A stretch of DNA of 52,578 bases from a virus, in IMG/VR virus record IMGVR_UViG_3300044638_003693, positions 1-52,578 of that record. One strand, 5' to 3'. The notes under the pieces were generated by a model. That model did no database searches, had not been told where the DNA came from, and saw only the letters and a list, made by a program, of their open reading frames with translations. Within the stretch, counting starts at the first letter, position 1; each line of letters begins with the position of its first letter. Made by a program: the position numbers and the translations under genes. Positions 1 through 52,578 of the stretch are shown here, piece after piece.

Positions 1-38
1 TGCTCGCTTCGCACGCATAGGCATAAAGGCTTCCAACC

Positions 39-138
39 TAACAATTTGGTAACGCTCGGGCGTGTCGGCCTTGACGGCGGGAGAGAGAGAGTGTATGCTA
101 CGCCCGCTAAGGCCAGCCAAGATAACGATTTGGTAACG
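39..138. repeat. 16-bp direct repeat pair
   Basis: The sequence TAACnATTTGGTAACG occurs at 39-54 and again at 123-138, differing at one base, with start points 84 bp apart and on the same strand. Such spaced pairs in a gene-free region suggest protein-binding sites (operator or iteron). No function can be assigned. Confidence 0.6.
71..99 (+). promoter_or_regulatory. sigma70-like promoter candidate for the left operon
   Basis: TTGACG (71-76) and TATGCT (94-99) are separated by exactly 17 bases. The -35 matches five of six consensus positions and the -10 four of six. The spacer is mostly a GA repeat. The first good coding start is about 375-470 bases downstream, so the leader would be long, which lowers confidence. 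Confidence 0.4.
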
Positions 139-195
139 GCTATTGCCCTTTCCCCCATAGAGAGAGTAGACTACTCCGCCGCGAGCGCGGAAAGA

Positions 196-262
196 GCCTA
201 ATAAGCCTATTAAAGAGAGAGGCTAGGCACGCAGTTAGGCTACTGCCTAATAGCCCTATTAA
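196..262. repeat. 18-bp direct repeat pair GCCTAATA..CCTATTAA
   Basis: GCCTAATAAGCCTATTAA at 196-213 and GCCTAATAGCCCTATTAA at 245-262 differ at two positions and are separated by a GA run and a TAGGC-containing stretch. This is a second repeat family in the same leader. Function is unknown. Confidence 0.55.
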
Positions 263-475
263 CCACGCAGGGATAAGCCCAGATGTAGAGCAGGTTGCCA
301 AACTTATTAGTAACTAAGGCTGTGGGTAGGTCTGCTACAACTAAACAAGACTGCTTATCTATCTCTATTGGTATCTCTATGAGTAGTTAGTGGTCGAATT
401 GACCAAGCGCCCAATTTTTTCCGCTTGGTTTGGCGTAGCAGGTGGCTTTGATTTAGGTGAACAATAGGTGAACAA

Positions 476-580
476 ATGGGCAAAACCCTATTTAGATGTC
501 TGGTGCTGTGCTTAGAATTGAGGGCAGGCAACCGCCTACACCTAAATACCAGAAAGCGAGAATACCGCCCATGTCCATAG
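476..580 (+). CDS. possible 34-residue leader peptide
   Basis: An ATG at 476 follows AGGTGAACAA. Nearly the same string, GGTGAACAA, precedes the ATG of the small gene at 4660, so this looks like a working ribosome-binding context. The frame runs 34 codons and stops at 578-580, overlapping the ATG at 571 of the AAA+ ATPase. It may be a coupling or attenuation leader peptide rather than a functional protein. The encoded peptide is unremarkable (several Leu, Arg and Cys). Evidence is start context and overlap only. Confidence 0.3.
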   Translation: MGKTLFRCLVLCLELRAGNRLHLNTRKREYRPCP

Positions 581-1971
581 CACTAATGATTGAGAGCGAG
601 ATTGAGAGTGGCAAAGAGCAAACTCTCATTATCCCGACCAACACCGAAGTCCTCATGTTTCACCGACTATCCAATGGTCAGAGAGGTCGTGGTCAGCGCT
701 GGCAGTCAGTCAAGACGACTGATGAATTGCCAACGACCCTTATCACGTCAGAACCAAAGGCAGTCCTAATCAGCGCCCGAGATGTAGCAACCGCTGAACT
801 CGGCAACGTCACCGCCCTAGCAGTCAAGTTGCTTGCCGTAGAAAGCAAGCCTGCTAATGAGGCGTTCCCTATCGCCCACGCTGAAATCGCAGGCGAGGTC
901 ATTGAGCAGTTGCTCGCAGGCGACCCTGAACTGAACGCCTACATTAGTGACGGCAGACTACGCAACCCTATTACCTTTACGGCTATCGGAGTTAATCAGC
1001 CTGTTATGGAAAGCGCCTTTTACCCTGTCCTAGCGCAAGAGGTTAGCAATCCTATTCAGGTAGCACCTGCCCCAATCGCCCAAGCCCCAATTCCTGCCGT
1101 ATCAGCACCTCGCAAGGCAGAGGTCGAACTTGCTCGTATCCCAGATAAGAAATGGGCAGACGACTACCTGAACCGCAAAGTCGTAAATGGAAAGACCGAC
1201 TTCGACATACTTGACGTTGCTAAGGCTAATAAGCAGAACGTTCTAATCCGAGGTCACGCTGGCTCGGGTAAGACCATGTGTATCTTGGCATGGGCAAGCG
1301 CTCGTCAGTATCGCTACTACAACATCTCGGCGAACGTTGGGCTAGAACCAAGCCACCTATTCGGCGCTTGGACACCTACCGAACAGGCAGGCGTATTTAA
1401 GTGGCAAGACGGCGCTGTGACTGACCTCGTTAGGCATGGTGGAGTGCTTTTGCTCAACGAAATTGACTTTATGCCAGAGCGAATTACCACAGTCCTATTT
1501 GGACTGCTTGACGACAGGCGTGAAATCCAGTTGCTCGAAAATGGTGGCGAGGTAATCAAGGCGCACCCTGACCTCGTTGTAATCGGCGACCACAACCCGA
1601 ACTACCGAGGCAGTCGCCCAATGAACCAAGCATGGAAAGACCGCTTTGCTCACAAGTTGGAGTTTGACTACGACAGGTCAATCGAAAAGAAACTTATTAA
1701 GAGCGCCTCGTTGCTTGACGTTGCCCAAAAACTCCGTGACCAAGCGCACAAGGGCGAACTTGATACGCCTGTATCGACCAGAGGGCTTATGTCGTTCTGC
1801 CGAAACGTTGAGAACGTTGGGCTTGATTATGCCGTCACCTCTTACGTCAATGGATTTTCTGATGATGAACGTGAGGCAGTCAAGTTAGTTTTCGACACCG
1901 CCAAGTCTGGTATCGCCAGCGACTTTGGTATCACAATCAAGACCGCCCCTACCCAGAGTGACGAGGCTTAA
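571..1971 (+). CDS. MoxR/CobS-type AAA+ ATPase
   Basis: From the ATG at 571 this is 466 residues. About 190 residues of unrecognised N-terminal region, ending in an Ala/Pro-rich linker, precede an AAA+ core. Visible motifs are Walker A GHAGSGKT (about 228-235), Walker B LLLNEID (about 293-299) and a sensor segment DHNPNYRG (about 340), the pattern of MoxR/CobS ATPases. These usually act as remodelling ATPases with a VWA-domain partner, and the next gene encodes exactly that. An in-frame ATG at 496 would add 25 residues, but that stretch uses AGA, AGG and ATA codons and has no ribosome-binding site. The ATG at 571 may instead be coupled to a leader ORF. The fold is clear; the substrate is unknown. 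Confidence 0.85.
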   Translation: MSIALMIESEIESGKEQTLIIPTNTEVLMFHRLSNGQRGRGQRWQSVKTTDELPTTLITSEPKAVLISARDVATAELGNVTALAVKLLAVESKPANEAFPIAHAEIAGEVIEQLLAGDPELNAYISDGRLRNPITFTAIGVNQPVMESAFYPVLAQEVSNPIQVAPAPIAQAPIPAVSAPRKAEVELARIPDKKWADDYLNRKVVNGKTDFDILDVAKANKQNVLIRGHAGSGKTMCILAWASARQYRYYNISANVGLEPSHLFGAWTPTEQAGVFKWQDGAVTDLVRHGGVLLLNEIDFMPERITTVLFGLLDDRREIQLLENGGEVIKAHPDLVVIGDHNPNYRGSRPMNQAWKDRFAHKLEFDYDRSIEKKLIKSASLLDVAQKLRDQAHKGELDTPVSTRGLMSFCRNVENVGLDYAVTSYVNGFSDDEREAVKLVFDTAKSGIASDFGITIKTAPTQSDEA

Positions 1972-1975
1972 TAAA

Positions 1976-4048
1976 ATGGCTAAACACATACGCAAAAACG
2001 TAGAATACGACAACGGCGAGGCTTGGCAAAAGTGGTCGGAGTGGGAACGTGAAAACGCTGACCTCTTGGCAGACATGGATTACAGTCACTCAGCGCTAGA
2101 CAAGATTGTTGCCGAAACTGGTCGTGACCGCAACGAAGTCTTTTTGGAACGTCAGCAGGCTTATTGGGAACTGCGAGAAGTCTGGCGGGCAGAGGAATAC
2201 GCTCGGCAGATGAAAAGTGGCGAGTATCTGATTATCAGGAATAATAAACTTGATAGCGCCTGTGCCATTTACCAAAAGGCAGACCGCATTTTGACCAACC
2301 TGCCTGTCCAAGTCTTTCTCAATGACGACCAAGCCAGCGCACCTGCTCACAATGACGGCAAGAACATTACGTTTAATGCCACGCTTATCAAAGACCTTGA
2401 TGATGAAACTGTGAGGTCGCTACATGGACTTAACTATCACGAACTAGCGCACCTGCTATTCACCCCTCGCATTGGCACAGCGCTCGGCAAGTGGGTCATG
2501 GAAAAGGTTAGTAAAACTGTTAAGGTAGAAACTTACCGATACAACCCTGTAACTGGCAAAACAGAACCCTTTAACTACGACCATGAGGTAGAGGAATTGG
2601 CAGAACAGCGCAGGCTGACCGCCTTTAACATTTTAGAGGACAGCCGAGCCGAGCGCCTGCTCACGATTAAGTATCCGAGCGTTAAGCCGTTCTTAACAGT
2701 CTTGATAAGCGATTACATTGTCGAACAGCCCGAGCAACTTGGCGAGGCGTTCTACCTGCTGGCTGGTCGTATGTATCTTGACCGAGAACTCCGAGCGCTA
2801 TCAGCACGCCTTTACGCTGATAAGTATGGCGAGGACAGGGCGAGGGCTATCTACGAAGTCATGGCAGAGTATCGCAAACTTATTTTCCCTCGGGATTACA
2901 CTCGGGCGCAGGAACTAATCACGACCTTAGTAAATCTATTGCCAGAGGAACAGTCTGGCGGTCAGGGTCACGGCGGTCACGGCGGTAGCCCGACAGGTTG
3001 TAGTCACCGACCTCTCATGCGAAACGGCAAGCCCCAGAGTGAGAAAGCCCAAGACGAACTTGATAAGCAAGACGGCGAGGAAAGCGTAAGTCCGTTCCCA
3101 GAAATCGGCGAGGGTGGCGATACCAACACAGGCGAAATCAGCAAAGACAACTCGCACTTTAACGAGGTTGCTAAGGAACTTGTTGATAAAGCCCAAGAGC
3201 AGTCCGAGCGTGCTAAGGCTGATAAGTCACTCAAACAAAAGGTGAGGGATACAGTCGGCGCTATCGCTAGGGATAACTCAACCAAGTCTATTCTTGGAGT
3301 TGCTAGGACTACTAAGCAAGAACCAGCGCAGTCCGAGGTCTTGGCTAGTCGTCTATTCGCCCAAGAGTTAGAGCGCCTGCGTATCGACAGCGACCCTGCT
3401 TGGATTACCGAAATGCCAACAGGCAAACTGAACGTTCAGCGTGCCATGAACGCCGACATCAACGACATCAACAAATTATTTAATCGTTGGGTAATGGGTA
3501 ATGACGACTACGACATTGAGGCTTGTATCCTCATGGACAGGTCAGGCTCTATGTGGACACAGATAGGCGCAGTCTGCCGTAGCGCTTGGGCAATCAAGCG
3601 TGCCGTTGAGAAAATCAACGGCAGGGTGTCGGTCATGACGTTCGGTGATGTATCTCGCACGCTCTACACCGCTGACGAGAAAGCGAAAGCAACTGAAATC
3701 CGCATGGTCGAAAGCGCTGGTGGAACTGACCCCTCGCTTGCGCTCAAAGAAACCGAGCGCATAATGGGCTTATCAACTGCTAAAACGAGGTTGGTCTTTG
3801 TGCTGACTGACGGCGCATTTAATCACAACGAAAATGACCAAATTATTAAGAAACTAAAAGACAACGGAGTTTATACCTCTATCGTATTTTTAGGGCATGA
3901 GGATTACATCAAGCGCATTATGAACAACGCCGAGGAACTGGAAAACATGAGACACGGCGCTCACGACCTACAAATAATCGGCAACCCTAACGACCTTGTT
4001 AAAGTTGCCAAGAGTGTCGTGCGCCACAACGTAAAAGGGAGACGATAA
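1976..4048 (+). CDS. VWA-domain protein with HExxH metallopeptidase-like N-terminus
   Basis: 690 residues from the ATG at 1976, five bases after the ATPase stop. The N-terminal half carries HELAH (about 155-159) followed by FNILEDSRAE about 70 residues later, which looks like a zinc-metallopeptidase-like active site with a downstream acidic ligand. The middle is low-complexity (Gly/His-rich, then Lys/Asp/Glu-rich). The C-terminal VWA domain has MIDAS residues DRSGS (about 521-525), a Thr in GGTDPS and LTDGAF (Asp about 612). This architecture resembles DUF2201/CobT-like partners of MoxR ATPases. The likely role is metal-dependent remodelling with the upstream ATPase. Its stop overlaps the next ATG (TAATG). 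Confidence 0.85.
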   Translation: MAKHIRKNVEYDNGEAWQKWSEWERENADLLADMDYSHSALDKIVAETGRDRNEVFLERQQAYWELREVWRAEEYARQMKSGEYLIIRNNKLDSACAIYQKADRILTNLPVQVFLNDDQASAPAHNDGKNITFNATLIKDLDDETVRSLHGLNYHELAHLLFTPRIGTALGKWVMEKVSKTVKVETYRYNPVTGKTEPFNYDHEVEELAEQRRLTAFNILEDSRAERLLTIKYPSVKPFLTVLISDYIVEQPEQLGEAFYLLAGRMYLDRELRALSARLYADKYGEDRARAIYEVMAEYRKLIFPRDYTRAQELITTLVNLLPEEQSGGQGHGGHGGSPTGCSHRPLMRNGKPQSEKAQDELDKQDGEESVSPFPEIGEGGDTNTGEISKDNSHFNEVAKELVDKAQEQSERAKADKSLKQKVRDTVGAIARDNSTKSILGVARTTKQEPAQSEVLASRLFAQELERLRIDSDPAWITEMPTGKLNVQRAMNADINDINKLFNRWVMGNDDYDIEACILMDRSGSMWTQIGAVCRSAWAIKRAVEKINGRVSVMTFGDVSRTLYTADEKAKATEIRMVESAGGTDPSLALKETERIMGLSTAKTRLVFVLTDGAFNHNENDQIIKKLKDNGVYTSIVFLGHEDYIKRIMNNAEELENMRHGAHDLQIIGNPNDLVKVAKSVVRHNVKGRR

Positions 4049-4263
4049 TGGGCAAGCCTATTAAACCAGACTACGAGTGCGAGGACTGCGGTGCTACCAC
4101 TAGCACCCCAGTTAGCGAGTGTTGCGACTGGTGCTTACTAACCTTGTTTAGTGGCGAACACTCACCAATGCTTGACCTAGCACTTCACCGATACAAAAGC
4201 GTAGCGGATTGGGTCAAAGATGAAACCGACTATTCACCTGACGAGGAAACCGAGGATAACTAA
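4048..4263 (+). CDS. small acidic protein with zinc-ribbon cysteines
   Basis: 71 residues, with the start overlapping the VWA stop codon. The N-terminal half has CEDC and CCDWC motifs, suited to one zinc ion. The C-terminus is acidic (many Asp/Glu). No family recognised. Tight coupling to the MoxR/VWA pair suggests it works with them or is co-expressed early. Confidence 0.7.
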   Translation: MGKPIKPDYECEDCGATTSTPVSECCDWCLLTLFSGEHSPMLDLALHRYKSVADWVKDETDYSPDEETEDN

Positions 4264-4533
4264 ATGGATAACTACAAACCGCAAACAGTAGGCGAACTAA
4301 TCAAGAACCTTAGCGCCCTAGACCCTGCCGAAATTATTATCGGTGCGCTCTTTACGGCAGAGGACTTACAGTATTACCCTGACCTTGACGAGTATGCTGA
4401 CGACTACGAGGCAATCAAGCCGTCACCAGAACTAATGGCAAAGGTCGCCAAGCGCTACGACAACTCTGACGAGGCTATGTTTCTATCACAAACCTTAGAG
4501 GGCTGGCTCGCCGAGGAATTGGGGGATAAATAA
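4264..4533 (+). CDS. small acidic protein of unknown function
   Basis: 89 residues, starting directly after the preceding stop codon. The protein is strongly acidic (Asp/Glu-rich, including a DLDEYADDYEA segment), with an N-terminal stretch TVGELIKNLSALDPAEIIIG typical of small phage proteins with a helix-loop-strand start. No catalytic motif seen. Function unknown. Confidence 0.65.
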   Translation: MDNYKPQTVGELIKNLSALDPAEIIIGALFTAEDLQYYPDLDEYADDYEAIKPSPELMAKVAKRYDNSDEAMFLSQTLEGWLAEELGDK

Positions 4534-4534
4534 A

Positions 4535-4663
4535 ATGGCTATCCTAATGTGCGACAACTGCGGATACGAAGTTGATGAAGTTGATGAACTTGACTTCTGC
4601 CAGACCTGCCGTAATGCTTACGAGGCAGGGTATCTATCTGGTCGTGGGGGGGTGAACAAATGA
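4535..4663 (+). CDS. 42-residue zinc-ribbon protein
   Basis: The ATG at 4535 follows the previous stop by one base and the frame ends by overlapping the next ATG (ATGA at 4660-4663). The 42-residue product has CDNC near the N-terminus and CQTC about 13 residues later, a CxxC...CxxC zinc ribbon, then an acidic linker between them. Overlaps on both sides and the paired cysteine motifs make it a convincing gene despite its size. Function unknown. Confidence 0.65.
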   Translation: MAILMCDNCGYEVDEVDELDFCQTCRNAYEAGYLSGRGGVNK

Positions 4664-4866
4664 GCGAACAATTCAGAGTTGGATTTAGCAACGAGGAATA
4701 CGGCTGGTATTATTTTAGCGCCGACAGCAAAGAGCAGGCTGAGGAACTAATTGAGCAACTCCAAGAGGGAGTGCTTGACCCCGAGGAACTGCCTGACTTC
4801 TACAAGAAAACTAACGGCGGTTCTGACGAGATAATCTCAGTAGTTGAGAACTTGGGCGACAACTAA
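4660..4866 (+). CDS. small acidic protein of unknown function
   Basis: 68 residues, last gene of the left plus-strand operon. It follows a GGGGGGTGAACAA ribosome-binding context and overlaps the preceding stop by four bases. The sequence is acidic with many Glu (EQAEELIEQLQEG), probably helical in the middle. A terminator follows 16 bases after its stop. No family recognised. Confidence 0.65.
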   Translation: MSEQFRVGFSNEEYGWYYFSADSKEQAEELIEQLQEGVLDPEELPDFYKKTNGGSDEIISVVENLGDN

Positions 4867-4882
4867 ATAGCAATAAAGCATT

Positions 4883-4910
4883 AAGGCGGTCAGAAATGAC
4901 CGCCTTTTTT
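4883..4910 (+). terminator. rho-independent terminator of the left operon
   Basis: A perfect 10-bp stem, AAGGCGGTCA with TGACCGCCTT, closes a GAAA tetraloop (4893-4896) and runs into a T tract up to 4910. It sits 16 bases after the last gene of the MoxR/VWA operon. Confidence 0.9.
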
Positions 4911-4992
4911 GCTACCTGAAACACCCTACCAGCAGACTTACGCGTGATTTTTTTGCTGACGGCTGGCACTCGTAGAGCAAGAGTGCGAGAGA

Positions 4993-5096
4993 ATTAAATA
5001 GTAATTAGGTATTAAAATCCACCTGCGGCGAGGGTTTGTATGCCACCTGCGAACCCCAAAGCCCGCAAAATTAAATACCGAATTACCTATTTAACC
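4993..5096. repeat. long imperfect AT-rich inverted repeat
   Basis: TTAAATAGTAATTAGGTATT near 4993-5013 pairs imperfectly with the reverse complement of the AT-rich stretch at about 5070-5094, which contains ATACCGAATTACCTATTTAA. Between the arms lies a GC-rich segment of about 55 bases. The size and base composition suit a cruciform or protein-binding dyad. Confidence 0.55.
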
Positions 5097-5135
5097 AGAG
5101 AACCCAGAGCCATTTGAGAGCCGCCTGCGAACCCC
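5019..5135. repeat. three copies of CCRCCTGCG
   Basis: CCACCTGCG at 5019, CCACCTGCGAACCCC at 5043-5057 and CCGCCTGCGAACCCC at 5121-5135 are on the same strand. The last two share 14 of 15 bases. Iteron-like spacing of 24 and 78 bases between starts is irregular, so function is open. Confidence 0.55.
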
Positions 5136-5180
5136 CCACCGACATTGAGGCGGGTTGCGACACGCCGTAGTTTGACTACT

Positions 5181-5224
5181 AGATGTAGTGGTATAGGCTA
5201 GGGCTAACCACAAGATGTAGTGGT
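5181..5224. repeat. direct repeat AGATGTAGTGGT with flanking dyads
   Basis: The 12-mer AGATGTAGTGGT occurs at 5181-5192 and 5213-5224, 32 bases apart (about three helical turns). Each copy lies in a small dyad: ACTAC..GTAGT around the first and ACCAC..GTGGT around the second. The second copy ends about 20 bases before the glycosylase start, so these are candidate operator sites. Confidence 0.55.
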
Positions 5225-5244
5225 CATAGCAGAGAGGCGTTATC

Positions 5245-5667
5245 ATACAAACTTTCTTGCCCTATCCCAACCTAGCAAAAACAGCCGAAGTGCTGGACTA
5301 TCGCAGGCTTGGTAAGCAACGGATAGAAACATTACAGATACTCCACACCCTCACAGGGGTCAGCCACGGCTGGCGCAACCACCCCGCAGTCAAAATGTGG
5401 GAGGGGCATGAGGTAGTCCTAGCCGACTACGGAATAGCCATGTGTGAGGAGTGGATAGCGAGAGGATACAAAGATACAACCCTGCCTCGACTGCGAGAGA
5501 TAAGAGATAACTTGGAGAACCAAGTGAGAGAACTCCCGAGATGGTGGGGAGAGCCTGCCCTACATATCTCGCACCAGAGCAATCTAATTCGCAAAGACCC
5601 TATTTTCTACGGGCAATTATTTAGTGAAGTACCATACAATTTGCCTTATTACTGGCCTCTGCCATAG
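5245..5667 (+). CDS. pyrimidine-dimer DNA glycosylase (MSMEG_6728-like), apparent AUA start
   Basis: The protein is similar to the actinobacterial MSMEG_6728-type pyrimidine-dimer glycosylase family: RLGKQRIETLQIL near the N-terminus, then GWRNHPAVKMWEGHE and YGIAMCEEW. It would excise UV dimers from phage or host DNA. Family members, as I recall them, begin MQTFLPYP. Here the frame reads ATA-CAA-ACT-TTC-TTG-CCC-TAT-CCC, so the Met position is ATA at 5245. AGAGAGG (5231-5237) lies 7 bases upstream of that ATA. The first standard alternative, TTG at 5257 (136 residues), sits 19 bases from the ribosome-binding site and would lose the conserved N-terminus. From ATA the length is 140 residues. 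The family call is firm; the start is inferred. Confidence 0.85.
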   Translation: MQTFLPYPNLAKTAEVLDYRRLGKQRIETLQILHTLTGVSHGWRNHPAVKMWEGHEVVLADYGIAMCEEWIARGYKDTTLPRLREIRDNLENQVRELPRWWGEPALHISHQSNLIRKDPIFYGQLFSEVPYNLPYYWPLP

Positions 5668-5678
5668 CCTGCTCATCT

Positions 5679-5704
5679 ACCGGCAGCGGCCTGTTGCTGC
5701 CGGT
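5679..5704. terminator. hairpin after the glycosylase gene
   Basis: A perfect 9-bp stem ACCGGCAGC / GCTGCCGGT with an 8-base loop lies 12 bases after the glycosylase stop, between convergent genes. The T tract (TTTT at about 5711-5714) is displaced by 6 bases, so terminator strength is uncertain. Confidence 0.6.
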
Positions 5705-5710
5705 GAAGGG

Positions 5711-5811
5711 TTTTGAGAGAGAGATTTCAGAGAGTTAAATAAGAGAGAGCCATTTTGAGAGAGAGATTTTGAGAGAGAAAGAGAGAGATTTTGAGAGAGA
5801 GCCATTTCACG
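5711..5811. repeat. GAGAGA / TTTTGAGAGAGA low-complexity repeats
   Basis: At least four copies of TTTTGAGAGAGA-like units, with GAGAGAGCCATTT occurring twice, fill the gap between the convergent glycosylase and 481-residue gene. Similar GA runs occur in the left leader (80-92, 160-168, 213-222). The purine-rich strand is always the plus strand. Function unknown. Confidence 0.7.
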
Positions 5812-5823
5812 TCAAAAAGAGTG

Positions 5824-6490
5824 CTATTAGTAACTAACTCTATTCGGGGTTAATCTGCTCGATAATGCGATTTGTCTGCTGTTCGTTCATGCCACCATTA
5901 GGTAATTCGTTAAGAACTTGCGCCCTATCACCGAATAAAGCAGAGAGAACTCCCGAGCCACCAGAGCGTTCAGCGGTAATTCTAATGGTCTCTTTTGACT
6001 GGTCTAATTTGTTAATTTGTTCCAGCATTTTAAAGAACCTGTCGATTTCTTGACCAACATTTGGGTCAGGATAACCACCATTTATGTCCTCTGTAAACTT
6101 AGCAAAAGCCACCCGCTGCCCTTGTATTTCAAGGAAAGCGTTGATTAGAGCCTTGAGTTGTTCTTTAGTTTTTAACTCGACTGGCAGGTTAAATGCGCAA
6201 GCGCTGTCGGGCTTGGCAGCAGGGCAACTATCCTTTACAAAACAGGTATTACATTGGCGCAAACTGCTACCGCTTGAGCGGGCAACAGGCACATCTTTTA
6301 CTACATCAATGCCGTTCTCATCAGTTTCGATTACTCGGGTAAAGTCAATGTTTAGGACAGGCAAAGTGCGCATTTCGTCAGGATTTCGCCCCTGAACTTT
6401 CCGCTGTTCGACCCCCCTCTTAGTAACATCAAGTGGGGTAGTTTCCGCTTTTTGGGGGGGTAGTGTATCGTCACTATTAGTAACTAACTC
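5824..6490. repeat. exact 17-bp repeat CTATTAGTAACTAACTC
   Basis: CTATTAGTAACTAACTC occurs at 5824-5840 (just past the stop of the minus-strand gene) and at 6474-6490 (inside the same gene, encoding ELVTNS). The core TATTAGTAACTAA also appears at 305-317. An exact 17-mer twice within 650 bp is more than expected by chance and may mark a past recombination or duplication. Confidence 0.55.
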
Positions 6491-7285
6491 CATTTTATTA
6501 CTCCACGCTTCTAGTTGTAGATATGACCATACTGCTAATTTAGATATTTCAACAGCGTCATCGGCTAATATCTTATCAAAGTCTAGGTTTGCCTGCTCGT
6601 ATACGGCTTTGTATCGGCTTCTTGCCTGTTCTTTCATACGCTTTGGGTATCGCGTAAGAGTGTTTGCGTGCCACACAATAGTCTCGCCCCTCATCATTGG
6701 CGAGAGCCAAGCAAGAGTAGCCATGGTTTTAAATGGGGAATTACGTATTAAATCGGGTTTAGCCAGCCCTGCGGTGTGGAATTGAGTGCCATGCTTATCC
6801 GCGTAGCTTCTCATCTGCGCTGCGAGTCGAGCGTTATCCTCGTAGTCACTTCCGTGGATAAAAACATTTAAATACCTAGTAGCAAGGCTTTCTAGGTCGC
6901 CACCCGTATAAACTGCAGCAAACTTCTCATCAGGAACTTCTGCCCAGACTGTTGCTCGCTGCTGGTCAATGAACTCTTGGGTAAGGTCTGGGTGGGTTAC
7001 CTCGGTAAATAGGGTAATCCTATCTAGGTTCTCGGCAATAAATGTTTCATAGTCAGCGCAAAAATCTTCTAACTCTTCCCTGCTGAGTGAAGCGGCCGCA
7101 GGTATTCCAGGGGTTACAAATACCTCAACACCCTCAAGAAAATAGTTTTCTAGCAAATATTTCTTGGTTTTAGGCAATCCGCGCTTCATTAGCCCCCAAA
7201 CACTGACTCCCATCCTGGTTGCGTGTGCTTGTTCTAGGATTAGACGATTGCTAGGGACTTCTGCGCCCAAATAAACTATTTTCAT
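5840..7285 (-). CDS. protein of unknown function with C-terminal cysteine motif
   Basis: 481 residues. Residues 1-260 look globular with alternating strands and helices (MKIVYLGAEVPSNR at the start; FHTAGLAKPD and a Trp-rich WLSPMMRGETIVWHAN segment mid-way). A charged linker follows. Then come a CNTC..C..C cysteine cluster (about 340-360) and a helical C-terminus ending near SALFGD. The N-terminal part could be a TIM-barrel-like enzyme, but I do not recognise it with confidence. The next gene upstream overlaps it by four bases and the one beyond is nucleotidyltransferase-like, which suggests a nucleic-acid or nucleotide-modifying set. Confidence 0.75.
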   Translation of the reverse strand: MKIVYLGAEVPSNRLILEQAHATRMGVSVWGLMKRGLPKTKKYLLENYFLEGVEVFVTPGIPAAASLSREELEDFCADYETFIAENLDRITLFTEVTHPDLTQEFIDQQRATVWAEVPDEKFAAVYTGGDLESLATRYLNVFIHGSDYEDNARLAAQMRSYADKHGTQFHTAGLAKPDLIRNSPFKTMATLAWLSPMMRGETIVWHANTLTRYPKRMKEQARSRYKAVYEQANLDFDKILADDAVEISKLAVWSYLQLEAWSNKMELVTNSDDTLPPQKAETTPLDVTKRGVEQRKVQGRNPDEMRTLPVLNIDFTRVIETDENGIDVVKDVPVARSSGSSLRQCNTCFVKDSCPAAKPDSACAFNLPVELKTKEQLKALINAFLEIQGQRVAFAKFTEDINGGYPDPNVGQEIDRFFKMLEQINKLDQSKETIRITAERSGGSGVLSALFGDRAQVLNELPNGGMNEQQTNRIIEQINPE

Positions 7286-7746
7286 TGGTTGCCAATCCTT
7301 TTGTCGTCTATCATCAGGTCTACTTGTCGGTCTAACTCTCCGACCAGAGCTTCCCAGGTCTTGCGTCCGCTGCGTCCGTCTGGTCTGAACTTAGCGTTTA
7401 AATAGATTGGGTGTAGGAATAGTAGGGTTTTAATGCCCTTTTCTATTAATTTGGTAGCCAACTCCACATCGGCTGTGACAACGAGATGCAGCGGCCCCTG
7501 TGCCTGCTGGTGTTGGACTTTTAATACGTCTTTGTCCTCGTATTCGCCTATCGTGGCGTTAGAGATAAAGCCGTCAACCTCTTTGAGGTTGTTCTCTTTA
7601 CACCAGCGAACCGCTTCGTCCTGCTCATCGCAGGCAAGCATTACTGTGCCGTTGACGTTGAGCGACTTATATAGAGAAATCCCCTCATAAATAGGGGTTC
7701 TACTGCTAGAGCGGATAACGCCGTCCATAAATACGACTATTGCCAC
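7282..7746 (-). CDS. HAD-like small protein
   Basis: 154 residues starting MAIVVFMDGVIRS, which resembles HAD phosphatase motif I except that the usual first Asp of DxDG is Phe. A short helix-strand repeat (AVRWCKENNLKEVDGFI) and a late LFLHPIYLNAKF segment follow. The loss of the nucleophilic Asp would argue against ordinary phosphatase activity. It overlaps the downstream gene by four bases (ATGA), so the two are co-translated. The family call is tentative. Confidence 0.65.
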   Translation of the reverse strand: MAIVVFMDGVIRSSSRTPIYEGISLYKSLNVNGTVMLACDEQDEAVRWCKENNLKEVDGFISNATIGEYEDKDVLKVQHQQAQGPLHLVVTADVELATKLIEKGIKTLLFLHPIYLNAKFRPDGRSGRKTWEALVGELDRQVDLMIDDKRIGNQ

Positions 7747-7761
7747 GATTTAATCTTTCTG

Positions 7762-8652
7762 TTATTGCTTGTAAGTTGCTGCTCGTCTAATTAAGGTCTT
7801 GGTGTCGGGCAGGTCTACGCCGTAGGTGCTCTTAGTGGCCTCTTCGGACTGCTGTTCCATCTCTTTTTTTATGCCGCGCAATGCCTGAACTGCGCCGTTT
7901 CTTTTATTTGATTGCCAGCGGTAGTTATTAAAGTCAGAGTAGCCCTGGCCTTCTGAACTAAATGCCGAAGACCTATTTTCGTGGATGTCTTGATACAGCG
8001 CCAAAGCCTGTGAAGCCGCAACGCGCATCTCCGAGCGGGCGTTAGCCTTTACAGCCTCGTTGGTTGCTTGGGTGAACTTGTTTTTAGATGATATAAACCT
8101 AGTTAAAATCTCGATAACGCCACTTCTGTCACGGTCAACGAGTTTGTCCCACTCAGGAACTTCTTGCTGTGACATTGGAGTTGGCGCTACTGTCCAGTTG
8201 TCGTTGGTCAATGAGTAAGCGGCGTAAGGCTTAATCTCTAGGATGGTTGGTGAAACAATAGCAAAGAAGGTTAGCTCAAACGTGCCAAGGAATAGCTCCG
8301 TTAGCGGTTGCAGGTCGTTCCTGAACCCCTCATTTAGCATTTCCGCAATTTCTTTATCGCTAAGACCGCGGTAGTTATTATTTGATTGTCTGAACCTTGG
8401 ATAGTTGATGCCTACCAAGCAGTCCAGGTCTCCTGGCTCACGATTAGCGGCCCATTGGTATGAAACACCAGAACCGGCCAGCCAAGCCGTTAGCCAGCCG
8501 TCTGCGGCTGTATACGAGGCATTTAAATGGTTTAATAGCAACTGCAAAATAGCAGAACGCACAGACGAATCTAGTTTGCCATTCCTAAACAGCCGCGGGT
8601 CCAAACCTGCAGCCGGCGGGCTGAAGTAGGAGGTCTCCGTCGGTTGTAGCAT
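7762..8652 (-). CDS. nucleotidyltransferase-fold protein
   Basis: 296 residues. GSGVSYQW followed after 8 residues by GDLDCLVG (about 69-84) matches the hG[S/G]...Dh[D/E]h pattern of polymerase-beta-like nucleotidyltransferases. A third acidic residue could be the Glu in ILEIKPYAAY (about 165). The C-terminal 110 residues are helical with basic stretches. It would transfer a nucleotide to RNA, protein or a small molecule; the target is unknown. It lies in the same minus-strand run as the HAD-like and 481-residue genes, 15 bases upstream. Confidence 0.7.
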   Translation of the reverse strand: MLQPTETSYFSPPAAGLDPRLFRNGKLDSSVRSAILQLLLNHLNASYTAADGWLTAWLAGSGVSYQWAANREPGDLDCLVGINYPRFRQSNNNYRGLSDKEIAEMLNEGFRNDLQPLTELFLGTFELTFFAIVSPTILEIKPYAAYSLTNDNWTVAPTPMSQQEVPEWDKLVDRDRSGVIEILTRFISSKNKFTQATNEAVKANARSEMRVAASQALALYQDIHENRSSAFSSEGQGYSDFNNYRWQSNKRNGAVQALRGIKKEMEQQSEEATKSTYGVDLPDTKTLIRRAATYKQ

Positions 8653-8856
8653 TTATTCCTCGTTGTCTTCTTTTTTAATCTTTGGCTTAATAACTGAATC
8701 TCGTCTGGCTTTTCCTGTTTCATCAGCAGCACTGCTCATGTATCCACAAACTGTATGCGCGTTTGCAAACCTGCTAGACATCAACATCGTGTAGGTATCG
8801 TTCACCCCATCCATCTGGACGGCAGCACCGCATTGGCATGACATCTCAATGAACAT
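8653..8856 (-). CDS. small protein with cysteine pair
   Basis: 67 residues, directly abutting the nucleotidyltransferase-like gene. The N-terminus has CQCGAAVQM and a further Cys follows at VCGYM, then a basic/acidic tail (KPKIKKEDNEE). It may bind a metal. No family recognised. Confidence 0.6.
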   Translation of the reverse strand: MFIEMSCQCGAAVQMDGVNDTYTMLMSSRFANAHTVCGYMSSAADETGKARRDSVIKPKIKKEDNEE

Positions 8857-8874
8857 TTTGGGCTCCTCTATACG

Positions 8875-9153
8875 TTATTTTGCCTTAGTACTATCATCGC
8901 TGGTTGGGGCGCTTTCCCGCTGGTTATCCGCCGAGAAGTTTTCTACCAGCAGTGTAACGACATTAGCCGCAATGTCCTGCTGGGTGATAATATTAGCGAT
9001 TTCCTGGCAGCCGATACGGATATCTAGGCGCGTAGCCTGTGCCTCTGCGGTTATGGGGGTGGCTAGGTCTGTGGTTACGCGCCAAGTGCCGTCAATCTCC
9101 TTAATCATAAGGAAGGCAGTAGGGTAGGTTTGGATTTCTGGTGTCTCTGACAT
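8875..9153 (-). CDS. small protein with MSETPE start, unknown function
   Basis: 92 residues. The start MSETPE is shared with two other small genes in this window (14127-14408 and, nearly, 23902-24150). The body has one short beta-rich stretch and an acidic Ser/Thr-rich tail. Its ATG overlaps the stop of the preceding gene. No family recognised. Confidence 0.6.
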   Translation of the reverse strand: MSETPEIQTYPTAFLMIKEIDGTWRVTTDLATPITAEAQATRLDIRIGCQEIANIITQQDIAANVVTLLVENFSADNQRESAPTSDDSTKAK

Positions 9154-9665
9154 TATGTGTATAGTCCTTGCTGGTCGTTGTGCTTTTGCATATTAAAGGA
9201 TTTGACTGGGCAGAAGTCGCATAGGTAAATCTTTGGTCCACTGCCGATGGTAGGCAGGCCAGCGGCTCGGCGCTCTTGCTCAGTCTTAGGTGATAGCCAT
9301 TTCTTTTCAGACTTGTAGTCTGGGCATTGACCCTTCGGGCGCAAGTGCAGGCTAAAGCACTCCATAGCGTCCTCGGCAAACTGGCTCTTAGTCTCGTAGA
9401 ACTTGGTTCCAAACGCGTTAAGACCCGAGCCCACCTTGTCGTGGATTTGCTCGATTACGGCCTTCTTCATTTCTGGGGCCATCCAGATACCCTTTGGCAC
9501 GTTCCATAGAACTCCGTAGTGGGTGTCGCTGTGACGCTCTGCTGCAATAGTCAGCAGGACATCGCCTGGGTCTTCGTCAGCGCCTGGTAGTTCCTCGATG
9601 GTCGAGCAGGTACGGCAGACTAGAAGACGAAAATGTGGCTCTTGCTCGGCAAGTGGGTTGCTCAT
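9153..9665 (-). CDS. protein of unknown function with paired cysteine motifs
   Basis: 170 residues. CRTC at about 17-20 and CDFC at about 149-152 could form one zinc site joining the two ends. The middle has WNVPKGIWMAPEMKKAVIEQI. A promoter-like 12-mer lies 30 bases upstream of the start. Function unknown. Confidence 0.65.
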   Translation of the reverse strand: MSNPLAEQEPHFRLLVCRTCSTIEELPGADEDPGDVLLTIAAERHSDTHYGVLWNVPKGIWMAPEMKKAVIEQIHDKVGSGLNAFGTKFYETKSQFAEDAMECFSLHLRPKGQCPDYKSEKKWLSPKTEQERRAAGLPTIGSGPKIYLCDFCPVKSFNMQKHNDQQGLYT

Positions 9666-9694
9666 ATAATGCTCCTAATAGATAGACCGTCAGC

Positions 9695-9706
9695 CTATCA
9701 TACAAC
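9695..9706 (-). promoter_or_regulatory. GTTGTATGATAG promoter-like motif
   Basis: Reading on the minus strand, GTTGTATGATAG contains TATGAT (five of six -10 positions) 30 bases upstream of the ATG at 9665. Closely related 12-mers lie upstream of the genes starting at 17266 and 13607. No good -35 is visible, so it may be a phage-type or extended -10 promoter. Confidence 0.45.
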
Positions 9707-9726
9707 TACAAATAATAAAAGTGGAA

Positions 9727-10485
9727 CTAGGCTGCTGCGCCGCGTCCCTGGCTTAGGCCATTCTGCAATTCGGCGTTTCTAGATGTTGATTTAGCGGCAA
9801 CCGCTGTTCTTTGAACAGCACGCTCGTGAGGGGCATCAGTGTACTTCTTACCCGCTGGGTCTCCAGCAGCGGTGCAGTCTGTACAGGTAATCTCTGAAGT
9901 GTTGTTGTTACATCCTGGAGTAGCACAACGCTGGCTGTCTAGGCCGCTTCCTCCGCTGTATTGGGATATTACACCGATGGTGGCGCGGTCTTTTTCCTCT
10001 TGCTTTACAACGTTCTTTTTAGGCCTTCCGCCAGTGTCTCTAATTGCTTTGACTGCATCTAGCCTTCTCTGAGCCGCAGAAGCCGAGGTCAACTGTCTTG
10101 AGGTAGCGCGAGGTAGTGGGGCGTCAGCGCCTTTAAACACGTTAGGGTCTTCTACTACGCCCTTTTTAACGTCACGCTTAGTAGGCGTATACCTTGCACC
10201 TGCACGGTACTTTAACGCAAATGGGTCGCCCTCGGCTTTCTCCATTTTTTTGAAGTCTCTGCTTGCCTCGGCGTTGATTTCGCGCATAGACTTTTTCTGG
10301 CCAGTGGCCTCTGGGGCTACGTTCTCATATAGGTCTGTAGGTAGTTCAACAACGTCTTCTTGATACCTTTTACCCTGTTTAATGACCTTCTGTATTTCAG
10401 ACTTAGTCTGCCTACGAGTTGTAGGCCTTTGACCTGGGGCCTTGGCGGTTACGTCACCAATAACCCTTTTACCTTTACGTGCCAT
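9727..10485 (-). CDS. basic protein with C-terminal zinc-finger-like motif
   Basis: 252 residues, rich in Arg, Lys, Thr and Ala, with little predicted core. A CATPGCNNNTSEITCTDC segment (about 187-204) gives a CxxxxC...CxxC zinc-knuckle pattern. Possibly a nucleic-acid-binding or virion-internal protein. The neighbours at 10488-12352 are similar small unknowns. Confidence 0.65.
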   Translation of the reverse strand: MARKGKRVIGDVTAKAPGQRPTTRRQTKSEIQKVIKQGKRYQEDVVELPTDLYENVAPEATGQKKSMREINAEASRDFKKMEKAEGDPFALKYRAGARYTPTKRDVKKGVVEDPNVFKGADAPLPRATSRQLTSASAAQRRLDAVKAIRDTGGRPKKNVVKQEEKDRATIGVISQYSGGSGLDSQRCATPGCNNNTSEITCTDCTAAGDPAGKKYTDAPHERAVQRTAVAAKSTSRNAELQNGLSQGRGAAA

Positions 10486-10487
10486 GA

Positions 10488-10694
10488 TTACTTACCTGGG
10501 TTTACCTTGTTTGGGTCTTCGCTGTTTACAAATCCATAGTTCCAGTATGGGTGTAGACCTTCGCGGTTTGCCTTTACAGTCTGGTCACCTGCGCCAGGCT
10601 GCACCTGGGTGTTAGGGCGTGCCTTACGGTACTTACCGTCAGTTGCGCCCTCTAGTAGGCTTTCGTTCTCTGAACGTGATTGGTTAACTGCCAT
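10488..10694 (-). CDS. small protein of unknown function
   Basis: 68 residues, polar, with no cysteine and no hydrophobic segment (MAVNQSRSENESLLEGA at the start, a Gly/Asn/Pro-rich C-terminal half). It ends two bases before the next gene downstream begins. No family recognised; probably disordered. Confidence 0.55.
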   Translation of the reverse strand: MAVNQSRSENESLLEGATDGKYRKARPNTQVQPGAGDQTVKANREGLHPYWNYGFVNSEDPNKVNPGK

Positions 10695-10704
10695 TTTATT
10701 TTCC

Positions 10705-10917
10705 TTACGCCATCCTGTTAGATAGTTGTTTTGATGCCTTACCCCGTGAACACGGCTGGCATATGTCTGAATGTAGGGCTACTGCGGGGTTGATAATCAC
10801 TCCACAATCGACGCAACCCTTGCTTCCGTTGTAGATGGTTGTCTTTAGGTCAGTTGGGTATGGCGTAGGGTACGCGGTACCATCGCCTGTTGGGTCTACA
10901 AAATTTAACTGAACCAT
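10705..10917 (-). CDS. small zinc-ribbon protein
   Basis: 70 residues. CVDCG at about 36-40 and CQPCSRG at about 54-60 form a CxxC...CxxC zinc ribbon. The N-terminal half is Pro/Thr-rich. Position within the same minus-strand run suggests co-expression. Function unknown. Confidence 0.6.
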   Translation of the reverse strand: MVQLNFVDPTGDGTAYPTPYPTDLKTTIYNGSKGCVDCGVIINPAVALHSDICQPCSRGKASKQLSNRMA

Positions 10918-10926
10918 TTAAATATT

Positions 10927-11283
10927 TTACACCTGACCTAGGGTGTTTCGTGAGGTAGACTCCATCGTAGTTGGGGCCCCGCTGAAATCTGTTCTCTGGC
11001 TAGAACGGCCGCTAACCTGGATAATGTCGGTAATACCGTATTCAAACTGGCTAAAACCGTATCTGTCTGGGAACAACTCAATTTGTGGCAGGTTGGGGCG
11101 AACATACTGTTGCACCTCTGCTGCGGTCATCTGGGCCACCTGCATTGCTTGGGTTAGTAAGCGTTCCTGGTTAGACGCAAAAGGGCCAATGTACGCCTGT
11201 GGCGGCATCGCTGCTTGAACTGGGACGCCAACGGCCTTGTCCCAGGCACGGAAACCATATTTACCGTTTGGAATATTAGGCAT
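10927..11283 (-). CDS. protein of unknown function
   Basis: 118 residues. The N-terminus MPNIPNGKYGFRAWD and a central helical QAMQVAQMTAAEVQQYV are followed by an aromatic segment PDRYGFSQFEYGITD. It overlaps the upstream gene by eight bases. The Pro/Gln/Tyr-rich character resembles minor virion proteins but I cannot assign it. Confidence 0.6.
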   Translation of the reverse strand: MPNIPNGKYGFRAWDKAVGVPVQAAMPPQAYIGPFASNQERLLTQAMQVAQMTAAEVQQYVRPNLPQIELFPDRYGFSQFEYGITDIIQVSGRSSQRTDFSGAPTTMESTSRNTLGQV

Positions 11284-11575
11284 TTGGGTCCTTTTGACCT
11301 ATGGCTGGTGGGGTTCCCCTGCCGTGCAAAAATTCTGCGGTGCGGTTTCTTACTTGCTGAACGGCGGTGTTTACCACATTACGTACTACTGGTGCAGCGG
11401 CGTCATAAACAGCGCCTACTGCCTGGTCTCTACGGCCGCCAAAACTAGGGACTCCAGCGCCAGCAACGGCAGCCTGGGCAACCTCTTTGCCTGTTCCGCC
11501 TTCTTTAGCCTTCTTAATACCTGCGACTGCTGCGCCTCCTAGGGCAGCTCCTATTCCTCCTGGAATCTTAGGCAT
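11276..11575 (-). CDS. Gly/Ala-rich amphipathic protein
   Basis: 99 residues. The N-terminal 40 are Gly/Ala-rich with Lys/Glu (GGIGAALGGAAVAGIKKAKE), reminiscent of membrane-active or linker segments. The rest forms a Val/Ala/Arg-rich helix (YDAAAPVVRNVVNTAVQQV). It overlaps both neighbours by eight bases. Function unknown. Confidence 0.6.
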   Translation of the reverse strand: MPKIPGGIGAALGGAAVAGIKKAKEGGTGKEVAQAAVAGAGVPSFGGRRDQAVGAVYDAAAPVVRNVVNTAVQQVRNRTAEFLHGRGTPPAIGQKDPNA

Positions 11576-11819
11576 TGTGGTCCTTTCCGTGGGTAAAATC
11601 TTCTAGTCTGCCAGTCACGGGGTCGCCCGATGGGTCTGGCTTACCGTGCCAAATGGCAGACGCTCTTTTTTCAATTCGGCCTGGGTGAGCAGACAACTCA
11701 TGGTTTAGTATGGCTGTCTGAACATAGGTATCTGGAACAGCAGGAATGGCATCCCTATCTAAAACTCTGTACTTACTTTCAGACCTGCAATGCGGGCAAC
11801 TAACGGTTACTTTTTCCAC
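11568..11819 (-). CDS. small zinc-finger-like protein
   Basis: 83 residues beginning MEKVTVSCPHCRSESKYRV. CPHC plus later His residues (ILNHELSAHPGR) suggests a C2H2-like zinc site. The start overlaps the stop of the upstream 177-residue gene by one base. No family assigned. Confidence 0.6.
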   Translation of the reverse strand: MEKVTVSCPHCRSESKYRVLDRDAIPAVPDTYVQTAILNHELSAHPGRIEKRASAIWHGKPDPSGDPVTGRLEDFTHGKDHNA

Positions 11820-12352
11820 TACTTCCAGCCCGGCTTCATGTTGCGGAGCTGTGATTGGCGCACCTGGTTGACTTGGTATGGCGAGTCTGACTTAGCAAGT
11901 GGTCCAGCCTTACCATCGTTAGGAAGGTGAGGAGCAGGTGCCAAAAGGAAGGCTGGGGAAAATCGAGGAACTGGCACGCCTCTTTTGGCGGCAGCCATTT
12001 GGCGTTTGATACCGCGGTCTGCGGTTAAATTAGTTGGTAGGTAGTAGTCGTTCTGGTCAATGCGCTCACCACGGTGAACACCACGCTGGTATCCGCGCTG
12101 GGTTTGGCGAACCTTTAGGCCCTGTAATACCTGCTCAGATACGCTGTTTGGGCGACCACGGTCGTCACGGCGTGAACGGATTGTGCCTAGATAACCGTCT
12201 GGGTACTCCGCTGACGGCTCTCGGCCCACGCCCATGCGTAGGAAGTCCATCTCCGAACGTGCAACTGCAACACCACCACCACCGTAGTTGGTGTAGGTGC
12301 CATACATGCCATTGGCACCTAAGGACTGTATATTTTGATTTGGGGCCGCCAT
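11819..12352 (-). CDS. protein of unknown function, Gly/Arg-rich
   Basis: 177 residues. It starts with a Gly/Asn/Tyr-rich segment (MYGTYTNYGGGGVAVARSE), then an Arg-rich stretch (RSRRDDRGRP, RQTQRGYQRGVHRGER). No catalytic motif. Composition suggests a structural or nucleic-acid-binding role. It starts 17 bases after the phosphoesterase stop. Confidence 0.6.
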   Translation of the reverse strand: MAAPNQNIQSLGANGMYGTYTNYGGGGVAVARSEMDFLRMGVGREPSAEYPDGYLGTIRSRRDDRGRPNSVSEQVLQGLKVRQTQRGYQRGVHRGERIDQNDYYLPTNLTADRGIKRQMAAAKRGVPVPRFSPAFLLAPAPHLPNDGKAGPLAKSDSPYQVNQVRQSQLRNMKPGWK

Positions 12353-12369
12353 ACCACCAGTTTAATAAC

Positions 12370-13386
12370 TTATTTAGGCGATTGTGCCCTAAACTCACGG
12401 CCCATAAACACGGCCCACTCGTCAATGATTGGGACTGATAACAGGGTAAACTCGCCAGTGTCTTTGTACCAGGCAAACCCGATGCCCTGCTGCCAGTTCT
12501 CCCAGTATTTTACTGGCTTCTCGTTTGGGGTTACTCCGCCCTTTACGCTTGGAACTGACCCGTCAACACGACATAGGCATCCTGGGCTAAACGCCGCGTT
12601 CCTAGCGGCTCCTGTGCTTGTGTGGTTGGTGTGGTACAGCATCTCGATACGGTGGATGTGGCCGTATACAACAGACACGTGGTGGTTCGAGTTAATATAT
12701 TTCATTGCGGTGCTACCGCTGGAATTAACACGGTCGCCGTGGATGCACCGTAGGTTCTCGTTTAGCCAATATTCTCCCGCAGGATAACCGCTGGCGAATA
12801 CAATGTCTAGCTCGTCCATGCGTAGCAGGTGGGGGAGGCTATTGACCGGCCACTCATCTGGCGTTTCACCAGCTCGTTTCATGGTCACGGCTGCAGGTGC
12901 ATTCTCGCTCAAATATTTATTAATGCGGCAGTCGTGGTTGCCCTCGAGGAACACAATCTTTGCGTCCGGTACGGTTGCACGCTGTTGCGCCAGGTATTCG
13001 TAGGCACGCTGTAGTGCGAGGTTTGTCGAGTTCTGGAATGCGATTTCCTGATGGTGGCGACTCTGCGCCGGTAGGTCAACGGTATCTCCCAGGTTTACAA
13101 TGGTGTCCACGCCGAACTGCTCATTAGCGTATGCCACAATTTGCATCGCAATGTCAATGGCTTTTTCGTCGTGGAACTCTATGACCGAACCGTCTTCGTA
13201 TACTCGGTATCCGATTTGGGTATCAGGTAAAAGCGCGGCTAATTTCCAGCCGTCGTTCTTATTTGGCTTGGTGATTGTAGATGGTTTGATTGTAAGTTTT
13301 TCTGCCCGCTTGTACGGCAGTGGGGCGTACGGGTCTTGCGCTAGTATTTCTTTAAGTACTTTGGCTAGACTGTCGGACATAGACAT
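12370..13386 (-). CDS. calcineurin-like metallophosphoesterase
   Basis: 338 residues. Metal-binding motifs in order are NLGDTVDLP (GDxxD, about 96-104), FLEGNHDCR (GNHD, about 148), HGDRVN (about 217) and YGHIHR (GHxH, about 241). The first metallophosphatase motif (DxH) appears as PDTQIG, so its His is replaced. Such enzymes cleave phosphoesters in nucleotides, DNA or proteins; phages often carry them near replication genes. A second ATG six bases downstream (13380) is also possible. It overlaps the upstream gene by 22 bases. Confidence 0.85.
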   Translation of the reverse strand: MSMSDSLAKVLKEILAQDPYAPLPYKRAEKLTIKPSTITKPNKNDGWKLAALLPDTQIGYRVYEDGSVIEFHDEKAIDIAMQIVAYANEQFGVDTIVNLGDTVDLPAQSRHHQEIAFQNSTNLALQRAYEYLAQQRATVPDAKIVFLEGNHDCRINKYLSENAPAAVTMKRAGETPDEWPVNSLPHLLRMDELDIVFASGYPAGEYWLNENLRCIHGDRVNSSGSTAMKYINSNHHVSVVYGHIHRIEMLYHTNHTSTGAARNAAFSPGCLCRVDGSVPSVKGGVTPNEKPVKYWENWQQGIGFAWYKDTGEFTLLSVPIIDEWAVFMGREFRAQSPK

Positions 13387-13607
13387 GCGCCTCTCATGTG
13401 GCTTGTGAATGCAGTGCGTTTAAAGGGTAAATCTGTGTTGTGGGATTTAACTGCTGCTAGTACCTGGGTCAGGTTTACGTTGGTGTTTCTTCGTAGACTT
13501 TCAAACACGGCCTGGAACTCTGCGTCTTGGGTTTGAGCCCAGACACCTACTACACAGCCTTCTAGCTCGGCCCTTTTGGCCAATGCCTTTAACTCATCAA
13601 TCAGCAT
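13365..13607 (-). CDS. small protein of unknown function
   Basis: 80 residues from the ATG at 13607, which follows AAGGAGAG at good spacing; an ATG at 13631 in the same frame has no such site. The body is helical, and FESLRRNTNVNLTQVLAAVKS could be a helix-turn-helix-like segment, but this is weak. A GTCGTGTGTTAG motif lies 35 bases upstream of the start. Confidence 0.6.
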   Translation of the reverse strand: MLIDELKALAKRAELEGCVVGVWAQTQDAEFQAVFESLRRNTNVNLTQVLAAVKSHNTDLPFKRTAFTSHMRGACLCPTV

Positions 13608-13641
13608 CTCTCTCCTTAGTATTGCTATCAATACCTACACT

Positions 13642-13653
13642 CTAACACACGAC
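13642..13653 (-). promoter_or_regulatory. GTCGTGTGTTAG promoter-like motif
   Basis: On the minus strand this 12-mer matches GTTGTGTGATAG (upstream of the gene starting at 17266) at 10 of 12 positions. It sits 35 bases upstream of the ATG at 13607 and just after a terminator, where a promoter is expected. Confidence 0.4.
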
Positions 13654-13702
13654 ACCGCGGAATGCCACAACTTGCCGAGACAAAATAATTACGCCAGAAA
13701 AC

Positions 13703-13726
13703 AAAAAACCCGCCATTGCTGGCGGG
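13703..13726 (-). terminator. rho-independent terminator
   Basis: On the minus strand a 7-bp stem CCCGCCA / TGGCGGG with a 4-base loop is followed by TTTTTT (13703-13708). It lies 18 bases after the stop of the 106-residue gene and closes that transcript. Confidence 0.85.
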
Positions 13727-13743
13727 CTCTTGTCTAAACGTAT

Positions 13744-14064
13744 TTAGTTGTAGTTAGTCATTCCCGCTTCAAAGTTTGGCTTTGTGCGGTTCAATGCTGA
13801 GGTGAACAGGCGACCGTTTCCCTGGGTTGCCCCAATCTGCGGGTCGCTCCATGCTGGCATCGAGGTGCGGATACCATAAGCAGCGCCGCCCTTTGCCTTG
13901 ACGTTACTACGTTCTGGGGCATCCTGTACGTAAGGGTCGGTACCGCCTTTGGCGTTACCGGTCTTCTTCATAAGCTTGCCCGACGTGCCCTCTGCCGAAC
14001 CGTTTTTAGCGGTCGTAGCGGCACTGTTCCCCATGGTAGGGAATTTGCTCTTTGGTTCGTTCAT
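13744..14064 (-). CDS. small disordered protein of unknown function
   Basis: 106 residues, rich in Gly, Asn, Thr, Ala and Lys with few hydrophobics (KNGSAEGTSGKLMKKTGN). No motif seen. It is followed by a strong terminator, so it may end an operon and be highly expressed. It resembles small virion-associated proteins of the right-hand end, but this is only compositional. Confidence 0.6.
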   Translation of the reverse strand: MNEPKSKFPTMGNSAATTAKNGSAEGTSGKLMKKTGNAKGGTDPYVQDAPERSNVKAKGGAAYGIRTSMPAWSDPQIGATQGNGRLFTSALNRTKPNFEAGMTNYN

Positions 14065-14126
14065 TAGTTACCTCTTTGGCCTAAAGGATTGATAATTTAA
14101 GGGTACAACCTAGAGCGGGTTTGTAC

Positions 14127-14408
14127 TTACTTAACTGATATTACTTTGAATACCATGGCGCTAATCTTGTCGCCGTTGCTTTCAACAGACGCGAAACCTG
14201 GTATACAAACGATGCTTATTCCTCGGGGGGCGGTATAGCCGCTGGCAATTGCAATCGCTTTTACGGCCTGGTTTACGGCTCCGGCACCTACGGCGCGTAG
14301 CTTAACCTGACCATTTTCGTAAATAGCGTGGGCAATAGCCGAGGCCACCGACTGGGGCGTGCTCCCTGCGCCTACGCGCAAAAAGTCTTCTTCTGGTGTT
14401 TCTGACAT
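14127..14408 (-). CDS. SpoVS-like (Alba-fold) protein
   Basis: 93 residues. After an MSETPEEDF start, residues about 12-92 match the SpoVS family: SVASAIAHAIYENGQVKLRA, GAVNQAVKAIAIAS and a beta segment ending SAMVFKVISV. SpoVS in sporulating bacteria is a small nucleic-acid-binding type (Alba-like) fold affecting sporulation and septation; in a phage it probably binds nucleic acid. Length matches the family (about 86). Nearby genes are unknown or nucleotide-related. Confidence 0.85.
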   Translation of the reverse strand: MSETPEEDFLRVGAGSTPQSVASAIAHAIYENGQVKLRAVGAGAVNQAVKAIAIASGYTAPRGISIVCIPGFASVESNGDKISAMVFKVISVK

Positions 14409-14487
14409 TAATACCTCTAATTGTGGTTGGGGTTCTCCCGCACTACCACTATAAAGGTATTTTGGCCCCTACCAGTGGGTTAACTGA

Positions 14488-14871
14488 CTATTTTTCTGGC
14501 CAGTCCCCATCGATTACCATAAGGGCAATAATGGCGTAATTGGCCATGTCCAGGAAGGAATCGCGCAGGCTCTCGTTTTTAGGCTCGACACCGCTGTCTA
14601 GCAGGTGGTTGATGCGGGCGCTCTTGTCGTGGATACGGACTCGTAGACCGTTCAGCGGGCCGCCAGGGGCGTTTGAAATGTTAGTAGGTCCGTAGTCCTC
14701 GTGCTTCTGTAGCAGCAGGGCCTTGGCTTCTTGGAACTTAAACTGCAGGGCGTCGTTGAACTCCTTGTTGGCACCGTTGTTGCGGACATTCTTCATCAGG
14801 TCTGTGGTTAGCTCAACAGGTATAACGCCGTTGGTATCAAAAATCCGTGAAAAGTCTTCATAGTTTGACAT
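14488..14871 (-). CDS. DUF1599 / nucleotide-modification-associated protein
   Basis: 127 residues. The segment KHEDYGPTNI, then LNGLRVRIHDKSARINHLL and SLRDSFLDMANYAIIALMV, matches DUF1599 (nucleotide modification associated domain 1), a phage family linked to modified nucleotides and with a MazG-like helical layout. It has a clear ribosome-binding site (AAAAAGGAAAAACAA before ATG). It overlaps the upstream mini-gene. Confidence 0.75.
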   Translation of the reverse strand: MSNYEDFSRIFDTNGVIPVELTTDLMKNVRNNGANKEFNDALQFKFQEAKALLLQKHEDYGPTNISNAPGGPLNGLRVRIHDKSARINHLLDSGVEPKNESLRDSFLDMANYAIIALMVIDGDWPEK

Positions 14872-15031
14872 TTGTTTTTCCTTTTTGTTTGGTTTTGGTA
14901 GCTAATTTGGAGGTGTCTTCTGGGAAACTGTGGCAGCTGCATTTGCAACGCAGCTCTGTTTCTGCGCTTCGGCTAATGGGACACATGTCGTGGTATCCGG
15001 TGTCGCAGTATCCTGTATTAGTTAGCGGCAT
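14858..15031 (-). CDS. 57-residue cysteine-rich protein
   Basis: The ATG at 15031 lies inside the stop region of the next upstream gene and the frame ends inside the DUF1599 gene start, giving overlaps on both sides. The product has YCDTGYHDMC and CKCSCH motifs (six Cys/His within 30 residues), then a Lys/Thr-rich tail. Probably zinc-binding. The DUF1599 ribosome-binding site lies within its coding region. Confidence 0.55.
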   Translation of the reverse strand: MPLTNTGYCDTGYHDMCPISRSAETELRCKCSCHSFPEDTSKLATKTKQKGKTNVKL

Positions 15032-15176
15032 TGTTATCTATGCTAACTGCTATCAGTGCGACCGCTATTAATATTAAAATCGGCGATGCGGTGTTTCCTT
15101 CGGTTTGGATAGCAAACCCAAAAACACCTACAAACAAAATGCCGAGCGCAATACTACGCAACATGAACTTAATCAT
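15018..15176 (-). CDS. 52-residue membrane protein
   Basis: The ATG at 15176 overlaps the stop of the 43-residue gene, and the frame ends 14 bases inside the next gene. The product has two hydrophobic stretches (IALGILFVGVFGFAI and PILILIAVALIAV) separated by a short polar loop, so it is a likely two-pass inner-membrane protein. Function unknown; holin-like in outline but far from the lysis cassette. Confidence 0.55.
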   Translation of the reverse strand: MIKFMLRSIALGILFVGVFGFAIQTEGNTASPILILIAVALIAVSIDNNAAN

Positions 15177-15300
15177 CGGTGTAGTGGATATCGTCGTACG
15201 GGTCAGCGTTGAATATTACTGACAAGGTCATTGCTATGCCCACCCCTATTAAAATTAGCAGTGATAGCGCAGCAACTATTGTAATGATGGCTGTTAGCAT
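15169..15300 (-). CDS. 43-residue membrane protein
   Basis: The ATG at 15300 lies directly after the RuvC-like stop. One long hydrophobic helix (about residues 3-30) is followed by an acidic/His tail (NADPYDDIHYTDD). It overlaps the next mini-gene. Likely single-pass membrane protein of unknown function. Confidence 0.5.
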   Translation of the reverse strand: MLTAIITIVAALSLLILIGVGIAMTLSVIFNADPYDDIHYTDD

Positions 15301-15888
15301 TTATTTCTCCCTGTATTTTGGGTCTTGTATATTGTGGTAAATCTCGCGCTCGTAGGCTAGGTCGCATTTACCTGCGGCTAGGTGCGCTAGGGCGTACGAG
15401 TCTGCGGCGTTATCGTCGTTAAACTCGACGTTCCACTTCTTGAACACGTGTAGCAGCATCTGGTTTTTCTGCACTCCTGTGCCTTTACCAGTTACGTACT
15501 TCTTTAGTACTGTCGGTGGAATGATGTATGGGTATGCACCGTGGTGCTTGTGTAACAGGTCTCTAAGTAGCAACTTAACAGTCGCCCCTAGTTCTCCCGC
15601 CATGTTTGCCATCTGTGACCCGAAGGCATACCCCTCCATGGCCACGATTACTTCTTTAGCGTCGTATGGAACGTTAGTCTCAATTAGCTCACCTAGTTTA
15701 ATCGAAATATCAACTAGTCGGTCTACTCCGATACCCTCGCCCTTAAACACTACGGTTTTATATGTACCTGAATCAATGTCGATGAAGGTTACGCCAAACC
15801 CCGAATAAGACTGGTCAATCCCAATCGCTACGCGCTTTGCTTTGGAGGGGATTGAACTGCCGAACGTACTGGCCTTACTTCTGGCCAT
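15301..15888 (-). CDS. RuvC-like Holliday-junction resolvase
   Basis: 195 residues. RNase H-fold acidic motifs are GIDQSYSG (about 23-30), VAMEGYAFG (Glu about 87) and the C-terminal pair in NDDNAADSYALA (about 157-168). KYVTGKGTGVQKNQ before the last pair is typical of RuvC-like proteins. It would cut branched recombination or replication intermediates ahead of packaging. Neighbours include a Cas4-like nuclease and RecA. Confidence 0.85.
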   Translation of the reverse strand: MARSKASTFGSSIPSKAKRVAIGIDQSYSGFGVTFIDIDSGTYKTVVFKGEGIGVDRLVDISIKLGELIETNVPYDAKEVIVAMEGYAFGSQMANMAGELGATVKLLLRDLLHKHHGAYPYIIPPTVLKKYVTGKGTGVQKNQMLLHVFKKWNVEFNDDNAADSYALAHLAAGKCDLAYEREIYHNIQDPKYREK

Positions 15889-16391
15889 TAGACGTTGAAC
15901 TTCCTGTTGCGCGTCTTGAAGTTGTCACCCGAGGTACGGCGGGTCAGCTCACGGCTGCATACGGCGCTGCTGCGCTCGCAGTTGTTCGCTAGGGTTTCCA
16001 GCACCTTGCGGTAAGCGTACTTGTTCATGTGCGCTTTCTTCAAGTCTTTGATGTTGCCATCAGAATCGACCATCGCCTTTAGGGCGGTCACTGTGGTCTT
16101 TGGGTGCGAGTCCTGCAGGCGTAGCATCGCCATAGACTCTTCGTAATCTACCTGGCGCTCTAGTTCTTTCTCGTCTACGATAGCGCAGGACAACTGGGTG
16201 TTGACGAAATCGCTATACGCCGCAAACTTGGTGTACAACAGCATCAGGTCTTCGTCGCCTAGCTCTGTAATGTCGGCTGGCATAGACGGGCGCTCTAGCT
16301 CGACCTCTCGGTCAATCGACAACCCTTGCTTATCCATCTCATCGAGGACGTACTTACTGACGTCGTCTGTGATTAGCGTACTCTTGCTCAT
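15888..16391 (-). CDS. protein of unknown function in the recombination block
   Basis: 167 residues, mostly helical and charged. It overlaps both neighbours by one or four bases, sitting between the RuvC-like resolvase and the Cas4-like nuclease. The C-terminal part is basic with two Cys (NNCERSSAVCSREL). A recombination-mediator role fits the position, but no family is recognised. Confidence 0.65.
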   Translation of the reverse strand: MSKSTLITDDVSKYVLDEMDKQGLSIDREVELERPSMPADITELGDEDLMLLYTKFAAYSDFVNTQLSCAIVDEKELERQVDYEESMAMLRLQDSHPKTTVTALKAMVDSDGNIKDLKKAHMNKYAYRKVLETLANNCERSSAVCSRELTRRTSGDNFKTRNRKFNV

Positions 16392-17266
16392 TCGTTAAAC
16401 CCTTCGCATTGCTTGCACTTTAGCGCTCCACCAACATTGCAGTCCGGCGCTGTATTCTTAGACAACGAGTCTACCACAAGTTTGGCACCATCAATGATGT
16501 GTTGGATAGCCCAGGTGTCACGGCGTACAATAAACTCTTTTACCGCCTGTGTGGGCTTAGCCTCATACAGGACTACGGCCTCGTTAGGGACATCTGTGAC
16601 CCCGCTAAGGTTTAGCACTTCCATGTACAACTGAATCTGTGCAACGTGTGACTCAAACGGCGAGGTAAGGTTCTTCCACGCTGTGTCGAAACTTTGGTCG
16701 TTGGCAAACCATGCGCCCTTGTCTAGCCACATAAACGTACCAGCACCTACCGACTTAATCTCCAGCATCAGGTCATCGCCAAACCCTTTCAGCCAACCAT
16801 CCGAGTGACCTGTAATCATCAGGTCTTTATGTACAATCGGCACTTCTTTGTACTTAACCCGGTCTGACCCGCAGTTTATACACCTAGAGGGACTTAAATC
16901 TGTCCAGTAGTTTGAACACTCACGGCACTGCCATGAACCATACAGCGTGCCCATCTCGTAAAACCAGGTCTGCCACGTGTCGTGAATTGCGTGGCCCTGT
17001 GCAAAAATTAGCTCGCGGCTAAACTTGCGCGGCTCTGGTGCTGGGTGATTACCCTTCAGGTGAAAGTAGGATGCGCGATGGCACCAGTACTTACTCACCA
17101 TTGCTGATGGGTGTAGCCCATCGAATGAACGCGAGTTATCAATCGGCTTAGCCAGAACGTGACGCTCTACCTTACCGATTACTCGTGTAGTTGATTTGCC
17201 TGCGTCTACAAAGTTCTTCAATGCGCCTGGGGCAAGTTTCTTTAGTGCTGGTGCTTTCTTAGCCAT
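16388..17266 (-). CDS. Cas4/RecB-like PD-(D/E)XK nuclease
   Basis: 292 residues. A His in FAQGHAIHDTWQ (about 88), ITGHSDGWLKG (Asp about 148) and LMLEIKSVGAG (ExK about 160) give the Cas4/RecB nuclease core. A zinc-ribbon insertion CRECSNYW...CINCGSD lies between (about 107-133). The C-terminus has CNVGGALKCKQCEGF, consistent with the Fe-S cysteines of the Cas4 family. It probably resects DNA ends for recombination with the phage RecA and RuvC-like proteins. Confidence 0.8.
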   Translation of the reverse strand: MAKKAPALKKLAPGALKNFVDAGKSTTRVIGKVERHVLAKPIDNSRSFDGLHPSAMVSKYWCHRASYFHLKGNHPAPEPRKFSRELIFAQGHAIHDTWQTWFYEMGTLYGSWQCRECSNYWTDLSPSRCINCGSDRVKYKEVPIVHKDLMITGHSDGWLKGFGDDLMLEIKSVGAGTFMWLDKGAWFANDQSFDTAWKNLTSPFESHVAQIQLYMEVLNLSGVTDVPNEAVVLYEAKPTQAVKEFIVRRDTWAIQHIIDGAKLVVDSLSKNTAPDCNVGGALKCKQCEGFNE

Positions 17267-17289
17267 TTATACCGTCCTTGACTAAGAAG

Positions 17290-17301
17290 CTATCACACAA
17301 C
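17290..17301 (-). promoter_or_regulatory. GTTGTGTGATAG promoter-like motif
   Basis: On the minus strand, GTTGTGTGATAG lies 24 bases upstream of the Cas4-like ATG and differs by one base from the 12-mer upstream of the gene starting at 9665. The start also has a good ribosome-binding site (AAGGACGG). Confidence 0.45.
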
Positions 17302-17312
17302 TTCTAGATTGT

Positions 17313-17687
17313 CTACTTTGTTTTTTTAGCCAGCTCTTCTAACGTTTTTCCCTGGCGTGTTGCTTTTCGTTTTAGAGCAGCCCGCTCACGGTGGCTCATC
17401 CCACCCCAGATGCCGTGAACCTTATCAGTCTTATCAGCAAACAATAGGCACTGCATGCGAACTGGGCACTCGCCCCTGCCATCTTTCCCATAGCAAATGG
17501 CCTTAGCTTTATCAGCTATAGGCTTGTAAAGGCTTTTATCTCTGGGCGGAAACCACAAGTCTGGGTCATAAACATTTACCGGAGGCTTTGAGCCAGGGAC
17601 TGTGTCTGCACATTTAGCCTGCTCCATCCAGCCTTCATAAGTTAGAAAACCGGGCGTGTCGCTAGACGACTCGTAGGGTGACTTCAA
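17313..17687 (-). CDS. WhiB-family Fe-S transcription regulator
   Basis: From a TTG at 17687, preceded by GGAG at 5-base spacing, it is 124 residues; an ATG at 17741 overlaps the upstream gene and lacks such a site. The WhiB pattern is present: a first Cys in AKCADT, then AICYGKDGRGECPVRMQC, then GIWGGMS and a basic tail. WhiB proteins bind a 4Fe-4S cluster through four Cys and are confined to actinobacteria and their phages, so this supports the host call. The spacing between Cys 2 and Cys 3 is eight residues where two is usual. Confidence 0.9.
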   Translation of the reverse strand: MKSPYESSSDTPGFLTYEGWMEQAKCADTVPGSKPPVNVYDPDLWFPPRDKSLYKPIADKAKAICYGKDGRGECPVRMQCLLFADKTDKVHGIWGGMSHRERAALKRKATRQGKTLEELAKKTK

Positions 17688-17710
17688 TGTTGCTCCGAAA
17701 AGTAGTAGGG

Positions 17711-18055
17711 CTACTTCTCTCCAGTGTGCTCCTCTAAGCATTGTAGCACATATTCTCGGAGTTCTAAGAAATCGTTTTCGTCCAGCAGCACGTAGTTGAC
17801 GTCGTTCAGGCTGACCCCTAGAACGGGCGTACGGCCGTCTAGGATGGCCTCTGTGGTTATCTTCTCAAGAACGTCGGACTTTAGCGTGAACGACTTCTTA
17901 CCAGTCCACTTGTGCTCAATCAACAGGTCTTTAGACCGCACGTCTCCCTTGCGAAACCAGAAGGCACCGGAGGCAGCACTACGCTGACCTCCGATGACTT
18001 TAGCTAGTCTCTTCTCGTGTTTGAGTGACTGCTTCTGGCCTTCTGATTTAGCCAA
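17711..18055 (-). CDS. PD-(D/E)XK resolvase-like nuclease
   Basis: 114 residues. FRKGDVRSKDLLIEHKWT (about 34-51) gives the D...ExK core of Hjc-like or phage resolvase nucleases, followed by KSFTLKSDVLEKI and a GRTPVLGVSL strand. It would cut branched DNA or nick at junctions. It overlaps the downstream WhiB frame only if WhiB started at 17741. Confidence 0.75.
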   Translation of the reverse strand: MAKSEGQKQSLKHEKRLAKVIGGQRSAASGAFWFRKGDVRSKDLLIEHKWTGKKSFTLKSDVLEKITTEAILDGRTPVLGVSLNDVNYVLLDENDFLELREYVLQCLEEHTGEK

Positions 18056-18242
18056 TATTTAGTTCCTTCTTGACAAACGCCCAAAAGTCTTCTGGGTCTA
18101 CTTCCTTGGCTGTTTTTCTGCCGCTGACATTTGGGTTAAAACTCTGCCTGTTCTTTTCCATGTAGCAGGGCTTACACAAACCCTTTGCGTAATGGCCCTG
18201 GCCACAGGTTATACAGTTGTCGGTAATTCTAGGTCTAGGCAA
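18048..18242 (-). CDS. small zinc-finger protein
   Basis: 64 residues. CITCGQGHYAKGLCKPC (about 10-26) gives CxxC...CxxC, a compact zinc ribbon typical of small phage DNA-binding proteins. A basic linker follows, then an acidic helix (PEDFWAFVKKEL). Overlaps both neighbours by eight bases. Function unknown. Confidence 0.65.
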   Translation of the reverse strand: MPRPRITDNCITCGQGHYAKGLCKPCYMEKNRQSFNPNVSGRKTAKEVDPEDFWAFVKKELNIG

Positions 18243-19248
18243 GCTTTAGGGTTCCTAGCACGTCTTTCTGCAAGGTCTCCTGTAGGTCTACCTCTTCGCG
18301 GATTGAATTTAGCATAGCGTCAGCGCCCTGCCATTGGCGGTCTGCGTAACGGTAGTAAGCACCTGCACGAGTAATAATCTTGTTTAGGATACCCAAGGCT
18401 ACAATCTCCTTGGCGTAGTCGTACTCGCCCTTGTCAATACCGCCTCCGTCGTCAAAGTAGAAGTCGGTGTACGCAGTCTGGCCTGGGGGAGCTGACTTGT
18501 TCTTACGGGTCTGGAACTTGATAGTCTGGCCTACCTTGCGCTTTTCCTGGCCGGTGCCGGTTTCAATCCATTCGTCACGCTTGACGTCAATGCGGGTAAA
18601 GAAAAAGTAATTCTTTGCCTCGCCACCTGGGGTGGTGCGCGGGTCTCCGTACATTACGCCAATCTTCATTCGCCACTGGTTAATAATTAGACCAATGAAC
18701 GGGCGTTCTCCGCCGAGTAGGTCACGCTTTCCGGCCTTCTCCATCTTGCGGAAGAACTTGCCCATGAGCATAGCCCCACGGCCAACGGTAAATTCGTCCA
18801 TCTCTTTCTCGTCTTCAGCAGACGGGACCAGGGCAGGCAACGAATCAATAACTACACAGTCGACTTCCTGGGTCTCTACGAACTCTAGGACAGCGGTCAG
18901 CGCAATTTCCATGACGTTGCTAGTAAACACGTGAACGCGGGTTGGGTCTACGCCACACATCTCAGCGTACTCTGGTACCCACTCCTCGGCAGCAATCCAG
19001 ATGGTCGTGAAGTTAGGGTCGCGCCTCTGGTTGATGGCAATAGTCTTTAGGGCCAGGGCAGTCTTGCCGTTGCTAGCCTCTCCGATAATCTCGTGCCACT
19101 GGTTAGTAGGCCAGCCACCGCCAAGAATCATGTCTAGTGACAATGACCCGCTAGGAAAACGAGTTGGCTTAGCTACCTTAGATGCTAGTACGACGGTGTT
19201 CTCCCCGTACTTCTTGTTTATTTGTGCAAGTACTTTGTCTAGTGACAT
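18235..19248 (-). CDS. recA: RecA/UvsX-type recombinase
   Basis: 337 residues. RecA layout: a PTRFPSGSLSLDMILGGG lead-in, Walker A GEASNGKT (about 50), the WIAAEEW segment, DCVVIDSLPALVP (Walker B) and IIN-QW, then TPGGEAKNYFFF. It forms filaments on ssDNA for strand exchange. The protein is shorter than bacterial RecA (about 350) and diverged. The neighbouring Cas4-like, RuvC-like and resolvase genes form a recombination module. Confidence 0.9.
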   Translation of the reverse strand: MSLDKVLAQINKKYGENTVVLASKVAKPTRFPSGSLSLDMILGGGWPTNQWHEIIGEASNGKTALALKTIAINQRRDPNFTTIWIAAEEWVPEYAEMCGVDPTRVHVFTSNVMEIALTAVLEFVETQEVDCVVIDSLPALVPSAEDEKEMDEFTVGRGAMLMGKFFRKMEKAGKRDLLGGERPFIGLIINQWRMKIGVMYGDPRTTPGGEAKNYFFFTRIDVKRDEWIETGTGQEKRKVGQTIKFQTRKNKSAPPGQTAYTDFYFDDGGGIDKGEYDYAKEIVALGILNKIITRAGAYYRYADRQWQGADAMLNSIREEVDLQETLQKDVLGTLKLA

Positions 19249-19619
19249 TAGCCAATCTTTCCGATAATAGTGCCTGGGTTAAAGTTATTTGCGGTGCTTA
19301 TCTGTGAAGCAGCAACGGTGTTGCCGTTAGACGGCACGTGCATGCCTGGCATTCCGGTACCAGACTGAATACGCGGGTAGCCGCAATCGTAGCAGCGTGA
19401 TTCGATTTCAGGCATGCCCGGCATCTTTCCGTAGTTTCCGCTAGAGCAGTTTGGGCAACGAGAATACGCTGTGGCGCTCTGTGGTAGTCGCTGCTCCTGT
19501 TGCGGTACGCCTTGAGGCATCTGCTGCATCGGTGCTTGTGACGGTGGCACCTGTGCTGGATATTGTGAGGGCTGCTGAGGCGTAGTTCCGAGCTTGTTAG
19601 CCCACCATGAGTTACTCAT
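19248..19619 (-). CDS. Pro/Gln-rich protein with zinc ribbon
   Basis: 123 residues. The first 50 are Pro/Gln/Met-rich and probably disordered; CPNCSSGNYG and CYDCGYPR (about 55-80) form a zinc ribbon. A Gly/Met-rich tail follows. Its stop overlaps the RecA start by one base, so it may aid RecA or ssDNA handling. No family assigned. Confidence 0.65.
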   Translation of the reverse strand: MSNSWWANKLGTTPQQPSQYPAQVPPSQAPMQQMPQGVPQQEQRLPQSATAYSRCPNCSSGNYGKMPGMPEIESRCYDCGYPRIQSGTGMPGMHVPSNGNTVAASQISTANNFNPGTIIGKIG

Positions 19620-19626
19620 ATTTGTC

Positions 19627-20064
19627 CTAATCTATGTCAATCTGTGAGCTGTCGAGGTGCACTAGACCTAGCTCTAGCGCACTTGCAAGCATGGTAAGTA
19701 GGCCTGAAAACGTTATCTGTTTGTATAACTGCTTTAAGGAGCCTTTGTCATTGTCTAGTTTTTCCGCCGTAATTAAGCCGGACTCAATTAGGTCCTGTTT
19801 TTGCATCTCAAAAACATACTGCGCGTTCATGCTCGCATACAGGTTTATTAGCGGTAGTAGGGGGTCCAGCCTATTAGTTCTAAGACCCGACTCCTCTAGT
19901 TCTTTTTCGTGACCCTCTTCGCTAACAGGGGTGATATCAAACACGTCTAGGTGTTTATTTGGGTTATCAACATTCATGTCGTACATATACCAGCGGTATA
20001 GGGTAGTCAACGGAATCTTGCTAATCTCAACCTCACCTGACCTGTCATCGTCGGAGTACATCAT
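19627..20064 (-). CDS. protein of unknown function
   Basis: 145 residues, acidic and helical, with a central stretch PLLPLINLYASMNAQYVFEMQ. Located between DNA polymerase (four-base overlap) and the zinc-ribbon protein. No motif seen; context suggests a replication or recombination accessory role. Confidence 0.6.
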   Translation of the reverse strand: MMYSDDDRSGEVEISKIPLTTLYRWYMYDMNVDNPNKHLDVFDITPVSEEGHEKELEESGLRTNRLDPLLPLINLYASMNAQYVFEMQKQDLIESGLITAEKLDNDKGSLKQLYKQITFSGLLTMLASALELGLVHLDSSQIDID

Positions 20065-22043
20065 TTAGCCTCTCCCCAACGGTCTACAATCTTTACGTCT
20101 GCAATTAGTGGCACTTTTAACACCTGTATCTCTTCCATTGCTTGGCGCAGTTTTTCTGCGGTTTCTTCTGCTAGCTCTGCTGGAGTAGTTAGCACCAACT
20201 CGTCGTGAACTGTAAGAATTATCTTACTACCTTTTGGAATCATCTGATGCGCACGTACCATCGCAATCTTGATGATATCGGCGGCGCTGCCCTGAATCTT
20301 AGTATTAAATGCCTGGCGCTCAGCCCCTGCTCGTACGCCATTGTCTCTGGCCTTAATCTCAGGCAAGTAGCGGCGGCGGCCCGTGATGGTCTTTACGAAT
20401 GGCACAGGAGTACCTTGACGAGTTGCCCCAATAACCTTTGCACGATACTTAGCGATTGAGTTAAACTCTGCGGCAAATCGGTCAAGTAGGTCACGGGCCT
20501 CAGTCTTGGTACAACCAATCTGGCTAGCAATCTTGTCTGGTCCAACACCGTACGCCATGGCTAGTACAAGCACCTTACCGGCTTTTCGGTCTACGCCCAT
20601 AGTCTCACCGACTGTGGTATAGATGTCCTTGCCGTTTAGGTAGTTGTCCATCATAATCGGGTCTTCCGAGAACGACGCAATAACACGGGGCTCAATCTGC
20701 GAGTAGTCAGCAACAATCAGCTTGTGACCTGGAGGGGCCACAAACAGGTTACGGATGGCCTTGCCATGCGACGTGTGCGGAGCTGGCACGTTCTGCAGGT
20801 TTGGATTACGACTTGAGAAACGGCCGGTCTCTGCACCAATCTGTACAAAGTCGCCGTGCAACTTACCGTTAATTAGCAGGCTATCTTTAGTCTCTACTTT
20901 GGTCTTACCGCCAACTGTCTTTTCTACATCGCCGCCAAGATACGGAATCACGTAAGTAGAAAGCAACTTGTTGTAGTCGGCGTACTCCAGCATGGCGGTA
21001 ACCAGTGGGTCCTTGTCACGGTAAGGCTCTAGGGCCTCGGCCGACACTGAGTAGTCAGATAGCATCAGGTCGCCATCTTCACGGTCTTTTTGAGTTCCCT
21101 TTGGCGTTAGGACTTGAGCTTTTAGGCCGCGTCCACCCTCTGACTTAGGGCCGTACAGTAGTAACTGCTTCTCTGGATTGGAGTTGATATTAAACTCACG
21201 CCCAGCGGCCTTGTAGATATTGCCGCGAGCCTCTTCTACCTTTTCCTCCAGGTCGGCCTTTAACTGCTTTAGCGACTCGGTATCAATAGTTGCGCCAGTA
21301 AGTTTCATGTCGCATAGAACGGCTAGAACATCCATCTCGAGCGAGAACACGCGCCCTAGGTCTCCAGCCTCTAGCTTTGGAACCAGCGACTTCCACAACA
21401 GGAATGTGTACTTTGAGTCTAGGTATGCGTACTTGGCAACGGTGTTGAAGTCGTAGACCTCTACCTCTTTACCAACGCCCTTGGCCATTTCGTAGCCAAA
21501 CTCACGCTTAAGGCAGTCAGCAAGGCCGCATTTGTTCTTGTTGCGATTATCTGAAACAAAAGACGCAACCATGGTGTCGAAGTACGGACCGCTTGGTACG
21601 CGGCCGCCGTAGTATTTAGCTACGGAGGTAAGGTCAAATACTAAGTTGTGACCTATGGTTAGTATGTCTTCGTTAAACATCAAGGGCTCTAGTCCCTTAA
21701 ATACCTCAGCCGGAAACAGTTGCTCGGGGGCTGGGCCAAATAGTTTAGTGGCTTTCTTAGCGTCACGGCTGTAGTCACTAGGGCGTAGAGCCAGGCCCTT
21801 TTGCTTACGGAGTTCTCCCTGACCTGTTAGCGGAAATATCTCCTCAATAAAGTCACCATGTGGGTGACCCATTGGGATAACGTCGCATCGGCCATGTGTG
21901 GCTAGTGTAATCCATAAGACCTCGTTAACAGGTGTGAGGCCTCGGAAGGGGCCTACGGTTTCAACGTCGTAGGCAAACGCGTCTTGAGTGAGGTAGTAAT
22001 CTACCATCTCGGTTAGTTGTTCGGCAGTTGTAATAATGTTCAT
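20061..22043 (-). CDS. polA: family A DNA polymerase with 3'-5' exonuclease
   Basis: 660 residues from the ATG at 22043, which follows AGGATG at good spacing; an upstream ATG at 22058 has no site. The exonuclease domain shows FAYDVETV (DxE), GHNLVFDLTS and YAYLDSKYTF. The polymerase domain shows motif A VADYSQIEPR, the motif B helix KAGKVLVLAMAYGVG and motif C LTVHDELVL. In motif A the usual EL is EP. No 5'-3' nuclease domain is present. It is the replicative or gap-filling polymerase of the phage. Confidence 0.95.
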   Translation of the reverse strand: MNIITTAEQLTEMVDYYLTQDAFAYDVETVGPFRGLTPVNEVLWITLATHGRCDVIPMGHPHGDFIEEIFPLTGQGELRKQKGLALRPSDYSRDAKKATKLFGPAPEQLFPAEVFKGLEPLMFNEDILTIGHNLVFDLTSVAKYYGGRVPSGPYFDTMVASFVSDNRNKNKCGLADCLKREFGYEMAKGVGKEVEVYDFNTVAKYAYLDSKYTFLLWKSLVPKLEAGDLGRVFSLEMDVLAVLCDMKLTGATIDTESLKQLKADLEEKVEEARGNIYKAAGREFNINSNPEKQLLLYGPKSEGGRGLKAQVLTPKGTQKDREDGDLMLSDYSVSAEALEPYRDKDPLVTAMLEYADYNKLLSTYVIPYLGGDVEKTVGGKTKVETKDSLLINGKLHGDFVQIGAETGRFSSRNPNLQNVPAPHTSHGKAIRNLFVAPPGHKLIVADYSQIEPRVIASFSEDPIMMDNYLNGKDIYTTVGETMGVDRKAGKVLVLAMAYGVGPDKIASQIGCTKTEARDLLDRFAAEFNSIAKYRAKVIGATRQGTPVPFVKTITGRRRYLPEIKARDNGVRAGAERQAFNTKIQGSAADIIKIAMVRAHQMIPKGSKIILTVHDELVLTTPAELAEETAEKLRQAMEEIQVLKVPLIADVKIVDRWGEAK

Positions 22044-22106
22044 TTGGCATCCTGGCAATAGCGCAAAAGGCGGGGGAGGTTAGTCCCCCGCCAATCGCTA
22101 GGTTAT

Positions 22107-22766
22107 CTAGATAAGCGAGTCAACAATCTCGTCAAGTTCCTCTAGTGAGTGCTCCTTGATGAGGTTGCGAGTGTAAACTTCGGCAGAGGTTACTGCAGCA
22201 GATGCCTTTTCAGCATCTAGGTTCCAGTCCTCTTCGAGGTCGCGCTCCTTGATAGGGGTGACGGTGTAAGAAGTCTGTGGACCCTTACCGATGCGAATGA
22301 TTGCCCAGTAACCCTTGGTAAGAGGGCCCTGTGGTGAGTAGTGAGCTGCGTGCAAGGCCTGGTAAAGACGAGCACCTGAGATTAGCATTTGACGCTGGAT
22401 ACCTGACTCTGAGTTCAGGGTTACAACGGTGAATGCACGCTTGTTCTCAGGGCGGTCCTGTAGCTTAACGCACAGTGGGCAGTCAGCTCCGATGCAGACA
22501 TACGAGCGCTTACCGCTGGTCTTCTGCTTTAGGAAGTGCTGCTTGTAGATAGCGAATGGTCCGTTCTCATCCAAGAACTTGAAGACCAGGTGCTTACCCT
22601 CTTCAAACTTTACTTCCGTTGGGAAGTCGCTAGAAGTGGTGAAGGTGTCCGCTGCATCCCAGCCCGAAAGGACTGAGGTTGACGAAGCAGTTGCCTGCTG
22701 TGGACGGTCGTCAATGTCGTCGGCAACATAGCTGGCGGCATCTGGGGCATTTTTCTGAACTGGCAT
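22107..22766 (-). CDS. probable single-stranded DNA-binding protein
   Basis: 219 residues. A disordered N-terminus precedes a beta-rich core containing RSYVCIGADCPLC (zinc-knuckle-like) and ITVTP-type strands, and the C-terminus is acidic (EHSLEELDEIVDSL). The acidic tail and a position beside polymerase A are typical of phage ssDNA-binding proteins. It is co-directional with and adjacent to the polymerase. Not proven by a strong motif. Confidence 0.6.
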   Translation of the reverse strand: MPVQKNAPDAASYVADDIDDRPQQATASSTSVLSGWDAADTFTTSSDFPTEVKFEEGKHLVFKFLDENGPFAIYKQHFLKQKTSGKRSYVCIGADCPLCVKLQDRPENKRAFTVVTLNSESGIQRQMLISGARLYQALHAAHYSPQGPLTKGYWAIIRIGKGPQTSYTVTPIKERDLEEDWNLDAEKASAAVTSAEVYTRNLIKEHSLEELDEIVDSLI

Positions 22767-22773
22767 GTTTTCC

Positions 22774-23241
22774 TTATTTGTCGTTGTTTTGCATTTCTTC
22801 TGCGCGGATAGTTTCCCACGCCTCGGCTATCTTGTCAACAAGACTCCGGTGTAAAGACCATTCTATACGGTCAATTCCCAAAAGTCCAGCTTTATCGAAT
22901 AAACCTACAGTGGCCTCAACCATTGCTTTGCTATACAAGCGCCTACCAGCATACACCGCACCGTTTGCTCCCTGCTTGGAAGGGAGTCGGTATGGCGATG
23001 TTGGAAGTATTCCATTCTCCACCCAGTACCTTACGGTCTTGGTTGGTCGGCCTAGGGCCTTGGCTAACGAGCCTAGCGTATACATTTGAATCTGTCTACC
23101 ATTTGGCAAAACTTTATCAAACGCATCGGTTTCCCACGAAGTGTCTTTCGGAATCTCGGCAACAGGCTCTTTACGCTTACGCTTGCTGCCTGGATAAAAT
23201 GCGTCTAACCCCGAAAAAGATTCTTCGATAAAGTCACTCAC
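22774..23241 (-). CDS. MerR-type helix-turn-helix protein
   Basis: 155 residues. A MerR-like winged helix lies at about 38-85: MYTLGSLAKALGRPTKTVRYW followed by VENGILPTSPYRLPS and a RRLYSKAMVEA segment. No effector domain is visible, as in excisionase- or MerR-like phage regulators. It may regulate middle genes; the binding site is unknown. Confidence 0.75.
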   Translation of the reverse strand: MSDFIEESFSGLDAFYPGSKRKRKEPVAEIPKDTSWETDAFDKVLPNGRQIQMYTLGSLAKALGRPTKTVRYWVENGILPTSPYRLPSKQGANGAVYAGRRLYSKAMVEATVGLFDKAGLLGIDRIEWSLHRSLVDKIAEAWETIRAEEMQNNDK

Positions 23242-23413
23242 TAGATTCTCCGGTCACCAATTTTAAAGTTCGTTCTGGAAGAACTATTTTGTTTTTACTC
23301 AAGACAGTAAGTATACGCTCTCGCTCTGACATTGCAGTGTGCTCGTCGTGAAGTCTAAGCCACTCCGAGTACTCTGGTCCGAATCTTTTCAAAAAATTAG
23401 CTAATTTGCTCAT
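23234..23413 (-). CDS. 59-residue helical protein
   Basis: Starts at the ATG at 23413 (after AGAAGGACGC) inside the stop region of the 71-residue gene. The product starts MSKLANFLKRF and contains ERERILTVLSK, a helix also seen in the neighbouring mini-genes (ERERIIKLL, ERDRITTLL). A longer upstream frame exists, but that part is out-of-frame shadow. Function unknown. Confidence 0.6.
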   Translation of the reverse strand: MSKLANFLKRFGPEYSEWLRLHDEHTAMSERERILTVLSKNKIVLPERTLKLVTGESSE

Positions 23414-23612
23414 TTGCGTCCTTCTTAATCTTGGTCTTGAGGTATACCAACACCGAGTTAATAATGGTTGCATTAGTGAAAGAGCCGGCCTCAATGAGGT
23501 CGTTAACTGCTTTAAGCATAGATGTTCGCTCCACATATCTGCCGTAAAGGTAAGCATCCCACTTAGCGGTAGAGATTGTTTGGAGGACTTCATCATGTTC
23601 TTCTGGGGTCAT
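23397..23612 (-). CDS. small protein of unknown function
   Basis: 71 residues starting MTPEEHDEVLQTISTAKWD. Helical and charged, ending KIKKDANEQIS. Overlaps the next gene by 17 bases. Shares no motif with known families, but belongs to a run of tightly coupled mini-genes. Confidence 0.6.
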   Translation of the reverse strand: MTPEEHDEVLQTISTAKWDAYLYGRYVERTSMLKAVNDLIEAGSFTNATIINSVLVYLKTKIKKDANEQIS

Positions 23613-23677
23613 TTTGTGTCTCGTGGTAGTTGGACAAGTAGTGTAGCAATTAATTTTTTTGGGTTTAGCGTGAAATG

Positions 23678-23905
23678 TTAAACCTGTTGACTAATTATGT
23701 AAATCAGTGCGTCAATGGTCTTAACCCGCACGCTGGGGTTAGCACTAGACGGTCCGTATCCCGTAGTAGTAATACTGGCCATCTTGTCTCGGTGCTCTTC
23801 TAGCAACGTAGTTATTCGGTCACGCTCTAGAGACTCTCCGTAGCATACCGGGCAACCAGTTGGGTCGCCAATGTCCCAATCCCAATCGTGCTTTTCGCAC
23901 TTCAC
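23678..23905 (-). CDS. small zinc-motif protein, GTG start
   Basis: 75 residues from a GTG at 23905, which overlaps the previous stop (GTGA) with GGGAGAGAACAA before it. CEKHDWDWD near the start and GCPVCYGESLERDR give a potential C/H/C/C zinc site. The helix ERDRITTLLEEHRDK follows. It shares this helix motif with neighbours. Confidence 0.55.
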   Translation of the reverse strand: MKCEKHDWDWDIGDPTGCPVCYGESLERDRITTLLEEHRDKMASITTTGYGPSSANPSVRVKTIDALIYIISQQV

Positions 23906-24150
23906 TTGTTCTCTCCCTTGATGAGAGCGATTTGCTCGCAACCTAAGCAACCGTCTAAATGGACTTTTTCCATAATCAGTTTGCCGTTCCAAGTTTCGCC
24001 AGCACTACCGATTAGGTGGAAATAGTCGTCTTCTAGCAGTTTGATAATGCGCTCACGCTCTGCAATAGCACCCTTGTTTTCACCCACAGCAGCGGCAGAC
24101 ACGATTTGTTGAGCAACCCAATAATCCATAGTCTTCGGTGTTTCACTCAT
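23902..24150 (-). CDS. small helical protein ending ALIKGENK
   Basis: 82 residues starting MSETPKTM, with ERERIIKLLEDDYFH and a CLGC pair near the end. The C-terminal codons for IKGENK contain GGGAGA, which acts as the ribosome-binding site of the next gene. The same end is repeated in two upstream genes of this run. Confidence 0.6.
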   Translation of the reverse strand: MSETPKTMDYWVAQQIVSAAAVGENKGAIAERERIIKLLEDDYFHLIGSAGETWNGKLIMEKVHLDGCLGCEQIALIKGENK

Positions 24151-24323
24151 TTGTTCTCTCCCTTGATAAAAGCCTCAATCTCAGCCCATTGTGTTTCTAC
24201 TAACGCCAGTAACTCACGCTGCTCGTCAGTCAAGTCAAGCCCCAAACGCTGATGCCATGAGAGCCAAAAGAAAGTGCGTAGTCTTTCCATGTTCCATCGT
24301 TGAACCTGTAGGTCTGCGCTCAC
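24147..24323 (-). CDS. 58-residue helical protein, GTG start, ending AFIKGENK
   Basis: GTG at 24323 overlaps the previous stop (GTGA); the frame ends at 24147 overlapping the next ATG. The product is Trp/Leu-rich and helical (MERLRTFFWLSWHQRLGL) and ends AFIKGENK. GGGAGAGAGGAA lies just before the start. Both ends are overlapped, so this is a real gene despite the non-ATG start. Confidence 0.55.
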   Translation of the reverse strand: MSADLQVQRWNMERLRTFFWLSWHQRLGLDLTDEQRELLALVETQWAEIEAFIKGENK

Positions 24324-24523
24324 TTCCTCTCTCCCTTGATAAAGGCAATCAGTGACTCCGAGTCAAACTGGTCCCTGGTTATCACAACTTCTGAGTCGAA
24401 CTCAATCTTTGAACGGTGGGCTTCAATCCAGGCGATGATGCGCTCACTAGCATCTTCAAAGCCAATGTTGTATGAGTGAAGGTCTCTAACGCCTTGAGCG
24501 TCTAGGTCTGCGATTCTTCCCAT
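24320..24523 (-). CDS. 67-residue acidic protein ending AFIKGERK
   Basis: ATG at 24523 overlaps the stop of the 144-residue gene (TAATG), preceded by GGAGAAG. A longer frame starting at 24550 lacks a site. The product has a helix RIIAWIEAHRSKI and ends SLIAFIKGERK, like its downstream neighbours, hence probably paralogous by module duplication. Confidence 0.6.
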   Translation of the reverse strand: MGRIADLDAQGVRDLHSYNIGFEDASERIIAWIEAHRSKIEFDSEVVITRDQFDSESLIAFIKGERK

Positions 24524-24957
24524 TACTTCTTCTCCAAAACTAGTGCCCAAGTTACTTTCTCAGGGAACATCTTCTCGATGTCAGCGTCAGTCAACTTTCC
24601 CTCGTAGTAAGCGCCCATTACAGCGTCTTGGTCAAGAACAGTGATGGTGGTGGTGCAGGTCTCAAACAGGCCTTTGTCCTTTAGTAGGTCATTGGCGGTG
24701 TCTTCGTCAAACTGCTTAGATACACGGCGCTGCTTTACAATAGCGCGGGTGTTGGTGCGCTCGTCTTCTACAGGAAGAACGATGCTGCCTTTTTCGTTTG
24801 GCTCACCGAGGTCTTCGATGTACGCAGTAAGGCGCTTCTTGATTGTTGTGACTCGCTCAGCGATAGCATCGCCCTCTTCTTTTAGAGTGACGTACTGCTG
24901 TACTTCGCGGCGGATGTTGTCCATGTTTTGGTCTGGAGCATCATTGATGATTGGCAT
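24523..24957 (-). CDS. coiled-coil-like protein of unknown function
   Basis: 144 residues. The N-terminal half is charged and helical (REVQQYVTLKEEGDAIAERV, probable coiled coil), followed by a beta segment. No family recognised. A good ribosome-binding site (CTAAGGAAATAC) precedes the start. It begins the mini-gene run that ends at 23234. Confidence 0.65.
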   Translation of the reverse strand: MPIINDAPDQNMDNIRREVQQYVTLKEEGDAIAERVTTIKKRLTAYIEDLGEPNEKGSIVLPVEDERTNTRAIVKQRRVSKQFDEDTANDLLKDKGLFETCTTTITVLDQDAVMGAYYEGKLTDADIEKMFPEKVTWALVLEKK

Positions 24958-24976
24958 GTATTTCCTTAGTAGACTA

Positions 24977-25007
24977 AACCCTCTTGAGGGTTGCTAACTC
25001 TTAGCAA
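24977..25007. promoter_or_regulatory. two overlapping hairpins upstream of the mini-gene operon
   Basis: AACCCTCTTGAGGGTT is a 16-base inverted repeat (24977-24992). TTGCTAA / TTAGCAA (24991-24997 with 25001-25007) forms a second hairpin sharing two bases with the first. Both lie in the 64-base leader of the 144-residue gene and are mutually exclusive at the shared bases, so attenuation or an operator is possible. No T tract follows. Confidence 0.5.
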
Positions 25008-25021
25008 TACATAAGGTAAGC

Positions 25022-25186
25022 CTATTCGGCTACGTTGTCAAGTCCCGACACGCGGTATTTTTCAAGGGCTTCGATAACCACGCTAGTCACAGTTACGCCC
25101 TCTTCAGCGGCCTTAGCCTGGACGGCAGCCCACAGCTCGTCAGAGACACGGATAGTCCTGGTAGGGGTCTTAGGCGCATTTGGCAT
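25022..25186 (-). CDS. ribbon-helix-helix repressor candidate, leaderless
   Basis: 54 residues from the ATG at 25186. TRTIRVSDELWAAVQAKAAEE followed by GVTVTSVVIEALEKYRV is a classic RHH (CopG/Arc-type) layout. The start lies exactly one spacer (6 bases) after a TATACT -10, so the mRNA would begin at the ATG itself. An upstream frame from 25219 runs through the promoter and is unlikely to be used. It may repress its own promoter or the node around 25260. Confidence 0.8.
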   Translation of the reverse strand: MPNAPKTPTRTIRVSDELWAAVQAKAAEEGVTVTSVVIEALEKYRVSGLDNVAE

Positions 25187-25192
25187 ACCCCA

Positions 25193-25201
25193 AGTATAGC
25201 A
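25193..25201 (-). promoter_or_regulatory. extended -10 promoter (TGCTATACT) for a leaderless mRNA
   Basis: On the minus strand TGCTATACT provides a TGn extended element and a -10 matching five of six positions, six bases upstream of the ATG at 25186. Initiation seven bases downstream of the -10 would start at the A of ATG. There is no clear -35. Confidence 0.55.
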
Positions 25202-25236
25202 AAACCCGAGACGCAACATCGGTGTATCTCGGGTTT
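25202..25236 (-). terminator. hairpin upstream of the RHH gene
   Basis: On the minus strand, AAACCCGAGA (25227-25236) pairs with TCTCGGGTTT (25202-25211) around a 15-base loop and runs into a short T stretch (TTTT). It lies between the NlpC-side promoter and the RHH start. It may terminate the NlpC transcript, or attenuate the TTGACA promoter located just upstream. Confidence 0.6.
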
Positions 25237-25244
25237 CGCTAACT

Positions 25245-25273
25245 ATGGTAGCAGACTACTTATTGAGTGTCAA
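25245..25273 (-). promoter_or_regulatory. sigma70-like promoter TTGACA-17-TACCAT
   Basis: On the minus strand, TTGACA (25268-25273) and TACCAT (25245-25250) are 17 bases apart. The -35 is perfect and the -10 matches four of six. The TAG stop of the NlpC gene abuts the -35. The transcript would read through the hairpin into the RHH gene and the mini-gene operon. Confidence 0.65.
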
Positions 25274-25813
25274 CTACAGGGTTTCGATTAGTCGCACGAA
25301 TTTAACAGTGCTGTGCTTGAATGCGGCGGATGACAACGAGATAATTTGCGTGGAGGTGCCTTTGCGGAACCCCGCGTGAATCGCTTTTCCGTCGCCAATG
25401 TATATTCCGGCGTGGTAGTAAGACTTGGAGCCTTTATAGCCCCATACCACAATATCCCCGACCTTCGGGTCTTTTACACCCTTGGCCAGGTGTCCCTGCT
25501 TATTAGCTGAATGAGGGACTTCTATTCCTAGTTGTTGATAGGTCCAGTAGACAAGACCTGAGCAGTCCCATCCCCTGGGGGTAGAGCCCGAGAATACGTA
25601 CCAGGTCTTGCCGACACGTTTTTCTAGGCGGTTTACTACTTTTTGAATTCGGTGAGCCTTAGCCATAAGAGCGACTTTAGCCATGAATTCAGGCGCAGGT
25701 TCCACAACCTGCTTTACTGCGGCTACTGCATTAGCCTTTGGTGATGGCCCAAGACTTGCGGCACACCCTGTCATTACTAGTGCGGTAACACTAACTGCAA
25801 TGAGCTTTTTCAT
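25274..25813 (-). CDS. NlpC/P60 endopeptidase lipoprotein
   Basis: 179 residues. The N-terminus MKKLIAVSVTALVMTGC is a lipoprotein signal with the lipid-modified Cys at about 17. After a linker, DCSGLVYWTYQQLG (catalytic Cys about 90), YYHAGIYIG (His) and AIHAGF match NlpC/P60 cell-wall peptidases that cut peptidoglycan stem peptides. It would sit on the outer face of the host membrane. A lipid-anchored hydrolase on the opposite strand to the lysis cassette is unusual: possible roles are superinfection exclusion or wall opening during lysis. Confidence 0.85.
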   Translation of the reverse strand: MKKLIAVSVTALVMTGCAASLGPSPKANAVAAVKQVVEPAPEFMAKVALMAKAHRIQKVVNRLEKRVGKTWYVFSGSTPRGWDCSGLVYWTYQQLGIEVPHSANKQGHLAKGVKDPKVGDIVVWGYKGSKSYYHAGIYIGDGKAIHAGFRKGTSTQIISLSSAAFKHSTVKFVRLIETL

Positions 25814-26019
25814 TTAGCGACCTACCTTTCCTTGGTAGTTAGTACTCGGTCGTTTATTGTCAAAGTGACATTGTTTCGATATTCAGTTGTAGGTCAAGCC
25901 TAGCACAGAATACCGCCCTTCGGCTAAAACTGCTCGCCATTGGGCTAGGGCGGGGGAGTTTACACCCTAAAAACCAAGCTTATAGGGCAAAATTGAAATA
26001 AGTCAAATTTGAGGAGCTA
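25814..26019. promoter_or_regulatory. divergent intergenic regulatory region
   Basis: Between the NlpC lipoprotein (minus) and the lysis cassette (plus). TGTCA-AAG-TGACA (25858-25870) is a perfect dyad; on the minus strand it contains TTGACA (25858-25863), a perfect -35, though no clean -10 is seen 16-18 bases on. It could be the operator that controls both directions. The plus-strand promoter is listed separately. Confidence 0.5.
25959..25986 (+). promoter_or_regulatory. promoter candidate for the lysis cassette
   Basis: TTTACA (25959-25964) and TATAGG (25981-25986) with a 16-base spacer, followed by a GAGGAG ribosome-binding site just before the ATG at 26020. The -35 matches five of six and the -10 four of six. 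The cassette therefore has its own promoter on the opposite strand to the rest of the middle of the genome. Confidence 0.55.
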
Positions 26020-27426
26020 ATGAACCGCCTGCGCAAAATCGCAGCATCATTTGGCATACTAACCGTTGTTTTTGGACCGCTCCTACTCGCCGCACCAGCG
26101 TACGCAAGTACCCGTATACAGTTCACATACTACTGGACTGAGCAGAACTTCACGTTTACCGACGAAATAGTAACGGTAGTCGTTACTAACGACATTACTA
26201 ACAAAATCGGCGGAGACGGTGAGGTCATTGACTCCTACCGAATTACCTTAGGCGACCAGGTTATTGAAGTAACCGAGAAGCACGCAGCACGTACCTACAC
26301 GTTTGAGATTACTGGCACTCAAACCATAAAGCTAGAAGGCATTGACAACGGCTTTTGGAGCGGTAACTACGGACCAATCATGGAGATTAGTTCTACTGCT
26401 CTGGCCCCGGTTGAGCCTAACTGGTGGGCCCAGGAAAACTGGGAAGGCGAATCCGTCACGTTAACCGCACCTGCAGGGTGGGAGTTTGCATTTGTCCGTG
26501 GGTGGTACGGCGACCCAAACGACTGGAACTGTGGCGTTGATGTGTCTAACGTTATGGGCACGTACATGCTAGGCAAAACTACCGCAACCATTGCTTTAGA
26601 TAACGGAACGTTTGGCGACCCTTGTGGTGGCATAGTGAAGGTGACTCGATTTACCTGGGGCATTGTTCCTCTTCAATTTACTCCAGAACCTACTCCTACC
26701 CCTACACCGACTCCTGAACCTACTCCGGAGCCTACCCCTGAGCCTACTCCAGAACCAACCCCAGAGCCTGAACCTGAGCCAAGCCCAGAACCTACGGAGG
26801 AACCTACAGTTGAACCGACGCCAGAGCCTGAACCTGAGTCAACCCCTGAACCTGAACCTACACCTGAGCCGTCCGAGGAACCTACTGAAGAGCCAACAAC
26901 ACCTGAGCTTGAACCGACACCAGAACCAGAGCCGAGCAATCCCACCGAAGAATCCGTTGCCGTAATCGAAGACCTGACTGCTATTAAGCCGGAAAACCTG
27001 ACTGATGCTGAAGTAGAAGAACTTGTAGCAGCGGCTGAGGAAGTCCTAGAGAACACTGAGCAGGGCTCACCAGAGTACCAGCAGGCTCTTGAAGCCCTAG
27101 CAGTAGCCGCTGTTGCTGACGACCCACAGGTGTCTGAGGAATTAGCCGCAGTTCCTGTGGTAGGAGCAGTTGCTACCGCAGTACTTGAGTCATTCAACGC
27201 CCTTGGAAACGTCGGTGCTGACATGGCACCTATCGTTCGTGAAGAAGCCGAAAAGACGATTCTTGCGTCCGTTATTGCAACAGGTGCAGCAGTTCAAGCA
27301 ACCGTAGGAGCAGCGACAGCAGCGGCCTCTATGGCAGCCTCAGCGCCCGTAGGAGGCTCTACAGGCGGCTCGTCTGGTGGCGGAGCAGTTTCAGCAGAAT
27401 CAACTATCAGAAGGAAAGAACAATGA
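26020..27426 (+). CDS. secreted protein with Pro/Glu repeats
   Basis: 468 residues. A signal peptide is clear (positively charged start, hydrophobic [16 protein letters not shown], cut about 29). Residues 30-220 are a beta-rich domain (many Trp and Thr). Residues about 224-310 are PEPTPEP-type repeats that span cell wall in actinobacterial proteins. A helical, Ala/Glu-rich domain (about 315-440) and a Gly/Ser-rich tail follow. No catalytic motif. It is the first gene of a cassette with a membrane protein, an M23 peptidase and a holin-like protein. It might deliver or anchor the lysis machinery, or act on the cell surface. Unrecognised family. Confidence 0.75.
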
Positions 27427-27590
27427 AGAAATTCATAACTGACATGCTAGGACAGGTTTGGACCCTGCTAGGTATGTTCGTGGCATGGGTAGTACTTGAG
27501 GGGTCTGCAAAGACCATCGTTGGGTACTGCATTATTGGCACCCTAGCCCTGTGGTCGGTAACTTACCGCCTACGTAACCCAAAAGAATAA
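27423..27590 (+). CDS. 55-residue membrane protein (holin-like)
   Basis: The ATG at 27423 overlaps the previous stop (ATGA). Two hydrophobic stretches, [14 protein letters not shown] and [15 protein letters not shown], are separated by a short polar hinge, with a basic start (MKK) and C-terminus (RLRNPKE). This is a small two-pass class-II-like holin outline. It lies between the secreted Pro/Glu protein and the M23 peptidase. Confidence 0.65.
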
Positions 27591-27608
27591 CAACCCGAAA
27601 GGAACAAC

Positions 27609-28124
27609 ATGGCATTTACACCATGGAAACTACCATTCCCTGAAAAGAAGGTAACCGAGCACTACGGTGAAATGAGTGCATACCGCAAGGCAAACAAAAT
27701 GCAGCCACACTCTGGTACTGACTGGGCTATGCCTGGTGGGACCAAAATTCCAGCCGTGGGTAATGGACGAATCAAGTTCGTTGGCGAGTCTAAGATTCTA
27801 GGCAACGTCATCGTACAGTCAATTGCCGACAAAGAGGGCAATATCTGGTACATCGGATACTGCCACCTACAGAAGGTTCCTACCCTAAAGGTCGGAGACC
27901 CAATCAAGGTTGGAGAAACTATCGGTCTAGTAGGAACAACTGGTAGTGCATCTAGTGGAAACCACCTACACGCCACCGCAAGCCGCAAGGTTAAGGGCGT
28001 ATTTGGTGCAACCTCAGACAAGGTTGACCTTGTCAAACTAACTAAGAAAAACTCAACTGCAGCAGCAACTCCCGCTGCTGCAGTAACTCCGGCAGCTACT
28101 GCTGCAGAAAGACCGACAGAATGA
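27609..28124 (+). CDS. M23-family peptidoglycan endopeptidase (endolysin candidate)
   Basis: 171 residues, no signal peptide. HSGTDWAMPGGT (Hxx-D type zinc ligands, about 37-48) and GNHLHATASRK (HxH, about 117-127) are the M23 zinc site, with intervening strands (GNVIVQSIADKEG). The Ala/Thr-rich tail contains a PAAAVTPAATAA linker. It overlaps the holin-like gene by four bases. It cuts peptide cross-links and needs holin-mediated access. Confidence 0.85.
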   Translation: MAFTPWKLPFPEKKVTEHYGEMSAYRKANKMQPHSGTDWAMPGGTKIPAVGNGRIKFVGESKILGNVIVQSIADKEGNIWYIGYCHLQKVPTLKVGDPIKVGETIGLVGTTGSASSGNHLHATASRKVKGVFGATSDKVDLVKLTKKNSTAAATPAAAVTPAATAAERPTE

Positions 28125-28513
28125 AAGAACTTATTAAAACCATAATTGCCCGTGCGATTGGCTTGCTTTTTGCAACCTTCTTTGCAGGTACAGGTGTGGG
28201 TGCAATTGCTACCAACGGTGACTGGGTACTAGGTTCACTTATCGGTGTAGGCTCGGCATTTGCTGTTGTGCTAACCACCATTGGTGTAACCCTAGCCTGG
28301 TCAGGAACCCTGAACCCTCAGGATATTGCTAACGCTTTCCGTGCTGCTGTGGCTAAAGCCGCTGATGGCAACGAGAACCTAGAGGCAGCCCTAAAGGTCA
28401 AGCAGGACGACAACTTCGATTTCGATGACATCAACTGGGATTCAGATGATGACCTAAACGAAGATGACGATGATGATGACGCTACCGTCGCTCCTGGAGA
28501 AGACGCTAAGTAA
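28121..28513 (+). CDS. holin-like membrane protein with acidic tail
   Basis: 130 residues. Two transmembrane helices are visible: AIGLLFATFFAGTGVGAIA (about 12-30) and GSLIGVGSAFAVVLTTIGVTLAW (about 38-60). A helical middle (FRAAVAKAADGNENLEAALK) and a long Asp/Glu-rich tail end the protein. Position after the M23 peptidase, topology and an ATGA overlap support a holin. A terminator follows seven bases after its stop. Confidence 0.75.
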   Translation: MKELIKTIIARAIGLLFATFFAGTGVGAIATNGDWVLGSLIGVGSAFAVVLTTIGVTLAWSGTLNPQDIANAFRAAVAKAADGNENLEAALKVKQDDNFDFDDINWDSDDDLNEDDDDDDATVAPGEDAK

Positions 28514-28519
28514 CTAAAT

Positions 28520-28560
28520 ATAAAACCGCCCCTGCAGGCTATCTGCAGGGGCGGTTTTAT
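28520..28560. terminator. bidirectional terminator with 18-bp stem
   Basis: A perfect 18-bp inverted repeat (28520-28537 with 28543-28560) around a 5-base loop, with TTTT-rich ends on both strands. It separates the plus-strand lysis cassette from the minus-strand replication block, and would stop transcripts from either side. Confidence 0.95.
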
Positions 28561-28561
28561 T

Positions 28562-28690
28562 TTATTTGCTAACTAGACGGCGCTTGATTGCATCAAAAAT
28601 CTTTGGGCGCTTCTTAAACGCCTTCTTGTTGTTGCGGTCATCATTGCCACCCTTTTTAGGGGCAGGACCGCCACCTTTACCTTTTGCCAT
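28562..28690 (-). CDS. 42-residue basic protein
   Basis: The ATG at 28690 lies 14 bases inside the end of the upstream 82-residue gene. The product starts MAKGKGGGPAPKKGGN and is Lys/Arg-rich throughout (FKKRPKIFDAIKRRL), so it likely binds nucleic acid. It ends at the bidirectional terminator. Resembles the small basic proteins at the right edge. Confidence 0.55.
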   Translation of the reverse strand: MAKGKGGGPAPKKGGNDDRNNKKAFKKRPKIFDAIKRRLVSK

Positions 28691-28925
28691 CTTGTCTCCT
28701 ATAGCCTGAATTGGATGCTCGCCATTGGGTAGGCGAGTGGTTTTCTTCGACCTTTAGTCTAACACCATCGTCTTCGTAAAATCTAATAACGTGGATGCAC
28801 GGGTCATCCCCATCAAGGTCTTCTTCTTCTTGCTGCGTCATAGGGGTGCCATCGTGGGTTGCACAGACCACCGGACCACACCAGCCCTTGTTCATGCCGT
28901 ATTCTAGCCACTCATCAAATGTCAT
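28677..28925 (-). CDS. small acidic protein of unknown function
   Basis: 82 residues with GWCGPVVCATHDG and DDPCIHVIRFYEDDG segments, two Cys pairs and an acidic centre. Similar proteins are common in actinobacteriophages next to replication genes, as I recall them, with no assigned function. An AGGAGAGAAA ribosome-binding site precedes the start. Confidence 0.7.
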   Translation of the reverse strand: MTFDEWLEYGMNKGWCGPVVCATHDGTPMTQQEEEDLDGDDPCIHVIRFYEDDGVRLKVEENHSPTQWRASNSGYRRQDGKR

Positions 28926-28933
28926 TTTCTCTC

Positions 28934-30517
28934 CTAAACTGAGGTATCTAAAAGGAAACCACGAAGCGTTCCTATTGTCAAGTCCACCCCGCCCTTATCG
29001 TTAATGCCCTCGCCGTCAATCACGGCGGCGGCTACGGCGTTCTTTTGCTGTAAGGCGTCAAACTGACGAACCTCGATTGAGCCGTTGATAAGGAAATCCT
29101 GAATTACGATAGTGGCCCAAGCAGAGCTAGCACGCCTAATACGGCCATTGCGCTGAGTAGCCAAGCCACTAGACCAAGGCAAATCATAGTTGATGAGCAT
29201 GTTTGCCGCCGGTAAGTCGACACCGTATCCACCAGCATCGCTACTAACAATAACTCGAATACTAGGGTCGTTATTAAGAGCATTCTTGTGCTTTTCCTTA
29301 GTCTTGGCGTCTAGCTGACCTGTGTAGGTCACGGTGATGTCTCTACCAATTCTGTCAGCAATTAGGTCTACCATGTCTACATATGAACAGAACACTACGA
29401 GCTTGTTCTTCTCGTCCTGCTCTAAGAAGTCACGTACATAATGTACAAAATTATCTAACTTAGTATTTGGCAGCCCGTCCAGTAGTTCTTCTTGGTCTAG
29501 CTGGTGAGCATACGCAGAGCCCTCGCCGTTTCCAGCAAGGAACTTCTTGGCGCTTATTCTCAATAGCTCTGGTGAGCAGGCGAGCATCTTTAGCGCCCCT
29601 ACCTTAGACATCACCTGGCCCTGTAGCTCGTCCGCTGGTCCTCCCCATGACTTCTCATAGCCATAGTGAGCCATAATATTAAAAGACCCGCCAAATAATG
29701 TTTGAGCGTTATCTAGGTCAATAAGCAGGTCGTCCACAATCTTCTTGTAAAGCTTTGATGTTTTACGGTCTAAGTGAACTAAGATTGGGTCTTTGTGAAT
29801 AGTAGCCGGAAGGAATGGCGCTACGTCTGGGTCTTTTTGAGCCTTACGTACTGAGGCCTCTTTCATCTTCTCGTGCAAGATGGGCAAGTTACGATAACGG
29901 TCTACACCGCCCCAGTTATTGCGGACAATGAACGTCATGTCAAACTTGTCAAACCGACCAAGCACACTGTCGTCAACAAACTGCATGATGCTGTAAAGCT
30001 CTTCCGGCTTACCGTTCTCGACTGGGGTGCCAGTCAACGCAAATCGGTACTCGCAGGTAGCCAGCTTCTTAGTAGCCTTAGCACGCTTAGACTTGAAAGA
30101 CTTGATGGCGGTGGCCTCGTCTAGGACGATAAAACCCCGTGGCAACTTGCTGACATACTGCCAGTCATTTACTACCTGTTCGTAGTTCATGATGATGTAG
30201 TCAATGCCTGTAGTGCGCCACTTCATAGCTCTGTCATACTGCTTCTTGCGCTGCTCTGGGTTGCCGTCTATAACTACTGCCTTGGAGCTGTCAGTGAACT
30301 TTTTAATAGACGCTTCCCACTGATATTTTAGGCTAGAAAGGCAGATAATAAGCCCTGGCTCTGTGACCTTGCGCTCGTCCATCAAGCGCTCTACAGCAGC
30401 GATAGTCAAAACAGTTTTGCCAAGCCCCAAGTCATACGCCACGAGCATCTTGCCGCGCTCGCACATCTTGTCTACAGCCTCAGGCTGATATGGAAGCAGG
30501 GTACCTACAAAACTCAT
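28934..30517 (-). CDS. SNF2-family DEAD/DEAH-box helicase
   Basis: 527 residues. Motif I DLGLGKTVLTIA (about 30), Walker B IVLDEATAIK, motif III ALTGTPVEN, then the second helicase lobe with LVVFCSYVDMVDLI, motif V SDAGGYGVDL and motif VI QRNGRIRR. This is the SNF2-like superfamily 2 core without extra domains, common in phages beside primase and helicase genes. It would translocate on dsDNA to remodel replication or recombination complexes. It overlaps primase by four bases. Confidence 0.9.
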   Translation of the reverse strand: MSFVGTLLPYQPEAVDKMCERGKMLVAYDLGLGKTVLTIAAVERLMDERKVTEPGLIICLSSLKYQWEASIKKFTDSSKAVVIDGNPEQRKKQYDRAMKWRTTGIDYIIMNYEQVVNDWQYVSKLPRGFIVLDEATAIKSFKSKRAKATKKLATCEYRFALTGTPVENGKPEELYSIMQFVDDSVLGRFDKFDMTFIVRNNWGGVDRYRNLPILHEKMKEASVRKAQKDPDVAPFLPATIHKDPILVHLDRKTSKLYKKIVDDLLIDLDNAQTLFGGSFNIMAHYGYEKSWGGPADELQGQVMSKVGALKMLACSPELLRISAKKFLAGNGEGSAYAHQLDQEELLDGLPNTKLDNFVHYVRDFLEQDEKNKLVVFCSYVDMVDLIADRIGRDITVTYTGQLDAKTKEKHKNALNNDPSIRVIVSSDAGGYGVDLPAANMLINYDLPWSSGLATQRNGRIRRASSAWATIVIQDFLINGSIEVRQFDALQQKNAVAAAVIDGEGINDKGGVDLTIGTLRGFLLDTSV

Positions 30518-31467
30518 GCTAGGGCTCCTAGTCCGTGTACGTTATGCTTGGCTTTTTCTAGTCCAGTAATAATCTCTGACCTACTCATGCCACCTACATC
30601 TTTCATCTCAGTGTGCGCGTAGTTAAAGAACCTCGCCTCAAACCCTAACTCAATACTCTTCTCAAGCATGGCCTTTGATGAGGCTAGCCCAGACTCGTCG
30701 TTGTCTAGGGCAAATACAATCTCGTCTGCGTCCCTAATCATGTTGAGCTGGGTGTTTGAAATCATAGAGCCGTATGTAGACACTGCGCCAGGTATTCCTA
30801 CCGACTCAAGTCTAACTACGTCTAGTGGAGACTCGACAACAATCATCTGGCCGCCCTTATACCTGTTAAGGCCAAACAGCGTGGTGGACTTCTGAACCCC
30901 AGGCGGATAGTTCTTAAAGTAGCGACGCTTGTAACCCTTCTCCTGCCAACCCAGCAACTTGTTTGTCACAGGCTCGCGGATAACAGTAATCCAGTTAGAG
31001 AAGTTGGGGTCCCACAATAGTTGGTGCTTTTCTGCAGCGGGTAATGTAAACCCACGCGCTTTCAGGGCCGAGTCTGGTGGATAGGTGAACAGCGCTAGGC
31101 GTGACTCGCCCATGCTGGTAACTTCTTTGAATACAGGCTCGTCGTCCTGGTCATCCTCTTCTTTACCCAATGACAGATTGTCAAACGACAAGTAAAGCCA
31201 GTCTTTGGCATCGGCGTAATCTAAAAACCCATTAGCGTCCTTGAGGCCCTGCACAGTTGCAATCAGAGACCAGATGTTTCCCTTGAATCCGCAGGAGAAG
31301 CAGATGTGCGCACCAGTCTCAGAGTTAATCCACCAAGACGGGTTGTGGTCTTCCTTGCCGGTAATCTCTTTGTGGCCAGGACATAGAGCAAGAATCTCTG
31401 AGCCTCGAGTCTGAACAGGCTCAATGTTTAGACGCCCTAGGACGTTCTCCATCTCTTCTAGTCTCAT
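30514..31467 (-). CDS. DNA primase (CHC2 zinc finger and TOPRIM)
   Basis: 317 residues. Zinc-finger ligands are CPGH (about 29-32) and CFSC (about 55-58). The TOPRIM core shows MIVVESPLDVVRL (Glu) and IVFALDNDESG (DxD). It makes RNA primers for the phage replisome. It is shorter than bacterial DnaG and lacks the helicase-binding domain. Coupled by overlap to the DnaB-like helicase and the SNF2 helicase. Confidence 0.9.
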   Translation of the reverse strand: MRLEEMENVLGRLNIEPVQTRGSEILALCPGHKEITGKEDHNPSWWINSETGAHICFSCGFKGNIWSLIATVQGLKDANGFLDYADAKDWLYLSFDNLSLGKEEDDQDDEPVFKEVTSMGESRLALFTYPPDSALKARGFTLPAAEKHQLLWDPNFSNWITVIREPVTNKLLGWQEKGYKRRYFKNYPPGVQKSTTLFGLNRYKGGQMIVVESPLDVVRLESVGIPGAVSTYGSMISNTQLNMIRDADEIVFALDNDESGLASSKAMLEKSIELGFEARFFNYAHTEMKDVGGMSRSEIITGLEKAKHNVHGLGALA

Positions 31468-32690
31468 ACGTCGTCACTGCTCATCTCACGGAACATACCA
31501 GACGCCCAGTCCCACATCAAGGACGCTTCAACGTTACCGCTGTTACGAGCGGCCATGACCTTTAGGATACGGGTGTCGTCTACGTTCTCGTCTTCGCGCT
31601 CAAGACCAAACACAACGTCTGCGTCCTGTAGGAACGAGGATGAGTAACCGATTGAGTCTGTAGATACCTTGCCCTTTTTGGTCTTCCAGTTAAGCGCCTG
31701 TGTAGTAATTACCACTGGCTTGTTCATGCGCTGCGCAAGTCGCTTCAGCGAGCGCGTAATTCCCGTCAGAGCCTGTGGGGTGTTTGACTCGCCAGTCTGC
31801 TCGTCCATCATCAAGTAGACACCGTCAATGAAGATAACGTCAGGCTGTAGCGTCTGAACCTTGCTCTGAATAGCAGAGACAGTAATGCCGTGCGCCGAGT
31901 CAACCAGCCAGAAGTTAGCCTCGTCCTCGGACATCTTGTCTAGCGACTCCTTGTAGCGCTTTTCTTCTTCGGCGTTTAGCGAGCCGGTGATTAGTCGGTT
32001 GTGAGAAATCTGGGCACGCATCGAGTCGTAGCGGTCCTGCTGCTCACGGTTTGTCATCTCGAAAGACTGGAACATCGGAGATAGTCCCTGCTTGTGGATG
32101 TTGTTTGCAATCTGTAGCGCAAGCGTTGACTTACCAGTCTTAGGCGTGGCTACAACGACAATCAACTGGCCCTTTTGCAAACCGTTGGTGACGGCATCGA
32201 TAGTCGGGAATCCGGTCGCAACACCTAGTAAGCCAGGGTTGTTCTTCCGAAAGATGTAGTCGTCCCAACGTGACTCTGTGGTCTGCACAAGGTTGACGTC
32301 AGAGGTCTTGTTTAGCCCCTCTTCTTCAAGTCGAACTATGCCGCCCTGAATTACCATCAGCGCAGACTCGTGGTCCTTGTTGTTCTGAATCTCTTCTACC
32401 GCTGTGCGTATCGTTGCGGTAATCGAGTTCTTACGGCGCTTGTCAATTAGGTCGTCTAGCAGGTAGTCAACCGAGTCGGTTAGCTCGTGAATCTGATAGG
32501 TGGGGAAGTTAGCCTTTACAACTTCTACGCTTGGGCACTCCGCATACTTGGCGAAGTGTGAGCGTAGGAATGTCCAGACGCGCTTGTCCTCTTCGTCGGG
32601 GAACCATGCGTCAGACACGTTGCGCTCAAAAAGCGGCGATAGGTCTCTAACGTGGATGATAGAGCCGAGTAGTTTTGCTTCTGTACTCAT
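31464..32690 (-). CDS. DnaB-like replicative helicase
   Basis: 408 residues from the ATG at 32690, which overlaps the stop of the preceding gene (ATGA); a longer frame from 32714 adds 8 residues without support. Walker A VATPKTGKSTLAL (about 187), Walker B VIFIDGVYLM and an arginine-finger region near the C-terminus are present. It unwinds DNA at the fork with the primase and DnaC-like loader encoded next to it. Confidence 0.9.
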   Translation of the reverse strand: MSTEAKLLGSIIHVRDLSPLFERNVSDAWFPDEEDKRVWTFLRSHFAKYAECPSVEVVKANFPTYQIHELTDSVDYLLDDLIDKRRKNSITATIRTAVEEIQNNKDHESALMVIQGGIVRLEEEGLNKTSDVNLVQTTESRWDDYIFRKNNPGLLGVATGFPTIDAVTNGLQKGQLIVVVATPKTGKSTLALQIANNIHKQGLSPMFQSFEMTNREQQDRYDSMRAQISHNRLITGSLNAEEEKRYKESLDKMSEDEANFWLVDSAHGITVSAIQSKVQTLQPDVIFIDGVYLMMDEQTGESNTPQALTGITRSLKRLAQRMNKPVVITTQALNWKTKKGKVSTDSIGYSSSFLQDADVVFGLEREDENVDDTRILKVMAARNSGNVEASLMWDWASGMFREMSSDDV

Positions 32691-33094
32691 AACGAAGGAA
32701 AGTCCAATCCCCATCGGCCGTACCTTAGCAGGCGCGATGGAATGTCGATTACACCAATAACCTCTGGTCTGAAAGGTAGTTCTTCAACTAACTTGCTGAC
32801 CGATTTATAGGCAGACCCGTAACGAAACGGGTTCGTACCAATCTTGTCCAAGTGGAGCATAAACTCTACCACCTCTTTTTCAGAGCGGGAGAAGTCTATG
32901 AGTTCCATGGTGATGCCGCGTTTTACGGTAACCATGTAAAGGTGACTAAGAACTAATCGGTTGTACTCTAGCCTCTTTGACTTGACTGGCACAAACCCTA
33001 GCACTTTTTTCTTGTCTTCGTATTCGTCGGTAATAACGTCAGACGTTACTAGTATCCTTTTAGGCATAGCGTTGCTGATGTCACCGCCTAGCAC
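32687..33094 (-). CDS. protein of unknown function in the primosome block
   Basis: 135 residues from a GTG at 33094 preceded by AGAGGT. The internal MPKRILV could be an alternative start but has no ribosome-binding site. Contains a beta/alpha pattern and ends SRLLRYGRWGLDFPSL. Position between DnaB and the SWIM protein suggests a replication role. No family recognised. Confidence 0.6.
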   Translation of the reverse strand: MLGGDISNAMPKRILVTSDVITDEYEDKKKVLGFVPVKSKRLEYNRLVLSHLYMVTVKRGITMELIDFSRSEKEVVEFMLHLDKIGTNPFRYGSAYKSVSKLVEELPFRPEVIGVIDIPSRLLRYGRWGLDFPSL

Positions 33095-33381
33095 TAGATA
33101 ACCTCTACCTTTGTGCTCTGAATAATGAAGTCTCTAAAAGTGACCTCGCTATCCATAGCAAACTTTATGTCGTGCTCTGAAACCTCAGTAAGCCAGTTAA
33201 ACGGATAAATCCCGTTATTAGCCATGATTCTGTCGTAGACCAACTTCGCGTGCTTGCACTTAGACCTTGAAGCAAACCCCGGGCAACTGCACACTAAGGT
33301 CTTGTCCTCCTGGGCGTTGACCTCAAATATTGCGGCAGTTGGTGAACTGCTCAGAAAAATCTGAATTAGCCTGTATCCCAT
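33094..33381 (-). CDS. SWIM-type zinc-finger protein
   Basis: 95 residues. VCSCPGFASRSKCKHAKLVYD (about 29-49) matches the SWIM pattern CxC..C.H, which binds zinc in DNA- or protein-interacting proteins, including recombination accessory proteins. The N-terminal half is beta-rich. It is coupled to the DnaC-like loader by a one-base overlap. The SWIM call is the best explanation. Confidence 0.75.
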   Translation of the reverse strand: MGYRLIQIFLSSSPTAAIFEVNAQEDKTLVCSCPGFASRSKCKHAKLVYDRIMANNGIYPFNWLTEVSEHDIKFAMDSEVTFRDFIIQSTKVEVI

Positions 33382-34067
33382 TACTTCCTCAAATCTTCTG
33401 CAGAGTTCATGTTTAGATAGATAAACGCCTCGTAGATAAACGATTGCGTAGCAGACCCGTAGTGAGCCTCCCAGTCGTTTATAGCCACGTTAGTCGTAAC
33501 TATGGTCGGCAAGCCGTTATTGAATCTGGTCCTTAGTACGTGGTGAAGCATGTTTTTCTGCCAACCAGATGCACTGGAGTGCTCCTTGCCAACGTCGTCT
33601 AAAACTAGGATGCGTACGTTGTATGAGTCGTCCGTAGCCTCGCCAAGGATGCCATTGTATAGCAGCTCATCATTGCTGTCGTGGTCCTCCATAATCGCGC
33701 CTTTTAAATCTAAAAGCCCATTATAGGTAATGAAATAGCAAGGTCGAGGCACTGCTCTCCCCGGCCCCATGCCGACCACAGCGGGGTCTATGTTTCGGAT
33801 AATATCCTGTATCACAGCGTTAGCTACAGTGGTCTTACCGCGCCCTGGGAGGCCGTAGAACATCATTCCAAGGCCGCAGGTCTCTTTACCCTCAGCACGG
33901 ATGATTTTGCCGTTATAGAGCGATTTAAGCCACTTTGAGATGACATCTGTAGAGTCTCCCGCAATGTCCTTGCAGTCCTCCAAAGTCCACCCAATCTTGG
34001 CTGGCGGCACGTTTGCGGTCTTTACCCAGGTACGGCGGCGGGCTGGCAGCTCGTCTGGCTTAAACAT
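33381..34067 (-). CDS. DnaC/IstB-like helicase loader ATPase
   Basis: 228 residues. Walker A GLPGRGKTTVANAV (about 73), Walker B RILVLDDVGKE (about 150) and a sensor TIVTTNVAIND are the DnaC-type AAA+ core. It would load the DnaB-like helicase at the phage origin. It overlaps the winged-helix gene by 8 bases. Short compared with bacterial DnaC but typical for phage loaders. Confidence 0.85.
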   Translation of the reverse strand: MFKPDELPARRRTWVKTANVPPAKIGWTLEDCKDIAGDSTDVISKWLKSLYNGKIIRAEGKETCGLGMMFYGLPGRGKTTVANAVIQDIIRNIDPAVVGMGPGRAVPRPCYFITYNGLLDLKGAIMEDHDSNDELLYNGILGEATDDSYNVRILVLDDVGKEHSSASGWQKNMLHHVLRTRFNNGLPTIVTTNVAINDWEAHYGSATQSFIYEAFIYLNMNSAEDLRK

Positions 34068-34929
34068 CGTCGTCCTCGTCTAGTAGGGATAGCTTCTTTG
34101 AAGTAGTCTCTTGGTCCCGAATAATCGCGGTCTCAAGCTCTTCGACTGACACTACACGTTCTTTCGCAGATTGCAATAGCAACGGGGCCTTGTACATAAA
34201 GGCTCTCCAAAGGTGGTTGCCGTCTGTGTACTTTTCGGCCTGTAGCGTGGAGAAGAACAGGTTAATGAGCTCTACCTCCAGAGCGCCATTGGTGTCGTGC
34301 TGTTTGCGGAATACTGATAGAGCCTGAACAAACCTGGACTGCGTCACGCTAAACGGGGCAATGCTCCAGATGTCAGCCATGCGGTCGGCAAACTCATACG
34401 CAACGTCCTTGCAGGTCCAGTTAATCGGGTCGAGCTTTGAGCGGTGCATGTCTTTACGCTGCTGAGCTTTCTTCTCACGAGCCTCGACGTATTCGGCTTT
34501 CTTCTGGACCATGTGCTTTTCGCGCTCGCGGACCAGGTCATCGTCACTAGACGACGAGCCTTCAAAGAAGTCCCATCCCATCTCAATCTCTTTCCCCTCG
34601 ACCCTGTCGAGGAATTTATTTGTAGCTATATTAGTAGTTCTAGCTGTATTGCTATTAGAAATATGGCTTACTAGCTGAACTGCTATATAGCTGTTACCAG
34701 ACTCGACCACTGTGGGCGAGTCAGACTCGACCACTTTTAAGGTGGTTCCGCCGCCAACATACTTGACCATTTTGACCAAATTTGCGTCTCGTAACTCTTT
34801 TAGGATGGCATAGCTTTTGCGTTTGCTTAGGCCTTGGTCCATTAGGGTACGGTGATTTATCCGAATATTCGGGTGGGTAACAAAAAATTCCAGACAAGCC
34901 AATGCTTGCCTGCTGATAGTCGCTTGCAT
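34060..34929 (-). CDS. winged-helix replication-initiator-like protein
   Basis: 289 residues. A winged helix at about 1-65 contains SRQALACLEFFVTHPNIRINH, LMDQGLSKRKSYAILKEL and RDANLVKMV. A Lys/Glu-rich coiled segment (REKHMVQKKAEYVEAREKK) and a helical C-terminal domain follow. It is adjacent to DnaC-like and DnaB-like genes, so it is likely a DnaD- or initiator-like origin-binding protein. Confidence 0.7.
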   Translation of the reverse strand: MQATISRQALACLEFFVTHPNIRINHRTLMDQGLSKRKSYAILKELRDANLVKMVKYVGGGTTLKVVESDSPTVVESGNSYIAVQLVSHISNSNTARTTNIATNKFLDRVEGKEIEMGWDFFEGSSSSDDDLVREREKHMVQKKAEYVEAREKKAQQRKDMHRSKLDPINWTCKDVAYEFADRMADIWSIAPFSVTQSRFVQALSVFRKQHDTNGALEVELINLFFSTLQAEKYTDGNHLWRAFMYKAPLLLQSAKERVVSVEELETAIIRDQETTSKKLSLLDEDDDV

Positions 34930-35603
34930 TACGAGAGGTTCTTGAACTTAGCTATTAGTTCTTCAGCGACCTTATCTGCAAAGATGGTGGCCATCTCTTC
35001 AATCAGGGACTTCATTAAATCGCCAAGGTCGTCGATAACTTCAGAGTATTCCTCTTCTTCGTCTTCCTCTTCTTCGCTTTCTTCTTCCGGAACATCAGTA
35101 AAGAAGGTTTCTAACTCGCCGATACTTACACGGACAGGCTGATGAAGTGTCGGTGTAGATAGCTGAGCTTCGACCGGCTCTTTGCTTACCGACTCCTCTA
35201 CAGCGGGTACTGCAGCCACTGCTGGGCGTGAGATGGGCTCTGAGTTAAACGGAATCATAATCAGTCCGTCAGTTAAATCAAACGCAGGTATCTTATTAGA
35301 CTGAGCGACTGATGCGGCGAGCTGGCACTCTGGGTCTTCGTCATCCCAAAGTATAAAGAACTTAATTTCGTTCTTCTGCTCTTTTAGAAGGGTCTTGTAA
35401 TCATTGTGGTCATAGACCCCAGTCTGAAGACCCTTGTCGGTAGCATACTGCTCGGCCCAAACTTGGCCGTCTGACTGTTTCTTATCGAATACGGTTACCA
35501 CCGCAGCCTCATCTACTGAGTCTACAATGTCTCCGATTAGGGCCTCTACATTGGCCCTGGTTGTTTTTGCGTTACCTATAACCGCGATGGTTACTCGTCT
35601 CAT
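34929..35603 (-). CDS. alpha/beta protein with acidic C-terminus, unknown function
   Basis: 224 residues. It begins MRRVTIAVIGNAKTTRANVEA, a Rossmann-like strand-loop-helix, with strands continuing to residue 110. A Glu-rich stretch (about 175-190, eight consecutive Glu/Asp residues) and a helical tail follow. The start has a perfect ribosome-binding site (AGGAGGT). It is the first gene behind the strongest promoter, so probably abundant early. No function assigned. Confidence 0.7.
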   Translation of the reverse strand: MRRVTIAVIGNAKTTRANVEALIGDIVDSVDEAAVVTVFDKKQSDGQVWAEQYATDKGLQTGVYDHNDYKTLLKEQKNEIKFFILWDDEDPECQLAASVAQSNKIPAFDLTDGLIMIPFNSEPISRPAVAAVPAVEESVSKEPVEAQLSTPTLHQPVRVSIGELETFFTDVPEEESEEEEDEEEEYSEVIDDLGDLMKSLIEEMATIFADKVAEELIAKFKNLS

Positions 35604-35630
35604 GGTTTACCTCCTGCTGACGGAGACTCC

Positions 35631-35659
35631 AGATTAGACCCTGCTTAGAAGTTTGTCAA
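35631..35659 (-). promoter_or_regulatory. promoter for the replication block, with -35 dyad
   Basis: On the minus strand, TTGACA (35654-35659) and TAATCT (35631-35636) are 17 bases apart. A dyad CTTAGA..TCTAAG (about 35644-35666) surrounds the -35, a likely operator for a repressor. It overlaps the stop of the tail gene, so the early and tail operons are separately controlled. Confidence 0.65.
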
Positions 35660-35661
35660 CT

Positions 35662-37680
35662 CTAAGACACACCAACAAACAAAGCCCATTGAGCACCGTA
35701 AGGGAGGTAGTCAGGTAAGACCGCTGAGAGACGCTTAGTTACATTAGTTCTATTCCTATAATACAAGCTTCGTCCATTGACGGCACTGCCGTCTTCCCAG
35801 AGCAAATCATCAGTTTCGTAGTAGCCAGTAGAGCCATCGAAATAAGCTTGAAGATAAGGAGCGGCCTCAAACATCGCCGCATCCACAGAAACTACACGGC
35901 CTGACACGGTTGTAAAGTCAATGAATACCATAGCTTTAGCAGCGTTTACGGGAGAGGTTGCTGTTGCGGAATACCTTCCCCAAGAAGTAGAGATGCTGGT
36001 ATAGTCAGCGCTGTAAGTGCTAATCGTATTGCTTGCGCTATCTAGCCACGCTATGCGAACCCTAGCTGAGTCTCCTGAATCGCTACTTTTTAGGTAGGCG
36101 CTAAACGTGTAAGGGGTATTAGGGAATACGGTAACTAGTCCGCCAGCGCCATTTCCTGCCGCCTTGAGGATTGGGGATGCTCCGCTAGCAGTTAGGGCTC
36201 CCCACGCATCGCTAGAGCCAAAGGCGCCTGTACCAGTAACTCTAGCAAGAGAGCCGGTGAAGGCTGTCCAGTTGTTTGTATTAGTTGAAAAACTTGGGTT
36301 AATTAGTTCGTTAACTCGGTTAGGTCCCAAGTAAATATCTATTCGTCTAGCATCTACGTAGTTTGTGGCAGAAGAACCGGCCTCAAACTGTGCAGCATCG
36401 AAGTAGTGGATTTCCCCGGCACCACCGCTAGCAATTGATACGGTTGGCACAGCAAAGTAGGCATCGCTAGGTGCCGTAGCAGTTACTTTAGTTGCCCTGC
36501 TCCAAGCAGAAGTAGAGTTAGTAGATGTAGCAGCCGTTCCTGCGCTGAGATAAGTGCCAAAACGGTCATACCAGTTAATGTTAAGTGACACAGAACGCGC
36601 ATTAGTTTTAGCCCGGCTATAAATGGTAAAACTATAAGCGCTACCAGCAGTTACTGGGATACCCCTGGTAGTTGGTGCCGTTTGTCCGCAGGAAAAAGAT
36701 GCCGTAGCCGCCGCAGTAATAACTGATTTTAATATACCGCTAGTAGCGTTAGGGTAATTAGAGGGGGAGGTGGATTCTAGATAAGGAACTACAGCGGGCG
36801 ACTCTCCAGAGCCTGTGATGCTAGAAAGGGTAACGTTAGTAACACCGTTCCAGCCTCCTACTGATTTTTCAAAAGAAGAGTCATTAATGCTAAGCATTAA
36901 GTTTTTAGCCGGACCTAAATCAACGTTGTATCCTGAGAAAGCGGAGACAAATACCCGCAGCCCAGCTACTGACCCTTTTTTACGGTATATTTCTATAGCG
37001 CTCTGTAGTAGTCGACGGCCTTGCTGTATTCCTAATTCGGCCTCGTACACAAACCCAAATTGGTTCATCATAATAGGAATTAGTTTTCCGTTTAAGTTAG
37101 CTATGTCATATCTACGCTTAACGTTTTCAGCGTCAGTTTTAAATTTGTCGTACTCAAACGCAAACAACTTTAAGAAGTTATATAGGTCTAGGTTTACTTC
37201 GCTGACATTAGTAGTTAGCCCATTAATGTTCGGCGACTTGTACATCAGCGGAAGGTACGCGTACATCAAGTCCGCGGTACCAAAGTTTTTTACAGCAATC
37301 CCACTAGCAACTCCAGCATTAATCCATGAGCCGTCTGCTACGGACCGTACAAAAATAGAATAATAATAAATCTTACCTTCTACAATTTTAGGGTCAATTA
37401 CAGCTCCAGTATCTGGGTGCAGTCGGCGGTCCTCGTAAGACGTTACAGAGATTGCAGGGGTGGTAGATACAAGTAAGTCTCCGTCGTCCGGAGTCACTGG
37501 AAACCCTAATGTGTTTCTAACCAGGTGTAGTAAGTCCCAATCTCCGGTTGGAAGTTTCCACTTAAGGTCAATTACTGCATAGTCTGGAGATGTGGCGGTA
37601 AATGGGGATGCGTCAAAACTTACTAGGGTAGCTGGGCCGTACTTAAACAAGCCATAAAAACCATCACCGTATAGCGCCAT
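35662..37680 (-). CDS. baseplate/tail protein with two jelly-roll domains
   Basis: 672 residues. Residues 1-260 resemble baseplate wedge proteins of the gpI type (ending ALEIYRKKGSVAGLRVFVSA-like, with LPLMYKSPNINGL). Two similar beta-sandwich, carbohydrate-binding-like domains follow (about 265-440 and 455-630). Both have a pattern ending in a FDAAQFEAG or VDAAMFEAA motif and a Tyr/Asp loop. These domains would bind surface glycans, making this a likely receptor-binding protein joined to the wedge. Last gene of the tail operon. Confidence 0.75.
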   Translation of the reverse strand: MALYGDGFYGLFKYGPATLVSFDASPFTATSPDYAVIDLKWKLPTGDWDLLHLVRNTLGFPVTPDDGDLLVSTTPAISVTSYEDRRLHPDTGAVIDPKIVEGKIYYYSIFVRSVADGSWINAGVASGIAVKNFGTADLMYAYLPLMYKSPNINGLTTNVSEVNLDLYNFLKLFAFEYDKFKTDAENVKRRYDIANLNGKLIPIMMNQFGFVYEAELGIQQGRRLLQSAIEIYRKKGSVAGLRVFVSAFSGYNVDLGPAKNLMLSINDSSFEKSVGGWNGVTNVTLSSITGSGESPAVVPYLESTSPSNYPNATSGILKSVITAAATASFSCGQTAPTTRGIPVTAGSAYSFTIYSRAKTNARSVSLNINWYDRFGTYLSAGTAATSTNSTSAWSRATKVTATAPSDAYFAVPTVSIASGGAGEIHYFDAAQFEAGSSATNYVDARRIDIYLGPNRVNELINPSFSTNTNNWTAFTGSLARVTGTGAFGSSDAWGALTASGASPILKAAGNGAGGLVTVFPNTPYTFSAYLKSSDSGDSARVRIAWLDSASNTISTYSADYTSISTSWGRYSATATSPVNAAKAMVFIDFTTVSGRVVSVDAAMFEAAPYLQAYFDGSTGYYETDDLLWEDGSAVNGRSLYYRNRTNVTKRLSAVLPDYLPYGAQWALFVGVS

Positions 37681-37690
37681 TTAAAATCCT

Positions 37691-38155
37691 TTAGCCGAAT
37701 ACGTAGGTAAGTACGTACAGGTTATCAATATCTGAAGTTAGTTTGGTGTCCACAATCTCGCCTGCAGCATTCACAGATGCCAAAACAGTTCCAGATGAGT
37801 TTTGCCACTCTTGCAGGTTAGCTGACTGGCTAGATGCTCCCTTGACAATAAGGCCCTTGGTGCTTGAGGTAGCTGACGTAATTGTTTCTCCGCCAGCACG
37901 CTTCATGTACTGAGGGTGAGCATCGCCAATAACTCCGGCTTCTATGTTGCTAAGGCGGGCATTAAGGGTAGCATACACAGTACTAGCAGCTGTGAATGAT
38001 GTTGAAATCGTACCGTTCTGAGGGTTATTTCCAATTATGGATTGAATTGCTACGACCTCTTCCTGCAAGAGGTTTGGGTGCGAGGCGTCTACTGTGTCAG
38101 TGCTGTTTACTTTAGTAGTAAAAGTAGCAGTGGCGTTTGGATAACTAGCGGCCAT
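37691..38155 (-). CDS. short tail fibre-like protein
   Basis: 154 residues. N-terminal beta-rich half, central helix ATLNARLSNIEAG and GDAHPQYMKRAG, then KGLIVKGASSQSANLQEWQNS, a pattern common in fibre and trimerisation regions of phage tails. Lies between baseplate J and the receptor-binding protein. The role as fibre or adaptor is inferred. Confidence 0.65.
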   Translation of the reverse strand: MAASYPNATATFTTKVNSTDTVDASHPNLLQEEVVAIQSIIGNNPQNGTISTSFTAASTVYATLNARLSNIEAGVIGDAHPQYMKRAGGETITSATSSTKGLIVKGASSQSANLQEWQNSSGTVLASVNAAGEIVDTKLTSDIDNLYVLTYVFG

Positions 38156-38165
38156 TTATATCTCC

Positions 38166-39851
38166 TTATGAAATTCCGCCAGAGGCGGTGATGGTGAACG
38201 TTCCCTCAACAGGGATTTCATTAACGGCACAAACAACGGTCTCTGATACAAGGGCTAGTGAGCTTCCAGTAGCTGCAGTTGAGGTGACGTTGCTTCCGGT
38301 GTTGGTAAACGTAAAGGTGTTGGTAGCAACTCCAGTAACTACATGCGTACCATTAACAGTTGCATCTACGCCTGTAACTCTTACCCTCTGACCCACTGTA
38401 AAGTTGTGCCCAGTTGCGGTTAGGGTGACTACGTTAGAGCTTCTGGCCCAGAGAGTTACAGCAAACTCTTGTTTGGCACTAACTTTACGTAGGACGTCAA
38501 TAGTGGCATAGTTGACTCCGTTTACTTCAGCTATGGCGTTGAGGACAAATTGCTCTGGAACCTTATCAGCAAAATAAGAATTTTCAGTAGATACTAGGCT
38601 TCTAATAGCTGCCAGCACCTGGTTGGTGACAGAGTCTTGTCGGTACTGCGGTTGAACGTACACAGTTACCTCCATGTCCACAGGAACATACGTAGGCGGA
38701 AGAACGGTTAAGGTAACGTTAGGCGCGGTCTTGTCCATGAAGTACTCCGACACCCTGTCAGCAACTATAGTAAACGCAGGGGTTTCTGTAGTCCCTATTA
38801 CACCTGGGTCACCAAATATGCCGATGTACAAAAGGATGCTGTTGAAGTTAGTAGAGTCGGCAATTGCTTGGGCTACTCCATTTACCTGATAGGCCATATA
38901 AGAGTAGTCTTTCAAAGACACCGCTCGGGTAATTGACTTTAGCGCTGTGGGAGCATTGACCCTAATTGAGTCAGTCGATTCCTCGTTAGCTCCACCAGAA
39001 GCAGCTACCTGATTAGAGGCAGTAATACCAAAATTAATATTAGTTAAGAAAGTATTAATGGCTCCTGCTGGCACGTTACCGGCTGACCCGGCACCAACTC
39101 GATAGGTGGCTAGAATAGAACCGGCGCTAGGTGGAATTCTTCCGCCGATGCCGTCTCCAAATACCACATACGTATTTCCTTCAGCATCGTTAATAGTACT
39201 AAACACAGGGCTATTAATTGAGCTGTCTACTAGAGACCCCGAGTAGAAGTAGTCTATTCCATTTACAGAAATCTCGATGCTTCCAACAATCACCGGAGCG
39301 TTAAATAGTTTAAATATTTGGCTAGGAGACCCGTTAGATACGCCAAGTAGCTCATCGTATACAGTGTATCCCTGTGAAACAGTAACTGAGGCGGTTCCAT
39401 TAACCGTCCCTACCTTGGCTGGAACTGTTACTTCTTCATCTGTCTCAAAGATAATTTGGCTTGACGTACCGCTAACCACTGCTGTGTTTGAAATTTGAGT
39501 TAGCGCAGGTATAGTAACAGCGCTTCCAGTCGTGTTAACCAAACCTACTGTAGCCGAAGCGGCGGTTGTGCCGGTAGGAGAATAACCCAACATAGCAGCG
39601 ATTTGAAGAATGCTGTCTCGTTGGCTGGCGGTGGCTAGGAAACCCTCATTAGTAGCACGGTCAATATAGAAGTTTAGAAGGTCACCCATGTAGGAAAACA
39701 AATCCACCATGGTCATACCAAAGTCTGCGGGGTCACGGCTAGTCCACTTTGGGTTATACAAAGGGATTAGATTGACTAAATCTTCTCGTATAGAGGCGTA
39801 GTCCCTCGAGGTGTAGTCTACCTGAGGTACGAAGTTCACTCCATCAGCCAT
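38166..39851 (-). CDS. baseplate J-like protein with an inserted beta domain
   Basis: 561 residues. The J-type core is clear: an early FGMTMVDLFSYMGDLLNFYIDR, FLATASQRDSILQIAAMLGY and later a NEESTDSIRVNAP motif. Near the C-terminus (about 472-536) is an added beta module containing TGHNFTVGQRVRVTGV and GTHVVTGVATNTFTF, a small domain recurring in phage virion proteins. J proteins build the baseplate wedge. Overlaps the gp25-like gene by 8 bases. Confidence 0.9.
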   Translation of the reverse strand: MADGVNFVPQVDYTSRDYASIREDLVNLIPLYNPKWTSRDPADFGMTMVDLFSYMGDLLNFYIDRATNEGFLATASQRDSILQIAAMLGYSPTGTTAASATVGLVNTTGSAVTIPALTQISNTAVVSGTSSQIIFETDEEVTVPAKVGTVNGTASVTVSQGYTVYDELLGVSNGSPSQIFKLFNAPVIVGSIEISVNGIDYFYSGSLVDSSINSPVFSTINDAEGNTYVVFGDGIGGRIPPSAGSILATYRVGAGSAGNVPAGAINTFLTNINFGITASNQVAASGGANEESTDSIRVNAPTALKSITRAVSLKDYSYMAYQVNGVAQAIADSTNFNSILLYIGIFGDPGVIGTTETPAFTIVADRVSEYFMDKTAPNVTLTVLPPTYVPVDMEVTVYVQPQYRQDSVTNQVLAAIRSLVSTENSYFADKVPEQFVLNAIAEVNGVNYATIDVLRKVSAKQEFAVTLWARSSNVVTLTATGHNFTVGQRVRVTGVDATVNGTHVVTGVATNTFTFTNTGSNVTSTAATGSSLALVSETVVCAVNEIPVEGTFTITASGGIS

Positions 39852-40263
39852 TAGTTATCTCCAAAATTAGGTCGCCCGAGCGGTTAAATAGGGCGGTGTT
39901 AATGTTCACCGTATCGGTCTCCCCAGAAGGAAGAGTATAGAGAAGTGTTATTTCTAGGAAGCCGGTGTCATAGTTGTATAGTGGGGTTACATTTTTTAAG
40001 TTTAGCTCTTTTAGCCACTTATTAAAGGCGATATTGATTGTTTTAACGGCCACCTCACTGGCTGTGCCCGCACTCTCAAACAATATAGAGCCTAAGTCGC
40101 TACCAAAACTGGGGGTCATGAGCTTTTCGTGGAACCTAGTAAAAAGCACTAGAAAAATACGGTCACGCCACATCTTTCTGGAATCAGTAGTGGTATTTAC
40201 TTGGCCAAACTCGTTAAAGCTAAATGGCATGGTTATTACAGGCATTAGAATGTTCCAATCCAT
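39844..40263 (-). CDS. gp25/W-like baseplate wedge protein
   Basis: 139 residues. MPFSFNEFGQVNTTTDSRKMW and TPSFGSDLGSILFES match the gp25-like (W) family, with FNKWLKELNLKN and an ending ITLLYTLPSGETDTV typical of it. Baseplate component that initiates sheath polymerisation. Confidence 0.85.
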   Translation of the reverse strand: MDWNILMPVITMPFSFNEFGQVNTTTDSRKMWRDRIFLVLFTRFHEKLMTPSFGSDLGSILFESAGTASEVAVKTINIAFNKWLKELNLKNVTPLYNYDTGFLEITLLYTLPSGETDTVNINTALFNRSGDLILEITNG

Positions 40264-40949
40264 AGTGGGAAATTAGGGTCTCCGCCTTCAAAAGCCGCCC
40301 AGACCCCGCCTCCAGTGGGTGGGGTTACCTTACCTACGGCAGCAACTGTAAGTATGGAGCTGGCGGCAGCGGGGTGGGCCGGTGTAGTTCCTGGAGCGTA
40401 GTAAGGCATGCTCACAGTAGTGCTCTCTACGTGCCACTCAAGCTCAAAGTAGTCATTAGCATCAAATTTAAGCACGTAGTTCCAAGCCGCAATTGTGCTG
40501 CCTGGAATGCTTCCGTGCTTACCGGGAACAGTCACAATTCCAGCAGAGCCAGGGACATCTACGCCATTTTTATTAAGCCAAACGGTGGCGTTTTGGTCAG
40601 CTGTGTCAGTATTTTGAAACTGAAACGAGAACTGAATGTTATATACACCAGATAGGCTAAAGTGAATTTGGCTATTATTCAGTAGCTCTAATCCATCGGC
40701 ACCATCGTTAGTCCCAAATGTAACTGGATAGGCAACCCCAGTACTAGCGGCTGTCTGGGTGTAGTCTGCTTGCCACTCACCGTATATAGGTTTAAATCCA
40801 GAAATGCCGCCCAGCACAGGCCAAGCCCAGTCAGTCACGTTCTCACCTGATACCTGCGGAACCATCATACGAATCCTGCCGAGGTTCTTTGGGTCATTGT
40901 TGTCAACGACTACCCCACGATAAAACCCTGGGTAACTAGTTACTAACAC
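40245..40949 (-). CDS. gp5/V-like spike protein with an inserted domain
   Basis: 234 residues. The N-terminus YRGVVVDNNDPKNLGRIRM and GENVTDWAWPV, and the end GGGVWAAFEGGDPNFPLWIG, are the two halves of the gp5/VgrG OB-fold. Between them (about 55-205) lies a beta-rich insert (IHFSLSGVYNIQFSFQFQN, ATVWLNKNGVDVPGS) resembling C1q/TNF-like jelly rolls of phage fibres. No lysozyme domain and no long beta-helix follow. It sits at the tail tip. Confidence 0.75.
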   Translation of the reverse strand: MLVTSYPGFYRGVVVDNNDPKNLGRIRMMVPQVSGENVTDWAWPVLGGISGFKPIYGEWQADYTQTAASTGVAYPVTFGTNDGADGLELLNNSQIHFSLSGVYNIQFSFQFQNTDTADQNATVWLNKNGVDVPGSAGIVTVPGKHGSIPGSTIAAWNYVLKFDANDYFELEWHVESTTVSMPYYAPGTTPAHPAAASSILTVAAVGKVTPPTGGGVWAAFEGGDPNFPLWIGTF

Positions 40950-42252
40950 GGTTAATCATCACCTTCTGCATAACAGCCGGAGAGCGCCTAGGCTCAGCCG
41001 GTTTAGAATTAAGGTTACTTTCAGTAGCCGACCACGTAGACGTAGAGAGCAGTTTGCCCTTGGGCTTAGCTCGGTTAGCCCTATCCACTATCTGGCTTGC
41101 TTTTATTGGGGCTATGTTTATCCCAGGAACACGAAGAGCAGTACCGGCTTTTACTCGGGTGTTTCGGACATTTGGCTTAATGTGCCTAACCCCTCTAGGA
41201 TTTGGCCTTGCAGGAAAATCTGCATTAGACAGCTCACCTAAAGAGTCGCTGCCCACAGCAATGTGGGTAGTAAACTTTTGTAGGTTAACAGACTCTTCAA
41301 TTATGTCGTGTTCAACCTCTAGTATTGTCCAGTAACCAGAGTAGGCCTGCCCTACGTTCCCCAGGTATATCGGCATACCCGGCCGTAAAGTGGATTTACC
41401 ATAAACTTCCGCTGTTGCGTGATATGGAAAAAGGCTCTTATCATCTGCGCTATTAGCCTCAGCTATTGCCGTGGTGTAGCTGTTTGCCACAACTCCTGTG
41501 GCATGTTTATCAAATAGCTCAGGGTGAGAAATTTTGCGGGTAGAAGGCTGCCTAGTCTGTTTAGTGTATTTAAAGTAGGCACCTGTTTCGGGGTTTACTC
41601 CGGCAATAGAGGTTGCGCTCTTATCGGAGCCCTGATGTGCCAGGGTCTCTCCGATTACCGGCCTAAAGTTATATATAGGGTTTAGCGGTTTAAACCCAGC
41701 GTCTGCTTTATCAAAAGCTGCTGCTTCATAAATTAAGTCATTAAAGTCCTGTAGCAACGGCTGGAAGTATAGGGCGGTGTTCTCTGCACGTAAAAAGTAG
41801 CCAGACTGTTTAGCTAGTTTAACCATAAATTCCCAGTCAGTCATTCCAGCCTGGGATACCTGCGGGTATACACGGGGGTGCGGAGAGGTCTTATACGAGA
41901 AGTTATATTTTTTTGCAATCTCAGTAACAATCTGGTCCGCAGTTACGTTTCTGTAAACTTTTTGGCTTGCCTGACGCATCACATACGAAGCCCCAATAAA
42001 CCCGACCTCAGTTATGTCATGCTGGGCATCTTTCATGCTTTTAACGTCGTGGACATATCCGTAAAATTCTTTTTTATCAATAGTCACTTTAATTAAGCTG
42101 CCTGGCCTAATAGATGTTGGAGAGATGTTCCAGTCCCTAAACCTAATCTTTGCGTAATCGTGCTCGTAGTTCTGCTGACGATAGGTAGCGCTGTATATTT
42201 TTTTCAGCACTATTTTATTATTAGGAAGCTCTACAGAAACTAGGTTATACAT
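40936..42252 (-). CDS. gp27/D-like baseplate hub protein
   Basis: 438 residues. RFRDWNISPTSIRPGSLIKV and KEFYGYVHDV at the N-terminus, SQKVYRNVTADQIVTEIAKK and GMTDWEFMVKLAKQSGYFL are typical of the D/gp27 late-control family. Forms the trimeric hub that joins the tube to the spike. Basic tail after residue 375. Overlaps LysM and spike genes. Confidence 0.85.
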   Translation of the reverse strand: MYNLVSVELPNNKIVLKKIYSATYRQQNYEHDYAKIRFRDWNISPTSIRPGSLIKVTIDKKEFYGYVHDVKSMKDAQHDITEVGFIGASYVMRQASQKVYRNVTADQIVTEIAKKYNFSYKTSPHPRVYPQVSQAGMTDWEFMVKLAKQSGYFLRAENTALYFQPLLQDFNDLIYEAAAFDKADAGFKPLNPIYNFRPVIGETLAHQGSDKSATSIAGVNPETGAYFKYTKQTRQPSTRKISHPELFDKHATGVVANSYTTAIAEANSADDKSLFPYHATAEVYGKSTLRPGMPIYLGNVGQAYSGYWTILEVEHDIIEESVNLQKFTTHIAVGSDSLGELSNADFPARPNPRGVRHIKPNVRNTRVKAGTALRVPGINIAPIKASQIVDRANRAKPKGKLLSTSTWSATESNLNSKPAEPRRSPAVMQKVMINRVSN

Positions 42253-42526
42253 TCGGAATCCTTAGTTCAGTTCCGGCAGGTATGTTCTGTGGGTCAGATA
42301 CTTCAGGGTTATATTCAGCAATTAGCCACCACTGTTCTGGAGATGAGTAAAACTCCATAGCAACCTGGTCTAGGCGGTCGCCCTCTTTCCATACGTAGAT
42401 GCTGTAGTTTATTAGTCCTATGTCGGTAAACTCATAAAACACAACTGGCAACGCCGCGGTAGTTGAGGTAAAGGCCACAAAATCAACTACTGACGGCTCA
42501 TATCGAGAGCCTAAATAAATTGTCAT
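42245..42526 (-). CDS. LysM-domain baseplate/tail protein
   Basis: 93 residues. WKEGDRLDQVAMEFYSSPEQWWLIAEYN (about 46-74 in part) and IPAGTELRIPNV are the LysM pattern of gpX/gp53-like proteins that lie near the hub. Overlaps both neighbours by 4 to 8 bases. Confidence 0.85.
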   Translation of the reverse strand: MTIYLGSRYEPSVVDFVAFTSTTAALPVVFYEFTDIGLINYSIYVWKEGDRLDQVAMEFYSSPEQWWLIAEYNPEVSDPQNIPAGTELRIPNV

Positions 42527-43824
42527 GGTCGGTTGTTTAATCCTCTCCTATAGTCCTCAGAAGCTACAAAACCAGTAGACGCGGTGGTAAGACCAGCAGT
42601 AGACAGGAGCTGTAGAGATATTGTAACGTCCGTACGGATAGGGACCATGTCCGGAGTAAAAGCAATATGGGTTACCGCTAAGTTGTTAACGTATCCGTTA
42701 AAAGACAGCGGACCAATATCTATGTTTAAAAGAGTGGGCTGCAGGAATCCAATGTCCGCGGTAGCAATTCCGCGTGCGTTTATCCACTGGTCCCCGAGTG
42801 ACCCAGATGGCCCAATGCCATTTATAGCCCTATACAAAAACTCTAGGTCCGCTATGGTCCCTCTAGTAAATAGGTCTACTAACTTATCTTCAATACTCAG
42901 GCCTCGAGCGGAATCCGAAAGTGAGGCAATACCATGTTTGTAAAACTCTTCAAGCCCCCTAACTTGGTCCGTAGTTATGTAAGAAGCTACCGGAGCACCA
43001 ATATTAGATACGTTTATTGAGTTAGTTGGCCTATTAAACCTAGCTGCAGCACATGCAAAGTCGTTGGTTCTGTCAAGACGAATATTAAAAGTTATACCCT
43101 CAGTAGCCGGGAAGAAACCAGCGCCTCCAAGGAACCTGTCTTGAGCTGTTGGGGTTACGTCCATAGATACTGAAACGGTAGTTCCAAAGGCCTCTGGATT
43201 CCATAGGAACTGGAATCCAAATCGTCTTTCAGCGTTTTTGTCACGGATTACTTTAGTGTTTGCGCTACCCGTGACTAAATCGATACTAGGGTCGCTGGCT
43301 TTCCACCATATTCTTCCTCGGCGATACTTTTCGTTATCTTGCCCGAAGCTAAAGTTTTTTTCATCACCCAATCGCTGAACCAGCGGTAAACTCCACTTGT
43401 GCGGAGGCAAGTTCCATTTCCACTCAGAAGGGTTTGAGTACTCGGGCGTAGGCGCTATTGGGGCCGGAGCACGCTGTGAGGTGTCAGCCATTTTTGCCAC
43501 AGAGTCCCTACCCCTGTTTTTACGTTTTGTGGTATAGGTGTACGCATCCAAAACGCTGCTACCACCGTAACCCAGCTGAGGCTGGTTGTTGCCGTCACCA
43601 CTAATTTTGCTTCTGGTACTTACTTGAAAGCGTTTTTTGTACCCCACTAGCCAGGTGTTAAAGTATACTCCGGCACCAAATCCGTAGACGTTATCTTCGT
43701 TATATATCTTTTGTAGCTGGTTGATAGATGGAAAGTCGGTTCCGTATTGTTTTTTAAGAGCGGCAATATCGGCTACTGCGCGGTACTCTTCCGCTGCACT
43801 AGTAGTTCCTTTTTCAATAGCCAT
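42523..43824 (-). CDS. baseplate-associated protein of unknown family
   Basis: 433 residues. A basic segment in the first third (RSKISGDGNNQPQLGYGG, TTKRKNRGRDSV) and FGFQFLWNPEAFGTTVSVSM with a FNIRLDRTNDFACA segment look like tube- or baseplate-type beta structure. Located between LysM and tape-measure genes. May connect the tail tube to the hub. Not recognised with certainty. Confidence 0.65.
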   Translation of the reverse strand: MAIEKGTTSAAEEYRAVADIAALKKQYGTDFPSINQLQKIYNEDNVYGFGAGVYFNTWLVGYKKRFQVSTRSKISGDGNNQPQLGYGGSSVLDAYTYTTKRKNRGRDSVAKMADTSQRAPAPIAPTPEYSNPSEWKWNLPPHKWSLPLVQRLGDEKNFSFGQDNEKYRRGRIWWKASDPSIDLVTGSANTKVIRDKNAERRFGFQFLWNPEAFGTTVSVSMDVTPTAQDRFLGGAGFFPATEGITFNIRLDRTNDFACAAARFNRPTNSINVSNIGAPVASYITTDQVRGLEEFYKHGIASLSDSARGLSIEDKLVDLFTRGTIADLEFLYRAINGIGPSGSLGDQWINARGIATADIGFLQPTLLNIDIGPLSFNGYVNNLAVTHIAFTPDMVPIRTDVTISLQLLSTAGLTTASTGFVASEDYRRGLNNRP

Positions 43825-46265
43825 TATCTAGTCACCGCCATTCTTAGCTGTTCTTGGTCTTCCAAAATTCGTTTTACTTCCCTAGCAAGTTTTGTCTCGT
43901 TTACTGCGACGCCTTGAGGAACATTTATAGTTACGTTTACGCCGCCATAGTAGGTGCCTCCGCCGCCACCAGAATTAATGGTTCCACTAGAGTCGCCAGT
44001 GCCAGGGTTGTTTCCCGGGAACAATGAGCCAGCACTAGTTTGGAATAGTTTTCCAGGATTGTATGCACTTCCGCTGGTCATTCCAGACGCCCCTGTAGGA
44101 CCACCAGTGGGCGATGCTCCGCCCATAACGAGACCAGTGGGGTCACTCACGCCACCGTCTTTGTCCTCTAGTGCGACGTGAAGGTGTGCGCCAAATGAGC
44201 GACCAGTGTTACCGCTAAGGCCAATCTGTGAGCCTTCCGCAACTTCCTGGCCATCTCCTACAAGTTGAGACTTTAAGTGCCCGTAAACAGTGGCCGTGCC
44301 GTCTGAGTGCCGGATACGAATCATGTTACCGAGGGCACCCTCAACACCCGACTTTTCTACTTTTCCGCCCTTGATGGCAAACACCTTACTGCCCTCTGGG
44401 GCCACAAGGTCTATACCGCGGTGAGATTGAGTTCTAAACGACGCCTTATTACCAAACTCTCCATTTTCAGGAATCTGAAGAGTGTTCATTAGCGGAGACG
44501 AATCTCCGGTACCCTTAGCGTCAAAGTTAGAGCCAACCGCCTTTCCCAGGCTTCCTCCGGCCCAACTACCAACAGCACCACCAATAAGCGCACCTAGCAC
44601 AGGAATAGGAATTAGCATCTGGCCTAAGGCAGCGCCGGCAACTCCACCTGCAACAGAGCCCGCGGTTTCTCCCCAAGCACTGCCGCCCTGGCCTTGATTA
44701 GTAGCTTCAATGTTTCCTGGAACAGCCATAAGTGCGGTTGCTCCAGCCATAACACCACCAAATTTTAAGCCGCCCTTAAATCTGCTGGCCATGTTGGGCT
44801 TAGAATAGGCGCCCGATTTACCGTCTTTCCCAGCGCCGCCGCCTCCACCGTCAGCAACTACTGCGCCCCCGCCGCCCCCGCCGCCGACTATTGAGCCCGC
44901 ACCTAGCTGGCTAAAGAAAGTAGCAAACATTCCGGTTAAGCGTTCTTTTAAGAAATTTTCAAAGCCAGATTTAATTATTGCTCCGGCAGAGTCGAGCACG
45001 CCACCTAGAATAGTACCGCCAGCCCCGTTACCTCCGGTAGCTAGCGTTTGTCCATAAGATACTCCCTGAACAATTCCGCCAAACATCTCAACACTGTCTC
45101 TGAAGTAATTAGAAATATCACTTATGTTTGAGTTTCCACTTAACACGCCCTGGACACCGCTCTTAGTGTAGGCGTTGGTTGCACCATACTCTGCTGAGAA
45201 CCGCTTTCCAAAAGACTGAGCTACTTCAGGCAGAGCGCCACTTTCTTGCAAACTTCCCGGACCAGTCTTGTTGAGGTTGCCACCACCAGCCTTCTGGTAC
45301 AGCATAGCGATAACGCCTTGGCGAAGTACTTCATCATTACCGAAATACTGGTTAAGCATTCCGTCCAACGAGTTTCCAGGCTGCAAGGAAAGAGAAATGT
45401 CTTTGGCAGTAATACGCCCGCCACCAGTTTTAATCTTGGTAAGGTAGGCCCAAATCTGGTTACCTACTTGCTCGGCGCTGTTCATCAACCCTGTAGAGGG
45501 GTCACGAACTTGAATGCCAATCATCTTAAGTTTGTTTACGTTTTGCGCCTGGTTTAGTGCGACAGTTGCCTGCATACCGCCTTCAAGGCCTGCACCAGGA
45601 GTAAGATTGCTAAACAGTTGAGCGCTCTTAGAAACGGTCTCGTAGTTGGCTAAGCCCGCCATCATACCGCTACTGTTTCCAAGACCTACGGCTCTAGAAG
45701 CATCCATTTTATCGGTGGCAGTGCCGCCAATCATCATGCTTTGAAATACTTGAGCGCCTGCCTTAGCGCCCGCGTCTCCGCCAATACCCATGTAGAATCC
45801 GGCCCGGCGGCGTGAGATGTCGTTCTCAACATACTCCTCAGGCCTAATTGCCTGGAAGGTAGCCATAACCCCAGTGGCTACGAGAGACTTGCCGGCGGCA
45901 AACATGTCAGCGCCGAATGTACTTTGGCGCTTTGGTTGTATATATCCGAGGGAGGTCGACTCACCTGGTTTAAAGGTGCCCTGTTGCACAAAGCCCGTAG
46001 GAACAGCGCCCCCAGAAGGGATGGCGCTTTGTGGAGAGAAGCCCATTGTTCCTGATACATCAGGTGCCATAGGGTTCATGGCTGTGCCGCTGTTACCGCT
46101 AGCCGCAGACTTAAGGTTCTTGGCGATAGTCTCTGAAAGCTGCTTAGTCTTCTCTAAGGTGGTGTTCAGAGCTTTAAAGGCAGAGTTAAGGTCATCGACT
46201 AGCTTGGTCTTCTTGACCATGCTTCGGCTTCCGCCCAAGTTCAGTGACTGTTTAGTATCAGCCAT
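43824..46265 (-). CDS. tape-measure protein with M23 peptidase domain
   Basis: 813 residues, short for a myovirus tape measure. An Ala/Gly-rich and helical N-terminal half, a Gly-rich hinge (about 460-480) and a hydrophobic Ala/Gly region are followed by an M23 domain. Its zinc motifs are SHRGIDLVAP (about 617) and GAHLHVALED (about 695). Wall-degrading domains in tape measures open peptidoglycan at infection. It starts two bases after the stop of the frameshift extension. Confidence 0.9.
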   Translation of the reverse strand: MADTKQSLNLGGSRSMVKKTKLVDDLNSAFKALNTTLEKTKQLSETIAKNLKSAASGNSGTAMNPMAPDVSGTMGFSPQSAIPSGGAVPTGFVQQGTFKPGESTSLGYIQPKRQSTFGADMFAAGKSLVATGVMATFQAIRPEEYVENDISRRRAGFYMGIGGDAGAKAGAQVFQSMMIGGTATDKMDASRAVGLGNSSGMMAGLANYETVSKSAQLFSNLTPGAGLEGGMQATVALNQAQNVNKLKMIGIQVRDPSTGLMNSAEQVGNQIWAYLTKIKTGGGRITAKDISLSLQPGNSLDGMLNQYFGNDEVLRQGVIAMLYQKAGGGNLNKTGPGSLQESGALPEVAQSFGKRFSAEYGATNAYTKSGVQGVLSGNSNISDISNYFRDSVEMFGGIVQGVSYGQTLATGGNGAGGTILGGVLDSAGAIIKSGFENFLKERLTGMFATFFSQLGAGSIVGGGGGGGAVVADGGGGGAGKDGKSGAYSKPNMASRFKGGLKFGGVMAGATALMAVPGNIEATNQGQGGSAWGETAGSVAGGVAGAALGQMLIPIPVLGALIGGAVGSWAGGSLGKAVGSNFDAKGTGDSSPLMNTLQIPENGEFGNKASFRTQSHRGIDLVAPEGSKVFAIKGGKVEKSGVEGALGNMIRIRHSDGTATVYGHLKSQLVGDGQEVAEGSQIGLSGNTGRSFGAHLHVALEDKDGGVSDPTGLVMGGASPTGGPTGASGMTSGSAYNPGKLFQTSAGSLFPGNNPGTGDSSGTINSGGGGGTYYGGVNVTINVPQGVAVNETKLAREVKRILEDQEQLRMAVTR

Positions 46266-46267
46266 TC

Positions 46268-46432
46268 TTACCTACCTCTGAGCCTTCCAGCTCTAGAAAT
46301 CCAATTCATACGCTCTCTTGCGGACAAGCTTCTGATATCAGCTAGCGTCCATCCAGTAAATGCTCGAGATAGTGATTCGTATTGGTCCAGTAAGTTCTCG
46401 TAATCTGATTCTTTATAGACGAAACAAGTCTG
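46268..46432 (-). CDS. +1/-2 frameshift extension of the gp26-like gene
   Basis: A 54-codon frame without a usable start codon lies between the stop of the gp26-like gene and the tape-measure gene. It opens only after a TAG in the same frame at 46433-46435 and ends at 46268-46270, two bases before the tape-measure ATG. It encodes helical sequence (NLLDQYESLSRAFTGWTL, ARERMNWISRAGRLRGR). The two frames overlap at 46416-46432, around CGT-CTA-TAA, where a +1 or -2 shift would join them. Tail-assembly chaperone genes before tape measures often use such a shift. The frame and overlap are seen; the shift is inferred. Confidence 0.6.
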   Translation of the reverse strand, partial: QTCFVYKESDYENLLDQYESLSRAFTGWTLADIRSLSARERMNWISRAGRLRGR

Positions 46433-47213
46433 CTAACGACAACGGCATAGGAATCTCCTCGCCGCATGCCTCACAGGTCGTCTTCACCTCCCCAAGGCGT
46501 GGCCCTGGGTTACGGGTCAGAATCTCAGAAATAATCTTTTCGCGGTCCTTCATGCCCAACTTGAGCACAGTAGTTGCGCCCATAGACACGATGCCGTTTA
46601 CAGATTCAACACAGCCGGCTAGAAGAATAGTGTTAATCTCCGCAGCAGTCTTGTCAGCATTTTCTAGCAATTTCTTCTGAGTTACTCCAGTAGGCAATCC
46701 GACTACGATAGTCCCAGCCTTGGCTGACTCGTAAGTAAACTTACGGTCTTCCAAAGGGCTCTCTAAGTTTTTGTAGGGAATGTCGGTAGTAAGGTCTACT
46801 GAAACAGAAAGGTCAGTTTGGCAATGAGGGCACGGAAACTCAAAGTCAATTTCGTTACCGAAAGTGACCCTGCGGATTCCAATAAGGATTGCGTCTCGGT
46901 CTCCGCTAAGGAGGCTGTCGAACGCATCTTTATCAGGCTTTTCCATACCTAATGAAACAAGCCCGCGCTGTAGCATGACTACAAGGGCTCTGCCGGTAGA
47001 CCCTGCTTTAGAAATGGCCTCTTCGTCCATTCCGTTTAGCTCACGGACCTCGGCGTATTTGACGAGGCTACCATCCCCGGCGACAAATCCGCCGGGGAGG
47101 ATAACCTCAGAACTAGAAGGAGCAACCGTCTTAATTTCAGGCGCTGGCTCTTCAAGTAATTGTTCAGCTAGTTGGTTGATGACCGTTGGGTCACTGCTCG
47201 TATTTTCAGACAT
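46413..47213 (-). CDS. gp26-like baseplate hub protein / tail-assembly chaperone
   Basis: 266 residues. Two zinc-type pairs, FPCPHCQTDL (about 128-137) and CEACGEE (about 248-254), and a PGGFVAGDGSLVKYAEVREL N-terminal segment match the T4 gp26/baseplate-hub family found before tape measures. It ends PLSLADLFRL, overlapping a frameshifted extension. Likely a chaperone of tape-measure and tube assembly. Starts at 47213, 53 bases after the tube gene. Confidence 0.75.
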   Translation of the reverse strand: MSENTSSDPTVINQLAEQLLEEPAPEIKTVAPSSSEVILPGGFVAGDGSLVKYAEVRELNGMDEEAISKAGSTGRALVVMLQRGLVSLGMEKPDKDAFDSLLSGDRDAILIGIRRVTFGNEIDFEFPCPHCQTDLSVSVDLTTDIPYKNLESPLEDRKFTYESAKAGTIVVGLPTGVTQKKLLENADKTAAEINTILLAGCVESVNGIVSMGATTVLKLGMKDREKIISEILTRNPGPRLGEVKTTCEACGEEIPMPLSLADLFRL

Positions 47214-47238
47214 TTAATGCTCCTAGTTAATTATTTAA

Positions 47239-47247
47239 ATAATACCA
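47239..47247 (-). promoter_or_regulatory. extended -10 promoter candidate TGGTATTAT
   Basis: On the minus strand TGGTATTAT has a TGn element and a -10 matching five of six, 26 bases upstream of the ATG at 47213, overlapping an ATTATTTAAATAAT palindrome. There is no clear -35. It may raise expression of the chaperone and tape-measure genes inside the tail operon. Confidence 0.35.
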
Positions 47248-47266
47248 CAGTCAGTACAGGTGTTGG

Positions 47267-47881
47267 CTACGTACGGATGTAGTCACCGCGAACGTCGCTA
47301 GCTAGCTCTACAGATAGACCCTCGTGAGCCAACGACATGGTTTCCATGATAATTTCGTTGCCCTGAGCGTTTAGGTCTGAGAAGCTTAGGCTGCTAATCC
47401 AGGCGTTGTACACGTTGAACTTCATCTTGTAAGCCTGCTGAGAGATAAGGTCGTTAGCAGTAATCTGAGGTCCGCCGGTAGCTGGGTGGTCTAGCACGTA
47501 GATAGCCAAGTTGCAACGGAAGGTAGTGTTAGTACCTAGTGGCAAGCCCTGTCCAGATGTAGCAGCAAATAGGCTGCGCATCCATTTAATGGCCTGGTCG
47601 TTGCCGAGGATAGTTCCACGGGTTAGGGTTAGCGGCTGGAATGAGGTCATTCCAGGAACCTGGTGTAGCGAGGTGTTCATCCCACCTTCGCGGTAACCGA
47701 TTGCGTTGGTGGTGATTGCTAGACCTGATACTGAGGTAAAGCCTCCACGCAAGGTGGTTAGCTCACCGCTAACTGGCTGACCGTCGCCAGTTGCTGTAAA
47801 GTCCACGACAAAGCGGAAATTACGTAGCGGGTCAGTCTGGATGGTGGAGAAACGAGCTAGTGATTTAGCTTGCTGTGCCAT
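47267..47881 (-). CDS. tail tube protein (gp19-like)
   Basis: 204 residues. FRFVVDFTATGDGQPVSG, TLRGGFTSVSGLAI, REGGMNTSLHQVPG and LTRGTILGNDQAIKWM match the phage tail tube (PF06841/T4 gp19-type) fold. Builds the inner tube inside the sheath, gene order sheath-tube as usual. Confidence 0.9.
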   Translation of the reverse strand: MAQQAKSLARFSTIQTDPLRNFRFVVDFTATGDGQPVSGELTTLRGGFTSVSGLAITTNAIGYREGGMNTSLHQVPGMTSFQPLTLTRGTILGNDQAIKWMRSLFAATSGQGLPLGTNTTFRCNLAIYVLDHPATGGPQITANDLISQQAYKMKFNVYNAWISSLSFSDLNAQGNEIIMETMSLAHEGLSVELASDVRGDYIRT

Positions 47882-47892
47882 TTATTTGCCTC

Positions 47893-49383
47893 CTAGGCGA
47901 TAGTGACAACAGCGCCGCTGTCGTACTGGCTAATGCGGATAACTACAAATTCAGCAGGGCGCTGCAAAGCAACTCCGACCTCGATGTTAACCTGACCGTT
48001 CTCAACTGAGATTAGCGGGTTATTCTCGGCGTCACACTTTACAAAGAAAGCGTCAGCTGGGGTTACACCACGTAGACCGCCCTGAGCCCAAAAATCAGTC
48101 AGGAATGATTCAATTGTGGTGGTTACTCGACGCCATAGACGGAAGTCGTTTGGCTCGAATATGGCGAACTGGGTCATGTCACTCAAGCTCTTGCGCAAGT
48201 AAATCAAGCTTCGGCGAACAGACACGTAGCGGTCTGCGTAGCCTGGCTTTAGAGTGCGAGCACCCATGATTACAATGCCTGAGCCCGGGATATAGCGAAT
48301 TGCATTTACTGGTGCCACTGCGCTGTTAAGCGAATCAAGCTCAGCGTTAGTTAGCTTAGGTACTGAAACGGCTCCAGAGATGCGAGTAGACAATCCAGCT
48401 GGTGACTTGAACACTCCATTAGAAGCATCGGTAGCCATGAACTGACCTACTACTGCGCCGCCTGGTGGCACAACCTTAGTTGCTCCAGCTGCTAGTGCTA
48501 GTGGGTCAGCAATAGTTAGGCTAGGGTAATATACAGCAGCCTGCGAAGACGCGGTGTAAGCATCTGCTCTGGTGAGCTGAGCTGACACAGTATCTACAAG
48601 CGGGTCGATAACTAGGAAGATATCTTCGCGGCTAGTAATGTAAGAAATTACAGAGTTGACATCAGTAGTGGTCACTAGTCCAGGAACGTTAAGTACCAAA
48701 GGAACATCTACAGTATCGAACTTGCTTGTTCCCGCTGCAATGTTAGCGGTAGTAAGTGCGGTACCATTAGCGCCAGTTGATAGGCTAGCGTTAGCTGTAG
48801 TAGCAGGGTTGTCAGTAGCTTGGTGGCTGTCACTTGGGCTAGAGTCAGTTGCAGTCAGGTAGGTTGACGAACCGTTGATTACAGACACAGCATAGCGCGG
48901 GTCTGAGTTCAGCATGGTTACGTCAGTGAACCTCTCAACAACGTACGCATCAGTCGTGCCGCCGTAGAATACGGTTACATCAAAGTAACCAGTAATTACT
49001 GAAGCTGAGATGGTCACGTTGATGCTGTTACCCCATGCTCCAGGGTTATTAGCAGTGAGCACTAGGGTTGCGGCTGGGGTTGTGTTAGTGTCGTTAAACG
49101 TGCGAGTAGCAGCTACTGCGTCGCTTGCGGTGACGCGGCTAATGTAGCACTGGTTTCCACCATTCGCAAAGAACAGATAGACCGCAGTGGTCACATCATT
49201 TAGGGTGCCCCATGAGCCGTACAATCTGGTGTACTGAGACCATGAGGTTACTAGGGTAGCGACTGTTGGGCCTCTGTCAGTTGCGCCCATAAAGGCGGCA
49301 ACAGAGCCGGCAGCAGCACCGCCCACAGGTGAGATAGCGTTAAGGGTTTCCTCAACGTAAACTCCGGGACGTAGGTACGTCAT
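47893..49383 (-). CDS. tail sheath protein
   Basis: 496 residues. PGVYVEETLNAISPVGGAAA and VAAFMGATDRGP at the N-terminus, LFFANGGNQCYISRV and the C-terminal RYVSVRRSLIYLRKSL plus EPNDFRLWRRVTTTIESFL are the phage tail-sheath pattern. Contractile sheath; establishes the myovirus morphology. Confidence 0.95.
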   Translation of the reverse strand: MTYLRPGVYVEETLNAISPVGGAAAGSVAAFMGATDRGPTVATLVTSWSQYTRLYGSWGTLNDVTTAVYLFFANGGNQCYISRVTASDAVAATRTFNDTNTTPAATLVLTANNPGAWGNSINVTISASVITGYFDVTVFYGGTTDAYVVERFTDVTMLNSDPRYAVSVINGSSTYLTATDSSPSDSHQATDNPATTANASLSTGANGTALTTANIAAGTSKFDTVDVPLVLNVPGLVTTTDVNSVISYITSREDIFLVIDPLVDTVSAQLTRADAYTASSQAAVYYPSLTIADPLALAAGATKVVPPGGAVVGQFMATDASNGVFKSPAGLSTRISGAVSVPKLTNAELDSLNSAVAPVNAIRYIPGSGIVIMGARTLKPGYADRYVSVRRSLIYLRKSLSDMTQFAIFEPNDFRLWRRVTTTIESFLTDFWAQGGLRGVTPADAFFVKCDAENNPLISVENGQVNIEVGVALQRPAEFVVIRISQYDSGAVVTIA

Positions 49384-49423
49384 AAGAATTTCTCCTTGTC
49401 GGTTTGGTTAGAATAGTCGAATA

Positions 49424-50035
49424 TTAAGGGTGTTGTAGACCAAGCGGGATATCGATTGTTGTTGGGTTGAGCAGGACTTCATCGGCACGTACACCTTTAA
49501 CTACGGTGTTTGCCTGTCCTTCGCTACTCACTGTAACCGTGAACACGTTCCTGTACAGCCTGCGGCCGTCTAGTACTGTGTCGCGCTTAGTGAATTCTTC
49601 TAGGATGAGGTGTCGGTAAGTAACTCCGCCCCCCACGTCATCTGTAATAGGCAAATAGCCTCGTCTTGATGGGAAAATATTATTTAGCAAATGGGCAATA
49701 ATCTGGCGGTCGTGAATCGGGTGGCGAGCGTAGGTCACAACCTGGTACACGACATCCCAAGCCACCGGCATTTCGTAAGTGTAGATGTCAGTAGCGTTTA
49801 CCGTTTTGGTGCCTTGGGCCGAGTCATCAACGTAGATTCCAGAGCTCTGGCGGTAGGCCGCCCAGTTAGTGTCCAGCATCTCAATGGTCATAAAGGGGTA
49901 TGACTGAGAGCGAAGCTCGGTATCAGGCATGGCGTAGTAGACCCCGACCGCACGGGTAGAGTTTTTTTCGTCCGCTACCGTGAACCCAGTTAGGATTGTT
50001 TTGAGCGCAGCGTCTTCGCTGAGTAGAAAACTCAA
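49424..50035 (-). CDS. tail terminator/completion protein candidate
   Basis: 203 residues. Beta-rich with MPDTELRSQSYPFMTIEML and YTYEMPVAWDVVYQVVTYA, then HDRQIIAHLLNNIFPSRRGYL, a layout like tail-terminator proteins. Position just upstream of the sheath gene supports it. It overlaps the next upstream gene by four bases. Confidence 0.6.
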   Translation of the reverse strand: MSFLLSEDAALKTILTGFTVADEKNSTRAVGVYYAMPDTELRSQSYPFMTIEMLDTNWAAYRQSSGIYVDDSAQGTKTVNATDIYTYEMPVAWDVVYQVVTYARHPIHDRQIIAHLLNNIFPSRRGYLPITDDVGGGVTYRHLILEEFTKRDTVLDGRRLYRNVFTVTVSSEGQANTVVKGVRADEVLLNPTTIDIPLGLQHP

Positions 50036-50346
50036 GGGAGAACCCCCGAATCAAATAGGTTATCTATTACTGACTCAGACACAGAGTTGTGCACAGTCGC
50101 CTCGTTTTTAGTCAAGAACGTTCTGAACACTGAGGCAGGCGGGTGGTCCATTGTCCCATACTCTAGGTCCTCTATTTGGTCAGCAATACCCAGAGGGTAT
50201 TCGATGTTAAGCCCTGTGTCGTCAGCCACAACGCTTAGTTGTGCGACGAGCATGCTGTCCCAGCCAGCAGCCAAGGCTGCTTCTTTAAGTGCGCTGGTAA
50301 GGGGGCCAGATAGGCCGTTAATTGAGTCTTTAGTAAAATCTGTCAC
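50032..50346 (-). CDS. neck or head-tail joining protein candidate
   Basis: 104 residues. Begins TKDSINGLSGPLTSALKEAA, followed by a beta segment and EYGTMDHPPASVFRTFLTKN, as in small minor tail/neck proteins of the gp10-like type. Overlaps both neighbours by four bases. Assignment from position and outline only. Confidence 0.55.
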   Translation of the reverse strand: MTDFTKDSINGLSGPLTSALKEAALAAGWDSMLVAQLSVVADDTGLNIEYPLGIADQIEDLEYGTMDHPPASVFRTFLTKNEATVHNSVSESVIDNLFDSGVLP

Positions 50347-50516
50347 TTGCGCCCCCCGCGGCTACCAAACTTACCAACCAAGAAAGAAACTAGAAAACCT
50401 GCCGCAAGGCTTGTCCTACCCTGAGAGTAGTTAGCGCTGTTTGCTATACCGCGGATAAAATCCGCTTCGGTAGGGTGAGACACCTTTCGTTTAGGGTCTC
50501 TGTCAATACTAGACAT
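50343..50516 (-). CDS. 57-residue protein, neck region
   Basis: The ATG at 50516 follows GGAG at six-base spacing and the stop overlaps the next ATG (ATGA). The product has a basic start (MSSIDRDPKRKVSH), a short hydrophobic TSLAAGFLVSFLVGKF and a basic tail (GSRGGRK). Possibly membrane-associated or a tail-neck accessory. No family recognised. Confidence 0.55.
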   Translation of the reverse strand: MSSIDRDPKRKVSHPTEADFIRGIANSANYSQGRTSLAAGFLVSFLVGKFGSRGGRK

Positions 50517-50559
50517 TCAGTCTCCATTGGAGTAAGCAAGATACAGCGCAGGGTTTAAA

Positions 50560-50577
50560 TCTAGCCTCGCACGAGGC
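50560..50577. promoter_or_regulatory. hairpin upstream of the tail operon
   Basis: TAGCCTCG / CGAGGCTA (separated by two bases; 7-bp stem with a 4-base loop) lies about 45 bases upstream of the start at 50516. No T tract follows on either strand. It may be an operator or mRNA-stabilising hairpin of the tail transcript. Confidence 0.45.
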
Positions 50578-50590
50578 TACTTCTAGGGTA

Positions 50591-50616
50591 AAAGAAAAGC
50601 CCCCTAGAAGGGGGCT
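50591..50616 (-). terminator. rho-independent terminator
   Basis: On the minus strand AGCCCCC / GGGGGCT with a five-base loop runs into TTTTCTTT. It lies 15 bases after the stop of the 113-residue gene and separates the head-side transcript from the tail operon. Confidence 0.85.
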
Positions 50617-50630
50617 AAACTTTTATTTAA

Positions 50631-50972
50631 TTACCGGTCTCCAGTACCGCCTGGGTAGACGTAGTCTGGATTAGCAGCTTTCCAAGCCTTGGCTTCTTTG
50701 TAGTCCTTATCCATTTCTGCTTGGACTTCGCGGGTGCCCTGTATAGAGCGTTGAACCTTACCTAGCTCAAACTCTCTGGTTCTTTTGGGTAGCCCTGAGT
50801 TTCGTACTCCATAGGACGAGATGTAGCCAATGTTCTTTAGAACACCGTTGCCAAACCCGCCAGAATCCTTAGACCTCCAGATAGCGCGATTTGGATTCCC
50901 AGTAGTGGGATTCCTTCTAACTTCTGCGCTTCTCTTGGCGTCCTTACGGACAGGCTTGGGGGTGTTAGCCAT
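50631..50972 (-). CDS. basic protein of unknown function
   Basis: 113 residues, Lys/Arg-rich (RKDAKRSAEVRRNPTTGNP) with a central GFGNGVLKNIGYISSYG. Followed by a strong terminator. Together with the Lys-rich neighbour it suggests a DNA- or head-associated role. No family recognised. Confidence 0.6.
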   Translation of the reverse strand: MANTPKPVRKDAKRSAEVRRNPTTGNPNRAIWRSKDSGGFGNGVLKNIGYISSYGVRNSGLPKRTREFELGKVQRSIQGTREVQAEMDKDYKEAKAWKAANPDYVYPGGTGDR

Positions 50973-51247
50973 TAGTACTTCTTCTTGACGTCCCTAGCGA
51001 GCTTCTTGTCCATCTTCTTGTCAGCTGCTTCGCCAGGCTTCTTGTCGTCATGCTTCTTGTCGCCAGCCCTGAACTTAGCCTTCTCGATAGGGTTCATGCC
51101 CTCCATGAGCTTTGCATCGGCCTTCTTGTCAGCAGGTGAGCCTGACCATGGCATCTTTCCTGCTGGCTTCTTTCCTGCTGGCTTCTTTGCTGCCGGCTTC
51201 TTTGAGTCTGCCTTCTTTGGTGCTGGTTTCTTCTTGTCCATTGCCAT
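50972..51247 (-). CDS. Lys/Ala-rich histone-like protein
   Basis: 91 residues, one third Lys with KKPAPKK, KKPAGKK and KKPGE repeats, and a short less basic centre. Composition resembles H1-like tails of bacterial and phage DNA-binding proteins. It probably binds DNA, perhaps in the capsid. Its stop overlaps the next start by one base. Confidence 0.65.
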   Translation of the reverse strand: MAMDKKKPAPKKADSKKPAAKKPAGKKPAGKMPWSGSPADKKADAKLMEGMNPIEKAKFRAGDKKHDDKKPGEAADKKMDKKLARDVKKKY

Positions 51248-51256
51248 TTATTTTCC

Positions 51257-51553
51257 TTACGCTGGGACTACGGTTGAGTATAGTACTGCAACGCCATAAG
51301 CCGAGGTTCCGGCTGCAGAGATGGCGTATAGGGTGTCTCCACCATTCAACCAGACTTCCTGGTTGGTGTTGGTGGCAACTTTGATTCCCCGGTCTACGCT
51401 AGCGCCTGTAGAAACGCTAGAATCTCCAAGGAATACGGAGGCGGAATCTGCGTTAGTCACAATGACCGAGGTTCTAGGGTTGTACAGAGGAATAGTCGCA
51501 ATGGCGGTTACCGTAGCAGCCGCTAGGGTGTATGAGTTATGAACTAGGGCCAT
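51257..51553 (-). CDS. small beta-rich virion protein candidate
   Basis: 98 residues. Beta-rich throughout (ATIPLYNPRTSVIVTN, SVFLGDSSVSTGASVDRG, NQEVWLNGGDTLYAIS), like head-decoration or fibre-base domains. No cysteine or catalytic motif. Inferred to be structural. Confidence 0.6.
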   Translation of the reverse strand: MALVHNSYTLAAATVTAIATIPLYNPRTSVIVTNADSASVFLGDSSVSTGASVDRGIKVATNTNQEVWLNGGDTLYAISAAGTSAYGVAVLYSTVVPA

Positions 51554-51602
51554 TAGGGTCCTTCTTTCCGCAGCGGCAGTCGCCGCACTTGCATTCTGCC
51601 AT
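51537..51602 (-). CDS. 21-residue CxCxxCxC microprotein
   Basis: The ATG at 51602 follows AAGGAG at six-base spacing and the frame of 22 codons ends inside the next gene. The product MAECKCGDCRCGKKDPNGPS-S has four Cys in CxCxxCxC, like metallothionein fragments. A perfect ribosome-binding site and overlapping junctions argue that it is translated. The function might be metal binding. Confidence 0.6.
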   Translation of the reverse strand: MAECKCGDCRCGKKDPNGPSS

Positions 51603-51614
51603 TATAGCTCCTTT

Positions 51615-51791
51615 TTATTTATTAAAATCGTCAATTGACTTGTTCTTAGAAGCGCCGCGAGTACGGGCCCGGTTCGGCTCAGAGCTGTGAGCTCCAGTCC
51701 TGAACTTGCCCATGTTCTTATTAAGTTCTGCGGACTCTACGTTGCGTCGAGCCTGAGCAGCCTTATTAAGCGGGGACTTCTTTGGTTTCAC
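51615..51791 (-). CDS. 58-residue basic protein, GTG start
   Basis: GTG at 51791 overlaps the previous stop (GTGA). The product MKPKKSPLNKAAQARRNVE continues Arg/Asn/Ser-rich (FRTGAHSSEPNRARTRGA) and ends KNKSIDDFNK. It is in the same tightly coupled run of basic small proteins as its neighbours. Unknown family. Confidence 0.55.
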   Translation of the reverse strand: MKPKKSPLNKAAQARRNVESAELNKNMGKFRTGAHSSEPNRARTRGASKNKSIDDFNK

Positions 51792-52099
51792 TTCTTCTTT
51801 TTGCCTTCTAGCCTTTTAGACATAGCCGCTGCCTTCTTCTTGGCGTCAGCTTTTGAGGATGCTCCCCAAGCTTGCAATGATAGCAGAAGACGAGTAGGTT
51901 CGCCATTAGGTTTACGCTCAGGGCCAGGGTTACCGCCCATACGGGCTAGGAAGGACGCACGACGGGGGTTATCCCCAGACTTAACTGGGGCCTTTAGGTC
52001 AGAGCCAGGATTGGCTTTCTCGTAAGACTTGCGGCCCTTTTCGTTAAGGCCGCCCTTCTTGGCTTTGCCTTCTTTTTTCTGCCAGGCTTCACTTGCCAT
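51788..52099 (-). CDS. DUF6321-like basic protein
   Basis: 103 residues. KKGGLNEKGRKSYEKANPGS, then APVKSGDNPRRASFLARMGG match the DUF6321 pattern known from phages. Lys-rich C-terminus (AKKKAAAMSKRLEGKKKK). Likely DNA- or capsid-associated; biochemical function unknown. Confidence 0.75.
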   Translation of the reverse strand: MASEAWQKKEGKAKKGGLNEKGRKSYEKANPGSDLKAPVKSGDNPRRASFLARMGGNPGPERKPNGEPTRLLLSLQAWGASSKADAKKKAAAMSKRLEGKKKK

Positions 52100-52259
52100 T
52101 TTTCTTCTTCTTTGCTGCGTTCATGTTGTCTACAAGGTTAGGGTAAGGACGACCAGCAGCCTTAGCCTTAGCTTTGGCGGCAGCCTTCTTCTTGCTAGAT
52201 AGCGGCTTGTCTTTTTTGGTGGGGTCTGGCTTCTCCCAGACAGGTTTCTTCTTTTCCAT
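52089..52259 (-). CDS. 56-residue Lys/Ala-rich protein
   Basis: From the ATG at 52259, which overlaps the upstream stop (TAATG), MEKKKPVWEKPDPTKKDKPL leads to KKKAAAKAKAKAAGRPYPN and an end KKKKNGK. Histone-H1-like composition. It overlaps the next gene by 11 bases. Clearly part of the same basic-protein cluster. Confidence 0.6.
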   Translation of the reverse strand: MEKKKPVWEKPDPTKKDKPLSSKKKAAAKAKAKAAGRPYPNLVDNMNAAKKKKNGK

Positions 52260-52578
52260 TACTTCTTCTTTGCTGGGGCAGCCTTCTTGGCTGCTGGCTT
52301 AGCCGCTGGCTTAGCCGCTGGCTTTGCAGGGGCTTTTGCGGCGGGCTTAGCCGCTGGCTTAGCCACTGGCTTTGCTGGTTCTCCGTAGGCCTTCTTTAGG
52401 ACAGAGTGGGCCTTAGGGTTTTCCTTTTTAAAGCCGTCTAGGGTACCAGACGACTCCATGTACTTATACATGCTAGCCATCGCTTTTTTGTTCTTGTTTG
52501 AAAGGTCAGCGCTCTCCGCCGGGTTTATAGGCCTAGAAAGCCCGGTCTTGCTGTCTTCAGTGAGGATTGGGTTGTCAT
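52259..52578 (-). CDS. partial gene: H1-like protein with Pro/Ala/Lys repeats
   Basis: Open through the right edge, so the N-terminus is missing; at least 105 residues are visible. The visible N-terminal part (LTEDSKTGLSRPINPAESAD) is less basic. KPAAKPAAKAPAKPAAK-type repeats at the C-terminus are typical of H1-like tails. An internal ATG at 52480 would make a 73-residue protein, but it has no ribosome-binding site, so the longer frame is preferred. Confidence 0.6.
   Translation of the reverse strand, partial: DNPILTEDSKTGLSRPINPAESADLSNKNKKAMASMYKYMESSGTLDGFKKENPKAHSVLKKAYGEPAKPVAKPAAKPAAKAPAKPAAKPAAKPAAKKAAPAKKK

What the first reader, a model, noticed from the sequence alone, without database searches (positions are those of the whole stretch)
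46268..46435. Probable programmed +1/-2 frameshift just before the tape measure
Seen: the gp26-like gene ends at CGT-CTA-TAA (46413). A second, start-less frame of 54 codons overlaps it by 17 bases and continues to two bases before the tape-measure ATG. It opens only 15 bases before the first frame's stop, leaving a very narrow shift window. Known: tail-assembly chaperone genes upstream of tape measures use frameshifts (G/GT type), mostly -1, with -2 proposed for Mu-like phages. Inferred: this gene makes a short and an extended form by a +1 (or -2) shift; neither a classic -1 slippery heptamer nor an obvious one for this frame is seen, so the mechanism would be unusual.
Basis: partly seen in the sequence, partly recalled or inferred. 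Interest (0 to 1): 0.72.

Follow-up and report, generated by a model that had tools for sequence, protein, structure and literature searches.

The report
+1 frameshift makes extended tail chaperone
In this freshwater virus of bacteria, ribosomes most likely sometimes skip one base at the sequence UUU-C near the end of a tail-building gene and so make a second, longer protein; the same UUU-C and the same hidden extension occur in about 130 related sequences.

Summary
On the minus strand a T4 gp26-like gene (PF12322; 46413-47213) ends TTG TTT CGT CTA TAA; a 50-codon +1-frame extension (46420-46271) runs to two bases before the tape-measure ATG. In 131 related loci the extension is always in the +1 frame and UUU_C always lies 1-3 codons before the stop, even in GC-rich genomes that otherwise use TTC. 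Third positions of TTG TTT are invariant in 57 non-redundant phages while neighbouring ones vary. The extension has dN/dS about 0.14 and often no start codon; the window has no re-pairing route for -2. The best PDB fold match, weak alone, is the HK97 tail assembly chaperone. T4 has the equivalent short and long proteins as two genes (26, 51); some bacterial loci encode both parts in one frame, others behind a T9 run in the -1 frame. So this is a programmed-frameshift tail chaperone, a new variant (+1 at a PA-X-like site) of a known kind. No protein data exist; efficiency is unknown.

The parts
46413..47213 (-). Short product: gp26-like tail assembly chaperone, 266 aa, stop TAA 46415-46413
   Evidence: ORF; PF12322 E 2.4e-13; AlphaFold pLDDT 90, best PDB fold match HK97 tail assembly chaperone 2ob9 (prob 0.77, E 0.86, so weak alone); best BFVD match 'Baseplate hub assembly protein, bacteriophage T4-like' E 8e-21
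46421..46424 (-). Shift site TTT_C: P-site tRNA-Phe slips from UUU to UUC
   Evidence: TTT_C in all 131 loci (130 read; L062, which has an upstream internal stop); third positions of TTG TTT invariant in 57 NR loci; only re-pairing codon in 63 of 74 NR loci
46425..46427 (-). TTG codon, E site when UUU is in the P site; third position invariant in the freshwater clade, CTG in most GC-rich relatives
46413..46415 (-). Zero-frame stop TAA, two sense codons (CGT CTA) after TTT
   Evidence: distance 2 in 115, 3 in 14, 1 in 1 of 130 loci
46271..46420 (-). C-terminal extension read after the slip, 50 codons (VYKESDYENLL...RER.NW...), giving a 314-aa long product; stop TAA 46270-46268
   Evidence: +1 frame in every locus of this branch; dN/dS about 0.14 versus control-frame ratios of 1.0 and 1.85; some relatives weakly similar to DUF6760
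43824..46265 (-). Tape-measure-like protein with M23 peptidase domain, 813 aa
   Evidence: PF01551 3e-26; phrog_4070 tail length tape measure 2.7e-15
47267..47881 (-). Tail tube protein (gp19-like) upstream of the chaperone
   Evidence: PF06841 5e-26
47893..49383 (-). Tail sheath protein: contractile tail
   Evidence: PF17482 8e-10

Best explanation
The gene is a tail assembly chaperone of the T4 gp26/gp51 kind expressed as two proteins. Most ribosomes read TTG TTT CGT CTA TAA and stop, giving the 266-aa short form. A fraction slip +1 while tRNA-Phe sits in the P site on UUU: it re-pairs with the overlapping UUC and translation continues GUC UAU AAA..., giving a 314-aa long form ending ...SLADLF-VYKESDYENLL.... 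By analogy with lambda gpG/gpGT the short form would coat the tape measure and the extension would recruit tail tube protein. Shown by sequence: the frame, the invariant site, purifying selection on the extension, gene order. Inferred: that slippage happens, its efficiency, and the role of each product.
For: Extension in the +1 frame in every locus of the phage/actinobacterial branch. TTT_C in all 131 loci, whereas the A-site codon varies (CGT 55, CGC 48, CGA 15, CAA 5, CTC 3, CAG 2, CCG 1, CTG 1), so the conserved unit is the tetranucleotide needed for UUU to UUC re-pairing. In 16 GC-rich loci other Phe codons in the gene are 15 TTT and 87 TTC, naive p about 7e-14 for TTT at all sites. Third positions of TTG TTT are 100% invariant in 57 loci while upstream third positions are 32-70% conserved. 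Extension pN<pS in all 236 pairs, dN/dS about 0.14, control frames 1.0 and 1.85. 28 of 74 loci have no ATG/GTG/TTG from the frame's opening to 70 nt past the shift; L015 and L050 have none in the whole extension frame. In nine bacterial genomes gp26-like domain and extension-like domain are one in-frame ORF. T4 gp26 and gp51 are PF12322 paralogues, gp51 with about 48 extra C-terminal residues aligned by hhalign to the extension (weak). Best PDB fold match is HK97 tail assembly chaperone (weak). UUU_Ynn is +1 shift-prone in bacteria (PMC5009743) and UUU_CGU is the influenza PA-X site (PMC3498833).
Against: No mass spectrometry, ribosome profiling or reporter data. No conserved downstream RNA structure (mean z -0.55 against -1.01 in a control stretch) and essentially no Shine-Dalgarno-like stimulator, so efficiency may be low. 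The HK97 and gp51 matches are individually weak. Relatives are not independent, so the naive p-value overstates the statistical weight.
Confidence: 0.92

Rival explanations
1. A -2 slip, as reported for phage Mu, reaches the same frame.
For: Same resulting frame; -2 is used by phage Mu (PMC5009743).
Against: No codon in the window's interval can re-pair at positions 1 and 2 after a -2 slip, and 58 of 74 loci have none, whereas TTT re-pairs after +1 in all of them. The invariant bases are exactly those needed for +1 re-pairing.
Confidence: 0.03
2. The extension is a separate small protein started by reinitiation or a non-standard start codon just after the gp26-like stop, as annotated in some Streptomyces phages and as in other actinobacterial loci where a DUF6760 ORF overlaps the upstream gene by ATGA/GTGA.
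For: Related DUF6760 ORFs in L152-L154 do have their own start; public annotations place starts inside the extension.
Against: 28 of 74 loci have no usual start codon in the relevant stretch, L015 and L050 none at all. The annotated starts are internal, unconserved TTG/ATG codons that drop 14 or 28 residues. It does not explain invariant TTT_C.
Confidence: 0.04
3. The two frames are an assembly error or a decayed remnant.
For: None for the window; one relative (L062) does carry an isolated internal stop in the gp26-like gene.
Against: Same offset in 131 loci, including isolated and fully sequenced Streptomyces phages; strong purifying selection on the extension.
Confidence: 0.01

Closest known systems
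Lambda G/GT and other tail assembly chaperone frameshifts (Xu, Hendrix and Duda 2004)
   Same: Gene between tail tube and tape measure; short form plus C-terminally extended form; extension without its own start; shift near the 3' end
   Different: Lambda and most others use -1; here +1 on UUU_C. The gp26-like protein has two CxxC motifs and is larger than lambda gpG (size of gpG from own knowledge)
T4 gp26 and gp51 (PF12322); T4-like tail assembly chaperones (Vladimirov, Gautam and Davidson 2022, Virology 566:9, known here by title from the reference list of PMC12846349 and by recall)
   Same: Same Pfam family; gp26 corresponds to the short form, gp51 to the long form with a C-terminal addition
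   Different: T4 has two separate genes on opposite strands, no frameshift; here one gene with a +1 frameshift
Influenza A PA-X and amalgavirus UUU_CGN +1 sites
   Same: UUU_CGN with P-site UUU to UUC re-pairing
   Different: Bacterial ribosomes; A-site codon not restricted to CGN (12 of 130 loci differ); E-site codon TTG/CTG rather than UCC
Other bacterial UUU_Ynn +1 shifting (natural case YopN-TyeA, PMC5009743)
   Same: Same shift-prone tetranucleotide in bacteria
   Different: Here it is conserved over a large phage clade in a tail chaperone gene
Listeria phage PSA CCC_UGA and RF2 CUU_UGA +1 sites
   Same: +1 P-site slippage in phage or bacteria
   Different: Those slip next to a stop codon (RF2 with an upstream Shine-Dalgarno element, own knowledge); here the slip is 1-3 codons before the stop. 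L056 and L146 carry a CCC_TGA as well

Membership tests
Programmed-frameshift tail assembly chaperone (G/GT type) | Located between major tail tube gene and tape measure gene | tested here: met
   Sheath, gp19-like tube, this gene, then M23-bearing tape-measure-like protein
Programmed-frameshift tail assembly chaperone (G/GT type) | Overlapping downstream frame without its own start, conserved in relatives | tested here: met
Programmed-frameshift tail assembly chaperone (G/GT type) | Conserved shift-prone site in the overlap | tested here: met
   TTT_C in all 131 loci
Programmed-frameshift tail assembly chaperone (G/GT type) | Chaperone fold | tested here: inconclusive
   Top PDB hits include 2ob9_A/B HK97 tail assembly chaperone, prob 0.77 but E 0.86-1.4
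Programmed-frameshift tail assembly chaperone (G/GT type) | Two proteins made in a fixed ratio, neither in the virion, required for tails | not testable with these tools
   Needs proteomics and genetics
UUU_CGN +1 site (PA-X/amalgavirus type) | Zero-frame UUU followed by C in the overlap | tested here: met
UUU_CGN +1 site (PA-X/amalgavirus type) | A-site codon CGN | tested here: met
   CGT in the window; 118 of 130 loci have CGN, 12 have CAA, CAG, CTC, CTG or CCG, so the rule is looser in this family
UUU_CGN +1 site (PA-X/amalgavirus type) | Measured +1 product with Phe at the junction | not testable with these tools
   Needs mass spectrometry
PF12322 (T4 gp26/gp51) | Profile match above curated cut-off | tested here: met
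   50.7 bits against 24.5; T4 gp26 and gp51 also match
T4 arrangement (two separate genes 26 and 51) | Short and long forms from separate paralogous genes | tested here: inconclusive
   Only one gp26-like match in the 52.6-kb record, but the record may be incomplete
Mu-type -2 frameshift | P-site codon that can re-pair two bases upstream | tested here: not met
   None in the window; none in 58 of 74 loci

The most novel reading that the evidence does not exclude
UUU_C is a bare +1 recoding signal in bacteria, needing no RNA structure, Shine-Dalgarno element, adjacent stop codon or fixed A-site codon. It has been maintained across a deep clade of contractile-tail phages and prophages, mostly of Actinobacteria, while relatives in other contractile systems make the same two-domain chaperone by a T9 run in the -1 frame, by overlapping genes, by in-frame fusion or by gene duplication.
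Probability: 0.6. Interest if true: 0.7.

Novelty: new variant of a known kind. Interest (0 to 1): 0.55.

Why it matters
It gives a large, natural and easily tested set of +1 frameshift sites in bacteria with the same UUU_C core as influenza PA-X. Firth et al. 2012 (PMC3498833) predicted a class of UUU_C sites with restricted A- and E-site codons; the variation here in A-site codon (CGN, CAR, CTS, CCG) and E-site codon (mostly TTG or CTG) allows that to be tested. It also corrects public annotations in which the extension is missing or truncated, and shows several genetic solutions for making one two-domain tail chaperone.

Tried and rejected
RNA structure downstream of the site: no consistent signal. 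Upstream Shine-Dalgarno-like stimulator: one 5-base match in one locus only. -2 slippage: no re-pairing in the window. Separate start codon: not conserved. Phage-encoded tRNAs: none in the window. Pfam/NCBIfam names for the window's own extension: none; only some relatives reach DUF6760, weakly. Sequence search of solved structures: no relative. The key paper on T4-like chaperones and the haloarchaeal virus papers are not in the library, so the HSTV-2 myovirus, reported as very likely +1 (PMC5009743), could not be compared.

Full report
What is there. The window (a 52.6-kb virus record; G000) encodes a contractile tail on the minus strand: sheath, gp19-like tube, a 266-aa PF12322 protein, a 54-codon start-less frame, and an 813-aa tape-measure-like protein with an M23 peptidase domain. 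The end of the PF12322 gene reads GCA GAC TTG TTT CGT CTA TAA AGA. The extension frame reads CAG ACT TGT TTC GTC TAT AAA GAA: it is the +1 frame.

Comparison. tblastn found six records of five Streptomyces phages; peptide and profile scans found 52 and then 80 loci (partly the same contigs) in IMG/VR and 16 in bacterial genomes. In all loci with a readable 3' end that belong to the phage/actinobacterial branch, the extension is in the +1 frame. Its core is DYE.LLDQYE.L.R.F.GWTL.DIR.LS.RER.NW, in Streptomyces phages YEQLVDAY.WSL.EI.KLT.RER.HW.

The shift site. Of 131 loci, 130 have zero-frame TTT followed by C 1-3 codons before the stop. The remaining one, L062, has an internal stop upstream and its true tail is also TTT CGT. 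The codon after TTT is CGN in 118 but CAA, CAG, CTC, CTG or CCG in 12, so what is conserved is TTT_C itself. In 57 non-redundant freshwater loci the third positions of TTG and TTT are invariant, while upstream third positions are 32-70% conserved. In 16 GC-rich loci the gene otherwise has 15 TTT and 87 TTC. Over the window's ORFs TTT is followed by C in 9.5% of cases and TTC in 27% (p 4e-8), which fits avoidance of a shift-prone sequence elsewhere, though a base-context bias could contribute. No other codon in the interval can re-pair after a +1 slip in 63 of 74 loci, and -2 re-pairing is impossible in 58 of 74, including the window.

The extension is a real coding sequence. Across 236 moderately diverged pairs pN is below pS every time, dN/dS is about 0.14, and the two control frames give 1.0 and 1.85 with several stops per locus. 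Start codons are absent or unconserved. The annotated starts in LuckySocke, Alone3, GiJojo and BRock are internal ATG or TTG codons that drop 28, 28, 14 and 14 residues, and pSt2308 has no annotation there.

Mechanism. [quoted passage not shown] PMC3498833 argues for P-site slippage on UUU_C in influenza PA-X and predicts a wider class. PMC5052127 gives UUU_CGN for amalgaviruses. From my own knowledge, Schwartz and Curran (1997) measured UUU CGU and UUU CGG shifting in E. coli directly. No conserved RNA structure or Shine-Dalgarno element was found, so the signal appears to be the short sequence itself. That the shift occurs, and how often, is inferred.

Function. T4 gp26 and gp51 both match PF12322, and gp51 carries about 48 further residues that hhalign places on our extension (E 0.0055 but probability only 6.6%, weak). 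The predicted structure of the short form (pLDDT 90) has as its best PDB match the HK97 tail assembly chaperone 2ob9 (probability 0.77, E 0.86), and as best viral matches T4-like baseplate hub assembly proteins. With the gene order, this supports a tail assembly chaperone with a short and a long form. A paper title (Vladimirov, Gautam and Davidson 2022, in the reference list of PMC12846349) states that T4-like tail chaperone genes were identified and suggests a mechanism other than frameshifting; I recall that these are genes 26 and 51 in T4 and that some T4-like groups do frameshift. The paper itself is not held.

Other arrangements in the family. Ramlibacter L151, whose neighbours are sheath, two gp19-like tubes, a CIS_tube protein and a GPD-type hub, and relatives L147-L150 have the extension in the -1 frame after nine T residues, suggesting -1 ribosomal or transcriptional slippage. 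In loci of nine other genomes (L163-L165, L168, L169, L171-L174) the two domains form one uninterrupted ORF. In L152-L154 a DUF6760-type ORF overlaps the upstream gene by ATGA or GTGA.

Verdict. The finding is confirmed and sharpened: a +1 programmed frameshift at UUU_C in a gp26-type tail assembly chaperone. It is a new variant of a known kind. Limits: no expression data, related sequences are not independent, and I could not read the most relevant T4-like chaperone paper, so part of this may already be described there.

Noticed in passing
L147, L149, L150 (Lysobacter/Lysobacteraceae MAGs), L148 (Acidobacteriales MAG), L151 (Ramlibacter monticola), about 5640-5700 of each locus: Homologous genes, in L151 inside an apparent contractile injection system, have the extension in the -1 frame directly after a run of nine T: a candidate -1 frameshift or transcriptional slippage site.
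   Followed up: partly
L163-L165, L168, L169, L171-L174: gp26-like domain and the extension domain occur as a single in-frame ORF in nine bacterial genomes, evidence that the two parts belong together.
   Followed up: partly
L152-L154 (Saccharothrix, Streptomyces rimosus, S. diastatochromogenes): DUF6760 (PF20546) appears to be a relative of the extension and is there a separate ORF overlapping the upstream CxxC-bearing gene by ATGA or GTGA.
   Followed up: partly
OR725497 gp91, OR725492 gp93, PP725410 gp83, NC_048650 gp135, PV588686 (no gene); L002-L006: Public annotations of Streptomyces phages miss the frameshift: the extension is annotated from internal ATG/TTG codons, or not at all.
   Followed up: yes
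L056 and L146, last codons of the gp26-like gene: Two relatives carry TTT CGC CCC TGA, i.e. UUU_C followed by the classic CCC_UGA +1 site.
   Followed up: no
L062, codon 58 of the gp26-like gene: Isolated in-frame TAA in one relative; probably an assembly error or a mutant copy.
   Followed up: no
window, all ORFs of 80 aa or more: TTT is followed by C much less often (9.5%) than TTC is (27%), as expected if UUU_C is avoided elsewhere.
   Followed up: partly
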